From contig NZ_CAJXTC010000002.1 of the NCBI RefSeq assembly GCF_913060805.1, positions 1 to 64,000 of the forward strand: DNA of 64,000 nt. Reading direction: 5' to 3'. The stretch comes from an uncultured Draconibacterium sp. (GTDB lineage Bacteria > Bacteroidota > Bacteroidia > Bacteroidales > Prolixibacteraceae). How positions within the stretch are numbered: the stretch's first letter is position 1; each line of letters opens with the position of its first letter. A program made the position numbers and the translations under genes. A model generated the notes under the pieces. It was given only the letters and a program-made list of their open reading frames with translations, had not been told where the DNA came from and did not search any database. Positions 1-64,000 of this stretch are shown here, in pieces.

Positions 1-33
1 GTCCCCGTTTCAATGCCGGTTTGCGTCAACACC

Positions 34-78
34 CGGTTCAGATTAGGCATTGCATGCCATCTGAACCTTAATTGTTAG
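34..78 (-). repeat. attC-like hairpin at 3' end of the first gene
   Basis: On the minus strand the gene's last codons (GCTAACAATTAAGG) run into a hairpin with 9-bp arms GGTTCAGAT / ATCTGAACC (positions 34-66) and an inner GGCA/TGCC pair. This is followed by GTGTTGACG near positions 24-32. The layout, with AAC close to the stop codon, an imperfect palindrome and a GTT triplet beyond it, resembles an integron attC site. The outer R boxes only partly match the consensus (GTTRRRY/RYYYAAC). No T-run follows, so it is not a standard terminator. Tentative. Confidence 0.35.
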
Positions 79-568
79 CATTAGTATTTTTCTCTAATTT
101 TTTTGTGAGTATGAAGAAATCGACAAGTAACGTGACTGCTATTAGTAAGATAGGGTATATTTTGTCTGCGTAGAAATTTGGTGATATATCGTCATACCAA
201 ACTCCATTACGCTTGAAATATGCTTCTAGTATCTCAATCTTATTGTTTTCAAGAATTGATCTTATAATTCCAGAAATGAATCCAAGTCTTATTGTTAGTA
301 AGAGGCATATTTTTAGCGATTTGTAATTAATATCTGTTTTTATATCATTTGCATTTTTAATTACAAGAAAGGATAGTACTAAGATGATTAGCCATACTAT
401 TCCATAGAATATAAGTTCTGAGTATTTTATAACTGATACATTCAAATCTTGTCTAATAGCAACCTGAAGTACAGCTTCCTTAAAAAGAGTTATAATTTGA
501 AAAAAGGAAAAGTATATTGCCATTCCGAAAATGATCCAAATAATATAGAAAGGTTTTAGTTTATTCAT
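68..568 (-). CDS. Hypothetical four-helix membrane protein
   Basis: A 166-residue protein I do not recognise. It has four hydrophobic stretches, at about residues 7-27, 50-70, 84-100 and 135-155, with a short polar loop (NGVWYDDISPNF) before the last one, and a lysine/asparagine-rich C-terminus. The ATG at 568 is the natural start; no good ribosome site is visible. The gene is visibly more AT-rich than the following genes and has no operon partner in the window. An attC-like hairpin overlaps its 3' end, so it may be an acquired cassette-type gene. It could also be an ordinary lineage-specific orphan. No function can be assigned. Confidence 0.6.
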   Translation of the reverse strand: MNKLKPFYIIWIIFGMAIYFSFFQIITLFKEAVLQVAIRQDLNVSVIKYSELIFYGIVWLIILVLSFLVIKNANDIKTDINYKSLKICLLLTIRLGFISGIIRSILENNKIEILEAYFKRNGVWYDDISPNFYADKIYPILLIAVTLLVDFFILTKKLEKNTNANN

Positions 569-895
569 ATAGTTTTAATATTAATGCTAAGTATATGCAA
601 GGTTAATATTGATTATACATCTATTATATCCATATTGATTATTGATCATATACCGTTCTATCTGGTGTGCAAGAATCGTTATCATAATATGTCATTAAAA
701 TTAATAAAATTCTTTTGCTATAAACATAAGCTGTAAAAACGGGAATAATACTTTGGGCAAAAGCCGTCTGTGTTTTTAACGGGGGCATGATAAGTTCTCA
801 AATATACATCCCTTTTTTGCACCCATCCTCCTTTCTGAAAAGAGCCATTCCGAATAGCAGCATCGAGAAGGTGGCAGTCGGTAGACGGGCGGAGG
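569..895. other. AT-rich gap without recognisable feature
   Basis: No open frame of credible length. It contains runs of ATTGATTAT-like AT-rich sequence at about 610-660 that could hold the promoter of the minus-strand membrane gene, but no clear TAnnTTTG/TTTG pair. The stretch 780-895 shows nothing I can name. Confidence 0.4.
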
Positions 896-1053
896 ATTAG
901 ATTACTTCGCTACGCTCGTAATGACAAGCTAGTTCTGGTAATAGGGCAGCGGACATCAAACTATCGTACCGGAACTATTTAGTTCATTGTCCGCTGCCGG
1001 ATATATGATCAAATTTTGTCATTGCGAGCGAGGAACGAGAGAAGCAATCTAAT
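896..1053. repeat. Palindromic (MITE-like) element, 158 bp
   Basis: The outer arms begin ATTAGATTACTTC (896) and end GAAGCAATCTAAT (1053), and the complementarity continues imperfectly for about 30 bp inward to ATGACAA / TTGTCAT. A second, perfect inner pair GGCAGCGGACA (945-955) / TGTCCGCTGCC (988-998) is nested inside. The right arm (GTCATTGCGAGCGAGGAACG-type) has the look of an intergenic repeat widespread in Bacteroidota. No coding capacity. Confidence 0.7.
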
Positions 1054-1105
1054 CAATCCCCCTTTAGTCTCCTCTTCGCCAAAGGGACAGTGCAGCCTGG
1101 GTTTC

Positions 1106-1238
1106 TTTTGCACCGTCCTTTAGGGCGGTGATTGCGGATTGAAAGTATACAGGCTTTAGCCTTTAATTAGGTATTTCAAGGCTAAAGCCCTTTTGTAGCA
1201 TTGCAACTTTTACACCAGGCTAAAGCCACGGTGCAAAA
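1106..1238. repeat. Palindromic (MITE-like) element, 133 bp
   Basis: Perfect 11-bp ends TTTTGCACCGT (1106-1116) and ACGGTGCAAAA (1228-1238). Inside are GGCTTTAGCC and two GGCTAAAGCC copies that can pair in several combinations. It is sequence-unrelated to the element at 896-1053 but sits only about 50 bp from it, so the gap is a patchwork of repeat insertions. Confidence 0.65.
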
Positions 1239-1241
1239 CAA

Positions 1242-1279
1242 AAAAAGGAAGCAAACCCGAAATCGAGTGCTTCCTTTTT
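1242..1279 (-). terminator. Intrinsic terminator of the M1 peptidase gene
   Basis: Stem AAAAAGGAAGCA / TGCTTCCTTTTT with a 14-nt loop. Read on the minus strand it lies about 24 nt past the stop at 1303 and ends in a T-run. It can function on both strands. Confidence 0.8.
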
Positions 1280-1302
1280 GATTTATTTAAATCGCGGTTA
1301 GG

Positions 1303-3624
1303 CTATTTTTTTGCTGCTTTTTGCATGGGGTTTTCGCCACCACCGGGGAATCGGCCACCACCAAATCTCGATTTATACAGTTCGAAACGAGTTGGCTGCT
1401 TTTTCTCAGGCCAGTAGTTGTTGTTTAAATCGGTGTCGGCAGTTTCGCGGTAAGGGTCGAGAATAATTTGCTCTACCTCTTTGCTAAACATGAATACTTT
1501 CGATACCTCTTCGTTGTTTTTCCTCCAAATCTCGGCAGGAATATACTGAACATCTTCTGTTCCGTCGGTGAATTCGAATTTCAGGATCACCGGCATTACC
1601 AGTCCGCCAAGGTTTTTAAAGTCGATCTGGTAGAAGTTCAGGTTGGCACCCAACAATTCTTTTTCGTCATCGCTAAGGCTTTTTACAAACTTGTCGTATT
1701 CCTCTTTGTCCTCTTTGGTTACTTTGTACTGGTCGTAAGTAGTATAGAAATCGGCAGCTTCCGGATTTTTAGCACGGTAAGTTTCTTCGGCAAATGCTTT
1801 GTTTCGCATAGTAGTAATTGAAATACCGGCTTCTTCGTCAGTGGCTTTCTGTAATGGTTTTTCCACCTCAGGATCCTGAGTGTTGGCCTGGTACCATTTT
1901 ACGTTTTCCATCGAAATATCGCAGTGGTCGGTGGTAAAGAACCACCCGCGCCAGAACCAGTCTAAATCAACTCCCGAAGCATCTTCCATGGTGCGGAAGA
2001 AATCGGCAGGGGTAGGGTGTTTAAACATCCAGCGTTGTGCATATTCTTTAAAAGCATAGTCGAACAATTCGCGGCCCATAACCGTTTCGCGCAAAATGTT
2101 AAGTGCTGTACTTGGCTTGGCGTAAGCGTTGCTACCAAGACTCCAAACCGATTCGGAGTTGGTCATTACCGGCGAAATAAATTTGGTATCGCCACTCATG
2201 TAAGGAACAATATTGGCCGGTATTCCGCGCGACGATGGGTAATCGGGTTCCCATTCCTGTTCGGTTAAGAATTGTACGAAAGTATTTAATCCTTCGTCCA
2301 TCCAGGTCCACTGGCGTTCGTCGGAGTTTACGATCATTGGGAAGAAGTTGTGTCCCACTTCGTGAATGATAACACCGATCATTCCGTATTTAGTGCGTTT
2401 GCTGTAAGTGCCGTCGCTTTCGGGGCGGCCACCGTTAAAGCAAATCATTGGGTATTCCATTCCAATGCGGTCGGTATGTACCGAAATAGCTATCGGGTAA
2501 GGGTAATCGAAAGTGAATTTCGAATATGTTTTAACAGTATGAGCCACCACGCGTGTTGAGTATTGCTCCCACAGCGGGTTACCTTCTTTTGGGTAGTACG
2601 ACATAGCCATTACGGTGCGATCGCCAAATTTAACGGCCATTGCATCCCAGATAAATTTACGCGAGCTGGCAAACGCAAAGTCGCGCACATTTTCGGCTTT
2701 AAATACCCATGTTTTTTCTTCCTTTACTTTTCCTTTCTCGGCTTTCTCTGCATCTTCCTGCGATACGATGAATACAGGATCTTCAGTATCGGCTTTTGCT
2801 TTTTCAAAACGATCCATTTGCTCCTTAGTCAACACTTCGTCGGTGTTCTGAAGAACTCCGGTTGCTCCAACAACGTGGTCGGCAGGAACGGTAAGGCTTA
2901 CTTCAAAGTCGCCAAACGGCAGTGTGAATTCGCCAGTTCCAAGGAATTGTTTGTGTTGCCAGCCTTCCACTTCGTTATAAACGGCCATACGTGGGTAAAA
3001 CTGTGCAATGGTATAAATGTAGTTGTCTTCGTCTTTAAAATACTCGTAACCCGAGCGGCCACCATCAGTAAGGCGATCGTTAATGTTGTACCACCATTTT
3101 ACTTTAAACGTGAATGATTCACCCGGTTTTAATGTTTCCGGCAAATCAACGCGCATCATGGTTTTGTTAATGGTTGCCGGCAAATCGTTACCATCGGCAT
3201 CTTGCACGTAATCCAGTTTAAAACCACCATCAAAATCGTACATCATGCGTTTCAACTGACCAAATGAAACACGTTGATTCAATCCTGAAGTCATTGTTTT
3301 GTAAGTGTCCGAATCTTTTGCACGCATATTCTGGTCGAGTTGTAACCATAAATATTTCAAAATGTCGGGCGACTGGTTGTGGTAAGTAATGGTTTCTTCG
3401 CCATAAATTCGCTGGGTTTCGTCGTCCAGCCTGATGCTCATTTTGTAATCTGCCTTTTGTTGCCAGTACTCGTGCCCCGGAGCTCCCGATGCGGTACGGT
3501 AAACATTTGGCGTTGCTAACTCTTGTTTTAACTGCCTGAACTTATTCAGGTTAATGTTCTCCTGTGCCAACGAAACAGCACAGGCCGATACGAAAAAGGT
3601 AATAAAAAGTGCTAATTTTTTCAT
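1303..3624 (-). CDS. M1 family zinc aminopeptidase, exported
   Basis: A 773-residue protein with a Sec signal peptide (cleavage likely after SLA, about residue 20). The zinc site is HEVGH at 421-425, with the third ligand Glu444 in WMDEGLNTF, the HEXXH-x18-E spacing of gluzincins. The substrate-site motif is GMEYP at about 388-392 in place of the usual GxMEN. It probably removes N-terminal amino acids from peptides in the periplasm or at the outer membrane. A Gly-rich tail (RFGGGRFPGGG) closes the protein. The start ATG at 3624 gives the signal peptide directly. It is transcribed alone and has its own terminator. The family call is secure; specificity is not determinable. Confidence 0.93.
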   Translation of the reverse strand: MKKLALFITFFVSACAVSLAQENINLNKFRQLKQELATPNVYRTASGAPGHEYWQQKADYKMSIRLDDETQRIYGEETITYHNQSPDILKYLWLQLDQNMRAKDSDTYKTMTSGLNQRVSFGQLKRMMYDFDGGFKLDYVQDADGNDLPATINKTMMRVDLPETLKPGESFTFKVKWWYNINDRLTDGGRSGYEYFKDEDNYIYTIAQFYPRMAVYNEVEGWQHKQFLGTGEFTLPFGDFEVSLTVPADHVVGATGVLQNTDEVLTKEQMDRFEKAKADTEDPVFIVSQEDAEKAEKGKVKEEKTWVFKAENVRDFAFASSRKFIWDAMAVKFGDRTVMAMSYYPKEGNPLWEQYSTRVVAHTVKTYSKFTFDYPYPIAISVHTDRIGMEYPMICFNGGRPESDGTYSKRTKYGMIGVIIHEVGHNFFPMIVNSDERQWTWMDEGLNTFVQFLTEQEWEPDYPSSRGIPANIVPYMSGDTKFISPVMTNSESVWSLGSNAYAKPSTALNILRETVMGRELFDYAFKEYAQRWMFKHPTPADFFRTMEDASGVDLDWFWRGWFFTTDHCDISMENVKWYQANTQDPEVEKPLQKATDEEAGISITTMRNKAFAEETYRAKNPEAADFYTTYDQYKVTKEDKEEYDKFVKSLSDDEKELLGANLNFYQIDFKNLGGLVMPVILKFEFTDGTEDVQYIPAEIWRKNNEEVSKVFMFSKEVEQIILDPYRETADTDLNNNYWPEKKQPTRFELYKSRFGGGRFPGGGENPMQKAAKK

Positions 3625-3668
3625 TATGTTGTAAAATGTCTAATATCGATGCCAAAATGATAGGTGAG

Positions 3669-3676
3669 CAAAAGTA
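3669..3676 (-). promoter_or_regulatory. Candidate -7 element of the M1 peptidase gene
   Basis: On the minus strand this reads TACTTTTG, an exact match to the Bacteroidota TAnnTTTG. It would place the transcript start near 3662, about 38 nt before the ATG. No clear TTTG -33 box is visible, so confidence is modest. Confidence 0.4.
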
Positions 3677-3770
3677 ACAATACTTTTAACTTATTGTAAT
3701 TTCTACTATAAAAAATCCAAATTGTTTACAAAAGCTTGTAATGGCTTTAGATTTGTTACACAGCGAAAGT

Positions 3771-4349
3771 CTAAAAAACAGCCGGTGCTTTGTCTATCAT
3801 TAAGATTACTGAAATACCGAATGCCATTCCCGATACAAAAATGCGCCAGAAATCGTTTCTTAACCTAAACAGTTGAACGCTAATAAAAAGCAGCGCAAAA
3901 TAAATGGCAAGTATTAATAGTTGACCAAGCTCGAGGCCAATGTTAAAGGCCAGTAGTGGGGTTAAAATATTCGATTCTCGTCCGAGTAATTCTTTCAGGT
4001 AGTTCGAAAATCCCAATCCGTGTATTAGACCGAAAAACAAGGTGAGCACATAAACTACCCGGTTGTTTTTGGCTTTAAACGGTAAAATATTAGCAATGGC
4101 CGTTACACAAATGGTGGCCGGTATCAGGAATTCAATTAAATCGGACGAAACATTTACCACCTTTAAGGTAGATAGAGCAAGTGTAATAGAGTGGCCAATG
4201 GTGAAAGCCGTAATCAGAATAAAAATCTTTTTAAACTGGGTTAAATTGTATCCGGCACATAACGCCAAAACAAAAACAATGTGGTCGTAACCATGAATGT
4301 CAATAATGTGTTTGAACCCCAATTTGAGGTACATCTCGAATAAACTCAT
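3771..4349 (-). CDS. HupE/UreJ-like membrane protein
   Basis: A 192-residue integral membrane protein with about six hydrophobic segments. The N-terminal signature GFKHIIDIHGYDHIVFVLAL and the later GHSITLALS and LIHGLGFSNYL segments match the HupE/UreJ_2 family, proposed (not proven in Bacteroidota) to be nickel or cobalt permeases or accessory proteins. No urease or hydrogenase genes are in the window. It is divergent from the DUF6702 gene with only 34 bp between starts, a pairing I recall from other Bacteroidota. The family call is good; transport substrate unknown. Confidence 0.8.
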   Translation of the reverse strand: MSLFEMYLKLGFKHIIDIHGYDHIVFVLALCAGYNLTQFKKIFILITAFTIGHSITLALSTLKVVNVSSDLIEFLIPATICVTAIANILPFKAKNNRVVYVLTLFFGLIHGLGFSNYLKELLGRESNILTPLLAFNIGLELGQLLILAIYFALLFISVQLFRLRNDFWRIFVSGMAFGISVILMIDKAPAVF

Positions 4350-4383
4350 AAAATTTTTACTTTTGCCCTATAATTTGAAGGGC

Positions 4384-4893
4384 ATGAAAATAAGTAAAAA
4401 ATTAATTCTACCGGTTTTGTTTCTTTTTTTAGGGGTGTTTTTTTCAAACGCACATCCTTTTTATGTGAGTATTTGCCAGGTTAATTTCAACGAGCAAAGT
4501 CAGTCACTTGAAATTTCGGTAAAGATTTTTGTCGACGATCTGATCGAGGGATTGTCGGAAGAAGGGCACAGTAAACTGTACATTGGCGAAGCGAAGGAAG
4601 ATGCGCACACCGACGAATACATTTACGATTATTTAAAAAAGAGTATTCGTTTTAAGGTAAACGAAAAAGATGTTGAGCCCGCATTTGTAGGGAAGGAGAT
4701 GGAGAAAGATGTGGTTTGGACGTATTTGGAAATTGATAATATTGCCGATTTGAACGACATTGAGGTAAACTGTAATTTGCTAACCGATGTGTTTAGCGAC
4801 CAAAGCAATATTGTGCAGGTAACTAAAAGTGGCAAGACAAAAAACCTGCTGCTGAGTAAACGTGATACAAACGGCCGTTTAAAATTTGATTAA
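4384..4893 (+). CDS. DUF6702 family exported protein
   Basis: A 169-residue secreted protein. I chose the ATG at 4384 because it is preceded by GAAGGG and starts a clean signal peptide (MKISKKLILPVLFLFLGVFF, cleaved near SNA). An earlier in-frame ATG at 4297 would overlap the divergent gene and spoil the signal. The mature protein begins HPFYVSICQVNFN and continues into a beta-rich domain with EISVKIFVDDL, the pattern of DUF6702. The family is commonly found beside HupE-like and M1 peptidase genes in this phylum, as here. No biochemical role is known. Confidence 0.8.
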   Translation: MKISKKLILPVLFLFLGVFFSNAHPFYVSICQVNFNEQSQSLEISVKIFVDDLIEGLSEEGHSKLYIGEAKEDAHTDEYIYDYLKKSIRFKVNEKDVEPAFVGKEMEKDVVWTYLEIDNIADLNDIEVNCNLLTDVFSDQSNIVQVTKSGKTKNLLLSKRDTNGRLKFD

Positions 4894-4976
4894 AGCTGAA
4901 CACGTGTACTATTTATATGTTAGGTTAAATAGTAACTAGATATAATTAACTTTACAACTCATAATAACCGATTATA

Positions 4977-5357
4977 ATGAATCCTTTAGCAATTGTTGGA
5001 GCTTTTGTTATTACTCTTTCATTTTTGGCCTACGGTATTGGAAGCATTTCGTTGGTACGATTTAAAATTGTTGGACGACTTGCGGTAGCATTTTTATCGA
5101 TAGGTGTGGTGCTGGATATGGTTGCCATTGGTTTAATGATGTTGGGATCGAAAGGTAATCCATTTACCTTGCACGGTTTTCTTGGAGCAACAGCGTTTGT
5201 TGTAATGTTGGTGGATACTATATGGAGTTGGAAAAAGTATATTACAGATGGTCGCGATTGCAGGGCACGTAAAAATCATATCATTTATACGAAAGCCGCA
5301 TACGGATTTTGGGTGATGGCTTATTTTACAGGAAGTTTAATAGTAATTTGGAGGTAA
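4977..5357 (+). CDS. Small four-helix membrane protein
   Basis: A 126-residue protein with four predicted membrane segments, at about residues 4-24, 34-57, 65-84 and 108-125. It has a conserved-looking [14 protein letters not shown] segment and a charged loop [11 protein letters not shown]. It resembles small HsmA/TIGR03987-type membrane proteins, but I am unsure of that assignment. It ends 1 nt before the SUI1-type gene, so the two are co-transcribed. Confidence 0.65.
5350..5355 (+). promoter_or_regulatory. Strong Shine-Dalgarno overlapping upstream stop codon
   Basis: GGAGGT lies inside the end of the preceding coding region and 4 nt before the ATG at 5359. Such a strong ribosome site is rare in this window and points to translational coupling of the SUI1-type gene to the membrane protein. 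Confidence 0.6.
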
Positions 5358-5358
5358 T

Positions 5359-5706
5359 ATGTCGAATAATGACTGGAAAGAACGATTAGGAGTTGTGTTT
5401 TCTACGAATCCTGATTTTAACTACGATAAAGATGAACAGGACGATGAGAACACTTTGCCTGCCAACCAGCAAGATTTGCGGGTTATGTTGGATAAGAAAA
5501 AGCGAAAAGGAAAAGCGGTAACGCTGGTAACCGGATTTGTTGGTTCCGACGATGATTTGAAAGAGCTGGGTAAAAAACTCAAATCGAAATGTGGAGTTGG
5601 CGGAACTGTTAAAGATGGAGAGATCCTTATTCAGGGCGATTTCTGCCAGCGAATTATTGAGCTGCTAAAAGCTGATGGTTATAAGGTTAAACGATCAGGC
5701 GGTTGA
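5359..5706 (+). CDS. SUI1/eIF1-type translation factor (YciH-like)
   Basis: A 115-residue protein. The last 70 residues form a SUI1 domain: [40 protein letters not shown] and the C-terminal [18 protein letters not shown]. Bacterial YciH proteins resemble eukaryotic eIF1 and are thought to act in start-site fidelity, though they are not essential. The first 40 residues are acidic and variable, as is usual. It sits directly behind a small membrane protein with a strong ribosome site. Confidence 0.92.
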
Positions 5707-5738
5707 TTAATCTATAAAGAAGTCAGAACTAATTTCTA

Positions 5739-5895
5739 AATACCTTACCCTCACTCTTATCTCTCCCTTCTCTGAAGGGAAAGACGATCAGCCTCCACAG
5801 GTAACTACGATTTAAATAAATTGATGCATGGATGTGAACAACCACTGTCCAATCGTCCTTCCTTGCGTGCAGGGAAGGATAAGAGGAAGGGTATT
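5739..5895. repeat. Palindromic (MITE-like) element, 157 bp
   Basis: The left arm starts AATACCTTACCCTCACTCTT and the right arm ends with its imperfect complement (AAGAGGAAGGGTATT). Nested GAAGGG/CCCTTC and CGATC/GATCG-type pairs carry the complementarity inward for about 50 bp. The centre is about 55 bp of unpaired AT-rich sequence. It lies between convergent genes. Confidence 0.65.
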
Positions 5896-5909
5896 AAATG
5901 AAAATAAAG

Positions 5910-5945
5910 AGCCCCGTTCTTATTACGAAGAACGGGGCTTTTTTA
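5910..5945. terminator. Bidirectional intrinsic terminator
   Basis: An 11-bp GC-rich stem GCCCCGTTCTT / AAGAACGGGGC (5911-5938) is flanked by A-rich sequence on the left and TTTTTT on the right. It serves the convergent SUI1-type and Tricorn-like protease genes. Confidence 0.85.
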
Positions 5946-5951
5946 TGCCAT

Positions 5952-8900
5952 TTAGTTGGCTTTAAAACCATCAGGGCGTTTCCATCTAACCGGTGCAGCC
6001 GGTTCAGGTTTTAGCTGAAATTCATTTCCTTTTAGCTTGTCAAGGGCAACTTCCACAGCCTTTTCCAATTGTGGGTCGCGACCCTGCAAAATAAGTTTTG
6101 GTTCCTGAATTACTTCAATGTCGGGAGCAATTCCTTCTCCTTCAACGGCCCATTCGCCATTAACATCAAAGAAACCGCCACGTGGTGCTACAATGCGTCC
6201 GCCATCAATCAGCGGCGGTGTATCCCAGGTGCCAACTAGTCCTCCCCAGGTTCTGGTACCAATTAACGGCCCAAGATCTTTTTCTTTGAACATGTACGGT
6301 AACAGGTCGCCACCCGAGCCGGCACGTTCGTTAATGATCATCACTTTCGGTCCCCAAATACCAGCCATCGGAGTTGTCCACGGACGGTTATCGTTTGCTT
6401 TGCTATTGAAATAACCAAGCAGTGTGCGGCTCATTACATCGATCATGTAATCGGCTGCCGAACCACCGCCGTTGTTACGCTCGTCGAGCACAACACCTTT
6501 TTTGTCCTGCTGTGCAAAGTAGTAGCGGTTAAACGAGGCAAAACCACCACCTCCGGTATTTGGCAAATAAACGTAAGCCAGCTTTCCGCCCGACAATTCA
6601 TCTACTTTTCGGCGGTTGTCTTCAATCCAAGCTATGGAGCGCAGGTTGCGTTCGCTTGAAACCGGCTCAACGGTAATTTCTCTGGCATCGTCAATCGAAG
6701 TTGTAGCGCCCACTTTAATTAGCGTTTGGCGCCCCGATGTTTGTTCGAAAAGACTGTAAGGATTAATTGGTGCTTTCACTTCCTCGCCATTTACGGTAAG
6801 TAGGTAATCACCTTCTTTTACATCAAGTCCCGGAGCAGCCAGCGGTGCTTTAAAATCCGGGTTCCAGCTTTCTCCATTGTATATTTTTGCAATTTTGTAG
6901 TAACCGTTTTCTTCCACTAAATTGCAGCCGAGCAGCCCAATTGGTACCCTGTCGATATCGGGCATATCGCCACCTGCAACATACGAGTGACCGATCGCTA
7001 CTTCGCCGCTGATCATGTCGATAATGTAGTTCATATCGGTGCGGTGGCGGGCATGTTTTACCATTGGCGAATACCAGTCGTAAATTTTGTCCCAGGGTGC
7101 ACCATGCACATTGTCAACATAAAGGAAATCACGCATAAAACGCCACGAATCATCAAACATTTGCTGGTATTCTTCCGACGGAACGATCTTGATCTTCATA
7201 TCCGTTTTCAGGTTTCCGTCGCCGTTTTTGGGTTTACCACCGGTGTCTGCAATCGCCCACGAACTGCCTTTGCGATAAAGAACATTTTTTCGGTCGGCAG
7301 ACGTTACCATATTTCTAACACCGGTTAAAAACTCTTCGGCTTTGTTGTCTTTTGCTTCGTATTTATGAATGGTTAAACCACTTTGGTTAGGAACAGACTC
7401 GGCTACAAACACAGTTTTCTCGGGACCTTGAACCAGCCCCATATAATTTCGGGCGGGCATGTTCAGTGCAACAATTCGCTCCGAGATTCCATCCATATCG
7501 ATGGAAACCGTTATCTCATCCTCTTTTTCCTCTTCTTTTTCACCATTCTCCTTTTCCTCGTCTTCTTTTTTTACTTCTTCGTCGTCGCTGGTTGGCAGAA
7601 TAGGCGAGGCTTCATATTTCGATAAAACGATGCAATACAAACTTCTTGTAACATCCGGATCGTAAGAACTCATATCGAGCCAGCCGGTTGCCAAACCATA
7701 ATTTGTACTGGCCAGGATGTACATGTATTTACCGCTCGCATCCCACGCCGGTGTTAACACATCGGCCATTCCATCGGTTAGCTGAAGCGTTTGCTTCGTT
7801 TCTACATTGTACACGAAAATGGCTTTAAAACTACTGTTCAGTTGGCGAGCATACGCAATCCATTTACTGTCGGGCGACCAAACTGGTTGCATTTCCCGGT
7901 TTGGATGTGCAAAAATATCGGTGCCTACTTTTGTAACCACTCCCGATTCGAGTTCGACTACCCAAATATTGTAATCGGTATCGGTGTAGGTTATTCTTTT
8001 TCCATCGGGCGACCACTCGGGGCGGAAATAGAAGGTAGGATTTTCAAGTGCATATGTCTTTTGGTTCTGACCAAACTGATCGGCTACAACCAGTTTATAT
8101 TCATTGCCGGCGTCGTTAAACCAGGCAATTTTATCTCCTTCAGGTGACCAAACCGGGTAGCGGTCGGCCACTCCCGATGTGTTGGTAATGTTTCTCCATG
8201 TACCTTTTTCTTTTGGCACGGTAAAGATTTCGCCACGGTACTCAAACACTGCTCGTTTGCCATTTGGCGAAATATTTGGATTGGTGAGATTTCCGGCAGA
8301 AACCGATTCCCAGCGTTCGCGGGCAAAGTTCATATCGCCTTTTACATTGATCGCAAGTTGTTTGTCATCGCCGTTTTCCGGATTTAGCAAATGCAGGTAG
8401 CCACCACATTCGTAAACAATGGCATCTTTGCAGGCATCGAGGCTTTTAATATCGAATTGTGCCTGATGGGTGAGTTGCTGTTCTGCTTTCGTTTTCGGAT
8501 CGAACGACCAGATATTGCTGGCGTAATCTCGCTCCGACAAGTAGAAAACTTTGTTTTTGAACCACACTGGATCGAGGTGGCGTTCTTTTGTTGGTTGCGG
8601 AGTACGAATGAGCTCCTTGGTTTTCATATCCACGATCCATACGGGCATTGCCTGTCCGCCACGATAGTTGCGCCACTCAGGGTCCCAAAAAGTAATGGGA
8701 ATGTAGGCGATCTGTTTTCCGTCAGGAGAAAGTTCGCCAAATGCGGCGCGCGGAATATCAAGTGCTTTTGGCAATCCGCCTTGCATCGATACGGTAAAGA
8801 ACTTGCTTGTTTGTGTTGGGCGTGCTTCTCTTCCCGAGCGAAACATAACTTTTCCGTCGGGTGTCCAGCCCTGAACAACATCGGCGTCGGGATGCCAGGT

Positions 8901-9203
8901 TAATCGTTTTGGCGATCCTCCTTCGGCAGGAATTACGTACACGTCGGTATTGCCATCGTACTGCGCCGAAAAGGCAATCCATTTTTCATCGTTCGAAAAA
9001 TGAGGATTCGATTCCTGACCTTCGTTGGTGGTTAAACGAATGGCATCGCCTCCGTTACGGTCAACCTTCCAGAGGTCGTTGGCATAAACAAAAACAATAC
9101 TTTCTGCAGAAATTGTGGGCTGACGAAGTAATCGTGTTCCTTGCGCACTGGCAAAGGTTGTAACAACGAACATCAGCAGAATAAAGGATGTTAAGAATTT
9201 CAT
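5952..9203 (-). CDS. Tricorn-like S41 protease, exported
   Basis: A 1083-residue protein with a signal peptide (MKFLTSFILLMFVVTTFASA). Residues about 25-540 are PD40/TolB-type beta-propeller blades, seen as repeated WSPDGKRI/WSPDSKWIA motifs. An acidic, lysine-rich low-complexity linker follows at about 540-570, then a core domain, a PDZ domain around ..PGLDVKEGDYLLTVNGEEV, and a C-terminal S41 domain with NERAGSGGDLLPY. The Ser in GSGGD is the expected nucleophile. Tricorn-type enzymes degrade peptides, and exported bacterial versions act in the periplasm. Transcribed alone, with terminator at 5910-5945. Confidence 0.92.
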   Translation of the reverse strand: MKFLTSFILLMFVVTTFASAQGTRLLRQPTISAESIVFVYANDLWKVDRNGGDAIRLTTNEGQESNPHFSNDEKWIAFSAQYDGNTDVYVIPAEGGSPKRLTWHPDADVVQGWTPDGKVMFRSGREARPTQTSKFFTVSMQGGLPKALDIPRAAFGELSPDGKQIAYIPITFWDPEWRNYRGGQAMPVWIVDMKTKELIRTPQPTKERHLDPVWFKNKVFYLSERDYASNIWSFDPKTKAEQQLTHQAQFDIKSLDACKDAIVYECGGYLHLLNPENGDDKQLAINVKGDMNFARERWESVSAGNLTNPNISPNGKRAVFEYRGEIFTVPKEKGTWRNITNTSGVADRYPVWSPEGDKIAWFNDAGNEYKLVVADQFGQNQKTYALENPTFYFRPEWSPDGKRITYTDTDYNIWVVELESGVVTKVGTDIFAHPNREMQPVWSPDSKWIAYARQLNSSFKAIFVYNVETKQTLQLTDGMADVLTPAWDASGKYMYILASTNYGLATGWLDMSSYDPDVTRSLYCIVLSKYEASPILPTSDDEEVKKEDEEKENGEKEEEKEDEITVSIDMDGISERIVALNMPARNYMGLVQGPEKTVFVAESVPNQSGLTIHKYEAKDNKAEEFLTGVRNMVTSADRKNVLYRKGSSWAIADTGGKPKNGDGNLKTDMKIKIVPSEEYQQMFDDSWRFMRDFLYVDNVHGAPWDKIYDWYSPMVKHARHRTDMNYIIDMISGEVAIGHSYVAGGDMPDIDRVPIGLLGCNLVEENGYYKIAKIYNGESWNPDFKAPLAAPGLDVKEGDYLLTVNGEEVKAPINPYSLFEQTSGRQTLIKVGATTSIDDAREITVEPVSSERNLRSIAWIEDNRRKVDELSGGKLAYVYLPNTGGGGFASFNRYYFAQQDKKGVVLDERNNGGGSAADYMIDVMSRTLLGYFNSKANDNRPWTTPMAGIWGPKVMIINERAGSGGDLLPYMFKEKDLGPLIGTRTWGGLVGTWDTPPLIDGGRIVAPRGGFFDVNGEWAVEGEGIAPDIEVIQEPKLILQGRDPQLEKAVEVALDKLKGNEFQLKPEPAAPVRWKRPDGFKAN

Positions 9204-9464
9204 AGAACTGGTATTTGTATGTTAAAATGATTCATTTACTACGATGTGAAAGTCAGTTGATGTACATATTGTTCAATGACCTATGGTATTGGTAGGTTCA
9301 TCGAATAATTGATTACAGTTTGAAGTTATGAATTTTTTAGGAGAAGCGGAACTACCCGAATAGCTCTTTGATATCATATTGGCAAATCAAGGAGAAAATT
9401 TTTGAGCATCTGTATAATGCTGCCGATGTTACTTTGCTTTTTGCCTTATCAGGCGGATTTTACT
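9204..9464. other. Gap upstream of the protease gene, no clear feature
   Basis: Should contain the protease promoter. I see no exact TAnnTTTG motif at a sensible distance from 9203 and no coding frame. Confidence 0.35.
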
Positions 9465-9847
9465 TTTTTGTCTTGAGACAATAAGTAAACAAAAAACTCA
9501 AGGCTGCGCCCGCTTCCCTCGGAAAAGCTACGCAATGCCAGCTAAAATTCCTGAAACTCGTCGTGCCTCCTCAAACATCAGTAATTTTTTAACACTGACA
9601 CTGCTTGTTTTCCGGCTCACCGGCCGAGGCCGAAGCTTCGAGGTTACTTATCAGTTCTACGAGCAATGCATAAGTGGATCCGGCCTCTTTTGGTCGTTGC
9701 CCGGAGTTGAAATGAAACCTTAGTGAGAGCGGGAAGCTCCGAGGAATCGAGGAGATCACCCGTCCGAACTTAGGTTTTATGAAAACGCAGGGGAAGGGCC
9801 AAAAGCAGTCTTGACTTTTTTTCTTCGTTTTTGTGTCAAGACAAAAA
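9465..9847. mobile_element. 383-bp non-coding element with 17-bp terminal inverted repeats
   Basis: The ends are TTTTTGTCTTGAGACAA (9465-9481) and TTGTGTCAAGACAAAAA (9831-9847), which match as inverted repeats with one mismatch. The interior is notably more GC-rich than the flanks (CCGAGGCCGAAGC, GGGAAGGGCC). It carries no credible gene; the longest frame (9535-9723) has no family features. It may be a MITE or a structured RNA-bearing element repeated elsewhere in the genome. Confidence 0.55.
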
Positions 9848-9997
9848 TGAAGGCCTGCGGCAGCAATTATAAAAATATACAGTTACAATCGTAATTCACC
9901 GGATTTACGAGTGCATCTTTTATTTCACTATTCGAGTAATTATGACTGAAGTATTCTATGAATTTGATTTATGCATTTCAGGAGAGGGGAAAGCACA

Positions 9998-10026
9998 AAA
10001 AAAGGCCTCCTAAACGGAGACCTTTT
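9998..10026 (-). terminator. Terminator of rplS
   Basis: Stem AAAAGGCCTCC / GGAGACCTTTT with one mismatch and a TAAAC loop. On the minus strand it is followed by a T-rich run and sits about 20 nt past the L19 stop codon. Confidence 0.8.
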
Positions 10027-10045
10027 CAGTATTGCGATGCAATTC

Positions 10046-10393
10046 TTAGAATCTTTTTTCTTTGATACGGGCTTTTTTACCTGTTAAGCCGCGTAAGTAG
10101 AAGATACGCTTACGACGAACGCTACCACGTTTGTTCAATTCAATACTCTCGATGAAAGGAGAGCTAATTGGGAAGATTCTCTCAACACCAATGTTTCCTG
10201 ACATTTTACGAATAGTAAAAGTTCTGGTGTTTCCTCTTCCGCGTACCTGGATAACAACACCACGGAATTTCTGAATCCTTTCTTTGTTACCCTCTTTAAT
10301 TTTGTAGCTAACAGTGATGGTATCACCTGCACTGAACTTTGGGTGGTTAACTTCCACCTCAAATTCTTTTTCTACTAATTTAACTAAGTCCAT
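10046..10393 (-). CDS. rplS: 50S ribosomal protein L19
   Basis: A 115-residue protein covering the whole L19 family: SAGDTITVSYKIKEGNKERI, QKFRGVVIQVRGRGNTRTFT, GVERIFPISSPFIESIEL, then the basic RRKRIFYLRGLTGKKARIKE tail. L19 lies at the 30S-50S interface. I place the start at the ATG at 10393 (MDLVKLVEKEF), which fits the family length. An upstream in-frame ATG at 10453 would add 20 unrelated residues. It stands alone here, not in the rpsP-rimM-trmD-rplS arrangement seen in many bacteria. Confidence 0.97.
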   Translation of the reverse strand: MDLVKLVEKEFEVEVNHPKFSAGDTITVSYKIKEGNKERIQKFRGVVIQVRGRGNTRTFTIRKMSGNIGVERIFPISSPFIESIELNKRGSVRRKRIFYLRGLTGKKARIKEKRF

Positions 10394-10555
10394 TTTCTTA
10401 ATTTTTAATAAGTTGGCAATGTATTCCGCGTCGTTGCAAAACAGAGATTGCATTAAATCGGCTGCAAAAATAGTGTTTTTTTCAATTCCTCAAACACTTT
10501 CGCCCTTTATTTTCAATTATTTGATTGGTTTTCAGTCCGAAAACACACTTTTCTT

Positions 10556-12244
10556 TTAATGGCTGTTGCCTTTTACTTTAAAATGGTCGCCGGTAGCGTT
10601 TACAACAGCCTTGTACCACCACTCCGGATACCCTGCAAAAATAGGCGTTGCAGGCATACCTGTTTCGGTGCGTACAAACTCGCCGTTACTTTCGCGTTTT
10701 ATGTTTCCGTCGGTGTATTTAACAACCAGGTAATGATAAAGTTCTTTCCATCGTTCTGTCATACCTTCGGCTTCGTTAACCGAAAATTCAGTAATAAATT
10801 TTCGTGCCTGAGCTTCGTTTGTAGTGTTGTACAAGGTTTCGGCAGCCTGATCAACTACGGGAACAAAAGCCACAAACTTATCTTCCAGTTGACGCTGAAC
10901 GATTTTTACATCCTTAATCATATCGTTGTAACGCAGGTAGGCGTAGTTGGCCACCTGGCTGAAAGTCCAGAAAGCTGATGTTTCGCTGTAAGTTAGCAAA
11001 TCGCCGTTGCCCACTGCAAAACACTCGGGAATTTCAGTGATCCCGCAATACATGGGGGCGTAACAGGTTGAATAAGTATCGTCAACGCCAAACCACAGGA
11101 TTCCTCCAATTGGATCGGGCAACCAATTGCGGCATTGAGCTACAAACGAAAACCCGGTTTGTTGTGTCGAAATTGCACGTTCGTTGCAGTATTCAACGGA
11201 ATCAACTTCCCATGTTAGTCCGCGCCAGCGGTAGGGTAGTCCGTAAGGTCCGGCTCCCAAATCTTGTGTCATATCCAGTTCTGTTCCTTCAAAGTGATCG
11301 CGCATCATTTCCATCACATCCTGAACGCTTAGTTGTTTATCGGGTTTTACCCACAACGGCAAACGGTTTGTTGCGAAATCATTTTCGCCACCTTGCTCTA
11401 CATTTCCTTTTGCATACTCGGTGTATTCATCCATTCCGCCAACAACTTTGTTAAAACCGGCCCAAACACGGGCATCGCAAAAACGTGCGGCACCAAAATC
11501 AACCGGTGCATAAACATCAGAAAAACTAAAATCTTTATTGGTGCCCATGAACCAACCTTTTTCGCGGGCAAACGAAATTACATCTTTAGAATACAGGCAG
11601 TTTTTTGAGTCGTTTAAAGGGAAAGTTGTAATGCGGGCCTGGTTGGCGTGTCCGCTTATAAAACCGTCGGGAATACGTTGTGCCACCCAAACGGCGCCTT
11701 TTTCGCCTTGTCCTTTACCGATCATTTCCAAAATCCACACTTCTTCAGGATCGGCAATTGAAAACGATTCGCCCGAGCTGTAATAACCAAATTCTTCAAC
11801 AAGACTGGTCATCACCTCAATGGCTTCGCGGGCTGTTTTGGCGCGCTGCAAGGTTACATAAATCAAACTGCCGTAATCCATAATAGCACCCGGCTGGCTC
11901 GATAACTCGCTACGTCCACCAAAAGTAGTTTCCGAAATGGCCAATTGAAATTCGTTCATATTGCCAATTACACCATATGTATGCGCCGGTTGCGGAATTT
12001 CACCCAAATAAATGCCGGTGTCCCATTCGTAAATCTTACGCATGGCACCTTCGGGGTGATCGGCTGCCGGTTGATGATACAACTCGCCGTATAGCGTGTG
12101 CGAATCGGCCGCGTATGTGATCATCGTTGATCCGTCGATAGTAGCGCCTTTTGAAATTAAAAAATTTGTACAAGCATTTGATGTCTGCTGATTTAAAAGA
12201 ATGAATGCCAGAACAAGCATTCCTACAACCCTAATCTTCCTCAT
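10556..12244 (-). CDS. C69 family dipeptidase, exported
   Basis: A 562-residue protein. The signal-like N-terminus ends at NACTNFLISKGA; Cys25 is the expected N-terminal nucleophile exposed by cleavage, as in peptidase family C69 (dipeptidase A-like, Ntn-hydrolase fold). Further family segments are DGSTMITYAADSH, GVIGNMNEFQLAISETTFGG and LIYVTLQRAKTAREAIEVM. It would release amino acids from dipeptides in the periplasm. A TAnnTTTG -7 box lies upstream at 12276-12283. Confidence 0.9.
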   Translation of the reverse strand: MRKIRVVGMLVLAFILLNQQTSNACTNFLISKGATIDGSTMITYAADSHTLYGELYHQPAADHPEGAMRKIYEWDTGIYLGEIPQPAHTYGVIGNMNEFQLAISETTFGGRSELSSQPGAIMDYGSLIYVTLQRAKTAREAIEVMTSLVEEFGYYSSGESFSIADPEEVWILEMIGKGQGEKGAVWVAQRIPDGFISGHANQARITTFPLNDSKNCLYSKDVISFAREKGWFMGTNKDFSFSDVYAPVDFGAARFCDARVWAGFNKVVGGMDEYTEYAKGNVEQGGENDFATNRLPLWVKPDKQLSVQDVMEMMRDHFEGTELDMTQDLGAGPYGLPYRWRGLTWEVDSVEYCNERAISTQQTGFSFVAQCRNWLPDPIGGILWFGVDDTYSTCYAPMYCGITEIPECFAVGNGDLLTYSETSAFWTFSQVANYAYLRYNDMIKDVKIVQRQLEDKFVAFVPVVDQAAETLYNTTNEAQARKFITEFSVNEAEGMTERWKELYHYLVVKYTDGNIKRESNGEFVRTETGMPATPIFAGYPEWWYKAVVNATGDHFKVKGNSH

Positions 12245-12275
12245 TTTTAAGTCTGTTTTATTTCAATCAATGAGG

Positions 12276-12283
12276 CAAAGATA
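12276..12283 (-). promoter_or_regulatory. Candidate -7 element of the C69 dipeptidase gene
   Basis: The minus strand reads TATCTTTG, an exact TAnnTTTG, giving a leader of roughly 25-30 nt to the ATG at 12244. The -33 position is T-rich but not TTTG. Confidence 0.45.
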
Positions 12284-12321
12284 ATGAAATGAAAAAATTG
12301 GCTAATGATTTTTACCTCGTA

Positions 12322-13509
12322 TTACAGGCAACTTTTTATGCGTTTAAAAATCTCCTCGATATCGTTGTCTAAACCAACAGAAAAACGTACCAAACCGTCA
12401 GACAATCCCATTTCTTTTTGAACCTCGGCAGGAATTTCTGATGATGTGCTGTGCCCCGAGCAGCTAAACAGCGTGCGGAAATATCCGAGCGAAACCGCCA
12501 GATAGCCAATGTTGGCCTCTTGCATTTTAAACATCACTTCATTGGCGTGTTTTTCGGTTTCCAGATCGATCGATAACATTCCTCCGTAACCGTATTCTTT
12601 GTTCATTAAGCGGGTATGCAGTTTATATTGCGGATGATCAGAAAGGCCTGTGTATTTAACTGTTACTCCCAGTTCTTTGAGTTTTGTGGCTACATATAAG
12701 GCGTTTTTGCTGTGCTGTTTCATACGAAGGTGCAGGGTGTGCAGATTCTTTAATATGCTCGACGAACGCAAAGGATCGAGGACAGGCCCCAGTAACATTG
12801 CCGTGCCGTCGTTTACATTCGACAGCTGGCTGATAAATTCGTTCGAGCCGCAAATTGCACCGGCCACACAATCGTTTTTGCCGTTTATGAATTTGGTCAT
12901 GCTGTACACCACAAAGTCGGCGCCCAATTGAGCCGGCGAAAATATCATGGGAGTAAAAGTATTGTCGACCATTATTTTTGCCTGATGGTCGTGGGCAATT
13001 TTAGCCAATTCAGGAATATCCGAAACCTGAAGCAGCGGATTGGTTACCATTTCGGTGTAAATGATTTTGGTGTTAGGGCGTAAAGCATTTTTCACCTGCT
13101 CAAGGTTGGTAATGTCGACAAACGAAACCTCAATGTTGTATTTGGGAAGCCAGTTTTTCAAAAACGCATAAGTGCCGCCGTAAGTGGTTACGCTGGTTAT
13201 AATGTGGTCGCCCGACTTGCAAAGTTGTAAGATGGAACAGGTGATGGCAGCCATTCCTGATGATGTGATCCATGCCGATTCGGTGCCTTCCATTGCGGCT
13301 AGCGCATCGGCCAGGTATTTATTGCTCGGATTCCAGTGGCGCGAGTATAAAAAACAACCTTCCATGTGGCCGAGAAATGTCTCTTCCATGGTTTCGCCTT
13401 CCAGAAAAGTGTAAGTTGATGAATCGGTTATTGATGGGTTTACGCCGCCAAATTCGCCAAATTGCTGAATATCGAAAATTCTTTTTGCAGGATCTGAGTT
13501 CATGTTCAA
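12322..13509 (-). CDS. Cys/Met metabolism PLP-dependent enzyme
   Basis: A 395-residue member of the trans-sulfuration enzyme family (cystathionine gamma-synthase, gamma-lyase, methionine gamma-lyase, O-acetylhomoserine sulfhydrylase). Visible motifs are YSRHWNPS (56-63), AWITSSGMAAI (79-89), IMVDNTFTPMIF (179-190) and SMTKFINGKND (203-213), in which Lys206 should form the PLP aldimine. It catalyses a beta- or gamma-elimination/replacement on sulfur amino acids; which one cannot be decided from sequence alone. It is separated by about 110 bp from AnmK on the same strand and may have its own promoter. Confidence 0.88.
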   Translation of the reverse strand: MNMNSDPAKRIFDIQQFGEFGGVNPSITDSSTYTFLEGETMEETFLGHMEGCFLYSRHWNPSNKYLADALAAMEGTESAWITSSGMAAITCSILQLCKSGDHIITSVTTYGGTYAFLKNWLPKYNIEVSFVDITNLEQVKNALRPNTKIIYTEMVTNPLLQVSDIPELAKIAHDHQAKIMVDNTFTPMIFSPAQLGADFVVYSMTKFINGKNDCVAGAICGSNEFISQLSNVNDGTAMLLGPVLDPLRSSSILKNLHTLHLRMKQHSKNALYVATKLKELGVTVKYTGLSDHPQYKLHTRLMNKEYGYGGMLSIDLETEKHANEVMFKMQEANIGYLAVSLGYFRTLFSCSGHSTSSEIPAEVQKEMGLSDGLVRFSVGLDNDIEEIFKRIKSCL

Positions 13510-13620
13510 AGTTTTAAGTTCAAGGGCAAGTTAGGAGGAATGGGAATAGCGAAGAATGATATTTGTCTGAAAATGAACTTCCCTGTTGTAGAATATGTAA
13601 AGCTTGTGATGAAGCCGGAC

Positions 13621-14694
13621 TTAAGGCAAAAAGATCACACCGCCGCAACTGTCTTTTCGTGCCCCGGTTACCGATGCCAGACAGTTTACCTGCTCTTTCA
13701 GGCGAAGCACGCCCATAAATGCAAATACGATGGCCTCTTTGTAATCAATGAGATCCGCTTCGGGAAGAACTATTTCAATTGTTGTTAATGCCTGCATCCT
13801 TTCAATTAAAAAGGCGTTAAAGGCGCCGCCGCCAGTTACCAACATTTTTCCTTTGCCCGACAAATCTTTTGTGATTTGCATACCAATATGCTCGTAAATG
13901 GTGCGCATCTTATCACGTGTGTTCAAATCTGTTTCATTCAAAATTGGCAGAAACTCAGCTTCGATCCATTCGCGTCCCAACGATTTTGGTGGCTGCTGGT
14001 GGTAGTAGGAGAGTGCATTTAATTTTTTCAGCAGCGTTTCATCAACTTTTCCATTACGTCCCAGATCGCCGTTTTTATCGTAAGGCAGACTAAATTCTTC
14101 AGCCAGCGGATTTAAAACAATGTTCACCGGGCAATTATCGAAAGCCAAACGTGTTCCATTTTTATCGTATGAAATATTGGCAAAACCACCCAGGTTAAGA
14201 CAGTAATCGTATTCCGAAAAAAGCAGGCTGTCGCCAATCGGTACTAGCGGTGCTCCCTGGCCACCTAAAACCACATCACCGGTTCTGAAATCGCAAATTG
14301 TAAGGCAATCACTTTTTGCAGAGAGGTGGGCTCCACTACCTATTTGAAGGGTGAAACCATTTTCAGGTTGATGAAAAACGGTGTGGCCGTGTGAGGCAAT
14401 CAGGTCTGCTGCGAATTTTGTTTTGTCGATAAAGTGACGGGCTTGTTCGCCAAGGAATAATCCGTATTCTGCGTTTAGTTTTGTTAGGTCAGTTCCGGAA
14501 AGTGTATGTGCCGTTTCTAGTCGTTCTTTCCACTCTGCAGTGTACGAAATAGTCTCGGCTTCCTGTAACTTAAATGACCATTTATTGTTGTGCTCTTCGA
14601 ATTCAACAGCGGCAATGTCTAATCCGTCAAGCGAGGTGCCCGACATCATTCCAATGGCCTTAATTGTATTTTTACTCTCCCCGGAATTTTTCAT
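13621..14694 (-). CDS. anmK: Anhydro-N-acetylmuramic acid kinase
   Basis: A 357-residue protein, close to family length. The N-terminal MSGTSLDGLDIAAVEF is the diagnostic AnmK motif. Others are ASHGHTVFHQPE, CDFRTGDVVLGGQGAPLVPI (with the catalytic-region Asp) and LVTGGGAFNAFLI. The enzyme phosphorylates and opens 1,6-anhydro-MurNAc to MurNAc-6-P during peptidoglycan recycling in the cytoplasm. It lies 15 nt behind an exported M23 peptidase, so the pair links wall cleavage with recycling of the fragments. Confidence 0.95.
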   Translation of the reverse strand: MKNSGESKNTIKAIGMMSGTSLDGLDIAAVEFEEHNNKWSFKLQEAETISYTAEWKERLETAHTLSGTDLTKLNAEYGLFLGEQARHFIDKTKFAADLIASHGHTVFHQPENGFTLQIGSGAHLSAKSDCLTICDFRTGDVVLGGQGAPLVPIGDSLLFSEYDYCLNLGGFANISYDKNGTRLAFDNCPVNIVLNPLAEEFSLPYDKNGDLGRNGKVDETLLKKLNALSYYHQQPPKSLGREWIEAEFLPILNETDLNTRDKMRTIYEHIGMQITKDLSGKGKMLVTGGGAFNAFLIERMQALTTIEIVLPEADLIDYKEAIVFAFMGVLRLKEQVNCLASVTGARKDSCGGVIFLP

Positions 14695-14709
14695 AATCTG
14701 ATCATTTTA

Positions 14710-16407
14710 TCACTTCCAAAAGTGAGTTTCATAAACTGCATTGTTATTTCGATAGTCGGTAATTGTTAATTTGAAGGTGTGGTTTTTACCCAACTCAAAA
14801 CGCTCCTTGTCGAAATAATGGGTAATTGTTGCTGTTTTCGGATCATATTCAAAAAGTGCCCATTTCCCGTCAAGTAAACCTTCAATGGTTTTTATGCCCG
14901 CAAGATCATCCTTGATTTTAAAACGAATCCGGCTCGACTCCGTTAGTTTATTGTCCGCAATACTTAAAGGCGTTATTTCCGGAGGAATCGTGTCGACAGT
15001 AACGGCGTAAACACCCAGATTACGCGTTTCTGTTGTTACCCAGCCGTTTTCGTAACGGCCGCCTGCAACACTGAATTCTCCGGTTACCGGATGAACGTAG
15101 GCCATAATAACTTTCGACTGTAAGTTCTCCGGTAGCCCTTTTGTGCGCAAAGCAATTGTTGCATTTGTATGCAATGGAACCGTATTGTTGTGGAGGAAAT
15201 AATAATCGGAATAAAACTGGTCGGAAGCCGGTTCGGTACGGTATTCGAAACGAAAATCGGAGTACAAAGCTCCCGCAGGAATTTCTATTCGTACAGAATC
15301 GTTGCTAAAAATGTTGGTTTTGTTGTAAGCAAATAGCTCACCTTTAATCGAATCATGCGCAACGGCAGCTTTTTTTCCAACAATCGAAAAGTCAAGTATT
15401 GACGTGTTTTTATACGAATCCTGCAGTACTATTTCAATAGATCCGTTTTGCTCATTATTTGGAATAATGTGTCCTTCTGAGCCGTTGTGCGTATAAATTG
15501 GCAGTTTATTACCAGGATCGATCCATGTTTTAATATAACGGCGTTTTTCAGTTTTATATTGGCCGTAAACAATATGGCTGTTCAAATAACGCGTGTCGCT
15601 AAACGAAAAACGATTGAGTGTAAACGAGAACTGCTCCTCATTATTCAACGACATACGTAGCAGGTTTATACCGCACTTATTATAAGTGTCGTTAAAATAG
15701 TCGTTCGTTTGCACGGCAACGCCTATCTCTCCCCAAACCGGAATGGTTGGATTATTCTTAAGGTGGTATTTGCCATCGTAAAAAACCACCGGATAACTTT
15801 TGGGAGTTGCAGAATAAGCCACGTGTGCACTGTCGGAAAGCGGAACCAACAACACGGAAAATATCTTTGGAGCGATATCGTCCTTCACCGGAAAACCGAA
15901 ATTTAAAGGATTTAGCGGCTCTTCCGTTGGTGTGTCCCGAATCTCGAAATGCAGATGCGGCCCGCCCGAACTTCCACTATTACCGCTTTTGGCAATTACT
16001 TCGTCCTGCTTTACAGGAAATAGGTAGGACGGAATTTGGAGGTCGACCCGAAAAGAATGTTGCTCGTATTGTTTGTCTTTTACATATTTCTCAATTTCAG
16101 TACTAAATGAATTTAAATGCCCGTAAACGCTAGTGGTACCGTTTGGGTGATTGATATAAAGCGCGTGCCCGTAACCCGTTGGCGAAACAGCAATCCGCGA
16201 AATATATCCATCGGCAACAGCATAAACCGGCAGGCCTGTTGTGCCCTGTGTTTTTATGTCGATGCCCGAATGAAAATGATTGCTGCGCAGCTCGGCAAAA
16301 CTTCCGCTTAGCAGCAACGGAATCTTCACCGGATCGGTGTAATAGCGTTGTTGCGCCATTCCAAACAAGGCTAAAAAAAGAAAAAGAGGTGTAAAAAATG
16401 TTCTCAT
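14710..16407 (-). CDS. M23 family metallopeptidase, exported
   Basis: A 565-residue protein with a signal peptide (MRTFFTPLFLFLALFGMAQQ). The LytM/M23 domain occupies about 35-165: His46 and Asp50 in HFHSGIDIKTQG, then VYGHLNSF, and His151-x-His153 in GGPHLHFEI, so all zinc ligands are present. About 400 C-terminal residues are beta-rich and likely Ig-like. It should cleave peptidoglycan cross-links or other peptides in the periplasm. First gene of a two-gene operon with anmK. Confidence 0.92.
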   Translation of the reverse strand: MRTFFTPLFLFLALFGMAQQRYYTDPVKIPLLLSGSFAELRSNHFHSGIDIKTQGTTGLPVYAVADGYISRIAVSPTGYGHALYINHPNGTTSVYGHLNSFSTEIEKYVKDKQYEQHSFRVDLQIPSYLFPVKQDEVIAKSGNSGSSGGPHLHFEIRDTPTEEPLNPLNFGFPVKDDIAPKIFSVLLVPLSDSAHVAYSATPKSYPVVFYDGKYHLKNNPTIPVWGEIGVAVQTNDYFNDTYNKCGINLLRMSLNNEEQFSFTLNRFSFSDTRYLNSHIVYGQYKTEKRRYIKTWIDPGNKLPIYTHNGSEGHIIPNNEQNGSIEIVLQDSYKNTSILDFSIVGKKAAVAHDSIKGELFAYNKTNIFSNDSVRIEIPAGALYSDFRFEYRTEPASDQFYSDYYFLHNNTVPLHTNATIALRTKGLPENLQSKVIMAYVHPVTGEFSVAGGRYENGWVTTETRNLGVYAVTVDTIPPEITPLSIADNKLTESSRIRFKIKDDLAGIKTIEGLLDGKWALFEYDPKTATITHYFDKERFELGKNHTFKLTITDYRNNNAVYETHFWK

Positions 16408-16510
16408 CGTTGTTTAATCCGTATTATTTATCTCCACTCACCAAACAGTTCAATGCGACAATGTTTCGTGTGCATTTTCGATACTCAAAAATGGACTCAA
16501 CTAAGTCGGG

Positions 16511-16565
16511 ATTAACCCGGAGAATCATGTTTGTTGCTAGAATCAAATGAATTATCCGGGTTAAT
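16511..16565. repeat. Inverted repeat in divergent gap
   Basis: Perfect 11-bp arms ATTAACCCGGA (16511-16521) and TCCGGGTTAAT (16555-16565) around a 33-bp centre, between the divergent M23 and zapB-like genes. It could be a regulatory site or a small repeat remnant. The rest of the 343-bp gap (16408-16750) shows only the promoter listed separately. Confidence 0.45.
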
Positions 16566-16701
16566 TGGAGGCACCAAATTTAATTAATTTATAACGGCTG
16601 CAAGTCTTGTTTTCAACTTTGTCCAAGAATCTTTATTCAGTATAAGAAAACAACTAACATAGGTTTGTTAGCATAAAAAGAATGCAATCGATTTGATTTC
16701 C

Positions 16702-16731
16702 TTTTACAATCAGGAAAAAAAGTTAACTTTG
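16702..16731 (+). promoter_or_regulatory. Promoter of the zapB-like/zapA genes
   Basis: TAACTTTG at 16724-16731 is an exact TAnnTTTG, with a T-rich -33 region (TTTT at 16702-16705) about 18 bp upstream. Predicted start near 16738, 13 nt before the ATG at 16751. Confidence 0.55.
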
Positions 16732-16750
16732 TTCGCGAAATGCAGCTAAA

Positions 16751-17044
16751 ATGACCGAAGAGGATCACTTGCTACTTAATGATTTAAAGCGCAATACAAA
16801 GCAACTGTTCGAAAAATACAACGAATTGGAACAGAAAAATAAAATGCTGAGTAAACAGGTAGAGAACCTGAAGCAGGAAATTGAATTAATGGAGCATGAA
16901 AAGATCGAATTAGGTCGGAGTTACGAGCAACTGAAAGTAGCCAACCGGATTTTATCAGAACGAGATGAAAACGGTGAAGCGAAACAGAAAATTGATTTTT
17001 TGATACGGGAGATTGATAAATGTATCGCATTACTAAACAGGTAA
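16751..17044 (+). CDS. Coiled-coil protein upstream of zapA (ZapB-like)
   Basis: A 97-residue protein that is almost entirely a heptad coiled coil: TKQLFEKYNELEQKNKMLSK, then QVENLKQEIELMEHEKIELG. It lacks a signal peptide and membrane segment. Its position, 4 nt before zapA, and its form suggest a cytoplasmic division-associated partner, analogous to ZapB of gammaproteobacteria. Orthology to ZapB is not demonstrated by sequence. Expression is from the promoter at 16702-16731. Confidence 0.8.
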   Translation: MTEEDHLLLNDLKRNTKQLFEKYNELEQKNKMLSKQVENLKQEIELMEHEKIELGRSYEQLKVANRILSERDENGEAKQKIDFLIREIDKCIALLNR

Positions 17045-17048
17045 TGTT

Positions 17049-17351
17049 TTGAAAGATAAAGACTTTAGAATACATATTAAGATTGATGGACGGGTTTACC
17101 CTCTAAACATCAATCGCGACGAAGAAGAGAGATACCGAAAAGCTGCAAAGATTGTTGAAGAAACAATTTCGTCATTTCGAAAGATGTTTCAGGATAACGA
17201 CAATCAGGATATTATGGCAATGACCGCATTTCAGGTGGCACTACGTTACACTGAAGAGCAACAAAGCCGCGATTACTCTCAATTTGTCGATGATATAAAG
17301 GATATAAAGGATGATATTTCCGACTTTCTTAAGGAAAAGGAAGAGAAATAG
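17049..17351 (+). CDS. zapA: Cell division protein ZapA
   Basis: A 100-residue protein with a full ZapA domain: FRIHIKIDGRVYPLNINRDE, ERYRKAAKIVEETISSFRKM, then MAMTAFQVALRYTEEQQSRD and an acidic coiled-coil tail. ZapA cross-links FtsZ filaments at the division ring. The start is a TTG at 17049; the nearby ATG at 17045 is out of frame and stops immediately, and the next in-frame ATG would remove a third of the domain. A rare start 4 nt after the upstream stop suggests translational coupling that lowers output. Confidence 0.9.
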   Translation: MKDKDFRIHIKIDGRVYPLNINRDEEERYRKAAKIVEETISSFRKMFQDNDNQDIMAMTAFQVALRYTEEQQSRDYSQFVDDIKDIKDDISDFLKEKEEK

Positions 17352-17372
17352 AATCTGAATACATAAATAATC

Positions 17373-17425
17373 AAAGCCCGTATTAGGCCGGTTCTAACGA
17401 GGACCTGGTTTATTACGGGTTTTTT
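17373..17425 (+). terminator. Long hairpin with T-run between zapA and rny
   Basis: The region folds into one nearly continuous hairpin: outer CCCGTA (17377-17382) / TACGGG (17414-17419), inner GGTTCT (17390-17395) / AGGACC (17400-17405) capped by AACG, then TTTTTT. It works as an intrinsic terminator for zapA and might be an attenuator for rny, whose start is only 20 nt away. Confidence 0.7.
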
Positions 17426-17445
17426 AGTAACTAATTATTTGAAGT

Positions 17446-18999
17446 ATGGAAATAATAATAGGAGTAGCCGCAGGGTTTATAGTAGGAGGCGCTTTAGCTT
17501 ATCTGGTGTGGGATAAGGCCCTGAAGGCGAAAAAGAATCGGATACTTGGCGAAGGAAAAGCCGAGGCCGAAGTGATTAAAAAAGATAAAATATTGCAGGC
17601 TAAAGAAAAGTTTCTGCAGTTAAAATCGGAACACGAAAAGTACATTAACGAAAAGAATTCGCATCTGGCGAAAGAGGAAAACCGTTACAAACAACGCGAG
17701 ACAACGTTAAATCAACGTCGCGATGAGTTGAATCGTAAAACAAAGGAATTTGAAAATACACGTCGTGAAGTGGAAGCTATTCGCGAGAATTTGAACACTC
17801 AATTACAGCGTGTAGAAAACAAATCGGAGGAGCTTGACAAAGTTCACAAACAGCACCTTGAAAAACTGGAGCAGATTTCAGGACTTTCGGCTGATGATGC
17901 AAAAGAACAGTTGGTAGAATCGTTACAAGAAGAAGCCAAAACTGAGGCAGTTGCATACATTAACGAAATAATGGAAGAGGCGAAACAAACAGCCAATAAG
18001 GAAGCCAAAAAGATCGTTGTAAAATCGATTCAACGTGTGGCTACTGAAACGGCTATTGAAAACGCTGTTACTATTTTTCACATCGAAAGCGACGAGATTA
18101 AAGGACGAATTATTGGTCGCGAAGGCCGTAACATTCGTGCACTTGAAGCAGCTACCGGTGTTGAAATCGTTGTTGACGATACTCCGGAAGCGATTGTGCT
18201 TTCAGCTTTCGATCCTGTACGTCGCGAGATTGCCCGCCTGGCATTACACCAGCTGGTAACCGACGGTCGAATTCACCCTGCACGTATTGAAGAAGTGGTG
18301 CAGAAAGTGAAAAAACAGGTTGACGAAGAAGTAATTGAAACCGGTAAACGTACTGCCATCGACCTTGGAATTCATGGTTTACACCCTGAGTTGATTCGTT
18401 TGGTAGGTAAAATGAAATACCGTTCGTCGTACGGACAAAACCTGCTGCAGCACTCGCGTGAGGTAGCTAACCTTTGTGCTACAATGGCATCGGAGCTGGG
18501 ATTAAATCCTAAAAAAGCAAAACGCGCCGGACTGTTACACGATATTGGAAAAGTGCCGGATGACGAGCCGGAATTGCCACACGCAGTTCTCGGTATGAAA
18601 CTGGCCGAGAAATACAAAGAGAAACCGGATATTTGCAACGCTATTGGTGCTCACCACGACGAAGTGGAAATGCAATCATTGTTTGCACCGATCGTTCAGG
18701 TTTGTGATGCTATTTCAGGTGCTCGTCCGGGTGCCCGTCGTGAGGTTGTAGAGTCGTACATTAAACGATTGAAAGACCTTGAAGATTTGGCACTTTCTTA
18801 TCCGGGAGTATTGAAAACATACGCTATTCAGGCGGGTAGAGAATTACGTGTAATTGTTGGTTCTGAGAAATTAACTGATCAGGATACTGAACAACTTTCA
18901 TACGATATCTCGAAACGTATTCAGGATGAAATGACTTATCCGGGACAAATTAAGATTACTGTAATCAGGGAAACCCGTGCAGTAAGTTACGCGAAGTAA
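17446..18999 (+). CDS. rny: Ribonuclease Y
   Basis: A 517-residue protein with the standard RNase Y layout: an N-terminal membrane anchor ([20 protein letters not shown]), a long charged coiled coil to about residue 190, a KH domain with [15 protein letters not shown], and an HD domain with [12 protein letters not shown] and [14 protein letters not shown]. It starts mRNA decay at the inner face of the membrane. The conserved placement behind zapA is common in Bacteroidota. A bidirectional terminator follows. Confidence 0.97.
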
Positions 19000-19021
19000 G
19001 AAATACAACTTTATTAGCTAT

Positions 19022-19056
19022 AAAAAAAACTTCGGCCAAATGGTCGAAGTTTTTTT
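19022..19056. terminator. Bidirectional terminator after rny
   Basis: A 10-bp stem ACTTCGGCCA / TGGTCGAAGT (19029-19050) flanked by eight A on the left and seven T on the right. It is immediately downstream of rny. Confidence 0.88.
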
Positions 19057-19077
19057 ATGCCTAAAATTTTGCCACGA

Positions 19078-19201
19078 GTGTCAAGTCAACCACTAAGTAT
19101 CGGGCACGTCATTCCGAACTTGTTTCGGAATCTAATGTTCTTCGAAAGATGCTGAAATAAATTCAGCATGACGAACAGAAGAAGTATGCTTGACTTCACA
19201 C
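19078..19201. repeat. Composite palindromic element with terminal inverted repeats
   Basis: The ends GTGTCAAGTCAA (19078-19089) and TTGACTTCACAC (19190-19201) are inverted with one mismatch. Inside are two independent hairpins: ATTCCGAAC/TTTCGGAAT and TGCTGAAAT/ATTCAGCA. This type of GTCATTCCGAAC...AGCATGACG repeat is familiar from Bacteroidota intergenic DNA. The right end reaches the stop codon of the SirB1-like gene. Confidence 0.65.
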
Positions 19202-20073
19202 TAAAACAAACTAAGCAACTGTTTTATCTTTTCTTCCTTTTCGGTATAACCAACCGCATTATACGCCTCAAGCATCGATTCTACCAAACGTTGTATAAAC
19301 AAAACATCCGGTTTTGGCTCGGCATATTCTCTTATCGGTTGGTATTCGTTTCTTTTCAGGTGGTAATCAATTTCTTTGCGGCTGGTAATCGAACCTTTAT
19401 TCGAAGGATTGATATAAAAAAGCACCTCCGTATCACGTGTCGATCCGTGTACTTTTTGTGCCAGTTCTGCATCAACAATGGCCACCAGCGGATTTTTTGG
19501 AAAATCAACCAAATAAGCGGGGAGTTCGATGGCGCGTGCGATGATGGTATAAAAAATACTCATCGAAACAGGATTGCCACGTTTGGTGTCCAGTATCTGG
19601 TTTAAAAAGCAATTTTGTGGCGAATCGGGGTTGCTCAAGTTCACCGAATAACCATTCAAATTAAAAATGAAGTGGTTTAATATGGTAGTCTTTTCAAGCA
19701 GTGTCAACGAATTATTCAGTTCCAGCCAGATTGATTTACGCAGGTTCTCGATTTTTAAAGTCAGGTTTAACGGATTCAAATCGGGGTACTGAAATTTGTC
19801 CACCGCACAAAATCCTTCAAAAAGATCTTGTGTTCCCGGCGTTTGATTGATCCAGTTTTTTAACCCGCTAAACGTTCTTTTAAACTGAAGACTTTGAATG
19901 ATATTCTCAATGCGGCTCTGACTGTTCTCGTCAAAACTTTGTTCCCACTTTTTTTCCAAAGCCGGAATGATTTCTTCGTCTTCTTTTAGCAATTCCTGCT
20001 GAACCATTTGGAAAACGGTTGCGTCAGGATCGTCAAGGAGGGTAATCAATGCATCAAGTTTTTCCTGGTTCAT
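19201..20073 (-). CDS. SirB1-like / transglutaminase-like protein
   Basis: A 290-residue cytoplasmic protein. The central segment NCFLNQILDTKRGNPVSMSI and FYTIIARAIELPAYLVDFP match the SirB1 N-terminal (transglutaminase-like) family, and the C-terminus (about 240-285) has a TPR-like helical hairpin. The catalytic Cys-His-Asp set of active transglutaminases is not obvious, so it is probably not an active enzyme. It starts 2 nt after the nucleoside phosphorylase ends, so the two are an operon. Function unknown. Confidence 0.82.
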   Translation of the reverse strand: MNQEKLDALITLLDDPDATVFQMVQQELLKEDEEIIPALEKKWEQSFDENSQSRIENIIQSLQFKRTFSGLKNWINQTPGTQDLFEGFCAVDKFQYPDLNPLNLTLKIENLRKSIWLELNNSLTLLEKTTILNHFIFNLNGYSVNLSNPDSPQNCFLNQILDTKRGNPVSMSIFYTIIARAIELPAYLVDFPKNPLVAIVDAELAQKVHGSTRDTEVLFYINPSNKGSITSRKEIDYHLKRNEYQPIREYAEPKPDVLFIQRLVESMLEAYNAVGYTEKEEKIKQLLSLF

Positions 20074-20075
20074 GC

Positions 20076-20945
20076 TTAATTACTTAAGTTATCGAGTACT
20101 GCTTTTATTAGTTTTTTCATCTCGTCGCGGTAGTTTTCATTGGCGGTTAGCGTTACGCGGTTGGCAATAATTAAACATACTGTTAACGCGTTGTGCCCCA
20201 TTAATTTCGACAGGCCGTAAATAGCCGAGCTTTCCATCTCGAAATTGGTAATGCGCAAATGTTTGTACGAAAATGTTTCAATCAACTCGTTCAATTGCGG
20301 GAAAGCCAAAGGCAAACGTAATTCACGGCCTTGCGGAGCATAAAATCCCGGAGCTGAAATGGTTACGCCCTTCTTGAACTTTTCATCCGTAAATTTATCC
20401 AGTAAATTTTGTCCGGCATCAACGGTGTACGGTGCTGCCAGCGAATCACTCCATTGTGTGTGTTTGCGAAAAGCAGCTTCAAACTCCATATCGGAAACCT
20501 GCTCTCGGTTGGCGTAATAATTCAGCAAACCGTCGAAACCAATCGACTTTTCAGAAACCACAAAACTGTTTACCGGAAGATCGGTCTGTAATCCTCCCGA
20601 CGTGCCAATACGAACAATATCAAGCGAACTCAGTTCCTTTTTTACGCTTCGTGTTTCCAGGTCGATATTGGCCAGCGCATCCAGTTCGTTTAATACAATA
20701 TCTATATTGTCGGTACCGATACCGGTTGAAATAACGGAGATTTTCTTTTGCTTATAAAATCCTGTTATCGTTTTAAATTCACGATTTTGTAACGTGAATT
20801 CAATTTTGTCGAAAAAACCGGCAATGGTATCAACGCGGGCAGGATCGCCCACAAGAATGATTTGCCTGCCAATATTTTCAGGTTTTAAATGTAAATGGAA
20901 AATACTCCCATCGTTATTCAGGATTAGTTCCGAGTGTTTAATCAT
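20076..20945 (-). CDS. Nucleoside phosphorylase (uridine phosphorylase-like)
   Basis: A 289-residue protein of the PNP/UDP family. Visible are the phosphate-binding IILVGDPARVDTIAGFF, ISTGIGTDNIDIVLNELDAL, RIGTSGGLQTDLPVNSFVVS and the NFEMESSAIYGLSKLMGH motif that contacts ribose. It splits nucleosides to base and ribose-1-phosphate for salvage. I use the ATG at 20945 (MIKHSELILNNDGS), which fits the family. An upstream ATG at 21014 would add 23 residues that do not match. Which nucleoside it prefers is not resolved. Confidence 0.9.
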   Translation of the reverse strand: MIKHSELILNNDGSIFHLHLKPENIGRQIILVGDPARVDTIAGFFDKIEFTLQNREFKTITGFYKQKKISVISTGIGTDNIDIVLNELDALANIDLETRSVKKELSSLDIVRIGTSGGLQTDLPVNSFVVSEKSIGFDGLLNYYANREQVSDMEFEAAFRKHTQWSDSLAAPYTVDAGQNLLDKFTDEKFKKGVTISAPGFYAPQGRELRLPLAFPQLNELIETFSYKHLRITNFEMESSAIYGLSKLMGHNALTVCLIIANRVTLTANENYRDEMKKLIKAVLDNLSN

Positions 20946-21151
20946 GTTCGCTTTTATTATCCGACCAAATCTATTTAAAATAACATGGAACACCAATGGC
21001 AGCGCGGAAAACATATAAACATCTAAGAACGAAGCTTTTGTTTTTAATCTGTGATTTTGTTAAAAACGTTATATATGTTAAACAGAATGACTAAAATTTG
21101 GAGAAATCCCCAGAATATTACGTTTTAATACTAAAAAACCCATTAAATTTT

Positions 21152-21159
21152 TATTTTTG
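21152..21159 (+). promoter_or_regulatory. Candidate -7 element before the repeat/GH16-like gene
   Basis: TATTTTTG exactly matches TAnnTTTG and lies 30 nt before the ATG at 21189. No convincing -33 box. Confidence 0.4.
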
Positions 21160-21188
21160 ATAGAAATACGAATCTAATAGCAAACCAG

Positions 21189-23006
21189 ATGTCATTTAAA
21201 ATTTTTTCACTGCAACTTACAGGCAAAATCAAGTCGGTTGAGGTAATCGAGAAAAAGCGCAAGCAATTAGCCGACGATTACGCTGAGTTTTTAAAAACAG
21301 AAAATTCAGAAGAGCTGCAAGCATTTTTAGGGTTGGAAAAATATGTCACTTCCAGTGAATTTGCTTCGAAAAAGAAGGCGGTTGAAGGACAATCGTTTAA
21401 AGGAAGCGAAGAGGAAAAGCAATTAAAAGAATTTCAACGTTTGCAAAAAGCGTCGCGCATAAAGAACTATTTCAAAGTTGAAGGTTCTGCTGATTTGACT
21501 CGTTATGAGAAAGAAAAAGAATCGCAGAAACTTGCCGATTTTTATTCATTGGAAGAATATGTGAAAGACGGCGATTTTGAAAAGGACAAAAAGGAAATTA
21601 AAGCTCAGGTTTTTAAAGGATCGGCAGAAGAGAAGCATTTAAAAGAATTAAAAAAGCTTGAAAAATCGGCCGGTATAAAAGCGTATAACGAGCTGGAAGG
21701 TTCGGAAAAACTGAAGCAACACAAGGCTTTTGAAGCTTCGGACAAAATGAAGCAATATAAGGAGTTAAAAACGGCGGCAGTAAGCGATAGCGAAAAGAAA
21801 AAAGAGTTTAATCGCTTGAGCAAGGATTCGGCAGTTGTAAACTATTTCAAGTTCGAGAAATCAAAAAAACTGAAGTTGTATCACGAGATCAGCGGAAGTC
21901 ACAACCTTGTTCGGTACAATGAATTAAAAGAACAGGTTAACACCGAAGAATTTAAAAAGAAGGTTGCCTTTTTAAAAGACAAGAAGAAGTTTGAAAAAAG
22001 CGAAGCCTACAAAAAATACACCGATTACAAGAAATTAGCCAGCGATTCAGTAGTTACTTTTGTGCTGAAATACGAGAAGTCGAAACTTTATAAAAACTAC
22101 CTCGATGTTAAAGAATCGTTTGATTTAAAACGATATAACGAGTTGAAAGAGTTGATTGAATCGGACGACTACAAAAAGCAAAAAGCGTGGCTGGAAGACA
22201 AAAAACGCTGGGAAAAGACTGAAGACGCCGAGAAGTTCAAGCAATACGAAACTGACAAAAAGAAACCGGAATTTGTAAAATATTTCAAATACAAAGACAG
22301 CACTGATTTTGATTTTTACAAAAACTGGGATGTTGTATTTGATGATTCATTTTCGGATAAAAAACTGGACGATGCCAAGTGGATGACAAGCTCGTTAACG
22401 GCTTCGAAAACTTTGGGCCAAAACTACGCTATGCCAGGCGACTTAAGTGTTTTCACTAATGGTGCCAACATTCAGACAGGAAATAAACTGAGCATCCAGG
22501 TGAAAAAAGAAAGCAAGGAAGGAATGGTTTGGCAAATGCCTGCCGGTTTTGTACAGGCTGATTTCGATTACACTTCGGGAATGATAAGTTCGGGTGAGCA
22601 TTATCAATTCGAAGACGGAATTGTAGAAGCCAAGATTTTCTTTAACCCGGTAAAACAGGTGGCCAGTTCATTTTTCCTTGCCAATGGCAGCAATGTTCCG
22701 CGTGTAAACCTGGTTGAAATGGGAGCAAAAAATATTCTTGGAATTTACACCATGAACGGAAGTGGCAAAATTGCTTCGGAAGGACTGGAAATCAATAACC
22801 TGAAAAAAGGAGCTTATATTTTCTCGCTTGAGAAATCGGGTGCAACTTATACCTGGAAGATCAATGAACAGGAGGTTCTTCAGCTGAACAGCAGCGGTTT
22901 AAATAAACCTTTGGAGTTAAATGCTTCAAGTCTTGTAATTGATAAATTGGCTGGTTCATCAGCCAGCTTTGATGTTGAATGGGTAAAATGCTATCGTAAG
23001 AAATGA
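21189..23006 (+). CDS. 72-residue tandem-repeat protein with degenerate GH16-like domain
   Basis: A 605-residue protein without a signal peptide or membrane segment. Residues about 45-375 are Lys/Glu-rich, predicted helical and repetitive. Equivalent points (KNYFKVEGSADLTRY, KAYNELEGSEKLKQH, NYFKFEKSKKLKLY, KYEKSKLYKNY, KYFKYKDSTDFDFY) fall near residues 92, 164, 218, 290 and 363, mostly 72-73 apart. Residues about 380-605 resemble a GH16/LamG-type jelly roll (VVFDDSFSDKKLDDAKW, SGMISSGEHYQFEDGIVEAK). The GH16 catalytic EIDIxE line reads RVNLVE here, so the nucleophile is missing and hydrolysis is unlikely; it may bind carbohydrate or be structural. It overlaps the PAS gene by 4 nt. Function unknown. 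Confidence 0.75.
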   Translation: MSFKIFSLQLTGKIKSVEVIEKKRKQLADDYAEFLKTENSEELQAFLGLEKYVTSSEFASKKKAVEGQSFKGSEEEKQLKEFQRLQKASRIKNYFKVEGSADLTRYEKEKESQKLADFYSLEEYVKDGDFEKDKKEIKAQVFKGSAEEKHLKELKKLEKSAGIKAYNELEGSEKLKQHKAFEASDKMKQYKELKTAAVSDSEKKKEFNRLSKDSAVVNYFKFEKSKKLKLYHEISGSHNLVRYNELKEQVNTEEFKKKVAFLKDKKKFEKSEAYKKYTDYKKLASDSVVTFVLKYEKSKLYKNYLDVKESFDLKRYNELKELIESDDYKKQKAWLEDKKRWEKTEDAEKFKQYETDKKKPEFVKYFKYKDSTDFDFYKNWDVVFDDSFSDKKLDDAKWMTSSLTASKTLGQNYAMPGDLSVFTNGANIQTGNKLSIQVKKESKEGMVWQMPAGFVQADFDYTSGMISSGEHYQFEDGIVEAKIFFNPVKQVASSFFLANGSNVPRVNLVEMGAKNILGIYTMNGSGKIASEGLEINNLKKGAYIFSLEKSGATYTWKINEQEVLQLNSSGLNKPLELNASSLVIDKLAGSSASFDVEWVKCYRKK

Positions 23007-23356
23007 CGCTGAAAGATTGTGACGTAAACTGGATGGATGGATTTGGTGGAGCGATTACGGTTTGCGATACTGAAGGGATAATTGTTTATATGAATGATTT
23101 TTCCATTCGTCAGTTTGAAAAGTACGGTGGTGAGAAGTTGATGGGAACAAATCTGTTGGATTGTCATCCTGAACCATCGAAAAGCAAACTACGCGAAATG
23201 CTGGCCACGCCCACAGAAAATACATACACCACCGAAAAGAATGGCATTAAAAAGGTAATTACCCAAAAGCCGTGGATGGAAAACGGTAAATTTTGCGGGG
23301 TAGTTGAACTGTCGTTTGAGCTACCTTCAGGGATTGAAAATCACCTTCGTAGTTAA
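23003..23356 (+). CDS. Small PAS-domain protein
   Basis: A 117-residue protein that is essentially one PAS fold: FGGAITVCDTEGIIVYMNDF, RQFEKYGGEKLMGTNLLDCH, then the beta sheet ending FCGVVELSFEL. There is no output domain, so it would sense a ligand or bind a partner. The ATGA overlap with the upstream repeat protein implies strictly coupled expression and probably a shared task. Ligand unknown. Confidence 0.78.
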   Translation: MTLKDCDVNWMDGFGGAITVCDTEGIIVYMNDFSIRQFEKYGGEKLMGTNLLDCHPEPSKSKLREMLATPTENTYTTEKNGIKKVITQKPWMENGKFCGVVELSFELPSGIENHLRS

Positions 23357-23369
23357 TCTATGTCTTGAC

Positions 23370-25658
23370 TTACAAACCTCGTTTGTTGAATAAGATGTAT
23401 CCAAAATTCAGCGTGACGTAAAGGTTGGTATTGCTCTTTTCGTAATAGTTAAACGAGAGGCTCACCGGGCCAATTCCGGTTTGATAAACCAAAGCCGCCA
23501 GTCCCTGTAGATAATAATTATTGATAAAATCATCACTTTTAATAGCTGTAAGATCCGGTTGTTCCAACTCTTCGTGAATGGGGCAAAATCCATATCCTTC
23601 AACGCGAAGATGCCAATCGGGCGAGAATTTGAATATGGCTTTTAATCCTCCTGCCAAATAATTATTCGAATTAAATTCGTTAATAAACAGGGACTTGCTA
23701 TGTGGCGAGGGTGTAAATCCCTGGGCCGAAAGTTTCGTTGATCGATAGGTTTGAAACAAGCCTTTTGAACTTAAAAATGATTCGAGGTGTGTACCCAACA
23801 CAAAATGTTCACCCAACGAAAAATAGCGTAACGAGTGGGCATGAAGCTGAAAATAATTGTGATTGAAAAATTTTGTAGAGTAGGGGGTAATACTTCCTGC
23901 TGTGTATTTTTCTTCGCCAATTACAAATCTGCCATCAATTCCACGGTGAGCGCCTTCTGTTGCGTACTGCTTGTAGTTCAGTGAGTTATTCTCGAAACCA
24001 ATCTTCGATACAAATGCATTGAATTTTGAATTGTTGGGCGTATTTCCTTCTTCCGATTCATCGGTTTGGTAAAAATCGTTGCTTGCCGACGAATAAGCCA
24101 ATCCTGCATAAATTTTACTGTGTAAGCCCAACGGAAAACCGGTTTCCAGCCTGAAGTTGGTTTCATCTTTAATAATGTATGGCGTGTGTACGTCCTCAAA
24201 AATCAGCTCCGTACTCGACGAAAAATAATCCCACCGGTTAAAAGTTAAATACGACTCGAGGTAGAAAGGTAGCGCAGTCGGATAATCGATGCGGCCACCC
24301 AGTTTAAATGAACTGTAAAATCGTCCGAAATAAATGTTCGAATGAAGCGAATACGCTCTGCTGTTGTAACTTCTGAAATTAATGGCAGCAAATCCCTGGT
24401 TAATGGGTTTAGTAGAAATATTACCGCCAATACTCAAATCAAGGCGTTTTTCAGGCTCTACTTTTAAATGCAGGTCGAAATAACCGGTGCCGGGATTGTA
24501 GCGCGTAATCGGTTGTATGGACTTCAGTTGTTCATCGGCTACGAGTTTAAAATACTCGGTTTTTAAGCTGGATAACGATACAACGTTATTCCGGTGTTTA
24601 ATACTTTGGATGATAAATTGACGTTGCATGGGGTCGCTAACACCTTCAACCTGAATGTTTTGAAAGTTTAGTTCCGGTTTCCGAGCATTAAAACTATCGC
24701 GTTTTGCCTGAACTTCTTCTTTGGGGACACGACGTTTTATCAGTTGTTTTATACTATCTATTTTGGCCAGTGTAGTTTGTTCTCCGCGAGCCAAAACCGT
24801 ATCAATTTTATTAAAATCGAGTAGACCAACATTTTCAAATTTTGTTTCCAGCAAAATTCCATCTGATGGTTTAATTTCGAAATTAGTTGGGCGCATAACC
24901 ATGTTCGAGATTTGACGCATAACATCGTCGGCGTCGGCAGCTTTTACATCGTCGGCAACTTTATGCCCGATAATAATATCCGGGTTAAAAATCTCTTTCA
25001 TGTGGTCGGTAGGGAAGTTGTTCAGCAGACCTCCGTCGAACAACAATTTTCCATCAATTTCAATGGGTTTAAAATAGAGAGGAACTGTCATTGACGCCCG
25101 CATTGCATTTCCTAGATCACCATCGCGCAACACCAGCGGCTTGCTGTTGTTTACGTCGGCGGCAATACAAAAATAAGGCACCATTAACTGGTTAAAATCG
25201 TAATTACAGGCGGCGCTGGTTGCTGCTGTTAATTCCATAAAAGCAAAATCCATCTGTTCGCCGGGGATTATATTGGTTGGTGGCAGAATTTTAACTTTTT
25301 CATCTTTTTTGGCTACGCGCAGTTGCACCCATGTCGGATCGTCTTCCTGACGTTTAAAATAATAACGGTATTCGCGTTGAATTTTTCCGGTCGACCAGAA
25401 ATAGAAATCATCCGACTTAAAAAGTTCTTCCATCTCGTCGGTTGAATAACCGGCAGCATAAAGACCGCCAACAATCGCACCTATTGAAGTTCCTGAAATA
25501 TAGTCGATTGGGATGTTGTTTTCTTCCAAGACCCGGATCACGCCAATATGGGCCATTCCCTTGGCGCCACCGCCGCTAAGCACAAGCCCAACCGACTGCG
25601 CATTGCTCTGTACAACCGTAAAAGTACATAACAGGATAATAAGTAGCGATCTATTCAT
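23370..25658 (-). CDS. Patatin-like phospholipase with outer-membrane barrel domain
   Basis: A 762-residue protein. The signal peptide MNRSLLIILLCTFTVVQSNA starts at the ATG at 25658; a longer frame from 25703 would hide it, so I reject it. The patatin domain (about 25-220) has the oxyanion loop LSGGGAKGMAHIG, the nucleophile motif GTSIGAIVGG and DGGLLNNFP, so the Ser-Asp dyad is intact. After a POTRA-like stretch (about 310-390), the C-terminal half is a series of amphipathic strands ending in YVTLNFGYILF, an Omp85/BamA-like barrel. It is expected to be a surface or outer-membrane lipid hydrolase similar to PlpD-type proteins. Confidence 0.92.
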   Translation of the reverse strand: MNRSLLIILLCTFTVVQSNAQSVGLVLSGGGAKGMAHIGVIRVLEENNIPIDYISGTSIGAIVGGLYAAGYSTDEMEELFKSDDFYFWSTGKIQREYRYYFKRQEDDPTWVQLRVAKKDEKVKILPPTNIIPGEQMDFAFMELTAATSAACNYDFNQLMVPYFCIAADVNNSKPLVLRDGDLGNAMRASMTVPLYFKPIEIDGKLLFDGGLLNNFPTDHMKEIFNPDIIIGHKVADDVKAADADDVMRQISNMVMRPTNFEIKPSDGILLETKFENVGLLDFNKIDTVLARGEQTTLAKIDSIKQLIKRRVPKEEVQAKRDSFNARKPELNFQNIQVEGVSDPMQRQFIIQSIKHRNNVVSLSSLKTEYFKLVADEQLKSIQPITRYNPGTGYFDLHLKVEPEKRLDLSIGGNISTKPINQGFAAINFRSYNSRAYSLHSNIYFGRFYSSFKLGGRIDYPTALPFYLESYLTFNRWDYFSSSTELIFEDVHTPYIIKDETNFRLETGFPLGLHSKIYAGLAYSSASNDFYQTDESEEGNTPNNSKFNAFVSKIGFENNSLNYKQYATEGAHRGIDGRFVIGEEKYTAGSITPYSTKFFNHNYFQLHAHSLRYFSLGEHFVLGTHLESFLSSKGLFQTYRSTKLSAQGFTPSPHSKSLFINEFNSNNYLAGGLKAIFKFSPDWHLRVEGYGFCPIHEELEQPDLTAIKSDDFINNYYLQGLAALVYQTGIGPVSLSFNYYEKSNTNLYVTLNFGYILFNKRGL

Positions 25659-25954
25659 AGGGTCAATTGTTTTCTGAACGCTATCAAAATTACTAAAAAA
25701 CAAGTGTATGTTAAATACGCTTATTCCTAAATCTTATTAAAAACTGATTAAATTCAGCTGTTTTTCTAATAAAGACAGAAAAATACTCGCAGAGGTTGCT
25801 TTCGTGTATCATAATTTCCTAAACAGTACTTTTATTAATAGTTTTGTTAAAGAGCGGTTTTCGCTCCTGAATTCTTAAATTGCTTTTCAGGGTAAAACCG
25901 GTTTGAAGTGTTTTGATATACAAATGATAACTGGCTTCGATTAAAAGTTAACGC

Positions 25955-27331
25955 GTGAAACAACTAATTAGCATATTTATACTTCTTTGGTTTTGTTTTT
26001 TGGGGCAGGCACAGCCGTTAACCGAACCCGATTTTACATGGGGAAACTGCAATTATTACAATATGAATATCGGCGACACTGTGCAGTTTAAAGGCACTGA
26101 TGTGGTTTTGCTCGATATTAAAAACCACTATAACACGCTGAGTGTTGATAATGATACGATTGAGCTGAAAGTTAGCCGGCGAAGTTTGCCCGTTAGTATA
26201 AATTTAGTGCGTGTTTTTGTTGCTGATAACCGGAATGTGAAAAACCTGGCTTCGAATAAAGCGGTGCACGGATTATTAAAAAAGGATGCTCTGGTTTGTA
26301 TTTCTGATAACAAAAAACACATGACATCTCTTGATTCGTTTAGTTTTCCGGTGAGTTATAATGACGGTTTTAACTGGAATCTGAATGAGGATAATCATAT
26401 GTTTTCGTACCAGGGTAACGATTGTAATAGCAGTGGTGCAGCGAAATCGAACGAGGGAATTGGAATTGCATTAACCGATGCCCGGGGAATTCAAAAACAT
26501 TGGTTGCTTGCCATGGAAGATAGTAAAGTCATTTGGGTAGAAGACCAAAAGGACGGTCGCAATAGCATGGCGGCTTGTATACTTTTACAGAGCAACTCGA
26601 ATCCATCAATTTATTACGTTTACGATCATTTATTTGCGAATACTGTGCAGGTAAAAGAAGACCAGGAAGTGAGACAGGGAGAGCTTTTGGGAACGATTTG
26701 GGGAGATGAAAACTGGAGTTATCTGCAGTTGGCAGTAGTACAAAGTGATGCCATTCCTGATTACAAAAACCGATACGCCAATTGTGTAAATTTTTTCCCG
26801 CAGCTTTACGAATTGTACTTTAAAAACACTTTTAATTTTACGAAATCGTTTACCCGCGGGAAAGTGGATTTTGCTCAACCGCCGCAGTTTAACGGTAACA
26901 GAAAGAACCTGCTTGCTTTTGAAGAATATGCAGGAATGGGCTGGCAGTTAGGCGACTGGAATACTGCGGATAAAGTAATGTTCTGCACCAAAGGCACACA
27001 CGGAAATGCCCGTTTAAAGAAAGTATTATTCGGGACCTCTAAAGCAGAATGTCGCAATCCGAAAAATTATTTTGACTACGAAATTAATGTGCGAAACGGT
27101 GTTTACCGGGTGCGGGCGCAGGTTGGTGACGTAGAACTGCCGTCGTGGCAAAAAATAGAATTAGAAGGAGTTGAAGCCGCTACTTACAACCTGGCAGCAG
27201 GGGAGCAAAAATGGACATCGGAAAAAGTGGTGAAAGTTACTGATCGCAGATTGACCGTGCGTATTTATGTTGATCCGGAAAATAGAAAAGTGGCCGGAAT
27301 CAGTGAGATTGTATTTCAACAGGCCTATTAA
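25955..27331 (+). CDS. Secreted protein with degenerate M23-like domain
   Basis: A 458-residue protein starting at a GTG (25955) that opens a clear signal peptide (KQLISIFILLWFCFLGQAQ). Residues about 150-280 resemble a lysostaphin-type fold (IYYVYDHLFANTVQVKEDQE, VRQGELLGTIWG), but the HLHFE zinc motif is replaced by SYLQLAV and no HxxxD is evident, so it should be inactive. The C-terminal 130 residues (YFDYEINVRNGVYRVRAQVG, then RLTVRIYVDPE) look like a malectin/CBM-type beta-sandwich. It may bind glycans. The stop overlaps the convergent MBL gene stop by 4 nt. Confidence 0.65.
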   Translation: MKQLISIFILLWFCFLGQAQPLTEPDFTWGNCNYYNMNIGDTVQFKGTDVVLLDIKNHYNTLSVDNDTIELKVSRRSLPVSINLVRVFVADNRNVKNLASNKAVHGLLKKDALVCISDNKKHMTSLDSFSFPVSYNDGFNWNLNEDNHMFSYQGNDCNSSGAAKSNEGIGIALTDARGIQKHWLLAMEDSKVIWVEDQKDGRNSMAACILLQSNSNPSIYYVYDHLFANTVQVKEDQEVRQGELLGTIWGDENWSYLQLAVVQSDAIPDYKNRYANCVNFFPQLYELYFKNTFNFTKSFTRGKVDFAQPPQFNGNRKNLLAFEEYAGMGWQLGDWNTADKVMFCTKGTHGNARLKKVLFGTSKAECRNPKNYFDYEINVRNGVYRVRAQVGDVELPSWQKIELEGVEAATYNLAAGEQKWTSEKVVKVTDRRLTVRIYVDPENRKVAGISEIVFQQAY

Positions 27332-28113
27332 AATCGAAAGATCATTCCCGTTTTTACCTGCTCAATTTTAAATGATGAATGAAAAAGTGCCAGTGCCGGA
27401 AGTGCTGTGCAATGCGATGGTAAAAGTTTCTTCACCTGATTTTGCCTGAAATATTCAACGGTTTTTAAAGTTTGTTTGTCTTGCTTTTTCAGGTGAAAAC
27501 CACCGATTACAGCTTTTATCTTTTCTACTCCCGTAACTTTTTTAGCGTGTTCACAAATATTACAAATGCCTGAATGCGAGCATCCGGTAATCACAACCAC
27601 TTCATCATTTATAATGGCGGCCAAAGCTGAATCATCAGGAATAAAATCATCCGATCCATCTGCAAATTCAAAGCTTGTCGACTGGCTCTCAAAATCATTA
27701 TTTCTTGGAATTTCGCCCAGAAAGAAGAGGTTCCTGGTAAGTTGCAGCGAGGTTTTACTTTCCTGAAGGGTAAACTGTTTTTCAATCTCTTCTGTGGTCA
27801 GATCCAATCCAACAGTTGTGTGGTCTGCTTTGCGGTAACGTTTTGAAAAACTGGCCGGATGTGTGATTAACGTAAGGTTTTTCAGAAACCTTAATCCGTT
27901 TCCGTGATCCCAGTGGCCATGGCTCAGAACTACCTTTTTTACCTCCTTTTCAATATCGATTTTTAGTTTTTCAGCATTTTTCAAGAACACATCAGAATGA
28001 CCGGTATCGAACAAAATCTTTTCATCGTCGATTTCAACGAGGTAGGAGAGTCCGTGCTCTGCCAGAAATTGCCCGCCGGCGGTATTATCGGTTAAAATAG
28101 AGATTGTTAGCAT
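27328..28113 (-). CDS. MBL-fold metallo-hydrolase
   Basis: A 261-residue metallo-beta-lactamase-fold protein. The zinc motif is SHGHWDHGNGL, with later metal-ligand candidates in TGCSHSGICN and the C-terminal PSHCTALPAL. It resembles archaeal/bacterial MJ0936-like hydrolases (dihydropterin ribofuranosyl-aminobenzene phosphate synthase type), though substrate assignment is uncertain. The ATG at 28113 is preferred to a GTG at 28134 that would overlap the upstream gene. It is the last gene of the ORP-like cluster, 10 nt behind the MinD-type ATPase. Confidence 0.85.
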   Translation of the reverse strand: MLTISILTDNTAGGQFLAEHGLSYLVEIDDEKILFDTGHSDVFLKNAEKLKIDIEKEVKKVVLSHGHWDHGNGLRFLKNLTLITHPASFSKRYRKADHTTVGLDLTTEEIEKQFTLQESKTSLQLTRNLFFLGEIPRNNDFESQSTSFEFADGSDDFIPDDSALAAIINDEVVVITGCSHSGICNICEHAKKVTGVEKIKAVIGGFHLKKQDKQTLKTVEYFRQNQVKKLLPSHCTALPALALFHSSFKIEQVKTGMIFRF

Positions 28114-28123
28114 GTTTCTGAAT

Positions 28124-28993
28124 TCAATTATCACTGATCTTTTCCCAAATGGTTTTTAAATTTAAACTTATTGGATGATCCGGCGCATATTCTACCAACG
28201 ATTTTTCGTGTAACATCGATTCAACAAACAGTTCTGAGAATGGAATTTTACCGATGAGTGGAATGTTGTTATTGTTTAAGTAGTGCTCCACAGTTGCCGT
28301 AAATTCGGTATTTATGTCGTGTTTGTTGATGATGGCATAGATAGGAACCTGGAACGAATTAACCAGTTTCACCAAACGTTTTGCATCGTGTAAGCCGGAA
28401 ACTGTTGGCTCGATAACCAGTAAAACTGAGCTGGTTCCGGTTATGGATGAAATGGCAGTGCAGCCAATTCCCGGAGGACCGTCGTTGATAATAAACATCG
28501 CCTTATTTTCCCGGGCCAGTTCTTTTGCCTTTTCCCGTATTCTCGTTACCAGTTTCCCCGAATTCTCTTCGCCGGGGCCCATTTTGGCGTGTACCATTGT
28601 TCCAAAACGAGTGTTGGAAACAAACCATTGGTTGTTCAGGTTTTGGGTTGTACGAATAGCGCCGACCTGGCAAAGTCGTTCACACAATCTACAGCCTTCG
28701 CACTGATAGGGATTGACTTCCGGATAACCAGCGTTGTTAGTAAAAATCGCTTCAAATCGACAAGCTTCCTTGCAGATTCCGCAGTTGGTACACTCTTCCT
28801 GATGGATAAAAGCCAGTGAGCCGCTATCAAATGGATGCGTTTCTTTGATATCAGGTTTTAATATCAAATGCAAATCGGCAGCATCAACGTCGTTGTCGCA
28901 AAATACCGCGTTTGGGGCTAACGAAGCCAATGCCGCTGCAATGCTCGTTTTTCCGGCACCACCTTTTCCGCTCAGTATTGTTATCTCTTTCAT
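28124..28993 (-). CDS. MinD/NifH-type ATPase with 2x[4Fe-4S] ferredoxin insert (second copy)
   Basis: A 289-residue P-loop ATPase: deviant Walker A SGKGGAGKTS, CDNDVDAADL switch, NDGPPGIGC Walker B region. A ferredoxin insert at about 70-115 carries two cysteine clusters, CTNCGICKEAC and CEGCRLCERLC, each fit for a [4Fe-4S] centre. This layout matches the paired ATPases of the Desulfovibrio orange-protein (ORP) operon and other anaerobe NifX clusters, where ATP use is linked to metal-cluster handling. It starts 1 nt after its paralogue's stop. The physiological role in this organism is unknown. Confidence 0.88.
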   Translation of the reverse strand: MKEITILSGKGGAGKTSIAAALASLAPNAVFCDNDVDAADLHLILKPDIKETHPFDSGSLAFIHQEECTNCGICKEACRFEAIFTNNAGYPEVNPYQCEGCRLCERLCQVGAIRTTQNLNNQWFVSNTRFGTMVHAKMGPGEENSGKLVTRIREKAKELARENKAMFIINDGPPGIGCTAISSITGTSSVLLVIEPTVSGLHDAKRLVKLVNSFQVPIYAIINKHDINTEFTATVEHYLNNNNIPLIGKIPFSELFVESMLHEKSLVEYAPDHPISLNLKTIWEKISDN

Positions 28994-28994
28994 T

Positions 28995-29858
28995 TTAATT
29001 GATTATTGATGCCAATTTGCTGATGATAGAATGATAGGCGTTTTCCACTACTGCAGGGATCTTTTCAAACAATTCGCCCCGAGAATAATTTTCGGCATAC
29101 GCTTTTGAAAATGGTATTTTACCCAATAACGGGATGTTGTTTGCCTCTAAAAATTGATAAATGGCGTCGTTCCCCAAACCGGCTTTATTTACAATTACGC
29201 CAAATGGTTTCTGTATTTCCTTGAGCAACTCAACCGTTATTTTAAAATCGTGCAGGCCAAACGGAGTGGGTTCGGTGACCAGAATTACGTAATTGGCTGT
29301 AGCCACGGTTTCAACAACCGGGCAACTTGTTCCGGGAGGTGCATCAAGCAAGGTAATATGTTGTTTTGAATCAGCTTGCTTTTTCACATTTTTAATTAAT
29401 GCTGTTTGCATGGCAGAACCAATTTCGAGGCGTCCTTCAACTACGCCGGCGCCAAAGTTTGTCTGGTAATCTGAAATGCTGCCCAGCGGATTTTGAATCG
29501 GGGTAAGCGCATCAAACGAACAAGCCTCAAAACAAGCGCCGCACGAATGGCAAAGCTCGTAATTTACTTCTGCAAACTGTAGTTTCTTAACGATGCTAAT
29601 TGCATTAAATTCGCACCAATCAACACATTTTTTACAAAACGTACATTTGTTTTTATCAATCTCAGGAACGGTAGTATAAACCTTTTTCTCTACTTCTTTT
29701 TTCGCTTGAGGAAAGAAAAGCAAATCGTTTGGTTCCTCCACATCGCAATCGATTAATTGTACCCGGTTGTTATACTTTTGAGATAAGAAGTAATACAGGT
29801 TAACCGAAACGGTTGTTTTTCCGGTACCTCCTTTACCACTTGCTATGGCAATTTGCAT
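28995..29858 (-). CDS. MinD/NifH-type ATPase with 2x[4Fe-4S] ferredoxin insert (first copy)
   Basis: A 287-residue paralogue of the next gene. Walker A SGKGGTGKTT, DCDVEEPND switch, LLDAPPGTSCP Walker B, ferredoxin insert with CTFCKKCVDWC and CHSCGACFEAC. I take the ATG at 29858; a TTG two codons upstream is the alternative. The paralogues probably form a heterodimer that moves electrons or assembles a metal cluster for the NifX-like proteins encoded upstream. It is separated by 156 bp from the NifX-like gene; a GC-rich hairpin lies in that gap. Confidence 0.88.
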   Translation of the reverse strand: MQIAIASGKGGTGKTTVSVNLYYFLSQKYNNRVQLIDCDVEEPNDLLFFPQAKKEVEKKVYTTVPEIDKNKCTFCKKCVDWCEFNAISIVKKLQFAEVNYELCHSCGACFEACSFDALTPIQNPLGSISDYQTNFGAGVVEGRLEIGSAMQTALIKNVKKQADSKQHITLLDAPPGTSCPVVETVATANYVILVTEPTPFGLHDFKITVELLKEIQKPFGVIVNKAGLGNDAIYQFLEANNIPLLGKIPFSKAYAENYSRGELFEKIPAVVENAYHSIISKLASIIN

Positions 29859-29878
29859 ATTCAATAGTATTTAAAAAA

Positions 29879-29903
29879 TTCTCCGGAGTGAGGCCCCGGG
29901 GAA
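29879..29903 (-). promoter_or_regulatory. GC-rich hairpin in the ORP-like operon leader
   Basis: Arms TTCTCCGG (29879-29886) and CCGGGGAA (29896-29903), 8 pairs including one G-U, with a 9-nt loop. It sits about 20 nt before the first ATPase gene on the minus strand. It may be an mRNA processing or attenuation site that separates expression of the NifX-like genes from the ATPases. Confidence 0.4.
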
Positions 29904-30014
29904 TAACGATTTAGTAGCTAACTCTGAGCGACTATGAAAAACGACTCAGAAATGCGCTCTATTCTGTTACGCTATTGTATTGTTTTTTATGAAGGTTGCT
30001 CTTAGAGCCGCTGA

Positions 30015-30356
30015 TTAATGATCGCAGTAATTGGCTGTAAACTCAATCGTTTTTTGCAGATAGCCTTGTACCAATTCAGTTGCAGCCAGTTGCGGTGCAC
30101 CAACAAAAACATTTACATCGTTATAGTTGAAAATTTGAATGGCCTTGTGTCCCATTCCGCCAGCCAGCACATCGGTAACTCCTTTTTCGGCTAACCATTT
30201 TGGCAACACTCCCGGTTCGTGAGGTGGGGGAGTTACCCGTTCTTCGTTTACAATTGTTGTCTCCTCAACATCCAACAGTGCAAAATATTTGCAGTGTCCG
30301 AAATGTCCGTCTAAAATCCCGCTTTCATCAACAGGAACAGCAATTTTTTTTCTCAT
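30015..30356 (-). CDS. NifX/NifB-like FeMo-cofactor family protein (second copy)
   Basis: A 113-residue protein of the dinitrogenase iron-molybdenum cofactor family (NifX, NifY, NifB C-terminus, MTH1175, ORP): IAVPVDESGILDGHFGHCKY, then VTDVLAGGMGHKAIQIFNY and TELVQGYLQKTIEFTANYC. Such RNase H-like domains bind small metal clusters; the ORP member carries a Mo/Cu cluster. There is no nitrogenase in the window, so a non-nitrogenase role is likely. It lies between DUF5320 and the ATPases. Confidence 0.87.
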   Translation of the reverse strand: MRKKIAVPVDESGILDGHFGHCKYFALLDVEETTIVNEERVTPPPHEPGVLPKWLAEKGVTDVLAGGMGHKAIQIFNYNDVNVFVGAPQLAATELVQGYLQKTIEFTANYCDH

Positions 30357-30371
30357 GCTTATTTCAAATTA

Positions 30372-30599
30372 TTAATTTTCTAAACGGCCAAAACCACGGC
30401 CACGTCCTCTTCCTTTTCCGCGTCCCCAACCTTGTTGTGGCATGTCTTCATCAGCTTTAAATCTAAATCTGAATCCTCTTCCGCCACGCCTTCCAAAGTT
30501 GGCAAACTGTTCTTCACTTAATGCGGTGTTGCATCTTCCTTGTTTTCTGCCGGTTTGGGCTCCTTGTCCCACTGGTCCGGTTTTGTCTAATCCTGGCAT
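30372..30599 (-). CDS. DUF5320 family small protein
   Basis: A 75-residue Gly/Arg-rich protein. The opening MPGLDKTGPVGQGAQTGRKQ is the hallmark of DUF5320 (MPG.D.TGP.G.GPMTGR), and the C-terminus is a run of GRGKGRGRGRGFGR. These proteins usually sit next to NifX-like genes in anaerobes, as here, 5 nt after one and 15 nt before another. The basic tail could bind nucleic acid or act as a cluster-protein partner; function not known. Confidence 0.85.
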   Translation of the reverse strand: MPGLDKTGPVGQGAQTGRKQGRCNTALSEEQFANFGRRGGRGFRFRFKADEDMPQQGWGRGKGRGRGRGFGRLEN

Positions 30600-30604
30600 T
30601 GTTT

Positions 30605-30925
30605 CTAATTGTTTTCAATTTTTAAAATCACATCTTTCACATTCAGTTCTTCATCATCTAATTCAATCATTTGGATGTGGAATTTCTCCAACATATCCTT
30701 GGCTTTCGGTCCAAAATGACCCGAGATGATTTGTTCTGCACCTAATTCTGCTGCCATTTCCGAAGACTTTGTTCCGGCTCCTCCATTTGAATTTTTAAAA
30801 CTGTTTTCGATGAAATTGGTGGTGTGGCTTTCTTTATCGTACACACAAAACCAACCTGCACGTCCAAATCGTAAATCAAATTTAGCGTCTACGCTGTCTC
30901 CGGATGAAGTAATTATTGTTTTCAT
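30605..30925 (-). CDS. NifX/NifB-like FeMo-cofactor family protein (first copy)
   Basis: A 106-residue protein: VDAKFDLRFGRAGWFCVYDK, KSSEMAAELGAEQIISGHFG and PKAKDMLEKFHIQMIEL mark the MTH1175/NifX-type fold. It opens the operon (gaps to the following genes 5, 15, about 156, 1 and 10 nt). A well-formed Bacteroidota promoter lies upstream at 30947-30977. Expected to bind or carry a metal cluster; the cluster type cannot be read from the sequence. Confidence 0.85.
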   Translation of the reverse strand: MKTIITSSGDSVDAKFDLRFGRAGWFCVYDKESHTTNFIENSFKNSNGGAGTKSSEMAAELGAEQIISGHFGPKAKDMLEKFHIQMIELDDEELNVKDVILKIENN

Positions 30926-30946
30926 ATCATAAACATATGTTCTTTA

Positions 30947-30977
30947 CAAAATTAGTTCAAATATTTTATTTAAACAA
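30947..30977 (-). promoter_or_regulatory. Promoter of the ORP-like operon
   Basis: On the minus strand a TTG -33 box (30975-30977) and TAATTTTG (30947-30954) are 20 nt apart, an excellent match to the Bacteroidota promoter. The start would be near 30940. An imperfect palindrome (ATTTAATAAAC .. GTTTAAAT) lies just upstream, around 30981-31008, and could be an activator site. Confidence 0.65.
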
Positions 30978-31038
30978 GAATTTAAACGAACAAATGTTTA
31001 TTAAATGTGATATATTTACAATTCGGAAAGACACAAAA

Positions 31039-31077
31039 AAAATGCAAAACCTTAATTGATATCCGGTTTTGCATTTT
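31039..31077 (-). terminator. Terminator of the HdeD-like gene
   Basis: Perfect 13-bp stem AAAATGCAAAACC / GGTTTTGCATTTT around a 13-nt loop, with an A-run on its left that reads as a T-run on the minus strand. It also insulates the promoter of the neighbouring operon. Confidence 0.8.
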
Positions 31078-31104
31078 CCTGCTAATTGAAAAAAGAATAT
31101 TCTA

Positions 31105-31680
31105 TTATTCTTTAAAGTCCTGTGCTTTCTTTTTCACACGATTAGCTAGTAAAATGGTTATTATTCCTGCAAAAATGGCGAAGGATCCCATCACTTTTAC
31201 AACTACCAGAGCCGATGTATAAGGCGATGAAATAAGAATGATACCAAGGATAATTGAAAATATTCCTCCCCAGATCATTGAGCGTTCACCGGTGTTATAT
31301 TTTTTTATTCGAATTCCGGCAACAACTCCGGTAATACCATTTATTAAAGCAACCAATCCTAAAAACCACATTAAAAATGAGGTGGTAAGTACAGTGCTCG
31401 AAAATGGTTTTAAAACGACAATTAATCCTGCAATTATTCCTAGTCCTCCGGTAATTAATCCCCACCACCAGTTTTTTCTGACATCTTTTTGTTTATAGGT
31501 GTTGTAAAGAGTAACAACTCCATCAATAAGCCAGTAAATACCGAGTATAAAAATTAGCGTTGTAAGCGTTGCCTGAGGGAACAAGAGTAATACTAAGCCT
31601 ACAACCACAAGGGTTACGCCTCGGGCCATTATGAGTTTCCATAAGCTTTCGGCAACTTTTTTGTTTGTGCTGTCTGTCAT
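31105..31680 (-). CDS. HdeD/DUF308 family membrane protein
   Basis: A 191-residue protein with six hydrophobic segments arranged as three similar pairs (GVTLVVVGLVLLLFPQAT, then LIFILGIYWLIDGVVTLY, and so on), the DUF308/HdeD pattern. E. coli HdeD helps survival at acid pH; for Bacteroidota homologues the role is not shown. It is monocistronic, between the ORP-like operon and a MITE-like element. Confidence 0.85.
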   Translation of the reverse strand: MTDSTNKKVAESLWKLIMARGVTLVVVGLVLLLFPQATLTTLIFILGIYWLIDGVVTLYNTYKQKDVRKNWWWGLITGGLGIIAGLIVVLKPFSSTVLTTSFLMWFLGLVALINGITGVVAGIRIKKYNTGERSMIWGGIFSIILGIILISSPYTSALVVVKVMGSFAIFAGIITILLANRVKKKAQDFKE

Positions 31681-31752
31681 TTCTACGATTTTATTTGAGT
31701 TGGTAAGAGCTACAAGTTAGGGGAAATTACTGGAAGTTACCAAAGAATTATT

Positions 31753-32026
31753 TTATAACGTGAGTTTGGGTAAGATATCGTCACAGCTTTAGAAAATTTT
31801 TGCATGGGCAAACCAAATTTTTGCAGGACTATAGGGATAATGCAATAAAATTTGGAGCGGTATATGTGAAAATTTTCAAAGCCTTTTCAAGGAAAGTTCA
31901 AAAGCACATCATCTTTTGACTAAGAAATCTTTCAAATAACCCGTTATTCGTGCATCTTTTTTAGTCAAAATCTAATGCACTTATAACTTTCTGTGACTGA
32001 TAGATTATCCTGAACTCACGTTATAA
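31753..32026. mobile_element. 274-bp MITE-like element with about 33-bp terminal inverted repeats
   Basis: The left end TTATAACGTGAGTT (31753) and its inverted counterpart AACTCACGTTATAA at the right end (to 32026) match exactly for 14 bp. Weaker pairing continues through GATATCGTCACA / TGTGACTGATAG. The interior has no usable reading frame. TTATAA is palindromic and may be a target duplication. It looks like a deletion derivative of an insertion sequence. The remainder of the gap 31681-32086 holds the terminator at 32035-32063. Confidence 0.7.
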
Positions 32027-32034
32027 TAAATACA

Positions 32035-32063
32035 AAAAGGTTGCCTGATACAGACAACCTTTT
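32035..32063 (-). terminator. Terminator of the HAE-like RND operon
   Basis: Stem AAAAGGTTG / CAACCTTTT with an 11-nt loop, about 25 nt past the stop codon of the DUF2892 gene on the minus strand. Confidence 0.8.
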
Positions 32064-32086
32064 ATGTTACGCATTTTATTGCAGAG

Positions 32087-32269
32087 CTATTCTACTCCGG
32101 CCTTTTCAAGGATAAGTTCCAATGGGCAGAATTTTGTAATTGACGATTGAAATAAATTCAATCCAACAAAACCTGCCAGGCCAAGCCAGTAAATATTAAC
32201 GAATATGGCCAATAGAATGCTTGTCAACACAAATATTCCTGCAACTGCGCGTACTATTCTCTCTTTCAT
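32087..32269 (-). CDS. DUF2892 (YgaP C-terminal type) membrane protein
   Basis: A 60-residue protein of two membrane helices (VRAVAGIFVLTSILLAIFV and YWLGLAGFVGLNLFQSS) followed by a CPLELILEKAG-type end, typical of DUF2892. The conserved Cys-Pro after the second helix is present. It is the last gene of the RND operon, 40 nt after the PII-like gene. DUF2892 proteins often accompany rhodanese or sulfide-handling genes; the link to efflux here is contextual only. Confidence 0.82.
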   Translation of the reverse strand: MKERIVRAVAGIFVLTSILLAIFVNIYWLGLAGFVGLNLFQSSITKFCPLELILEKAGVE

Positions 32270-32309
32270 CGTAATCTATTTTTATTGTTTTTAATTTTTA
32301 AATAGGTGA

Positions 32310-32621
32310 TTAAACAAATTTTTCAATTGCTGAAATAAAGGCACTTATCGGGCTAATTCCTTCAGCTTCTTCATTAAACCTTTTTATTCGCTCAAGGAGT
32401 TCATTTGCTTTGTCTTCTTCTAAAAAAGTAAATGAAATGAAATAGCGGTAAGGATTTTTCGAAGATCCAAACCAATTGGAAATATCAGAATTTCCATCGG
32501 CGCTTTCCATAAAACCATCTACAGGTAACTCGCTGTATGAATTAATCTTGATGTCGCGAAAGATTTGCTCCAGCTCGTGATGGTAAGCTTCGGCGCTTTG
32601 AATAATTACAAATTTCATCAT
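32310..32621 (-). CDS. PII/CutA-like small protein linked to RND pump
   Basis: A 103-residue protein with an apparent beta-alpha-beta-beta-alpha-beta ferredoxin-like plan (MKFVIIQSAEAYHHELEQIF, RYFISFTFLEEDKANELLER, ISAFISAIEKFV). It resembles PII-like or DUF3240-type proteins found beside RND permeases, but I cannot fix the family. It begins 1 nt after the permease stop, so it is co-translated, and may monitor pump activity or ligand. The start is one of two adjacent ATG codons. Confidence 0.65.
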   Translation of the reverse strand: MMKFVIIQSAEAYHHELEQIFRDIKINSYSELPVDGFMESADGNSDISNWFGSSKNPYRYFISFTFLEEDKANELLERIKRFNEEAEGISPISAFISAIEKFV

Positions 32622-32622
32622 T

Positions 32623-35600
32623 TTAATTTTCCTCCTCGTTAGTTAAGTTATTTTCAGTTTTTGGAGTTTCAGCCACCGGAGCTTCTTCTACCGGGTATTT
32701 TTTCTTCTCAGTCATGTAATAAATAAGCGGTACAATTACCAGCGTTAAGAATGTAGATGCGATTGTTCCACCCATCAGCGAAATGGCCAATCCCTGGAAA
32801 ATAGGGTCGAATAAGATTACCACTGCACCAATTACAACTGTTCCGGCAGTTAAAAGGATAGGAGTGGTTCGTACTGCTCCTGCCTCAATTACCGCGTCTT
32901 TTAGCGGCGCTCCGTCCTTAAGCCGGAGATTTATAAAGTCGATGAGCAGTATGGAGTTTCGGACCATAATTCCCGCCAGCGCAATCAATCCGATCATTGA
33001 AGTTGCTGTAAAGAATGCACCCATCAGCCAGTGACCGATAAGAATTCCAACCAACGAAAGAGGAATGGCAACCATCATTACAAACGGAACCGTAAAGTTC
33101 TGGAACCATCCGATAATGAGCATGTAAATTACCAAAAGAACCACTGCAAATGCAGCTCCCAAATCGCGGAATACTTCGTAAGTAATTTGCCACTCGCCGT
33201 CCCATTTCAGGCTGTAATTATCCTGAACAAAAGGTTGTTGTGTAAACTCTTCATTCAGAGTGTAACCTTCAGGTAGCTGGATTTTGTCAAGATTATTACT
33301 CATATCCAGAATTCCATAAACCGGACTTTCCAGTGCTCCTGCAATATCGGCAGTTACATAAACTACACGTTTCTGGTTTTTGCGGTAAATACTTTTGTCC
33401 TGAATTTCTTCTTTTATCTCAACCACATCACCCAGCGCCACTTTTTGGCCGGTCATACTCATGATGTTTATTTTCTTCAGGTCTTCAATGCTCGAGCGTT
33501 CATCTTCTGAAAAACGCAATGCTATACCAACCTGCTCATGTTCTTTCTCTGCGTAAAGTTGTGTCACTTCCTGACCGCCAAGAGCCATCGCAACACTGTT
33601 TACAACCTGCTGTGTTGATACGCCTGCCAGCGCCGCTTTTTCTTTTAATACGTTGAATTTGTATTCCACCTGGTCGTCTTCCATTTGCCAGTCAATATCT
33701 ACCACATCGGCAGTATTGGCAAACAGTTCTTTTACCTGGCGAGCCACTTCAATTTGCTCGTCGTAATCCGGTCCGTAAATTTCAGCTACCAGTGTTGAAA
33801 GTACCGGTGGGCCCGGTGGAACCTCAACAACTTTTGCGTTGGCATTGAATTTTTTAGCCAATTGCTGAATACCCGGACGCATGGCTTTTGCAATGTCGTG
33901 ACTTTGCGCTTTACGCTCTGTTTTGTCGGTAAGGTTTACCTGAATATCAGCAACATTAGAACCTCTGCGTAAATCGTAGTGACGAACCAAACCGTTGAAG
34001 TTCATTGGTGAAGCAGTTCCCACATACGACTGGTAGTTCATTACTTCTTCTTGCTGAGCGATGTATGCTGCCAGTTCTTTTGTAACGGCTGCAGTTCGCT
34101 CAAGCGTAGTTCCTTCAGGCATATCAATAATTACCTGGAATTCGTTTTTATTATCGAATGGAAGCATTTTAACGGCTACCATTTTGAAATAAACCAAAGT
34201 CATTGAAGCCAACAGGAAGAATGTGATAGTACCGATAAAAGTCCAGCGTTTCCATGGCGACTCCAACATCGGTTGCATCGTTTTATAATAGATCTTATAA
34301 ATCGGTGAATTTTCCAGTTTGAATGCCTTTTTTACTTTGTCGTCTTTCTCAACAACTTTCAATAAACGGAATGCCAGATACGGTGTAATCGTTAATGCTA
34401 CCAGCAATGAAAAGATCATTGCAATGGACGCTCCAATTGGCATCGGGCTCATGTAAGGTCCCATTAAACCTGAAACGAAAACCATTGGTAACACGGCTGC
34501 GATAACAGTGAAAGTAGCCAGAATTGTTGGGTTTCCTACTTCATCGATCGAGCGTAAAGCTGCCTGAATGAACGGTAATTTTTTCATTTTAAAGTGCCGG
34601 TGCATGTTCTCGGCAATAATAATCGAGTCGTCAACTACAATACCCGTTACAAAAACCAGTGCAAAAAGCGTAATCCGGTTCAAGGTGTAATCAAGGAAAT
34701 AGTAGCTAAACATCGTTAATGCGAAGGTAATCGGTACCGAGAGGAAAACTACCAGTCCGCCGCGCCAGCCCATGGCAAGCATTACCACAAAGGTTACGGC
34801 AATAATTGCTCCGGCAAGGTGCATCAACAGTTCCGATACTTTGTGCGACGCAGTTTCTCCGTAGTTACGAGTAACGTCAACATGCACGTCAGACGGAATC
34901 AGGTCTTTTTCAAGATGGCTGATTTTTTCCAGAATCTGGTCAGAAACTTTCATCGCATCGGCGCCGCGACGTTTCGCTACTGAAATGGTAACAGCTCCAT
35001 ATTCGCCTGCAAATTCATTTTTCTTTTCGTCCATCATTCCGTAACCAAAATTAACATACTGAATTGGCTCTTCCGGACCATCAAGAATTTCGGCAACTTG
35101 TTTCAGGTAAACCGGGCTTCCGTTGTGGATGCCAACAACCAGGTTGGAAACATCATCGGAAGTTTGTAAAAATTCACCGGCTTCAACCAGGTATTCCACA
35201 TCGTTTTTGTTAAAAGCACCTGTGTTGAATTGCTGGTTGGCAGTCTGTATTTTCTGAGCAATGCTCAATGCATCAACATTGTAGCGGGCCATCGCTCCGT
35301 TGTTCAGCATCACACGGATCTGACGTGAGCGACCACCAATTACTTTTGTTTCCGATACATCGGTAACTTGTTCAATTTCGTTATTTACTTCCTGAGCAAT
35401 TCGTTTCAACTGGTAGTCGTCGTAATTTTCGCTCCAGAAAGTTAGTCCCAACACCGGCACATCGTCGATAGAACGTGTTTTTACCAAAGGCAAACTTGTT
35501 CCATGCGGCATCTGGTCCATGTGCTTCATAATTTCGTTGTACATTTTTACCAACGAACGTTCGATATCTTCACCTACGTAAAACTGAACGATAAGCATGG

Positions 35601-35880
35601 CCTGACCCGGCATTGAGGTGGAGTATACATATTCAACTCCCGGAATATTGGCTACCACTTTTTCGAGCGGCTGCATTACGCGGGATTCAATTTCTTTCGG
35701 GCTGGCTCCCGGGTAGCTGAAGAGGATGTCGGCAATTGGTACATCAATTTGCGGTTCCTCCTCGCGGGGAGTCAGGTACGAGCTGTAGATCCCGATCGCC
35801 ATAAAAGCGACCATCAACAGCGGCGTTAATTTTGAGTTTATAAACTGTTTGGCTATTCCGCCAGCAAATCCTGTTTTCAT
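32623..35880 (-). CDS. RND efflux permease, HAE-like (AcrB family)
   Basis: A 1085-residue inner-membrane pump. RND landmarks are FSYPGASPKEIESRV, the TM4-region LNRITLFALVFVTGIVVDDS with the proton-relay Asp pair, and GxxxAGIMVRNSILLIDF in the second half. The protein has the two-fold repeat of six helices plus large periplasmic loops. It lacks the CusA methionine set and belongs to the hydrophobe/amphiphile branch by general sequence; substrates are unknown. Operon order is TolC-type, adaptor, permease, PII-like, DUF2892, with gaps of 13, 12, 1 and 40 nt. Confidence 0.93.
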   Translation of the reverse strand: MKTGFAGGIAKQFINSKLTPLLMVAFMAIGIYSSYLTPREEEPQIDVPIADILFSYPGASPKEIESRVMQPLEKVVANIPGVEYVYSTSMPGQAMLIVQFYVGEDIERSLVKMYNEIMKHMDQMPHGTSLPLVKTRSIDDVPVLGLTFWSENYDDYQLKRIAQEVNNEIEQVTDVSETKVIGGRSRQIRVMLNNGAMARYNVDALSIAQKIQTANQQFNTGAFNKNDVEYLVEAGEFLQTSDDVSNLVVGIHNGSPVYLKQVAEILDGPEEPIQYVNFGYGMMDEKKNEFAGEYGAVTISVAKRRGADAMKVSDQILEKISHLEKDLIPSDVHVDVTRNYGETASHKVSELLMHLAGAIIAVTFVVMLAMGWRGGLVVFLSVPITFALTMFSYYFLDYTLNRITLFALVFVTGIVVDDSIIIAENMHRHFKMKKLPFIQAALRSIDEVGNPTILATFTVIAAVLPMVFVSGLMGPYMSPMPIGASIAMIFSLLVALTITPYLAFRLLKVVEKDDKVKKAFKLENSPIYKIYYKTMQPMLESPWKRWTFIGTITFFLLASMTLVYFKMVAVKMLPFDNKNEFQVIIDMPEGTTLERTAAVTKELAAYIAQQEEVMNYQSYVGTASPMNFNGLVRHYDLRRGSNVADIQVNLTDKTERKAQSHDIAKAMRPGIQQLAKKFNANAKVVEVPPGPPVLSTLVAEIYGPDYDEQIEVARQVKELFANTADVVDIDWQMEDDQVEYKFNVLKEKAALAGVSTQQVVNSVAMALGGQEVTQLYAEKEHEQVGIALRFSEDERSSIEDLKKINIMSMTGQKVALGDVVEIKEEIQDKSIYRKNQKRVVYVTADIAGALESPVYGILDMSNNLDKIQLPEGYTLNEEFTQQPFVQDNYSLKWDGEWQITYEVFRDLGAAFAVVLLVIYMLIIGWFQNFTVPFVMMVAIPLSLVGILIGHWLMGAFFTATSMIGLIALAGIMVRNSILLIDFINLRLKDGAPLKDAVIEAGAVRTTPILLTAGTVVIGAVVILFDPIFQGLAISLMGGTIASTFLTLVIVPLIYYMTEKKKYPVEEAPVAETPKTENNLTNEEEN

Positions 35881-35892
35881 TTTTTTTCTCTC

Positions 35893-36984
35893 TTAGTTGT
35901 TAGCAATTAGTGCTCCGTCAAAAAGTTTGCTGTCAGACGACACAACATATTGTTCTCCATCGGTTAAGCCTGAGATGATTTCAATTTTGTCGCCGAACGT
36001 TTTACCGGTTTTTACCCAGCGTAGCAAGGCATTTCCCGACTGACCAACAGCATAAATCCCAACCAGCTGACCACGGTGGATCAAAGCTGATTCTGAAACC
36101 AGGATGCGTTTTTGTGTTCCATACTCAAACAATACCTCGGCGTACATTCCGCTGTACAATTTTGCAGTACAGTTTTCAGGAACGGTAACCAAAACTTTTG
36201 CGCTGTATTGGTTGCCGGTATTTGTTGTTGATGGATTTATCTCGATAATTTTTCCTTCCAGTTCTATTCCGGCAGCAGTGAATTTTACTTTAACTGCATC
36301 GTTCAACTGAACTTTTGCGATATCGGCTTCAGGGATGCGTGCAATAACTTTCCATTGCGATGGACTTTCCATGCTCAATAAAGGCATTCCCGGATTGGCC
36401 ATGTCGCCTTCCTGAACGAATTTGGTTGTAATAACACCGCTGTATGGTGCGCGAATCGATGCATAACGCATGTTTTCTTCCACTTCGTTTTCCATTTGTT
36501 CAACGGCTGCCAAACGTGCTTTGGCCATGTCGTAACGGGTGCGCATGTCGTCCATTTCTTTGTCCGATGCACTGTTTGCTTCGTAAAGCGCTTCGTAACG
36601 TTTCAGGTCTTTTTCAGCGCTTTCGTAAGCAGTGCTTGCTTCTACTTTGCTTGCTTCAACCTGTGCTTTTTTAGCCAGAATATCCTGGTTTCTGATCTGG
36701 ATCAACAGATCGCCTTGATTAACTTTCTGACCAGGTTTTACGTAAATACGCTGAATTTGCCCCATAATACGGGTGCTTAGATTACTTTGTTTGTCGGCCT
36801 CTAATTTGCCCGAAAAACTATGTACCACCGGGTAATCAGCAAGGTTGGCAACGGCAGTTTGTGCTGCAACTTTTTCTTGCGACGCCGTGGTGTGCTCTTT
36901 CTCTTTGTTACCACACGAGATTGCAATTATCGATACCAATGCAATTGCAACTATGAATTTTGATTTTTGTACTAGTGTTTTCAT
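35893..36984 (-). CDS. RND periplasmic adaptor lipoprotein
   Basis: A 363-residue membrane-fusion protein. The lipobox IIAISC places the acylated cysteine near residue 24. A biotinyl-lipoyl-like domain (GQIQRIYVKPGQKVNQGDLL, matched by YASIRAPYSGVITTKFVQEG) flanks a coiled-coil hairpin at about 110-165, followed by beta-barrel and membrane-proximal domains. It bridges the inner-membrane permease with the outer-membrane TolC-like channel. The gene sits between the two. Confidence 0.92.
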   Translation of the reverse strand: MKTLVQKSKFIVAIALVSIIAISCGNKEKEHTTASQEKVAAQTAVANLADYPVVHSFSGKLEADKQSNLSTRIMGQIQRIYVKPGQKVNQGDLLIQIRNQDILAKKAQVEASKVEASTAYESAEKDLKRYEALYEANSASDKEMDDMRTRYDMAKARLAAVEQMENEVEENMRYASIRAPYSGVITTKFVQEGDMANPGMPLLSMESPSQWKVIARIPEADIAKVQLNDAVKVKFTAAGIELEGKIIEINPSTTNTGNQYSAKVLVTVPENCTAKLYSGMYAEVLFEYGTQKRILVSESALIHRGQLVGIYAVGQSGNALLRWVKTGKTFGDKIEIISGLTDGEQYVVSSDSKLFDGALIANN

Positions 36985-36997
36985 TTTAAATATGGCG

Positions 36998-38341
36998 TTA
37001 TTCGTTAATATCTTGTTCGATAAGCAATTCCATCTCGAAAATGGCTTGCTTGTAATTATAAATTGATTGAATGTATTCTAATTCTTTTTGTGAGGTGAGG
37101 GCTTCCGACATCAGCAAGTCGGCAGTTTTTTCCAATCCTTGCTCAAAACGATTTGTCCGGATTCGTAAGGATTCCTGCGCCTGATCTTTTGCCAGTTTGC
37201 TCGATTGGATACGATTATAATTCAGTTCCATTTTGCGGGTTGCACGATTGATTTCAATTTGGCTTTGAGACAGGTAATCTTCGTAGTTAATTCGTGCTTC
37301 GTCCAATTGTGCGGTTGCATGTTGAATAGCGCCTGCATTTTTGTAACCGCTAAATAAGCTCCAGCTTAATGATGCTCCAACCATATAATTATTAGCTGAA
37401 GTTCCGAACAACGATTCATCGTTCCATTCAAAAGCTCCAAAAGCATTCAGGCGAGGAACAAATTTCATTTTATTCGATTTAACCATGTTTTCGCCGGCCT
37501 CAATTTGTTTTTGGTAGGCGAGCATGTCAGAACGGCTTTCCAGATTTACTGAATTGCGGTCGATAATCACCTGCATTGGCGGTTGAATAAGCGAATCGGT
37601 AGTTTCAATTACTTCACTGAATTCCATGCCTAATAAGTAAGCCAAAAAGTCGTTGGCAGTTTGTCGCTGGTTTTGCGCTTCCAGTAACTGATTCTTGCGT
37701 TCTTCAACCCGAACAGAGGCTTCCAGAACATCTGCTTCTTTGGCAAATCCCTGGGCGGCATTGTTTTTTGTTAATCGTAAAGCTTCTTCTGCTACAGCTA
37801 CTGATTTATCTAAAACCTCAACCGACGACTCGGCCAGCTCCAACATGTAGTAAGCTTTTTTTACTTCGTATTTAATGTTGAGTTTAACCCGGTTGTTCTG
37901 AAATGCCAAAGCATCCAATTGATTTTTGGCGGCCTTACGGGCGTATATTCCGTCGAGGTTCAGCAAGGGCTGCTGCAGCTCTATTTTAGTCTGAAAATTT
38001 TCGATACTTCCCGGATCATTCAACAAATCAGGATTAAAATCTTCTTGCGTTACAATCTCCTGTTTTAATTTAAAACCAAAGGAATTTAGCGGGTCGTTGG
38101 TTGACATTCCGGTGTGACTCGCTTCAACTCCCGGTAAAAAAACAGAGTTTGTCATTCGGTAGCGGGCGCGTGCGGCTTCCACACGGGCTTCGGCACTTTT
38201 CACATTAAGATTGTTTTCTTCAGCCAGAGTAAGGGCCTCGCTCAAACTTAATGGTCTTGGTTGTGCCTTTAATATTGCCGGCGTTAATAACAGCAATAAT
38301 AATAGGTAATTGAATTTTTGTGTTGACATATTAGTAATCAT
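36998..38341 (-). CDS. TolC-family outer-membrane channel (HAE-like system)
   Basis: A 447-residue protein with a signal peptide (MSTQKFNYLLLLLLLTPAIL, from the second possible ATG at 38329; the ATG at 38341 gives four more residues). Two OEP domains show the typical LSLSEALTLAEENNLNVKSA start and long amphipathic helices. First gene of the operon; the -7 box CAAATATA and a palindrome lie just upstream, suggesting direct repression or activation. Confidence 0.92.
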   Translation of the reverse strand: MITNMSTQKFNYLLLLLLLTPAILKAQPRPLSLSEALTLAEENNLNVKSAEARVEAARARYRMTNSVFLPGVEASHTGMSTNDPLNSFGFKLKQEIVTQEDFNPDLLNDPGSIENFQTKIELQQPLLNLDGIYARKAAKNQLDALAFQNNRVKLNIKYEVKKAYYMLELAESSVEVLDKSVAVAEEALRLTKNNAAQGFAKEADVLEASVRVEERKNQLLEAQNQRQTANDFLAYLLGMEFSEVIETTDSLIQPPMQVIIDRNSVNLESRSDMLAYQKQIEAGENMVKSNKMKFVPRLNAFGAFEWNDESLFGTSANNYMVGASLSWSLFSGYKNAGAIQHATAQLDEARINYEDYLSQSQIEINRATRKMELNYNRIQSSKLAKDQAQESLRIRTNRFEQGLEKTADLLMSEALTSQKELEYIQSIYNYKQAIFEMELLIEQDINE

Positions 38342-38361
38342 TTTTGATTCTTTTTTCGCTG

Positions 38362-38403
38362 CAAATATATGTTATAGAATCTAAATATCTATATAAATAG
38401 ATA
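38362..38403 (-). promoter_or_regulatory. Promoter with overlapping operator of the HAE-like RND operon
   Basis: On the minus strand TATATTTG (38362-38369) is an exact TAnnTTTG. About 17-34 nt upstream of it lies a perfect palindrome TATCTAT (38386-38392), 4 bp, ATAGATA (38397-38403), covering the place of the -33 box, which itself lacks TTTG. This geometry suggests a dimeric regulator (TetR, MarR or ArsR type) or an activator-dependent promoter. No regulator gene is adjacent. Confidence 0.5.
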
Positions 38404-38688
38404 TATAAATAATTGATGTGTCATTTTTGAAATCTATTAGGATTTTAGGTAGTTGATTTGTGTGCATATTAGCATTCCAAAATTTATGTAAAGATTAATT
38501 CTAGTAACGTATTCTGATTCTTATAGTTACTATGGAATGATAAATTAATTCTATGAAGCGATAAAATTGATTTAGAGGATAAATTAAGGGCTGATAGTGA
38601 ACATTATTTCAATGTTAACCGGATTTGGGTTGAGGTTGTAAGTCTGTTGAAGTAGGCGAGAAGTTCGTATTTGGGGGGAAATAGGAAT
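38404..38688. other. AT-rich gap between RND operons
   Basis: No coding frame and no structured repeat that I can support. Together with the operator and the hairpin at 38689-38720 this accounts for the gap 38342-38733. Confidence 0.4.
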
Positions 38689-38720
38689 AGGATGTCACCT
38701 TGTTAAAAAGATGACATCCT
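38689..38720 (-). terminator. Probable terminator of the CzcA-like operon
   Basis: 9-bp stem AGGATGTCA / TGACATCCT with a 14-nt loop, located 13 nt past the stop codon on the minus strand. The following sequence is only moderately T-rich, so efficiency is uncertain. Confidence 0.55.
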
Positions 38721-38733
38721 TATAAAATGGTTA

Positions 38734-39912
38734 TTAACTGTAAATCAGTAATTGTGCCGTGGTAATGCTTAATTCTCTTTCCATATCGAGCAATTTTTCC
38801 AGGCTGTCGTAATAAACCGTCAGTTCAAATAAATACTCGGTAAGCGAAATCGAGCCTTTATCCAGTGCTTTACGCAACAATTCCAAATCGCTTTGCAACG
38901 ATAGTTGCTCACGAAATTGAGTGATGTTTTGCTGAATGGCGATGGCTTTGGCATGTAAAGTTTTCATTTCGTTGTAAAAACGCAGCTTTTCATCGGTTTC
39001 ACGATGTTGGGCAGCCTCGTTTTTTAACTGCGCATATTTCACCGTATTCTTATTTTCAAACAAGGGTATTGATACGCCCACTGTAACTCCCTGAAAATGC
39101 TCTCCAACTACTTTTTCGCTCATATAACCCGCATTTAGTTTGGGTAGACTTTGCGCCTTTTGTAATTGCGTGTTTTTGTCGGAAATGGCAATTTCCTGTT
39201 CTAGCCAGGCCAGCACCGGATTGTTAACAGCAGCTTGTGATGCCCACTGCTCAAAATCGTTATCGATCGGAACGGTTTGAAAAGTCGTCTCTTTAAATTC
39301 TACAGCCTTACCACCATTCAATGTAGCCAGCTGTTGCAGCAGCGTTTGTCGTTGAATTTCAATATGACGAAGTTCAGCTTCTGTATTCAAAAGCGTCACT
39401 TTTGCTTTGTTTTGATCCAGAATGTTGGCTTCTCCGGCATTCAGTTTTGTTTCAACCGACTTTGCAATCTGGCTGGCATTTTCCTGTCGATTTTGGTATT
39501 CTTCCTGCAGCGCATTCTGATAGGTGAGTTCAGAGCAAATCAGTCGCACCTGAAGGAAAATATCCATCTTCTGCTTTTTGTATTCCAGCTCGGCCTGTTC
39601 ATTTTTCATGTCCGCAATCTGGTTGCGGTAGGCATAAGCCGACGGAAAATCAAACGACTGCTGAACGCTGATATCGGTGCGGTTTCCAATGGCCGACGGA
39701 TCGCCCCACAAATAATGAAATTCCACTTCAGGATTTTGCAGTTGAATACCTGTTTTATTTCCCATTTTTTCAGCGTCAATAGTTTTTCGGAGCGCCGAAA
39801 GGGTAGTGTTATTATTCTCAATCTCCGTCAGCAATGTTTCGATGCTGTTTTGCGCCGAAACAAATTGACTAAGAGTCAGAATCGATATAATTGTGAATAT
39901 CAGTTGTTTCAT
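38734..39912 (-). CDS. TolC-family outer-membrane protein (CzcC/CusC-like)
   Basis: A 392-residue protein, a little short for TolC but normal for CzcC-like proteins of this phylum. Signal peptide MKQLIFTIISILTLSQFVSA. OEP-type helices include LQNPEVEFHYLWGDPSAIGN and VSIPLFENKNTVKYAQLKNE. It provides the outer-membrane exit for the adjacent heavy-metal RND pump. A palindromic element sits in the 141-bp gap separating it from the permease, so co-transcription may be interrupted. Confidence 0.9.
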   Translation of the reverse strand: MKQLIFTIISILTLSQFVSAQNSIETLLTEIENNNTTLSALRKTIDAEKMGNKTGIQLQNPEVEFHYLWGDPSAIGNRTDISVQQSFDFPSAYAYRNQIADMKNEQAELEYKKQKMDIFLQVRLICSELTYQNALQEEYQNRQENASQIAKSVETKLNAGEANILDQNKAKVTLLNTEAELRHIEIQRQTLLQQLATLNGGKAVEFKETTFQTVPIDNDFEQWASQAAVNNPVLAWLEQEIAISDKNTQLQKAQSLPKLNAGYMSEKVVGEHFQGVTVGVSIPLFENKNTVKYAQLKNEAAQHRETDEKLRFYNEMKTLHAKAIAIQQNITQFREQLSLQSDLELLRKALDKGSISLTEYLFELTVYYDSLEKLLDMERELSITTAQLLIYS

Positions 39913-39969
39913 TTTATACTATTTTTTATCCAAAAATTACACGTTTAATAAAAAAACCATTTGTTTCAA

Positions 39970-40027
39970 TTACCCCTAAATCCCCTAAAGGGGACTTTTT
40001 CGGCTCCCCTTTAGGGGCTGGGGGTGA
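39970..40027. repeat. Palindromic intergenic element inside the CzcA-like operon
   Basis: TTACCCCTAAATCCCCTAAA on the left mirrors CCTTTAGGGGCTGGGGGTGA on the right with few mismatches, and each half contains a short CCCCTAAAGGGG palindrome. This CCCCTAAAGGGG type is common between Bacteroidota genes. It could act as a transcript-stabilising or terminating hairpin between permease and outer-membrane gene. Confidence 0.7.
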
Positions 40028-40053
40028 TTTTAGTCTTCGTACAATTCGAGTAA

Positions 40054-43000
40054 TTAGTGGACATTATCTTTCTTTTTTGAGTTTCCATTTTTGCTTAAGG
40101 CATAGTAAACGATTGGCACCACATAAATATTCAGGATGGTTGATGTGAGCAAACCTCCCAGAATTACCTGTGCCATCGGGCTTTGAATTTCGTTACCCGG
40201 CAAGTCGCCATTGGCTGCCAGCGGAATCAGGGCAAGAGCTGCCGTTAACGCCGTCATTAAAATGGGTAACAAACGGTCCTTTGAGCCATGTACCAGGGTG
40301 TCGTACAATTTTTCGCCCTGTTGCTCCAGACTTTGATAACGCGACACCAACAGAATTCCGTTTCGGGTAGCGATACCAAAAAGTGTGATAAAACCAATAA
40401 TTGCAGGAATACTCAACATCCCCGATGTTAGCATGATGGCAAAAATACCTCCGATCAGTGCCAGTGGTAAGTTCAGTAAAATGATACCTGCCAGTTTGAA
40501 GTTTTTGAATTCCTGGAATAAAAGCAGGAAGATCACAAAAAGCGCAGCAATCGATGTTAGGAGCAACATCCGCGAAGCTTTTTCTTCGCTTTCAAATTGT
40601 CCGCCGTATTCAACGCGGTAGCCTTCAGGTAAGTCGATATTTTCGTTTACGCTTTGTTTTATCTCTTCTACAACGCTGTGCAAATCACGACCGGCAACGT
40701 TTGCCGAAACCACCAGTTTACGTTTTACATTTTCACGACTTATGGAATTTGGTCCGCTTGCAGAAACGACTTCTGCCACTTCACTTATTGGTACTTTTTT
40801 CCCGTCGTACGTGTCGATCAGCGCATTTTTTATGCCTTCCAGCTGGTCGGTGTAATCTGTTTTGTAACGCAGCAGCAAATCGTATGTTTGTTGTCCTTCG
40901 TAAATGTCGGCCATTTTTTCACCGCCAAGTGCGATGTCTACAAATTCGTTGAATTCGTGAATTGAAATGCCATAAAAGGCCAGCATATCACGATTGGGAC
41001 GAATCTGGATTTGCGGAATTTCAACTTGCTGTTCAACGTTTACGTCTACCAGCCCGTCGATGTCAACAATGTGTGACTTAATTTCATTGCCCATTTGGAA
41101 CATCCGGTTTAAATCGGAGCCAAACAGTTTAATGGCGATGTTCGCACGCGTTCCGGAAAGCATGTGGTCGATGCGGTGCCCCAAAGGCTGACCAACGGTA
41201 AATGCAATTCCAGGAATTCCTGAAAGTTTGCTGCGCACATCGTGTAAAAATGTTTCAAGTTCGCGGTCGTTAAGCGTAAAATTCACATCAATTTCGGCAC
41301 TGTTGGTGCTTTGCGAGTGCGTGTCCAGTTCGCCACGTCCGGTACGTCGGGCAGTGCTGTTAACTTCGGGAATTGACAGCATCTCAGTTTCAACCAGCTC
41401 GCCCAGTTTGTCGCTTTCGTGCAGTGATGTTCCGGGTTGCGTGATTACCGAGAGCGTTAATGCTCCTTCGTTAAATTCGGGTAGGAAACTACGTCCGAAA
41501 CCTGAGAAAATAAACAGTGAAACCACAAACAAACCAAGAATTGGGAATACCACTACTTTTTTGTGGTTCAGCACCCAAATCAGTGAACGCTCATAACCCA
41601 CAGTAAGATTTCGTGCCAGCCAGCTTTCTTTTGATTTTCGTAATAAATAGTTGTCGCTCGACAACATCATTTTCGAAAGTAACGGAGTCAACGTCATGGC
41701 CACGATCAGCGACATAAACAAGGAAACAATGTAGGCAATACCGAGTGGTTTTAGCATGCGGCCTTCCATTCCCGAAAGGAAAAAGAGCGGCATAAAAGCA
41801 ACAATGATGATCAGTGTTGCATTTAAAATAGACGCCCTGATTTCTTTTGAGGCCTCGTAAACCACTGCGAACGCGCTTTGTCGTTCACCTTTTGGTAGCT
41901 GGAAATTCTGCCGGAGACGTTTGTATACGTTCTCCACATCGATAATCGCATCGTCAACCAGGGAGCCAATGGCGATGGTCATTCCACCTAAACTCATGGT
42001 GTTGATATTCAGACCGAAAATATTCAATACAATTACCGATCCCAGCAAAGAAATCGGAATGGCAAGCAGCGAAATCACCGTCGTTCTGAAACTTCCTAAA
42101 AACAAAAACAGAATAACGATAACCAAAACTGCACCTTCCAACAGCGCACGTTGCACGTTATTTACCGAGGTCTCGATAAAATCGGCCTGCCGGAATATTT
42201 TAGTATTAATAGTTACATCGGGCGGCAGCGTAGCTTTCATTGCTTCCAGCTTTTGTTCGATGTTCTCAGTAACGTCAAGCGTATTGGTTTTTGGTTGTTT
42301 CGAAACCGAAATTATAATCGACTTTTTCGCATTGTGTGAAGCGTAACCCATTTTTACGGCACTGCCAATTTTCACTTCGGCAACATCGTTTACCCGAATT
42401 GGTTTGCCATTTACCGTTTTTACGAAAGTGTTTCCCAGTTCTTCGGGATTTGAGGTACGGGCAACACCGCGAACCACATATTCATTGCCATGTTCGCGAA
42501 CGATTTTACCCGTTGAATTCTGGCTCATTTCACGGCACGCATTGGCCAGCTCGTTGATAGAGACGCCGTAAAAATTCATTTTTAACGGATCGGCCAGCAC
42601 CTGGTACTGTTTATAATCGCCGCCAATAATGGTAACCTGCGAGACGCCGCCTGTTGCCAGAATCACCGGTTGAATATCCCATTCCGCGATTGAACGCAGC
42701 GTCATCAGGTCAGTAGAGTCGGCTTGCAGGCTCATAAAAAATATTTCGCCCATTACGCTCGACTGTGGTGCCAGAATTGGTTCACCCACATTTTCGGGCA
42801 TTGCTTCCTGCACGGTAATCAATTTTTCACTTACTACCTGGCGTGCTTTGTAAACGTCGGTTCCCCAATCGAAATCGACCCATACAAATGAAAAGCCCAG
42901 TCCAGATGATGAACGCACCCGCCGTACACCCATTGCACCATTTACCGCCGTTTCAATAGGGTAGGTAACCAGGCGCTCCACCTCTTCGGGAGCCATGCCG

Positions 43001-43161
43001 TGTGCATCGGTCATTACAATTACGGTAGGCGCTGTAAGGTCGGGAAACACGTCGATATCCATGTTTTTTGCCGTGTATATCCCAAACACCACCAGCACCA
43101 CCGAACACAAAATAATCAGGTATTTGTTGTTCAGCGAGAACTTTATAATGTTGTTAATCAT
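40054..43161 (-). CDS. Heavy-metal RND permease, CzcA-like
   Basis: A 1035-residue HME-family permease. TM4 reads MTIAIGSLVDDAIIDVENVY with several acidic residues, as in HME pumps. The three CusA copper methionines are not all kept: the LYMPSTLP equivalent is LTLSVITQP, the PLEMVET equivalent is NSAEIDVN, and the third region reads RIDHMLSGTRA. So a divalent-metal (Zn/Co/Cd/Ni) or otherwise different substrate is more likely than Cu(I). Order adaptor, permease, TolC-like. Confidence 0.9.
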   Translation of the reverse strand: MINNIIKFSLNNKYLIILCSVVLVVFGIYTAKNMDIDVFPDLTAPTVIVMTDAHGMAPEEVERLVTYPIETAVNGAMGVRRVRSSSGLGFSFVWVDFDWGTDVYKARQVVSEKLITVQEAMPENVGEPILAPQSSVMGEIFFMSLQADSTDLMTLRSIAEWDIQPVILATGGVSQVTIIGGDYKQYQVLADPLKMNFYGVSINELANACREMSQNSTGKIVREHGNEYVVRGVARTSNPEELGNTFVKTVNGKPIRVNDVAEVKIGSAVKMGYASHNAKKSIIISVSKQPKTNTLDVTENIEQKLEAMKATLPPDVTINTKIFRQADFIETSVNNVQRALLEGAVLVIVILFLFLGSFRTTVISLLAIPISLLGSVIVLNIFGLNINTMSLGGMTIAIGSLVDDAIIDVENVYKRLRQNFQLPKGERQSAFAVVYEASKEIRASILNATLIIIVAFMPLFFLSGMEGRMLKPLGIAYIVSLFMSLIVAMTLTPLLSKMMLSSDNYLLRKSKESWLARNLTVGYERSLIWVLNHKKVVVFPILGLFVVSLFIFSGFGRSFLPEFNEGALTLSVITQPGTSLHESDKLGELVETEMLSIPEVNSTARRTGRGELDTHSQSTNSAEIDVNFTLNDRELETFLHDVRSKLSGIPGIAFTVGQPLGHRIDHMLSGTRANIAIKLFGSDLNRMFQMGNEIKSHIVDIDGLVDVNVEQQVEIPQIQIRPNRDMLAFYGISIHEFNEFVDIALGGEKMADIYEGQQTYDLLLRYKTDYTDQLEGIKNALIDTYDGKKVPISEVAEVVSASGPNSISRENVKRKLVVSANVAGRDLHSVVEEIKQSVNENIDLPEGYRVEYGGQFESEEKASRMLLLTSIAALFVIFLLLFQEFKNFKLAGIILLNLPLALIGGIFAIMLTSGMLSIPAIIGFITLFGIATRNGILLVSRYQSLEQQGEKLYDTLVHGSKDRLLPILMTALTAALALIPLAANGDLPGNEIQSPMAQVILGGLLTSTILNIYVVPIVYYALSKNGNSKKKDNVH

Positions 43162-43173
43162 AGTGTCTGTCTT

Positions 43174-44721
43174 TTAGTGAACATGCCCGGCATGCGGATC
43201 CAGAGCTCCGGTTGATTTTGCCAGTTTTACCTGCATTGCACCTTGTGTTACAATTCGCTCATCGGCGCTTAATCCAGAAACCACTTCGGTTTGTAAACCA
43301 TCCGTTCCGCCAATTTTTACCTCGCGTTTTTCGAACATTTCGGGTGTTGCCTGCACAAAAACATAGTAAATGCCTTGTTCTTCCAGCAACGCACTGTTCG
43401 GAACTGTAATCGCTTGTGAATTCGTCATTGTTTTTAGAAATACTTCAACAAAAGTTCCCGGAGCAAAACCTGCATGATTTGCTATTTCAAGACTCACCGG
43501 AAACAGGTACGAATCATCACTTGCCGACTTACCATACGAAAGAATTTTGCCATTCAGCTCTTCCAACGTAAAAGTTTTATTGTCGTGCATGGTTGTGATG
43601 TTTGCCGTATTTATCGATGGCAAATACGAAAGATATTTCTGTTGTACCTGCGCGGTAAGCAGCAGTTTGTTGTTTTGCGTGATGCTCACCAAAGGTTGGC
43701 CGGCAGCCACATATTGCCCGTTGCTGACAAAGATCTGTTTTACAAAACCACTCATTTTACTTTTCACCATTTGACCGGATTCATTGAAGTTCTTCGATAG
43801 ATTTTCGTAAACGGCTTTACTGGTTTCGTAGGTATTCTTTGCATTCAACAATTCCTGTTCCGACACCAGAAGATCTTTTACCAGTTCTGATTTTCGCTCA
43901 AAATTCGCTTTACTGGTTTCGAAATTGCTTTTGGCTTCTGCCAGTTGAACGGCAAAGTTGTTCTCCGCCATTTCGCTGGAAGAAATCGTAAACAGTTTTT
44001 CGCCGTTGGCTACTTGTTTTCCTTCAACCAAATTGTTGTTCGAGAAGATTACCAATCCCGAAGCTTTTGCCGCAATAATCTCTTCTTCGCCACGTGCAGG
44101 TTCAATTTTTGCCACTGTTTTAATTGCCGGCCCAAATTCCTGTTGCTGTGGTAAAGCAGTGGCAAAATCAATTTTCCACGACTGTGCTTTTGTAAAAACA
44201 GTAGCGTTTACTGCAGATGGTTCATCTCCGTGATCGTGATGTGCTTCCAGTTCTTCATCACTGGCAAAAACGTCTACATCGTCGATGGCTATTTCATAAT
44301 GATTGCCTCCGGTTTCAATCACAAAATGTAAACTTCCTTCGCCTGTTGTACCCGGTTCCAATTCAAAACTGTAGATTCCTTTTTTAACAGGCTCATCCAG
44401 TGTTTTGCTAATGGTTTTTCCGTTTACAATAAGTTTGGCCGTAATTTTCGCCGATTCATCGAGCGGCTTAAAATCCTCAAGCGATGTGAAATGTGCCAGT
44501 ACATCAGCGTGCTCGCCGCTTACCATTCCGTCGGCTTCGGCAAACAATTCAAAATCGCTGCTGTACGCGGTGTACTGTATTTTCTCGTGTTCGTGTTCAC
44601 TTTCGGTCGCTTCAGCTTCATGTTCGTGATCATGTTCAGCTTCGCTATTATGGGTTGAGTTTTGATGGCATGAAAACAACAGAAAAGCTATTGTGGCCAC
44701 CCATAAATATTTCAATTTCAT
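43174..44721 (-). CDS. RND periplasmic adaptor lipoprotein (CzcB/CusB-like), His-rich
   Basis: A 515-residue lipoprotein (lipobox LLFSC, acyl-Cys about residue 18). The first 50 mature residues are His/Glu-rich (AEHDHEHEAEATESEHEHEK), a likely metal-binding region. An additional N-terminal beta domain (about 50-150) precedes the lipoyl/coiled-coil/beta-barrel adaptor core (AAKASGLVIFSNNNLVEGKQ .. GFVKQIFVSNGQYVAAGQPL). The extreme C-terminus is HAGHVH. It is the first gene of the CzcA-like operon and probably hands metal to the pump. Confidence 0.92.
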   Translation of the reverse strand: MKLKYLWVATIAFLLFSCHQNSTHNSEAEHDHEHEAEATESEHEHEKIQYTAYSSDFELFAEADGMVSGEHADVLAHFTSLEDFKPLDESAKITAKLIVNGKTISKTLDEPVKKGIYSFELEPGTTGEGSLHFVIETGGNHYEIAIDDVDVFASDEELEAHHDHGDEPSAVNATVFTKAQSWKIDFATALPQQQEFGPAIKTVAKIEPARGEEEIIAAKASGLVIFSNNNLVEGKQVANGEKLFTISSSEMAENNFAVQLAEAKSNFETSKANFERKSELVKDLLVSEQELLNAKNTYETSKAVYENLSKNFNESGQMVKSKMSGFVKQIFVSNGQYVAAGQPLVSITQNNKLLLTAQVQQKYLSYLPSINTANITTMHDNKTFTLEELNGKILSYGKSASDDSYLFPVSLEIANHAGFAPGTFVEVFLKTMTNSQAITVPNSALLEEQGIYYVFVQATPEMFEKREVKIGGTDGLQTEVVSGLSADERIVTQGAMQVKLAKSTGALDPHAGHVH

Positions 44722-44827
44722 CTTATTAAAATTATTTGTTTTCTATGGAATAAGATGGAACTCGTCCAGATTTTTCGGGACTCGTTTCATTATTAATGCT
44801 ATTTAATTTTCCAAATAATAATTGGAT

Positions 44828-44842
44828 TTCGATTCAATCGAA
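44828..44842. promoter_or_regulatory. 15-bp palindrome upstream of the CzcA-like operon
   Basis: TTCGATT-C-AATCGAA is a perfect 7-1-7 palindrome, about 107 nt upstream of the adaptor start and 26 nt from the end of the preceding gene. It could be an operator for the metal-efflux operon or the stem of a terminator; a T-run is lacking. Confidence 0.4.
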
Positions 44843-44867
44843 TCTGAAAAGTGTTGGGGCGGGAAAA

Positions 44868-45305
44868 TTAAACTACAGGAGGTGCGCGAAGCCCTTTTGT
44901 GGAAGTGTAAATGTTTGTGGGTAGGGGAATGGTTCCGTCGATGTGATACTGCCAGTTGCTTTCGGTTATCTTTAAATCGGCATTAAACAAGCCGGTAATT
45001 AGCAACGAGCAGTAGGAGTCTTGCAGCGTGGTAATAATTAGTGGCTGGTCGGCTCTGATTTGCTTTCCCGGAAGTACCAGCAGGTTGTGAAGTGCGCAGT
45101 CGGTCGATTCACTTTCAGAGTGGTCGTGCGTACAACTTGCCGTTTGAGCTGATGTCTCGTGATGGTGATAAAAACACTGACATTCGGATGTTTCGATAAC
45201 TGCCTGCCCGTTGTGCAAATGATGCGGAATAAACGCATGCGACAGTATGATTGCTCCTGCAAGAATCAGTAAAAAACTTCCGATATGATTTATAGTTTTC
45301 TTCAA
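44868..45305 (-). CDS. His/Cys-rich exported small protein
   Basis: A 145-residue protein with an N-terminal hydrophobic segment (GSFLLILAGAIILSHAF) and a short mature region dense in metal ligands: HHLHNGQ, ECQCFYHHHET, SCTHDHSE, DCALHNLL. It resembles small DUF6769-like proteins of Bacteroidota metal-efflux loci, but I am not certain of the family. It likely binds Cu, Zn or Ni in the periplasm. It precedes the CzcA-like operon on the same strand. Confidence 0.7.
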   Translation of the reverse strand: MKKTINHIGSFLLILAGAIILSHAFIPHHLHNGQAVIETSECQCFYHHHETSAQTASCTHDHSESESTDCALHNLLVLPGKQIRADQPLIITTLQDSYCSLLITGLFNADLKITESNWQYHIDGTIPLPTNIYTSTKGLRAPPVV

Positions 45306-45390
45306 GCTCTAATCGTTCAGTTCTCTTCCGAGGAAAGCAAAAATAATAAAAAGTTGCAGAATGGGGGCTTTTGTTCAACTTTTGCAAAAA

Positions 45391-45780
45391 TTACAGTTGC
45401 CTGATAACTTTTGTAAGTTTATCTTTTATTTCATGAGCAATTGGTTCTATAGCAGCATTGTTAACCGCCATCATCGAGGCAACCGGGTCGATAGCAGATA
45501 CATTGATCTTGTTGGAATGCGATGATTCCTGCACTACAACATTACAAGGAAGCATTAAGCCAATGTGTTCTTCGGCTTTCAGTACCTCAAAAGCTTTTGG
45601 TGGATTACAGGCGCCAAGTATTTTGTATTTTTTGAAATCAACATCCAGTTTTTCTTTTAGTTTTTCGTGGATATCAATTTCTGATAATACTCCAAATCCC
45701 TCTTTTTTAAGTTCTTCTTTTACCTTTTCTACTGCTGAATCAAAGTCCGTTTCAATGGTTGTTTCAATATAGTACTTCAT
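45391..45780 (-). CDS. DUF302 domain protein
   Basis: A 129-residue protein fully covered by DUF302: ETDFDSAVEKVKEELKKEGF at the N-terminus, then YKILGACNPPKAFEVLKAEE with the conserved NP, and LMLPCNVVVQES. The fold is known from structures, but no activity is established. DUF302 genes often accompany metal or redox stress genes, as here. No signal peptide, so cytoplasmic. Confidence 0.9.
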   Translation of the reverse strand: MKYYIETTIETDFDSAVEKVKEELKKEGFGVLSEIDIHEKLKEKLDVDFKKYKILGACNPPKAFEVLKAEEHIGLMLPCNVVVQESSHSNKINVSAIDPVASMMAVNNAAIEPIAHEIKDKLTKVIRQL

Positions 45781-45934
45781 AATAATAAATCTTAAAGTGT
45801 TGCTTAATAGGCTTATAAAACCATGCCATTTTTAACAGGTTTGCTAAGCGTATTGTTTACGAGGCATGTCGCTAAATAGTTGACATTTGTTTGTAGAAAT
45901 TCTACTACAACCTGTGAAGTCAGACCACAAAAAA

Positions 45935-45960
45935 AGGGTTTCACAAACTTATGAAACCCT
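45935..45960 (-). terminator. Terminator of the CusA-like operon
   Basis: 9-bp stem AGGGTTTCA / TGAAACCCT followed on the minus strand by seven T. It is 23 nt downstream of the periplasmic HMA gene. Confidence 0.85.
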
Positions 45961-45982
45961 CGCTTTTTAGTTCAATAAAAAA

Positions 45983-46357
45983 TTAATGCATATGTCCTTC
46001 GTGTCCTTCTTCCATTTTGGATTCTGCAGTGCGGTCGTATTTACAACAGCCTGGAAGTTTGTCGTAAACTTCGTCTTTGGCTTTGTGCATATCGGTGTCG
46101 TGCCCAACAGCTGCAACAGACATGTGTACTTTGTGAATGTCGGTTTTTGCATCGTCGAAAGTAACTTCCAGCATTTTGGTTTCTTTGTCCCAGTCTGCTT
46201 TCGAAACACCATCAACTGCTTTAACAGCTTTTTCGATGCGGTTTTCGCACATTCCACAGTTTCCGTACACTTTAATTTTCTCCGTTTTATTTCCTGCAAA
46301 AACGGTAAATGCACCCATCATAAATAGGGCTACTAAACTTAAAACTTTTGTTTTCAT
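45983..46357 (-). CDS. Periplasmic HMA-domain metal-binding protein
   Basis: A 124-residue protein with a signal peptide (SLVALFMMGAFTVFA, cleaved near residue 21) and an HMA domain. The metal motif is GNCGMCENRIEKAV (CxxC), followed by the VDGVSKADWDKETKMLEVTF fold. A second Cys pair (PGCCKY) and a His-rich C-terminus (EGHEGHMH) add ligands. It likely captures Cu(I)/Ag(I) in the periplasm for the adjacent CusA-like pump. Last gene of that operon, 33 nt behind the adaptor. Confidence 0.9.
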   Translation of the reverse strand: MKTKVLSLVALFMMGAFTVFAGNKTEKIKVYGNCGMCENRIEKAVKAVDGVSKADWDKETKMLEVTFDDAKTDIHKVHMSVAAVGHDTDMHKAKDEVYDKLPGCCKYDRTAESKMEEGHEGHMH

Positions 46358-46390
46358 CGTATTAAATTTTAATGGTTAATAAATTGAATT

Positions 46391-48145
46391 TCATTTTATC
46401 GTGTCTTGGGTTTCCCCGCAACTCAGCATCATATCTCCGAAATAGGGATTTCGGATCTCTTTTGTCTCGCTTAACCAGAAAGCTCCCTGGTCGTTGTTGG
46501 CCATGGGGCAGAACTGGTAATAAGCTGTTTCGTTATCCAGCCCGAACATCTTCAGGCTTTGGTAGAACACCGGGTTAAATGTGGCGTATTCTAATCTTTG
46601 CTCATCGATGTTGGTGCTGTTGCCAATTTTTTGTAACGATGGTTTTAGAATATTTAGCTGATCCATCCACGCCATGTGTGTATCGCCTTTTAGTAATTCC
46701 ATTTGAACGTTTGCAAGAGCTGCAGATGTGTTCTTTGCTTCCGCACTTACTTTGGCTGCATCTGTTGCGATAAAAGCCTCGTTCATTTTCAGGTAAGCTT
46801 CGTAAAATGCGGTAAGCTGTTTTACAAATGTTGGATCAACTTCCTTTGGAGTAGTAGTGAGGGTTTTACTTTGAGTGAAGCCCTCACTCTTTTCTGAAGC
46901 TGGGCTCATCATGCTCGGTTTGCCGGCAAGCTGTGCTGCCGCATCAATACTAAAAGTGCCGTTTACCGCAATTTCTTCGCCTTTTTGAAGACCATTTTCA
47001 ATAACGTAACTTTCGCCAAGGGCCGGGCCAAGATCCACCTCGCGCATGTTAAAATATACACCCTGTTCGGTTTCTGATTTCACGTACACTACCGAACGTT
47101 CGCCGGTCCACATAACAGCGGTTTTAGGCACCACAACTGCATCGGTTTGTGGCAGTTTTGCCTCCACTTTTCCCGATACAAACATTTCTGGTTTCAGCTT
47201 TAATCCTTTGTTGGATTGAACAACCCGCGCCTTGGCAACTCTTGTTTTCGGATTGATAACCGGATCGAGGTATTCGATCGTTCCTTCAAATGTTTCGCCG
47301 GGTAACGACTCAATGTTATAAGTCACCTTATCGCCTTTTTTAATCCATGGCAAGTCCGATTCATACACATCGAAAAGCACCCAGATTCTTGATAGATCAG
47401 CAATCTCGTATATCGTTTGCCCTCTGCGCACATAATCGCCGGTATTCACCTTTTTCTGCGTTACATAACCCGAAACTTCAGCCCTTACATCGAATGTCTG
47501 CTGCGCTGTTCCTGACGCTAAAACCTGGTTGATCTGTTCGTCGGTGAGTTTCCAGTTTTTTAGTTTTTCTTTGGCAGCTGCGAAAAGCTGTGGTTGCGAT
47601 TCTTTAATCTTTTGTGCTTCAAACAACTCTTCCTGAGCGGTTACCAAATCGGGCGAATAAACCGAAGCGATCACCTGTCCTTTTTTCACATAGTCGCCGG
47701 TAAAATTCACCAACAAATCTTCGATCCTGCCGGGAATATGCGACGATTGTGAAAAAATCAGCCGTTCATCTTCCTGAACTTTTCCATCGAGCCGTACCAC
47801 TTTTAGCGGTTCTGCAGCGCCAACAATGGCTGTTTGAATATTGGCTAACTGCATTGCTGTGGCCGACATACTCACTGCATTCAGATCAATTTTACCATTC
47901 TGTTCTTCTTCCAGCGGAATTAAATCCATTCCGCAAATGGGGCAGTCGCCGGGTTCGTGCTGTCGAATCTGCGGGTGCATCGAGCAGGTCCAGATTGTTT
48001 CTCCGGCCGCTTCTTCGGCACTGTGTTCATGCTGGTGTTCTTCGGTAACTTTTGCCTCTGAGCCTCCAAATATCAACCATCCCAGCAACAAGCCAATTGC
48101 CAGTGTTGACAGCACTATTAGTATTGTTTTTCTGTTCGTATTCAT
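46391..48145 (-). CDS. RND adaptor with HMBD and DUF3347 domains (CusB-like)
   Basis: A 584-residue protein with an N-terminal membrane anchor, a heavy-metal-binding domain (WTCSMHPQIRQHEPGDCPIC then GMDL, about residues 52-75), the lipoyl/coiled-coil/barrel adaptor core (about 100-400) and a C-terminal DUF3347 domain (about 435-580) with CPMANNDQGAFWLS and IRNPYFGDMMLSCG. The Cys/Met/His content of both end domains fits copper binding. It ends the tripartite set permease, TolC-like, adaptor, and starts 2 nt after the TolC-like stop. Confidence 0.93.
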   Translation of the reverse strand: MNTNRKTILIVLSTLAIGLLLGWLIFGGSEAKVTEEHQHEHSAEEAAGETIWTCSMHPQIRQHEPGDCPICGMDLIPLEEEQNGKIDLNAVSMSATAMQLANIQTAIVGAAEPLKVVRLDGKVQEDERLIFSQSSHIPGRIEDLLVNFTGDYVKKGQVIASVYSPDLVTAQEELFEAQKIKESQPQLFAAAKEKLKNWKLTDEQINQVLASGTAQQTFDVRAEVSGYVTQKKVNTGDYVRRGQTIYEIADLSRIWVLFDVYESDLPWIKKGDKVTYNIESLPGETFEGTIEYLDPVINPKTRVAKARVVQSNKGLKLKPEMFVSGKVEAKLPQTDAVVVPKTAVMWTGERSVVYVKSETEQGVYFNMREVDLGPALGESYVIENGLQKGEEIAVNGTFSIDAAAQLAGKPSMMSPASEKSEGFTQSKTLTTTPKEVDPTFVKQLTAFYEAYLKMNEAFIATDAAKVSAEAKNTSAALANVQMELLKGDTHMAWMDQLNILKPSLQKIGNSTNIDEQRLEYATFNPVFYQSLKMFGLDNETAYYQFCPMANNDQGAFWLSETKEIRNPYFGDMMLSCGETQDTIK

Positions 48146-48147
48146 CG

Positions 48148-49401
48148 TTAATATGTTTTTGCCGTGATGTAATTTAGTTTTGCCAAAGCGGTTTGATATT
48201 GCGTTTCTGCCATGGCCTTCATTTTTTCGTATTTAAGCAGTTGCTGCTGCATACGAAGTACCTCTTCGAAATCTTTTCCCGAATTTCCATAGGCGCTAAA
48301 CAACAAGTTCAGCGTTTGATTGGATTCAAGAATTTGCTCGTCATACAAATCGATTAAATCTTTTTGCTGTTGAATTTGAAACCAAATAGATTCATATCCT
48401 GAGGTAAGCGAATTGATGGTTTCCTCTTTTTGGTAGGAATATTTTTCCTGCATCAGTTGCGCCTCTTTTTCGGCTGCCCGGTATTTTTTTCTGAAAATTG
48501 GAATGCTAACCGAAACCATAGGCATGAATATGTTCTTCCCGTTGTCTTCCACTTCCATATCCGTGCGTTTTCCAACGATTGCATAATCAAGCCCAACACC
48601 CATTTTCGGTAAGCCTTGTCTTTGCGCAGCCAGCTCACTTTTTTCACTGGCTTGTTGTTTCAGATCGATTGCGTCGAGCATCGGATTGTTGGTCAGCAAA
48701 GAATCTCTCCTGAAATTTTCAGGCAACGATTCTACTACTAATGAATCCTGAACAAGTACAGCTTCATTCTCTTCTCTGTTGAGCAAGTTGTTGAAGGTAA
48801 CCAGCAATGGCTTTTCCTTTTTAGTCAGAATACTAAGATTGGTTTGTGCATCTTTCAGCATAATATCAACCCGCAAAACATCGGTCATTGGCGAAACACC
48901 GTTTTTGAATTTGGAGTTGGCAATGGTTTTATACGATTGTAGGATTTCGATATTTTCCTGCTCAATTGCTTTTAGCCGGTTCAACTCAATTAACGGATAA
49001 TACGCCTCCGAAACGCTGTAATAAAGTCGGTTGCGTGCATCAAGAAATGCCTGGTATTTGGCATCGGCCATTAACGAAGCAGCATCAGACTGAGCTTCCA
49101 AAGTTCCAAACCACGGGAACATCTGGCTCAACGAAAACTTGGCGCGTTGCGGTCCCACACGTGTTTCTACAGGCGAAATAAAATAACCGAAAGAAAACGT
49201 AGGATCGGGCAAGGAACTTACCTGCGGTACTTTTTGCAGCGCAGCCTCAAAGTCTTTGTATTGAGCTTGCAGTCCCGGATTATTTTCGGCAGCGATTTGG
49301 AAATAATCTTCCAGCGTTTGAGCGTTTGCCGCGAAGGACAACGTCAATAATAAGATCACAGCAGTAGAATGGAGAAAATTACTTATTCTAAACTTGAACA
49401 C
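48148..49401 (-). CDS. TolC-family outer-membrane protein (CusC-like)
   Basis: A 417-residue outer-membrane efflux protein with two OEP domains (TLEDYFQIAAENNPGLQAQY; LFSAYGNSGKDFEEVLRMQQ). I place the start at a GTG (49401) that directly opens a signal peptide (FKFRISNFLHSTAVILLLTL). An in-frame ATG at 49512 gives 454 residues but prefixes 37 polar residues encoded by an intergenic repeat, which would bury the signal. The alternative start is possible. It lies between the CusA-like permease and the adaptor. Confidence 0.85.
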   Translation of the reverse strand: MFKFRISNFLHSTAVILLLTLSFAANAQTLEDYFQIAAENNPGLQAQYKDFEAALQKVPQVSSLPDPTFSFGYFISPVETRVGPQRAKFSLSQMFPWFGTLEAQSDAASLMADAKYQAFLDARNRLYYSVSEAYYPLIELNRLKAIEQENIEILQSYKTIANSKFKNGVSPMTDVLRVDIMLKDAQTNLSILTKKEKPLLVTFNNLLNREENEAVLVQDSLVVESLPENFRRDSLLTNNPMLDAIDLKQQASEKSELAAQRQGLPKMGVGLDYAIVGKRTDMEVEDNGKNIFMPMVSVSIPIFRKKYRAAEKEAQLMQEKYSYQKEETINSLTSGYESIWFQIQQQKDLIDLYDEQILESNQTLNLLFSAYGNSGKDFEEVLRMQQQLLKYEKMKAMAETQYQTALAKLNYITAKTY

Positions 49402-49462
49402 AGTTCTACTACGCTCACTGTGACTGTCAGACTGAGCGAAGTCGAAGTCTGAACGCTGAATC
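49402..49462. repeat. REP-like repeat at the 5' side of the CusC-like gene
   Basis: Contains CAGACTGAGCGAAGTCGAAG TCTG, a hairpin with CAGACT/AGTCTG arms, next to CTACGCTCACTGTG. Such GAGCGAAGTCGAAG repeats are frequent in Bacteroidota intergenic DNA. Here it happens to keep an open frame linking an upstream ATG with the gene. Confidence 0.55.
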
Positions 49463-49515
49463 GCTGAAGAATTTATTCGCCAATTGGTATTTATTATACT
49501 TTTTCTTCGCATGAC

Positions 49516-52500
49516 TTACTGTTTTTTAATTTTTCGTTCTTCCCTGAAGCTGTACAATACCGGCACAACAAAAATGCTGATGAGTGCCACGGCCATTCCC
49601 CCAAACGACGGGATTGCCATCGGGATCATTATATCGGAACCACGTCCGGTAGAAGTAAGTACCGGCAGCAGTGCAATCATGGTGGTTCCTACTGTCATCA
49701 GTGCCGGGCGAATTCTTCGTAAACCGGCCTCAACTACAGCAGCTCTCACTTCTTTCAGATTTTGCGGACGGTTGCGTTCGAAACTCTGATCGAGGTAAGT
49801 GGCGATCAACACGCCGTCGTCGGTAGCAATACCGAACAGCGCAATAAATCCTACCCACACCGCCACACTCAGGTTAATGGTGTGCATCTGGAAGAGATCG
49901 CGGAAATTGGTGCCAAACACCGAAAAGTCCATAAACCAGCCTTGTCCGTAAAGCCAGATCATCAGAAATCCTCCGCTGAATGCCATGGCAATTCCCGAGA
50001 AAACCATCAGAGATGTGGAGACCGATTTAAACTGGAAGTACAAAATCAGAAAAACGATGACCAGTACAATCGGTACAATGATCGACAGCCTTTTTTCAGC
50101 ACGGATTTGGTTCTCGTAGCTTCCCGAGAATTTGTAGGTAATCCCGGCCGGAACTGTCAATTCTCCCGAATCAATTTTGTCCTGTATCACTTTCTGTGCA
50201 TCGTTTACCACGGTAACTTCCGAGAACCCTTCGTTTTTATCGAAAAGCACGTAACCTACCAGGAACGTTTCTTCACTTTTAATTGCTTGTGGACCGCGCT
50301 GGTATCGGATATGTACCAATTGGCTCAGCGGAATTTGTGCTCCGGTTGGTGTTTTCATCAGGATTTTTCCCAGCGATTCCGGATCATCGCGTAATTCCCG
50401 GGGGTAACGTACTCTCACCGGAAAACGTTCGCGTCCTTCAACGGTGGACGTAATTTTCATTCCGCCAACAGCCGTTTCAATGGTTTGCTGAACATCCTCC
50501 ACATTCAAGCCGTAGCGTGATATTTTATCCCGGTCGATATCAAAAAGTAAGTAGGGTTTTCCCACGATCCGGTCGGCAAAAACAGCCTGTGCTTTAACCG
50601 AAGGAACCGTTTTCAGGATATCTTCCAGTTGAATTCCAAAATTTTCAATGGTATTCAGATCCGGTCCGTAAACTTTAATTCCCATTGGGGCGCGCATTCC
50701 GGTTTGTAACATCACCAAGCGTGTTTCGATCGGCTGCAGTTTTGGCGCCGACGTTACGCCCGGAATTTTTGTTGCGTTTACAATTTCGGTCCAGATATCG
50801 TCGGGCGATTTTATTTTATCGCGCCAGTTGCGATAGAAATTTCCCTTATCATCCGGGATCAGATCTTCCCGGGTAATTCCACGTTGCAATGCCTCTTCGT
50901 TGTTGAGTTTCTCACCGTTCGTCAATACAAAACGATCTTCTTTATCTACTTTAAATCGTACACGGTGACCTTTTTCATTCAACATGTATTCCGGTTTGTA
51001 GTTGATCACGTTTTCATACATCGAAATCGGTGCCGGGTCGAGTGCTGATTCAACACGTCCCATTTTCCCGACCGACAGATCGACCTCAGGGATGTTGGTT
51101 AGCAACATATCGAGCTGACCAACCACTTTTTGGTTGTAGGCCATACCGGAGTGGGGCATCGATGTTGGCATCAGCAAAAAGCTTCCTTCATCCAGCGACG
51201 GCATAAATTCTTTGCCAATTCCGGGGAAAGAATGTGCCAGCGTGGACCAAACTTTAGTAGTTCGTACGTTCCAACCTTCTTTGTCAAAACCTTTCGGAAC
51301 GAAGCCAAACAGGTTGTTAAAACCCATCCATGAAGTGATTCCGACAAGGATTAGGAACGATGGAATAAGTAAAAATGCCACTTTATGATCCAGACACCAG
51401 CTTAAAATGCGTTTGTAGAAATGTTCGAGAAGCAGAAAGGCTCCCAAAATTATTCCGACCAGCAGGCCGACAAAAATGAAGTTGGTTACGATCGTTCTTG
51501 AAGCGCCGAGCGGCAGCCAGTATTTAGCCAACAACCAAACAACGGCAACTACCGAAATAATGATACTGGCGTGTTTCAGAACAAGCAGACCAAATTTTTT
51601 CAAGGAAGCTACGAATGTGGAATCCTCTGTCGTAATCACCGCTTTTTCACCGTAAACCTGGTTGAGTAATCCTGAAATACCAAAGGCGATAAGGATGGCT
51701 CCGGCCCATAAATACCCGGCAACAATAGCAATAATACCTGCGGGAATAATGGCAATGTTCAGCCAGCGTACAATATTTTTCTTCTTGATTTTTGCGCCAA
51801 ATACCCAGTGCGCAAATGCCGGTAGAAATATCAGTGAGACAATTAGCGCTGCTACCAATGCAAATGTTTTGGTAAATGCTAATGGCCCAAAAAGTTTTCC
51901 TTCTGCAGCCTGCATGGTAAATACCGGAATAAAACTTACAATGGTTGTAGAAACAGCTGTTAAAATGGCCGAACTAACCTCGGCCGCACCGTCATAAACG
52001 GTTGTAATCAGTTTTTGTCCGGGTGGCGCTTCTTCAATGTGTTTTATAATGTTCTCGGAGAGGATAATACCCAAATCAACCATGGTTCCGATGGCGATGG
52101 CAATACCCGAAAGTGCCACAATGTTGGCATCAACACCAAAGTAGCGCATGGCAATAAAAACCATAAGTACCGCAATCGGCAGCAAACTCGAAATCAGGAA
52201 CGAAGCCCGCAGGTTCAGCACCATAACAATTACCACTAAAATGGCAATCAGAATTTCGAGTGACAGCGCTTCTTCCAGCGTTCCCAGCGTTTCATGAATC
52301 AACGTTGAACGATCGTAAAACGGAACGATGGTTAGCTGGCTTTCCACTCCATTGTCCAACGTCTTTTTAGGAAGACCGGGTGCGATCTCAGCAATTTTTG
52401 CTTTTACATTGTTGATTACCTCCAGCGGATTTGCACCGTAGCGGGCAACCACAACACCACCAACAACTTCGGCACCGTCTTTATCAAGTGCACCACGTCG

Positions 52501-53364
52501 CGTTGATGGTCCGAGACTAACAACTGCAATATCTTTTACGCGAATCGGCACATTGTCCTGAACCGCAACCACGGCTTTTTCAATGTCCTCAACATTTTTA
52601 ATGTAACCTAATCCGCGGACGAGGTATTCTGCCTGGTTAATTTCAATGGTTTTTGCACCCACATCGCGGTTCGATTTCTGAACTGCCTGCATAACTTTGT
52701 GCAGCGGAATGTTGTAAGCTTTTAACGCATCGGGATTTACATCGATCTGGTATTCCTGCACAAAACCACCAATGGAAGCAACTTCGGAAACTCCTTCAGC
52801 AGCATTCAACGAATACTTGACGAAAAAATCCTGCACGGTTCGGATTTCGTGTAAATCCCAGCCTCCGGTTGGATTACCATCTTTGTCGCGCCCTTCAATG
52901 GTGTACCAGTAAACCTGCCCGAGCGCTGTTGCATCGGGGCCAAGGGCGGGCTGAACACCATCAGGCAAAAGTCCTGAAGGCAATGAATTCAGCTTTTCCA
53001 ATATCCGCGAACGCGACCAATAGAATTCTACATCTTCATCAAAAATGATGTAAATACTTGAGAATCCGAAAATGGATGAACTACGAATGGATTTAACACC
53101 CGGAATACCCAACAAATAAGTTGTTAATGGATATGAAATCTGATCCTCAATGTCCTGAGGCGAACGTCCCATCCACTGGGTAAAGACAATTTGCTGGTTT
53201 TCTCCAATATCGGGAATGGCGTCAACCGGCACCGGATCTTTTGGCAGCACTCCTGTGTCCCAGCCAAACGGTGATGTGATTATTCCCCAACTTACAAGGA
53301 GGATCAAAACCAGTATTGTAACCAGCTTATTTTCAAGGAAAAATTTTATGATTTTATTTAGCAT
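49516..53364 (-). CDS. cusA: Heavy-metal RND permease, CusA-like (Cu/Ag)
   Basis: A 1282-residue HME permease. All three methionines that bind Cu(I)/Ag(I) in E. coli CusA have counterparts: LLMPTSMP, APISMYENV and RLVMLQTGMRAPMG. The TM4 line SGIAIAIGTMVDLGIILSEN keeps the proton-relay Asp. The protein is more than 200 residues longer than E. coli CusA because of extra hydrophobic segments before the second half (NIVRWLNIAIIPAGIIAIVA .. IIISVVAVVWLLAKYWLPLG) and an insert in the periplasmic domain. Operon order permease, TolC-like, adaptor, HMA protein. Confidence 0.93.
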   Translation of the reverse strand: MLNKIIKFFLENKLVTILVLILLVSWGIITSPFGWDTGVLPKDPVPVDAIPDIGENQQIVFTQWMGRSPQDIEDQISYPLTTYLLGIPGVKSIRSSSIFGFSSIYIIFDEDVEFYWSRSRILEKLNSLPSGLLPDGVQPALGPDATALGQVYWYTIEGRDKDGNPTGGWDLHEIRTVQDFFVKYSLNAAEGVSEVASIGGFVQEYQIDVNPDALKAYNIPLHKVMQAVQKSNRDVGAKTIEINQAEYLVRGLGYIKNVEDIEKAVVAVQDNVPIRVKDIAVVSLGPSTRRGALDKDGAEVVGGVVVARYGANPLEVINNVKAKIAEIAPGLPKKTLDNGVESQLTIVPFYDRSTLIHETLGTLEEALSLEILIAILVVIVMVLNLRASFLISSLLPIAVLMVFIAMRYFGVDANIVALSGIAIAIGTMVDLGIILSENIIKHIEEAPPGQKLITTVYDGAAEVSSAILTAVSTTIVSFIPVFTMQAAEGKLFGPLAFTKTFALVAALIVSLIFLPAFAHWVFGAKIKKKNIVRWLNIAIIPAGIIAIVAGYLWAGAILIAFGISGLLNQVYGEKAVITTEDSTFVASLKKFGLLVLKHASIIISVVAVVWLLAKYWLPLGASRTIVTNFIFVGLLVGIILGAFLLLEHFYKRILSWCLDHKVAFLLIPSFLILVGITSWMGFNNLFGFVPKGFDKEGWNVRTTKVWSTLAHSFPGIGKEFMPSLDEGSFLLMPTSMPHSGMAYNQKVVGQLDMLLTNIPEVDLSVGKMGRVESALDPAPISMYENVINYKPEYMLNEKGHRVRFKVDKEDRFVLTNGEKLNNEEALQRGITREDLIPDDKGNFYRNWRDKIKSPDDIWTEIVNATKIPGVTSAPKLQPIETRLVMLQTGMRAPMGIKVYGPDLNTIENFGIQLEDILKTVPSVKAQAVFADRIVGKPYLLFDIDRDKISRYGLNVEDVQQTIETAVGGMKITSTVEGRERFPVRVRYPRELRDDPESLGKILMKTPTGAQIPLSQLVHIRYQRGPQAIKSEETFLVGYVLFDKNEGFSEVTVVNDAQKVIQDKIDSGELTVPAGITYKFSGSYENQIRAEKRLSIIVPIVLVIVFLILYFQFKSVSTSLMVFSGIAMAFSGGFLMIWLYGQGWFMDFSVFGTNFRDLFQMHTINLSVAVWVGFIALFGIATDDGVLIATYLDQSFERNRPQNLKEVRAAVVEAGLRRIRPALMTVGTTMIALLPVLTSTGRGSDIMIPMAIPSFGGMAVALISIFVVPVLYSFREERKIKKQ

Positions 53365-53441
53365 ACCTTTTTGCTATGAAATTATACAATAGAAAATCGA
53401 GATCATGAGCAGTCATGATCGGATAATTTATCATAATAATT

Positions 53442-53813
53442 TCATAAAAGGTATAATTGCTCCTCAGCAAGGAATTCCCTCACCGTTGGTGGAGGAGGAT
53501 CATTTGTTAATTCGAATTCTTCAGTTAATTCGTTGGGGATAAGAATATCAGGGTCAAGCAGCGTTTGATGCATAACATCAATTTCAGCAAGTACCGGAAT
53601 TGCAGAAATTACAGGTGCCGAAAAATCTTCTTTAACCTGGTAGAAATGATTTTCGTTAGTACAGCATCCGCCATCGTCGCAGCATGAATCTGCCTGGGCG
53701 AAAATTGAAACATCAACCAATGAACTGTGGCAATAATGTTTGCTCACAGCGAATCCCATTGTTGTGGCCAACAAAAGGGTTGCTAAAATAATATGGCTGA
53801 GTTTTCTAATCAT
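53442..53813 (-). CDS. HYC_CC_PP family protein
   Basis: A 123-residue exported protein with all three name-giving motifs: KHYCHSSL near residue 26, the double CC pairs in SCCDDGGCCTN (about 43-53), and the DPPPPTVREF segment near the C-terminus. The signal segment is SHIILATLLLATTMGFAVS. These proteins accompany Bacteroidota CusA-type loci; the cysteine clusters suggest metal binding but no function is proven. It is 77 nt upstream of the CusA-like gene. Confidence 0.9.
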   Translation of the reverse strand: MIRKLSHIILATLLLATTMGFAVSKHYCHSSLVDVSIFAQADSCCDDGGCCTNENHFYQVKEDFSAPVISAIPVLAEIDVMHQTLLDPDILIPNELTEEFELTNDPPPPTVREFLAEEQLYLL

Positions 53814-53905
53814 TAATAATTACTACTTCACTAAATAAACGTTTTACAAAACTAAAGGTTTAAACGATTTGGACAACCGTTTAACAAAGCTTTAACATGC
53901 TTGGG

Positions 53906-55165
53906 TTATACAGCTTTGTAGCCAATCGATTCAACAGTTTCTTTTACTTTATCAAGGTCGATGTTGTCGCCCTCTAAAGTCACCGTTTTTTCAGCAAGAT
54001 TTACTACTGCGCTGTCTACAAACGCCAGTTTTTGCAGGTTGTTTTCAACGTTAGCCTTGCAATGGTTGCAAGTCATTCCTTCAACTTTAATCGTTTCTAC
54101 TTTCATTTTATTGTAATTTATTTGTGTTTCAGATTGTTCTTTTGGAGTCCGGTATCGCTGGATGTAACCGTTTATGATCAGTCCCAGAAGTAAAACTCCG
54201 GAAGCAATTTGCCACCAATTCAGGTGAGTTCCATGGTCGTGACCTAAATGTTGTTGTGTAATTTCGGTAAACCACTGTACGGGCAGTAGGTAATCAATAA
54301 TCAATCCCGATCCTAAGGCACCAATAATAATAGTTCCGAGATAGGTAAACAGGCTTTTTTTGCCCAAAACTTTACCGATCATAGTAATTGTAGCTGCATT
54401 GGTTGCAGGGCCGGCCATAAGCAGAACAAAAGCTGCTCCCGGACTTACACCCTTTAAAATAAGGATGGCTGCCAGCGGAATTGAGCCGGTTGCACAAATG
54501 TACAACGGAACCGAAACCACCAAAATTAGCAGCATTTGCAAAATTGGCGACAGGTTTAAAAGTTCAAAGAAATCGTTGGGTATCAAAGCTGAAATAATGG
54601 CGGCTAAAACCAGACCAATAATCAGCCATTTTGAGATATCCTGAATAAACTCTACAAAACCGTAACGAAAAACATCCTTGATTTTCTGTCCAAGTGATTT
54701 CGGTTTTGAGACAGTATCTGCGACGTGCTGCTGCACCGGTTCATTTTTTGTGATTACACTCGTAATTAAACCTCCTGAAATTCCGGTAATTAATGCGGCA
54801 ATCGGACGAATAATAGCAAATGGTAATCCCATAAGCGAAAACGTTGCCAAAATAGAATCTACACCGGTTTGTGGCGTAGAAATCAGGAATGAAACAGTTC
54901 CACCTTTTGACGCACCATTTTTATATAAAGCCGCTCCGGTAGGAATTACTCCGCAAGAACATAACGGCAGCGGTATTCCGAGTAATGATGAAAAAACAGA
55001 TGAGCGAAATGGTGAACCATTAAAATACTTGTCTATTTTCTCGCGAGGAATAAACGCATACAAAAGTCCGGCAAAGAAAAATCCCAGTAAAAGATAGGGT
55101 GCCATTTCACCCAAAATAGTAGCGAAATCGCCTAAAAACTTTACTATGTATTGTCCTGCTTGCAT
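53906..55165 (-). CDS. SO_0444-type Cu/Zn efflux permease with C-terminal HMA domain
   Basis: A 419-residue permease (ArsP/DUF318-like) with about 8-10 membrane segments. The membrane motif GIPLPLCSCGVIPTGAALYK and VSFLISTPQTGVDSILATFS match SO_0444-type Cu/Zn exporters; CSC is a likely metal site. The last 65 residues form an HMA domain with EGMTCNHCKANVENNLQKLA and GYKAV, joined by a linker after the final helix. The HMA tail would deliver metal to the channel from the cytoplasm. It follows the HMA-AraC gene on the same strand. Confidence 0.9.
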   Translation of the reverse strand: MQAGQYIVKFLGDFATILGEMAPYLLLGFFFAGLLYAFIPREKIDKYFNGSPFRSSVFSSLLGIPLPLCSCGVIPTGAALYKNGASKGGTVSFLISTPQTGVDSILATFSLMGLPFAIIRPIAALITGISGGLITSVITKNEPVQQHVADTVSKPKSLGQKIKDVFRYGFVEFIQDISKWLIIGLVLAAIISALIPNDFFELLNLSPILQMLLILVVSVPLYICATGSIPLAAILILKGVSPGAAFVLLMAGPATNAATITMIGKVLGKKSLFTYLGTIIIGALGSGLIIDYLLPVQWFTEITQQHLGHDHGTHLNWWQIASGVLLLGLIINGYIQRYRTPKEQSETQINYNKMKVETIKVEGMTCNHCKANVENNLQKLAFVDSAVVNLAEKTVTLEGDNIDLDKVKETVESIGYKAV

Positions 55166-55275
55166 TCTATTGAATTTTACAATACAAAGTAAAGCAGGAT
55201 AATGGAGATTTTGTTTACACGATTTTGGAAATGATTTATAATATTTTGGGGTTTTATCCGATTAGCAATGAATAT

Positions 55276-55364
55276 CAATTCGTTTAACCCAATCCGCCAG
55301 TTGGCGGAAGCGAATTGATTGTCTCTGCTCCCTTAAGGAATGGGGTACTCAGAGAGAATCAATT
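55276..55364 (-). promoter_or_regulatory. Two mutually exclusive hairpins in the leader of the exporter gene
   Basis: Hairpin 1 pairs CAATTCG (55276-55282) with CGAATTG (55311-55317) around an inner CCGCCA/TGGCGG. Hairpin 2 pairs AATTGATTGTCTCTG (55313-55327) with CAGAGAGAATCAATT (55350-55364) with one mismatch. Both need AATTG at 55313-55317, so only one can form fully. It lies between the regulator gene and the exporter start. It may be a REP-like repeat or a leader switch. Confidence 0.4.
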
Positions 55365-55407
55365 GTCGAGTGAATAAATTATGAAGGCTTTATTTGAAAT
55401 GAGCAAG

Positions 55408-55977
55408 TTATACCTCGTCAAGCGGTTTTCGTTTGTTTTCCTTCAGTTTTTTAAAGTGTGAAGGCGTTAATCCGGTAACCTTTTTAAACTGGTTCGACAA
55501 GTGCTGAACACTGCTATAGCCCAGTTGATACGATATTTCATTTAAAGTAAGCTCGCCGTAAACCAGCAACTCCTTAACTTTCTCAATCTTTTGATTGATG
55601 ATGTATTTCTCAATCGTTATTCCTTCTACCGATGAAAACAACTTACTCAAGTACGAATAATCGTGACCAACTTCTCCGGCAATCAACTCCGAGAAGTTAA
55701 CCGGCTCTTTTTCGTCGTTTGAGTAATGTGTTTTTTCGATGATAATGGTTTTTATCCGGTCGATCAACTGGCTTTTTTTATCATCCATCAACTCAAAACC
55801 ATTGTCGTTCAGAACTGAGCGCACTTCTTCGGTTTGGTCTTTATCCAGACTTTCAGCAATACCAACTTTGCCCAGTTCGATCGTTTCAATCTGAATGTCG
55901 AGCTTTTCAAGTTCTTCTTTCACCACTTTTATACAGCGGTTACAAACCATATTTTTTATGTGCAGAACCTGTTTCAT
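55408..55977 (-). CDS. AraC-type regulator fused to an N-terminal HMA-like domain
   Basis: A 189-residue protein. Residues 1-70 are an HMA-like ferredoxin fold with a CxxC motif (NMVCNRCIKVVKEELEKLDI). Residues about 85-185 hold an AraC HTH pair with ELTLNEISYQLGYSSVQHLS and NQFKKVTGLTPSHFKKLKEN. The plan suggests direct metal sensing by the Cys pair and control of neighbouring efflux genes. It is the most upstream gene of the minus-strand metal block (exporter, HYC_CC_PP, CusA-like operon follow). The regulatory role is inferred. Confidence 0.88.
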   Translation of the reverse strand: MKQVLHIKNMVCNRCIKVVKEELEKLDIQIETIELGKVGIAESLDKDQTEEVRSVLNDNGFELMDDKKSQLIDRIKTIIIEKTHYSNDEKEPVNFSELIAGEVGHDYSYLSKLFSSVEGITIEKYIINQKIEKVKELLVYGELTLNEISYQLGYSSVQHLSNQFKKVTGLTPSHFKKLKENKRKPLDEV

Positions 55978-56026
55978 TAAGTTGCATTTAAATGCTCAAA
56001 CAATGAGAAAGGGGAGTTTCCCTTAA

Positions 56027-56512
56027 CTACTTAAACGATTGTTGCAGCGCTACCATTTTAATGGCAGTAACAGCAGCTTCGTCGCCTTTGTTGCCCAGTT
56101 TACCTCCGGCACGGTCGAGCGCCTGTTGTTCGTTGTTGGTAGTTAAAACACCAAAAACAAACGGTTTGTTGTATTTCAGGTTCAAATCTTTTGTGCCCTG
56201 AGTTACACCTTCGCAAATGTAGTCGAAGTGGCGGGTGTCACCCTGAATAACGCAACCCAACAGAATAACAGCATCAACGTTATCCAATTCTGCAAAATAC
56301 TGTCCGCCCAAAGGAAGCTCAAAAGTTCCGGGAACATATTTTACCGAAATGTTTTCGTCAGTGGCTCCGTGTTTTTTTAAGGTGTCAACAGCGCCGTTTC
56401 CTAATGCCGATGTAATTTCCCAGTTCCATTCGGCCACTACCACGCCAAAACGCATGTTTTCTGCTGATGGTACCGAATTAATATCGTATGCTGATAAATC
56501 TTTTGTTGCCAT
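56027..56512 (-). CDS. ribH: 6,7-dimethyl-8-ribityllumazine synthase
   Basis: A 161-residue protein matching RibH throughout: [80 protein letters not shown]. It condenses 5-amino-6-ribitylaminouracil with dihydroxybutanone phosphate in riboflavin synthesis and forms icosahedral shells in many bacteria. The HFDYI segment carries the catalytic His. It is separated from the upstream TPR gene by a terminator, so it is expressed independently. Confidence 0.97.
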
Positions 56513-56566
56513 AATTCTGTCTTTTTGTATTGCTGATAAAGCAAAAGTAATGTTTATACAAACAAA

Positions 56567-56588
56567 AAACCCCTCCGAAGAGGGGTTT
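56567..56588 (-). terminator. Terminator between the TPR gene and ribH
   Basis: 9-bp stem AAACCCCTC / GAGGGGTTT with a CGAA loop, ending in TTTTTTG on the minus strand. It lies 20 nt after the TPR gene stop. Confidence 0.85.
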
Positions 56589-56608
56589 AACTATCGTTTG
56601 AATTCTTT

Positions 56609-57295
56609 TTAATTCAATTTTGTTTTGATGCGGGCAATGTAACGGTCGGCATTTGTGCCTTCCGAAGATTGCGGATATTCCGCTTTAATATCTTCGTACA
56701 ACGCCAGTGCATCTTCCAACTCATCCATCGATTCCAGCAGGTTAGCTGCTTTCATCATATAAACCGGAGTTGTTAATTCGTTATCGGTAACTGAATAAGC
56801 TTTTTTGTATTGTTTCAGCGCGCTGTCGGTCTCACCCAATTCAAGGTAAGCATCGCCTTTTGCACCTTCGGCAACCGGAGCCAGCAATAAATCGTCGGTT
56901 TTAAAATCATTTAAATAATCCAGTGCTTCTTCGTACTGTCCCATATACAAATATGAAATACCAGTGTAGTATTTTGCACGGTTAGCCGATTTTGTCATTC
57001 CGTAATCGTCGATAATATCAAGGAAACCTAAGTAGTTCCCATCGCCGTTGATAGCGAGATTAAACGAATCTTTTTCGAAATAATTCTCGGCCATAAACAT
57101 TTGCGATACAGCTTCGTCTTCTTTTGGTTGTACATAAAACTTGTTAAAACCAAGGTAAGCGGCAACAACTATAATAATTCCACCAACTACATAGCTGATG
57201 ATTTTCGAATTATCTTCAACAAATTGTTCCGTTTTTGTTAACGCACTTTCAAGTTCCTGTAAATTATCGGCTTGCTCTACATTCTTCTTTGCCAT
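56609..57295 (-). CDS. TPR membrane protein (YfgM-like)
   Basis: A 228-residue protein: N-terminal cytoplasmic segment, one membrane helix (IISYVVGGIIIVVAAYLGFN), then about four TPR-type repeats (ANRAKYYTGISYLYMGQYEE, VAEGAKGDAYLELGETDSAL). It resembles the YfgM/TPR anchors that help outer-membrane protein folding in other phyla; that function is not shown here. I choose the ATG at 57295 because the upstream alternative is a TTG. It is divergent from recF. Confidence 0.85.
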   Translation of the reverse strand: MAKKNVEQADNLQELESALTKTEQFVEDNSKIISYVVGGIIIVVAAYLGFNKFYVQPKEDEAVSQMFMAENYFEKDSFNLAINGDGNYLGFLDIIDDYGMTKSANRAKYYTGISYLYMGQYEEALDYLNDFKTDDLLLAPVAEGAKGDAYLELGETDSALKQYKKAYSVTDNELTTPVYMMKAANLLESMDELEDALALYEDIKAEYPQSSEGTNADRYIARIKTKLN

Positions 57296-57442
57296 TTCTC
57301 TCTTTTTCAAAATTGTGCCGCAAAAATAGCTTTTTTTTCAAAACAGATAAACCAATGCTTATTTTATTTTCCAGAATAATCAACATAGTTGTGTTATTAA
57401 GTCCTTTTTGTCAACATTTCAGAAATGTGCAGCGTTTTTATT

Positions 57443-57450
57443 TAGTTTTG
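57443..57450 (+). promoter_or_regulatory. Candidate -7 element of recF
   Basis: TAGTTTTG matches TAnnTTTG exactly and lies 26 nt upstream of the recF ATG at 57477. No good -33 box at the expected distance. Confidence 0.4.
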
Positions 57451-57476
57451 TACGAACGAATACAAAGAAACAGCTA

Positions 57477-58583
57477 ATGCATATTGAAGAGATTTCAATT
57501 GTAAATTTTAAAAATATACTGGAGGTTAAGGCTGAATTTTCGCCCAAACTGAATTGTTTTATCGGTAAGAACGGTGCCGGGAAAACCAACATGCTCGACG
57601 CTATTTATTACCTGTCGTTTTGCAAAAGTTTTTTTAATGCCACCGATCAGCTGAATATCAATCACGAGGAGAGTTTTTTTATGCTGAACGGGAATTACAG
57701 CCGGATGGAATCGAAAGAGACGATTAATTGTGGGCTGCAAAAAGGGCAGAAAAAGCAGTTTAAACGAAATACAAAGGTTTATAAAAAGTTGCAGGAACAT
57801 ATTGGTTTGTTGCCTTTGGTGATGATCACGCCGTCGGATGTAAACCTAATTTTAGGGGGCAGCGACGAGCGCCGAAAATTTATGGACGGTGTAATTTCGC
57901 AATACAACCAAACTTACCTCGACGATCTTTTGAAATACAACCGGGCGCTGATGCAGCGGAATAACCTGCTGAAACAATTTGCCAGCGATCGTTATTTCGA
58001 TGAAGAACTGTTGGGAATCTGGGACGATCAGTTGGTGGAATACGGAACACGCATTCACGAGGAACGGACACGATTTGTAGAAAAGCTGATTCCGGTTTTT
58101 CAACGCTACTATAATTATATATCGGGCGGAAACGAAGTAGTGGAGTTGGTGCATCAGTCGGATTTGTATGATTCGAATCTGGAAACGCTGCTAAAAGCTT
58201 CGTTGCAAAAAGATCGGGTAGTGCAATACACAACAGTGGGGATTCATAAAGATGATCTGCAGTTAAAAATTGGCGATTACCTGATAAAAAAACTGGGCTC
58301 GCAGGGACAGAAAAAAACCTATCTGGTAGCATTGAAACTGGCACAATTCGAGTTTATAAAAGAGATTTCGGGCATAAATCCGATCCTTTTACTGGACGAT
58401 ATTTTTGACAAACTGGATCAGCACCGGGTGGAGCAAATAGTTACAGCTGTGGCGGGCGAACAGTTTGGACAGATATTTCTGACAGATACCAATCGCGAGC
58501 ATCTCGACACTATAATTAAAAAAATGGATGCCGATTATCGTATTTTTAAAGTAGAAAACGGAAAAGTAGAACTGGCACAATGA
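57477..58583 (+). CDS. recF: DNA replication and repair protein RecF
   Basis: A 368-residue SMC-like ATPase: Walker A GKNGAGKTNMLDAIY at about 32-46, signature region SQGQKKTYLVALKLAQFEF and Walker B ILLLDDIFDKLDQHR. RecF with RecO and RecR loads RecA at single-strand gaps. The ATG at 57477 (MHIEEISIVNF) fits the family N-terminus; a frame from 57408 adds 23 residues not seen in RecF. The stop overlaps the DUF721 start by 4 nt, so they are translationally coupled. Confidence 0.96.
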   Translation: MHIEEISIVNFKNILEVKAEFSPKLNCFIGKNGAGKTNMLDAIYYLSFCKSFFNATDQLNINHEESFFMLNGNYSRMESKETINCGLQKGQKKQFKRNTKVYKKLQEHIGLLPLVMITPSDVNLILGGSDERRKFMDGVISQYNQTYLDDLLKYNRALMQRNNLLKQFASDRYFDEELLGIWDDQLVEYGTRIHEERTRFVEKLIPVFQRYYNYISGGNEVVELVHQSDLYDSNLETLLKASLQKDRVVQYTTVGIHKDDLQLKIGDYLIKKLGSQGQKKTYLVALKLAQFEFIKEISGINPILLLDDIFDKLDQHRVEQIVTAVAGEQFGQIFLTDTNREHLDTIIKKMDADYRIFKVENGKVELAQ

Positions 58584-58870
58584 GACGAAGTAATACACAA
58601 TCGTTAAGCGAGGTTTTAAAACAGTATATCGAAGAAAACCGCATGGAGCGGAAGCTGAAAGAAGTGGATATTGTTCAGGGCTGGGAAAATCTGCTCGGAA
58701 AAACCATTGCGCGTTACACCCGAAATATTTACATCCGCAACCGGATTTTATATGTTGAAATAACTTCTGCAGTGGTTAAAAACGAACTGTTTTTAATGCG
58801 CGAAGAAATTTGCCGACGAATAAATGAGAATGCCGGAGAAGAGATGATTACACGAATTGTATTTAAATAG
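58580..58870 (+). CDS. DUF721 (DciA-like) protein
   Basis: A 96-residue protein with the DUF721 core: NTQSLSEVLKQYIEENRMER, VDIVQGWENLLGKTIARYTR and ILYVEITSAVVKNELFLMRE. DUF721 includes DciA, which helps load the replicative helicase in bacteria lacking DnaC. The ATGA overlap with recF fits a replication/repair role. Orthology to DciA is plausible but not proven. Confidence 0.9.
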   Translation: MRRSNTQSLSEVLKQYIEENRMERKLKEVDIVQGWENLLGKTIARYTRNIYIRNRILYVEITSAVVKNELFLMREEICRRINENAGEEMITRIVFK

Positions 58871-59035
58871 TGCCAATAAGAAAACATCGATAACTGCGTT
58901 ACACGTTTTCTGAAAACAGTCATTTACGAAATTAAACTCCTTGATTTTCAAAAAACGCAAGCCTTGTTCTCAAAGTTTTCTTATTTGACACAAAAAAATG
59001 ATAGTTTTAATTAAAACGGAATAACTAAACAAACT

Positions 59036-59932
59036 ATGGATATTGACGAATTAAACGAAAAATTTGGAGTTGAAGGTGAAGTTGGTTTTATGGAACTCGA
59101 CGGCGATCTGCCTTTTATAACCATAACAAATAAATATGCTGAGGCTGATATTTGCTTGTACGGCGCGCAAATTACCAGTTTCAGGCCCATGCGAACCACC
59201 GATGTTTTGTGGATGAGCCCGTACAGCGTTTTCGAAAAAGGCAAAGCAATTCGTGGTGGTATTCCGGTTTGTTTTCCGTGGTTTGGCCCGCATGCAAGCG
59301 ATTCGGCTTTGCCACAACACGGTTTTGCACGAACATCGATGTGGGAAGTTACCGAAGTAGATACAATGGAAAAAGGGGAGACTTACGTCTCCATGCAGCT
59401 AAAATCGTCGGAAGAAACAAAAGCTTACTGGCCCCATGAGTTTATTGCTGAAATGATCTTTGAAATCGGTGATTCATTATCGGTTACTTTAAAAGTTAGC
59501 AATCCTTCTGAGGCAACAATTTCGTACACATCGGCACTGCACACTTACTTCAATTTGTCGGCTATCGAGAACATAAAAATTGCAGGACTGGAAAATACGC
59601 ACTACGAAAATCAGTTGGACGGCAATCGTTACGTTCAGGAAGAAGAATTGCTGGAAGTGAAGGAAGCTACAACAAGGCATTATTTCGATACGAAAGCCGA
59701 TTGTATCATTCACGATCCGTATTTTAAACGAAGCATCCGAATTGTTAAAGAGGGAAGTAAATGTTCAACGGTATGGAATCCCGGAGCGGAAGCCTGTGCT
59801 CAAATGGATGACATGCCAAACGATGGATACGAAACTTTTGTGTGTCTGGAAACGGTGAACAAGATCAACGATCAGATCGATCTGGCTCCGGGGGAATCGC
59901 ACGAAACAACAGCTGTAATAAGTGTTGAATAA
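59036..59932 (+). CDS. D-hexose-6-phosphate mutarotase
   Basis: A 298-residue aldose-epimerase-fold protein. The segment YGAQITSFRPMRTTDVLWMS, RGGIPVCFPWFGPHASDSAL and QHGFARTSMWEVTEVD are typical of YeaD-type hexose-6-phosphate mutarotases, which interconvert alpha and beta anomers. His-containing LHTYFNLSAI supplies the second catalytic site, and CLETVNKINDQIDLAPGESH closes the family. It is monocistronic and convergent with ndk; a strongly palindromic element lies between. Confidence 0.92.
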   Translation: MDIDELNEKFGVEGEVGFMELDGDLPFITITNKYAEADICLYGAQITSFRPMRTTDVLWMSPYSVFEKGKAIRGGIPVCFPWFGPHASDSALPQHGFARTSMWEVTEVDTMEKGETYVSMQLKSSEETKAYWPHEFIAEMIFEIGDSLSVTLKVSNPSEATISYTSALHTYFNLSAIENIKIAGLENTHYENQLDGNRYVQEEELLEVKEATTRHYFDTKADCIIHDPYFKRSIRIVKEGSKCSTVWNPGAEACAQMDDMPNDGYETFVCLETVNKINDQIDLAPGESHETTAVISVE

Positions 59933-59937
59933 ACAAC

Positions 59938-60094
59938 GAGAATCAAGGGTTGAAAATACGTATTGGGAGTTTGGATTTTCTTCCTTTTCTACCTCGATCC
60001 TAAAGGATGAAAGAGAGAAAATCCTTGGTCATCCTTTAGGATAAGAGGTAAAACCAAGGATTTTGCTGAGATCTAACTTCAACCCTTGATTCTC
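59938..60094. repeat. Nested palindromic element with pseudoknot-capable layout
   Basis: Perfect 17-bp ends GAGAATCAAGGGTTGAA (59938-59954) / TTCAACCCTTGATTCTC (60078-60094). A second stem pairs TACCTCGATCCTAAAGGATG (59990-60009) with 60030-60050. The loop of that stem contains AAAATCCTTGG (60018-60028), which is complementary to CCAAGGATTTT (60054-60064) just beyond it, an H-type pseudoknot geometry. Alternative pairing with GGATTTTC at about 59973-59980 is possible. It lies between convergent genes and can terminate both. Confidence 0.75.
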
Positions 60095-60103
60095 ATAAAT
60101 ATT

Positions 60104-60535
60104 CTATTCGTAGTCGTAAAAACGTTCGAAAGTAGAAAAGAAAAAGTCGGCTTCGCGTGTAGCATTTTCATCGCTGTCGGCGCCATGAACGGCATTTTCG
60201 GTAACACTGCATGCAAACATTTTTCGCACGGTGCCTTCTTCTGCATTCTCCGGATTAGTGGCTCCAATCAGTTTCCGAAAATCTTCAATGGCATTTTCTT
60301 TTTCCAAAATGGCTGCAATAATTGGTCCCGAGCTCATAAACTGCACCAGCTTGTCGTAGAACGGTTTTCCTTTGTGAACTTCGTAAAAAGCACCGGCTTG
60401 AGTTGTAGACATGCGCGTAAGTTTCATCGCACGAATTTTAAAACCGGCATCGTTTATCATTTTTAAAATTGCGCCCTCGTAATTCTTTCTCATTGCAGTG
60501 GGCTTAATCATTGTAAAAGTCCTGTTTCCAGCCAT
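60104..60535 (-). CDS. ndk: Nucleoside-diphosphate kinase
   Basis: A 143-residue protein of normal Ndk size. [20 protein letters not shown] opens the fold, [20 protein letters not shown] is the Kpn-loop region, and [20 protein letters not shown] contains the phospho-accepting His in NAVHGADS. It balances nucleoside triphosphates from ATP. It begins 123 nt from the divergent DHH gene. Confidence 0.97.
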
Positions 60536-60636
60536 GTTAATGTTGTTAGAGTTAGTTAAAATTATAATAATAGCTTGTGTTATACAATATTAACAAAAAT
60601 TGAGAAATATCGGTTTTACAGCGAGATAAGATTTTT

Positions 60637-60644
60637 TATCTTTG
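60637..60644 (+). promoter_or_regulatory. Candidate -7 element of the DHH/FKBP operon
   Basis: TATCTTTG is an exact TAnnTTTG with a TTTT-type -33 region near 60613. The start would be near 60651, giving a very short leader before the TTG start codon at 60658. Confidence 0.5.
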
Positions 60645-60657
60645 CCAATTCTAATTT

Positions 60658-61698
60658 TTGAATATTTTGAAAAATACTGACATAGAGATTATTACATCGA
60701 TTAAAGCATTGCTTGCAACTTCGAAAATGAAGCTGGTAATTATTCCGCATGAAAATCCGGATGGCGATGCTATTGGTTCGGCCCTTGGACTTGGCCAGGT
60801 ACTTGCCGATTTTGGACACGAGGTTAAAGTGTTGTCGGCAAACGACTATCCCGTTTTTCTGAAATGGTTTTCGTCGGATGTTCCGGTAATTATTTACGAC
60901 AAAGACAAAAAGAAAGCTAAAAGCTGGCTGAAACAGGCAGATGCAATGATCTGTGTGGATTTTAACGAAGCTTCGCGTGCCGGAAAACTGGAAAAGAAAA
61001 TTCTCGAATTTGAGAGGAAAAAGGTATTGATCGATCATCATCCGTACCCAACAGATTTTTGCGATTTTATGGTTTCCGAGACTTCGTACAGCTCAACATG
61101 CGAACTGGTTTTTGATGTGCTGGCCGAAACAGGCTTCAGTTCGTACTTTTCGCAAAAAGCAGCCGAGGCTCTCTACACGGGTATTTTGACCGACACCGGT
61201 GGGTTTAGTCACAATATCTCAAAAAATACGTTTAAGGTAGTTTCGGAATTGTTGAACCACGATATTGAAACGGATAAAATCCAGTCGGCAGTATTTCATA
61301 ATTTTTCAGCCGACCGAATGAAATTGCTCGGATTCTGCCTGAACGATAAAATGCAGGTTTTTCCCGAATACCGGGCTGCAGTAATAAGTATAAGTAAAGA
61401 AGAATTGAAGCGTTTTAATTTTCAGCCCGGCGATACCGAAGGGTTTGTAAATTATCCGCTGTCGATAAAAAATATTATTTTCAGCGCACTGTTTATCGAA
61501 AAAGATGAATATGTAAAAGCATCTTTTCGCTCAAAAGGAAATTTCCCTGCAAACGAATTTTCATCGAGCCATTTCAATGGTGGCGGGCATTTGAATGCTG
61601 CAGGAGGGGAGTCGGAATTAAATTTTGAAGAAACTTTATTAAAGTTCACGCAACTTTTACCCGAGTATAAGCATCAGTTGTTGGAAACAACAATTTAA
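60658..61698 (+). CDS. DHH family phosphoesterase (NrnA-like)
   Basis: A 346-residue protein with a DHH domain (IIPHENPDGDAIGSALGLGQ, CVDFNEASRAGKL, LIDHHPYPTDF, TGILTDTGGF) and a DHHA1 domain (HFNGGGHLNAAGGE). This is the NrnA layout: degradation of nano-RNA and/or pAp. The start is a TTG at 60658, which restores the usual N-terminus (NILKNTDIEIITSIKALLAT). The next ATG, at about residue 24, would cut into the first strand. It is followed after 2 nt by the FKBP gene. Confidence 0.93.
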   Translation: MNILKNTDIEIITSIKALLATSKMKLVIIPHENPDGDAIGSALGLGQVLADFGHEVKVLSANDYPVFLKWFSSDVPVIIYDKDKKKAKSWLKQADAMICVDFNEASRAGKLEKKILEFERKKVLIDHHPYPTDFCDFMVSETSYSSTCELVFDVLAETGFSSYFSQKAAEALYTGILTDTGGFSHNISKNTFKVVSELLNHDIETDKIQSAVFHNFSADRMKLLGFCLNDKMQVFPEYRAAVISISKEELKRFNFQPGDTEGFVNYPLSIKNIIFSALFIEKDEYVKASFRSKGNFPANEFSSSHFNGGGHLNAAGGESELNFEETLLKFTQLLPEYKHQLLETTI

Positions 61699-61700
61699 AA

Positions 61701-62225
61701 ATGTTAAAAATGAATTTGAGATTAGTTACAAGATTTTTATTGGCGATTATTATCGGAGTTACAGTTGTGTCGTGTATGGACGAATCAGAACCGTATGTTC
61801 CGCCAACAAAAGCTGAAGAAGCTGCAATGTTAGAAGTATATTTAGATACCCTCGCAAACAGGGGATTGGATATTGATACAACAGCCATGGGGGTTTATTA
61901 CATTACCGATTCGATTGGAAACGGTATTTTCCCTCAGCAAGGAGATACCTGTGTAGTAAAATATACCGGAAGTTTTATGGATGGTACCATCTTCGATTCG
62001 ACCTGGGATGATACCTGGGAGTTTGTTTTAGGTTACGTTGGCGAGAATGGTGAAGGAACGATTGCTGGCTGGACCGACGGAGTAAGCGTTATTGATGAAG
62101 GAGGCTCTGCATTTTTAATTATTCCATCGGAATTAGGCTATGGCGAAACCGGCGCTGGAAACATTCCGCCAAATACTACGATAGTTTTTTCGGTAGAAAT
62201 GGTAGAAATAAAACCACTTAATTAA
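61701..62225 (+). CDS. FKBP-type peptidyl-prolyl isomerase, lipoprotein
   Basis: A 174-residue lipoprotein (VTVVSC lipobox, Cys about 25). The FKBP domain (about 78-172) keeps key features: VVKYTGSFMDGTIFDSTWDD with Tyr and FDS, TIAGWTDGVSVI with the pocket Trp, and LIIPSELGYGETGAGNIPPN. It should assist folding of exported proteins at the membrane face. It is co-transcribed with the DHH gene and followed by a more divergent FKBP. Confidence 0.92.
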   Translation: MLKMNLRLVTRFLLAIIIGVTVVSCMDESEPYVPPTKAEEAAMLEVYLDTLANRGLDIDTTAMGVYYITDSIGNGIFPQQGDTCVVKYTGSFMDGTIFDSTWDDTWEFVLGYVGENGEGTIAGWTDGVSVIDEGGSAFLIIPSELGYGETGAGNIPPNTTIVFSVEMVEIKPLN

Positions 62226-62285
62226 ATTTGCAGCGAATTTAAGTTGAATCACACTATTTTATAGATAGAAATAATTAAAGATCAG

Positions 62286-62822
62286 ATGAAGAAAACAGTA
62301 TCATATATTTTATTGATGTTAGGGGCTGTTGCCTTTTTTGCCTGCAACGACGGAATTGATTACCAAAAAATGAGGGATGATGAATTGGCGTTGTTAGATG
62401 ATTACATGGCAATTGCACACCCGGGAGCGGAACCTACGGCATCTGGTCTTTATTATTTTAATGAACCGGGTACTGGCGAAGGCGACACCATAAAAGCTGG
62501 CGATCAGGTTCAGCTATTTTATGCCACGTGGTCATTAGTTGATGGTCCTGACAGTGTTTTGGTTGACGAAACAAACGGTTATCTCGACGGACACCGATAC
62601 GAACCTTATCAGGTTACTGTTGGTGCCGGAGGATCGATTCAGGGGCTTGAAGAAGCATTGACCTATATGCAGCCCGGAACACGTTCAAGTCTGGTTATCA
62701 ACTCAGAGTTGGCCTATGGTCAGAGTGGTTCCGGTTATGCTATCGGAGCTTTTCAAACGGTTTTAATGGAGGTAGAAATTTATAAGGTTATTCCTTTTGA
62801 AGTTCCTACCGACGAAGAATAA
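62286..62822 (+). CDS. Divergent FKBP-like lipoprotein
   Basis: A 178-residue lipoprotein (AVAFFAC, Cys about 20). An FKBP fold is seen at about 75-172 (IKAGDQVQLFYATWSLVDGP, SIQGLEEALTYMQPGTRSSL, ELAYGQSGSGYAIGAF). The FDS motif is missing and the pocket Trp is Leu (IQGLEEAL), so isomerase activity is doubtful and a chaperone or binding role is more likely. It lies 60 nt after its active-looking paralogue. Confidence 0.85.
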   Translation: MKKTVSYILLMLGAVAFFACNDGIDYQKMRDDELALLDDYMAIAHPGAEPTASGLYYFNEPGTGEGDTIKAGDQVQLFYATWSLVDGPDSVLVDETNGYLDGHRYEPYQVTVGAGGSIQGLEEALTYMQPGTRSSLVINSELAYGQSGSGYAIGAFQTVLMEVEIYKVIPFEVPTDEE

Positions 62823-62842
62823 TCTCTCGCTCTTTGTTTGCT

Positions 62843-63910
62843 ATGAACAGAGCACAATTATTTAAAAAATTACTGCCTGGTTTTATTCCTCTGTTTGTTT
62901 TCATCGCTGCTGATGAAATATGGGGGACTAAAATCGGGCTTTTTGTTGCTATAGGCGTAGGTGTGGCCGAAATGGCCTGGATTGCCGTTAAAGAAAAGCG
63001 ATTCGAGAAATTTGTGCTTTTCGATACTTTATTGCTGGTGGTTCTGGGCGGCGTTTCCATTCTGCTCGATAACGATATTTTCTTTAAGCTGAAACCCGGG
63101 TTGATCGAATTGATCCTGGTGGCTGTTCTGGCCATTTCTGCATTCTCAAACGTAAATATAGTTGGATTGATGGGGCAACGCTACATGAAAGATGTGGAGT
63201 TTAACACCGCCCAAATGCAGCAAATGCGACAAAGCATGAAGAGCCTGTTCTTTATCTTTTTGGTGCATACTGTTTTGGTGTTCTATTCGGCCTTTTTTAT
63301 GAGCAAAGAAGCCTGGGCTTTTATCAGCGGAGGTTTATTCTATATTATTTTTGGCGTTTATTTTTTATACGAGTTTCTGCGTCAGAAACAAAAACAAAAG
63401 GCACTTACAAACGAAGAGTGGGTGCCACTGGTTGACGAACAGGGAAAAGTTACCGGTCAGGCACCGCGCAGCCAGGTGCATAATGGAAGCAAATTATTAC
63501 ATCCGGTGGTGCATTTGCATGTAATGAATAACAACGGAAGCATCCTTATTCAAAAGCGTCCTGCCGGTAAACTTATCCAGCCCGGAAAATGGGATACAGC
63601 TGTCGGCGGTCATATTTCCGCCGGAGAGACTTTGGAACAAGCGCTTAAAAAAGAAGTTTTTGAGGAAATCGGGTTAAAAGAATTTTCAGCAAAACTGCAG
63701 AAAGTGTACAAATGGGAATCGGAAGTGGAAGCAGAATTGATTTACCTGTTTACTACCTACGATTATAAAGGTTTTGGCATCCAGTCTGACGAAGTGGAAG
63801 AACTTCGTTTCTGGACTAAAAACCAGGTGGAGAAAAACCTTGGAAAGGATGTTTTTACTCCAAATTTCGAGTTGGAGTTCCGATTACTTCAGGAGCTCAA
63901 ACTAATCTGA
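62843..63910 (+). CDS. YciB-like membrane protein fused to a Nudix hydrolase
   Basis: A 355-residue two-domain protein. Residues about 1-180 are an inner-membrane YciB/ISP-Z-type domain with about five helices (KLLPGFIPLFVFIAADEIWG; LGGVSILLDNDIFFKLKPG). Residues about 195-355 are a Nudix domain; the box GHISAGE-x7-KEVFEEIGL has Lys in place of the usual Arg of REUXEE but keeps the catalytic glutamates. The Nudix half resembles IDI/MutT-like enzymes (VHLHVMNNNGSILIQKRPAG). The ATG at 62843 is chosen over a TTG at 62834. The reading frame is unbroken across the junction. Confidence 0.88.
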   Translation: MNRAQLFKKLLPGFIPLFVFIAADEIWGTKIGLFVAIGVGVAEMAWIAVKEKRFEKFVLFDTLLLVVLGGVSILLDNDIFFKLKPGLIELILVAVLAISAFSNVNIVGLMGQRYMKDVEFNTAQMQQMRQSMKSLFFIFLVHTVLVFYSAFFMSKEAWAFISGGLFYIIFGVYFLYEFLRQKQKQKALTNEEWVPLVDEQGKVTGQAPRSQVHNGSKLLHPVVHLHVMNNNGSILIQKRPAGKLIQPGKWDTAVGGHISAGETLEQALKKEVFEEIGLKEFSAKLQKVYKWESEVEAELIYLFTTYDYKGFGIQSDEVEELRFWTKNQVEKNLGKDVFTPNFELEFRLLQELKLI

Positions 63911-63917
63911 GAAATTT

Positions 63918-64000
63918 TTACCCCAACAAAAAGATTACCGGTTGTTTGTGTAAATCGGGTACGCCGGCTTTTTTCCAATCCTGAATAGACTTAGTTTGAA
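63918..64000 (-). CDS. Partial protein (C-terminal end only)
   Basis: The minus strand is open from the window edge to a TAA at 63918-63920, giving the last 26 residues ending DWKKAGVPDLHKQPVIFLLG. It is convergent with the YciB-Nudix gene (8-nt gap). The fragment is too short to name. Confidence 0.5.
   Translation of the reverse strand, partial: QTKSIQDWKKAGVPDLHKQPVIFLLG

Follow-up and report, generated by a model that had tools for sequence, protein, structure and literature searches.

What does a GH16-like protein do when it carries no apparent export signal and its gene overlaps with the gene for a PAS-domain protein? The question is raised by two neighbouring genes in a 64,000-nt stretch of DNA from an uncultured Draconibacterium sp. 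(the window), whose positions are used as coordinates below. The genes encode P0001, a 605-aa repeat/pseudo-GH16 protein, and P0002, a 117-aa PAS protein. The home family is Prolixibacteraceae, the order is Bacteroidales, the class is Bacteroidia and the phylum is Bacteroidota. The two open reading frames and their 4-nt overlap were found as initially annotated (Table 1).

Table 1. Features of the repeat/pseudo-GH16 gene and the PAS gene, with positions in the window.
Feature	Position	Strand	Basis
Repeat/pseudo-GH16 gene, P0001, 605 aa	21189..23006	+	ORF and translation; homologues; dN/dS
N-terminal segment, residues 1-33, short hydrophobic/amphipathic, without apparent cleavable signal peptide	21189..21287	+	N-termini of 88 members, hydropathy scan
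Repeat region, residues 34-376	21288..22316	+	Self-comparison; family-wide period of 12; iterated motif model
GH16-like jelly roll, residues 380-605, predicted from its sequence to be catalytically dead	22326..23003	+	PDB profile search; hhalign
Insertion preceding the YTSG strand, residues 445-459, pattern GxxWxxxxGFxPxxF	22521..22565	+	Conservation in 39 members versus 22 controls
Degenerate catalytic line RVNLVE, residues 505-510 (active GH16: EIDIME)	22701..22718	+	Alignments
ATGA overlap, stop and start codons of the P0001 and P0002 genes	23003..23006	+	Sequence
Stand-alone PAS gene, P0002, 117 aa	23003..23356	+	ORF; Pfam; aligned relatives

The repeat region

The nearest named relatives are Draconibacterium sediminis (93% identity) and D. 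mangrovi (92%). The dN/dS ratios of the P0001 gene against two congeners are 0.052 and 0.056, and that of the PAS gene against one congener is 0.047. In remoter comparisons silent sites are saturated, with pN/pS of 0.18-0.29. The ratios indicate that the P0001 gene is under strong purifying selection. A defence-system reading was dropped as PADLOC models gave no match at E<=0.01, and so was a phage-protein reading, as P0001 had no match in PHROG; P0002 had one, with an E-value of 0.064. On the opposite strand, a convergent gene for a patatin-like phospholipase lies at 23370-25703. Its relatives adjoin the repeat gene in 25 of the 108 loci mapped, which argues that the chromosomal place of the repeat gene is old.

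The initial annotation had described four to five Lys/Glu-rich repeats of 72 residues, and five blocks can be recognized. By our reading of the motif starts, they span residues 34-105, 106-177, 178-230, 231-303 and 304-376. Of these, the third is short, and the last two each have 73 residues. The mean self-similarity of residues 1-372 is maximal at an offset of 72 (0.30), but this is not decisive by itself, because the highest value of 500 shuffles was 0.37. Without gaps, the region matches itself with top scores of 177 (offset 73) and 173 (offset 72), whereas none of 200 shuffles gave a score above 78. A tandem array at the DNA level was considered and dropped, since only one trifling 15-base repeat is present.

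In the mean of 69 sequences of the family, an offset of 12 stands out most, followed by 24, 6 and 72. An iterated model from 30 diverse members yielded the 12-residue motif [YLF]xx[LF]xx[ST]xE[LFIY]Kx in 594 windows, with total information of 9.8 bits. Shuffled runs reached 3.6-3.9 bits (n=10), the real and shuffled runs both being seeded with nine P0001 windows. Motif starts in P0001 are mostly spaced 15-18-15-12-12, and therefore the 72-residue block corresponds to five motifs; each block except the short third holds about five. The region is 22% Lys with a pI of 9.2.

A profile check of the repeats had been proposed together with their description. The repeat profile found no match in PDB at E<=10, and among 33 members compared with Pfam none of its families was matched by more than one, so that an assignment to a known (helical) repeat family was dropped. 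The repeat domain, found in neither Pfam nor PDB, is new as judged by these searches. Repeats and GH16-like domain share a single frame at 29 of 29 order loci examined (84 genomes positive), three of them cut by contig ends, and none of the 29 joins the repeats to another C-terminal domain.

The GH16-like domain and its lost active site

P0001 alone matched no Pfam family at E<=1. Divergent members of its family are more informative: PF00722 was matched by 23 of 39 at E<=0.1, with a best E-value of 6.1e-16, and the NCBIfam EglC model NF052454 by 25 of 39 at the same threshold. The family profile retrieved GH16 laminarinases first in PDB, with an E-value of 8.7e-21. In hhalign against 18 ordinary GH16 sequences, the divergent domain alignment reached 99.9%, and a 19-sequence alignment led by P0001 reached 99.3%. 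The GH16-type jelly roll proposed in the initial annotation is thus supported at the level of sequence profiles. Among the closest known proteins are bacterial GH16 laminarinases and EglC-type beta-glucanases (such as PDB 4dfs and 3azx; NF052454), to which the P0001 family is similar over the whole length of the jelly roll. It differs from them in the incomplete triad, the N-terminal repeats, the insertion before YTSG and the lack of an apparent signal peptide.

The alignments place the line RVNLVE of P0001 on EIDIME of active enzymes, as the initial annotation had read it. The Glu-Asp-Glu triad is complete in none of 89 scorable members. Three further members of the 92 distinct ones could not be scored, since L007 is frame-broken and L142 and L152 are at contig ends. 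The triad is also absent in L063 and L087, which lack a repeat match and stand outside the 89. Among 22 jointly aligned ordinary GH16 proteins, one of which is cut short, it is complete in 21 of 21 scorable. Thirty residue combinations occupy the triad positions in the 89 members, and the third position is Glu in P0001 and its close relatives. The GH16-like domain is accordingly predicted to be catalytically dead.

In the insertion, G453 is invariant and W448 and F454 are at least 90% conserved in 39 members. The same site in the 22 controls is empty in 20, holds four residues in L116 and has a different insert in L002. By our reading, Trp107, Pro108, Trp111, Glu127 and Asp129, invariant in 18 controls, correspond to Ala, Ser, Phe, Arg and Asn in P0001. 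With these residues replaced, the glycan binding suggested earlier finds no positive support. The window's genome also encodes ordinary GH16 proteins with an intact catalytic line (G000:C7:51981-52574 and G000:C13:8253-8600).

An export signal is usual for GH16 enzymes. In agreement with the initial annotation, no signal peptide is apparent in 88 N-termini of the P0001 family, as judged from hydropathy rather than by a trained predictor. The N-terminus of some members is short and hydrophobic, with a 12-residue mean of up to 2.21.

Distribution and neighbouring genes

P0001 was matched in 64 of 101 genomes including the window's own; by our count, these are 53 of the 61 home-family genomes and 11 of the 40 from the rest of the order. 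Across the order, the repeat profile matched 84 of 344 sampled genomes and did not match 260. In the class sample of 295 genomes it matched two, namely the window's own and another of the order; no repeat match outside the order was found in this sample. The whole profile matched 138 of 247 genomes in the phylum sample, where among the matches listed all but the window's own gene fall in the GH16 part of the profile. The family tree, a quick one, largely follows genome groups by our reading. Our searches of open-access literature found no description of the repeat/pseudo-GH16 family. At the sequence level, we consider it a solid result that the family is a conserved GH16 pseudo-enzyme specific to the order, combined with a new repeat domain and lacking an apparent export signal.

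The orthologue is split into several frames in L007 (6001-7796; Draconibacterium orientale, NZ_CP007451.1) and in L035 (G029), both from single-contig genomes. The breaks may be real, or they may be assembly errors in a Lys-rich and hence A-rich gene.

P0002 by itself scores 19.9 bits against Pfam PAS_4, below the cut-off of 23.1, but of 10 relatives compared with Pfam 7 score above a PAS cut-off, the exceptions being L120, L127 and L065. Like other stand-alone PAS-domain proteins, P0002 has a single PAS-like domain and an ordinary length. It differs from them as a distinct family with Cys54-His55, invariant in 16 aligned relatives, which is tied to the P0001 gene in one bacterial family.

The PAS gene was matched in 39 of the 101 genomes. 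All 30 home-family genomes that have it carry the P0001 gene directly upstream on the same strand (our count), and in at least 16 of the 30 the 4-nt overlap is as in the window. No PAS match was found in 23 of the 53 home-family genomes with a P0001 gene, and eight further home-family genomes have neither. Outside the home family, the PAS gene occurs in nine genomes of the order; P0001 is unmatched in eight of these, and in one (G084) it lies elsewhere in the genome. Counted by distinct locus, the PAS gene is adjacent at 31 of 83 with enough downstream sequence. The linkage changes 10 times on the tree, which indicates that it was lost or gained repeatedly. The coupling of the two genes that had been proposed therefore stands for the home family, but not as a general rule. 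As 23 of 53 home-family genomes have no PAS match and eight genomes outside the family have no P0001 match, the PAS protein is one optional partner. For the same eight genomes, the PAS gene was dropped as a marker of the system.

In nine order genomes the Cys-His PAS family occurs alone (L120-L128), with no constant neighbour in the fetched flanks by our reading; these flanks contain no repeat or GH16-like frame. In Draconibacterium sediminis (L004, 7812-8060), the PAS gene is frame-broken, with an 82-aa frame, and the repeat gene upstream is intact.

Other signalling genes were sought among the ORFs mapped around the 108 loci. The wider set consists of 81 loci (L066-L086 and L158-L217), several of the home family included, and the classes covered were kinases, regulators and SiaC, detected by phmmer with seeds confirmed by Pfam. 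Of 138 same-strand ORFs in positions -1 to -3, 31 belong to these classes, compared with 8 of 510 ORFs in the remaining positions (Fisher p 1.1e-15, with loci that are not independent and counts inflated by related genomes). By locus, a same-strand signalling gene is upstream at 16 of 81, and none is detected by these seeds at 65. Pfam recognized histidine kinases, regulators and SiaC among ten neighbours scanned. Recurrent same-strand linkage to genes for PAS proteins, SiaC or two-component proteins is observed.

At six loci, the order is kinase, regulator, SiaC and then the repeat/pseudo-GH16 gene. The gap between SiaC and the repeat gene is 17-22 nt in all six, by our arithmetic with the start at the first Met. 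On the quick tree, in which 35 of 103 inner branches are weakly supported, the SiaC linkage changes twice and the kinase/regulator linkage five times. The six SiaC-type genomes (G084, G695, G739, G639, G865 and G789) contain 16-17 SiaC copies in five cases and 15 in one, to our knowledge an unusual expansion. The abundance of SiaC there and the commonness of kinase genes weaken the linkage to signalling genes as evidence.

The arrangement is reminiscent of the SiaABCD partner-switch pathway of Pseudomonas; likewise, the repeat gene is directly 3' of the SiaC gene in two order-level groups. SiaC binds and activates SiaD, the product of a neighbouring gene (PMC8457831; PMC7647112), and is switched by phosphorylation in Pseudomonas (PMC7647112), and DUF1987/SiaC proteins were proposed to modulate adjacent proteins (PMC8457831). 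In contrast to that pathway, the SiaC neighbour here is the repeat/pseudo-GH16 protein, and a histidine kinase and a regulator are upstream of SiaC. A search that detected SiaC in all nine other genomes covered gave no match in the window's genome.

Possible functions

P0001 could well be a cytoplasmic, non-enzymatic scaffold or binding protein working with signalling proteins, the explanation that we favour, though tentatively. It is supported by the triad (0 of 89 against 21 of 21), the low dN/dS, the constant position of the PAS gene (30 of 30), the upstream enrichment of signalling genes and the lack of an apparent signal peptide. It is weakened by the 65 of 81 loci without a signalling gene upstream, the 23 of 53 genomes without the PAS gene and the restriction of signalling loci to few lineages. 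The functional part, a cytoplasmic scaffold tied to signalling, is based on gene order and is plausible. The partners and the ligand of P0001 considered here are putative. The 12-residue motifs may form short helices capped by Ser/Thr, and a stack of these would give a basic rod or solenoid. The GH16-like domain would be a module that binds protein or possibly carbohydrate. Owing to the ATGA overlap, the PAS protein is probably co-translated; it may be a sensor of a small molecule or of redox state (Cys21, Cys54-His55) and would dock on P0001; in other lineages SiaC or a response regulator may take its place.

With a pI of 9.2, the repeat region might also bind to RNA, DNA or membranes. It is rather unlikely that P0001 is a housekeeping protein associated with nucleic acid, ribosome or membrane, in which the Lys-rich repeats act and the signalling neighbours are incidental. 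The Lys content, the lack of a recognized signalling neighbour at most loci and a tree that by our reading largely follows genome groups are consistent with such a role, but signalling genes are enriched in one direction and the PAS gene keeps its position, both of which speak against it. Moreover, the 260 of 344 order genomes without the family indicate that P0001 is not essential housekeeping. It is unlikely that P0001 exits the cell without a classical signal peptide and is a lectin-like or structural surface protein, with repeats holding anionic polysaccharide and a jelly roll binding glucan as in insects. The putative partners are of cytoplasmic types (SiaC, response regulators and the PAS protein), the cleft residues are replaced, and no signal peptide is apparent in the members scanned, although the fold is that of secreted glucanases and some members have the short hydrophobic N-terminus. 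Insect beta-1,3-glucan recognition proteins are a precedent, as inactive GH16 proteins whose fold serves recognition and binding (PMC9459437). Compared by description, they have a signal peptide and CBM39, neither of which is apparent in P0001, and the P0001 family differs from them in sitting among cytoplasmic signalling genes.

P0001 is very unlikely to have remained an enzyme whose catalytic residues have moved or changed; the Glu at the third triad position favours this, but an active site that is maintained would not be expected to vary freely over 30 combinations. If the gene were a GH16 pseudogene in decay, the missing catalytic residues and the broken frames in Draconibacterium orientale and one other genome would be explained. 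This explanation is extremely improbable and was dropped, being contradicted by dN/dS and conservation: most members have a single open frame, and the breaks may be assembly errors.

Beyond the scaffold or binding role of P0001 itself, a wider proposal is possible, though we regard it as doubtful. The new helical repeat of 12-residue motifs and a GH16 fold recruited to the cytoplasm from secreted glucanases may constitute a new intracellular signalling module of one order, a general adaptor for lineage-specific sensors such as the PAS protein, the SiaC phosphoprotein and two-component regulators. The host group is known for polysaccharide degradation. If the proposal is true, the family would show clearly, for bacteria, that the fold of secreted sugar-degrading enzymes can become intracellular and non-catalytic, and the change of signalling partner from lineage to lineage would make its function directly testable by pairwise binding.
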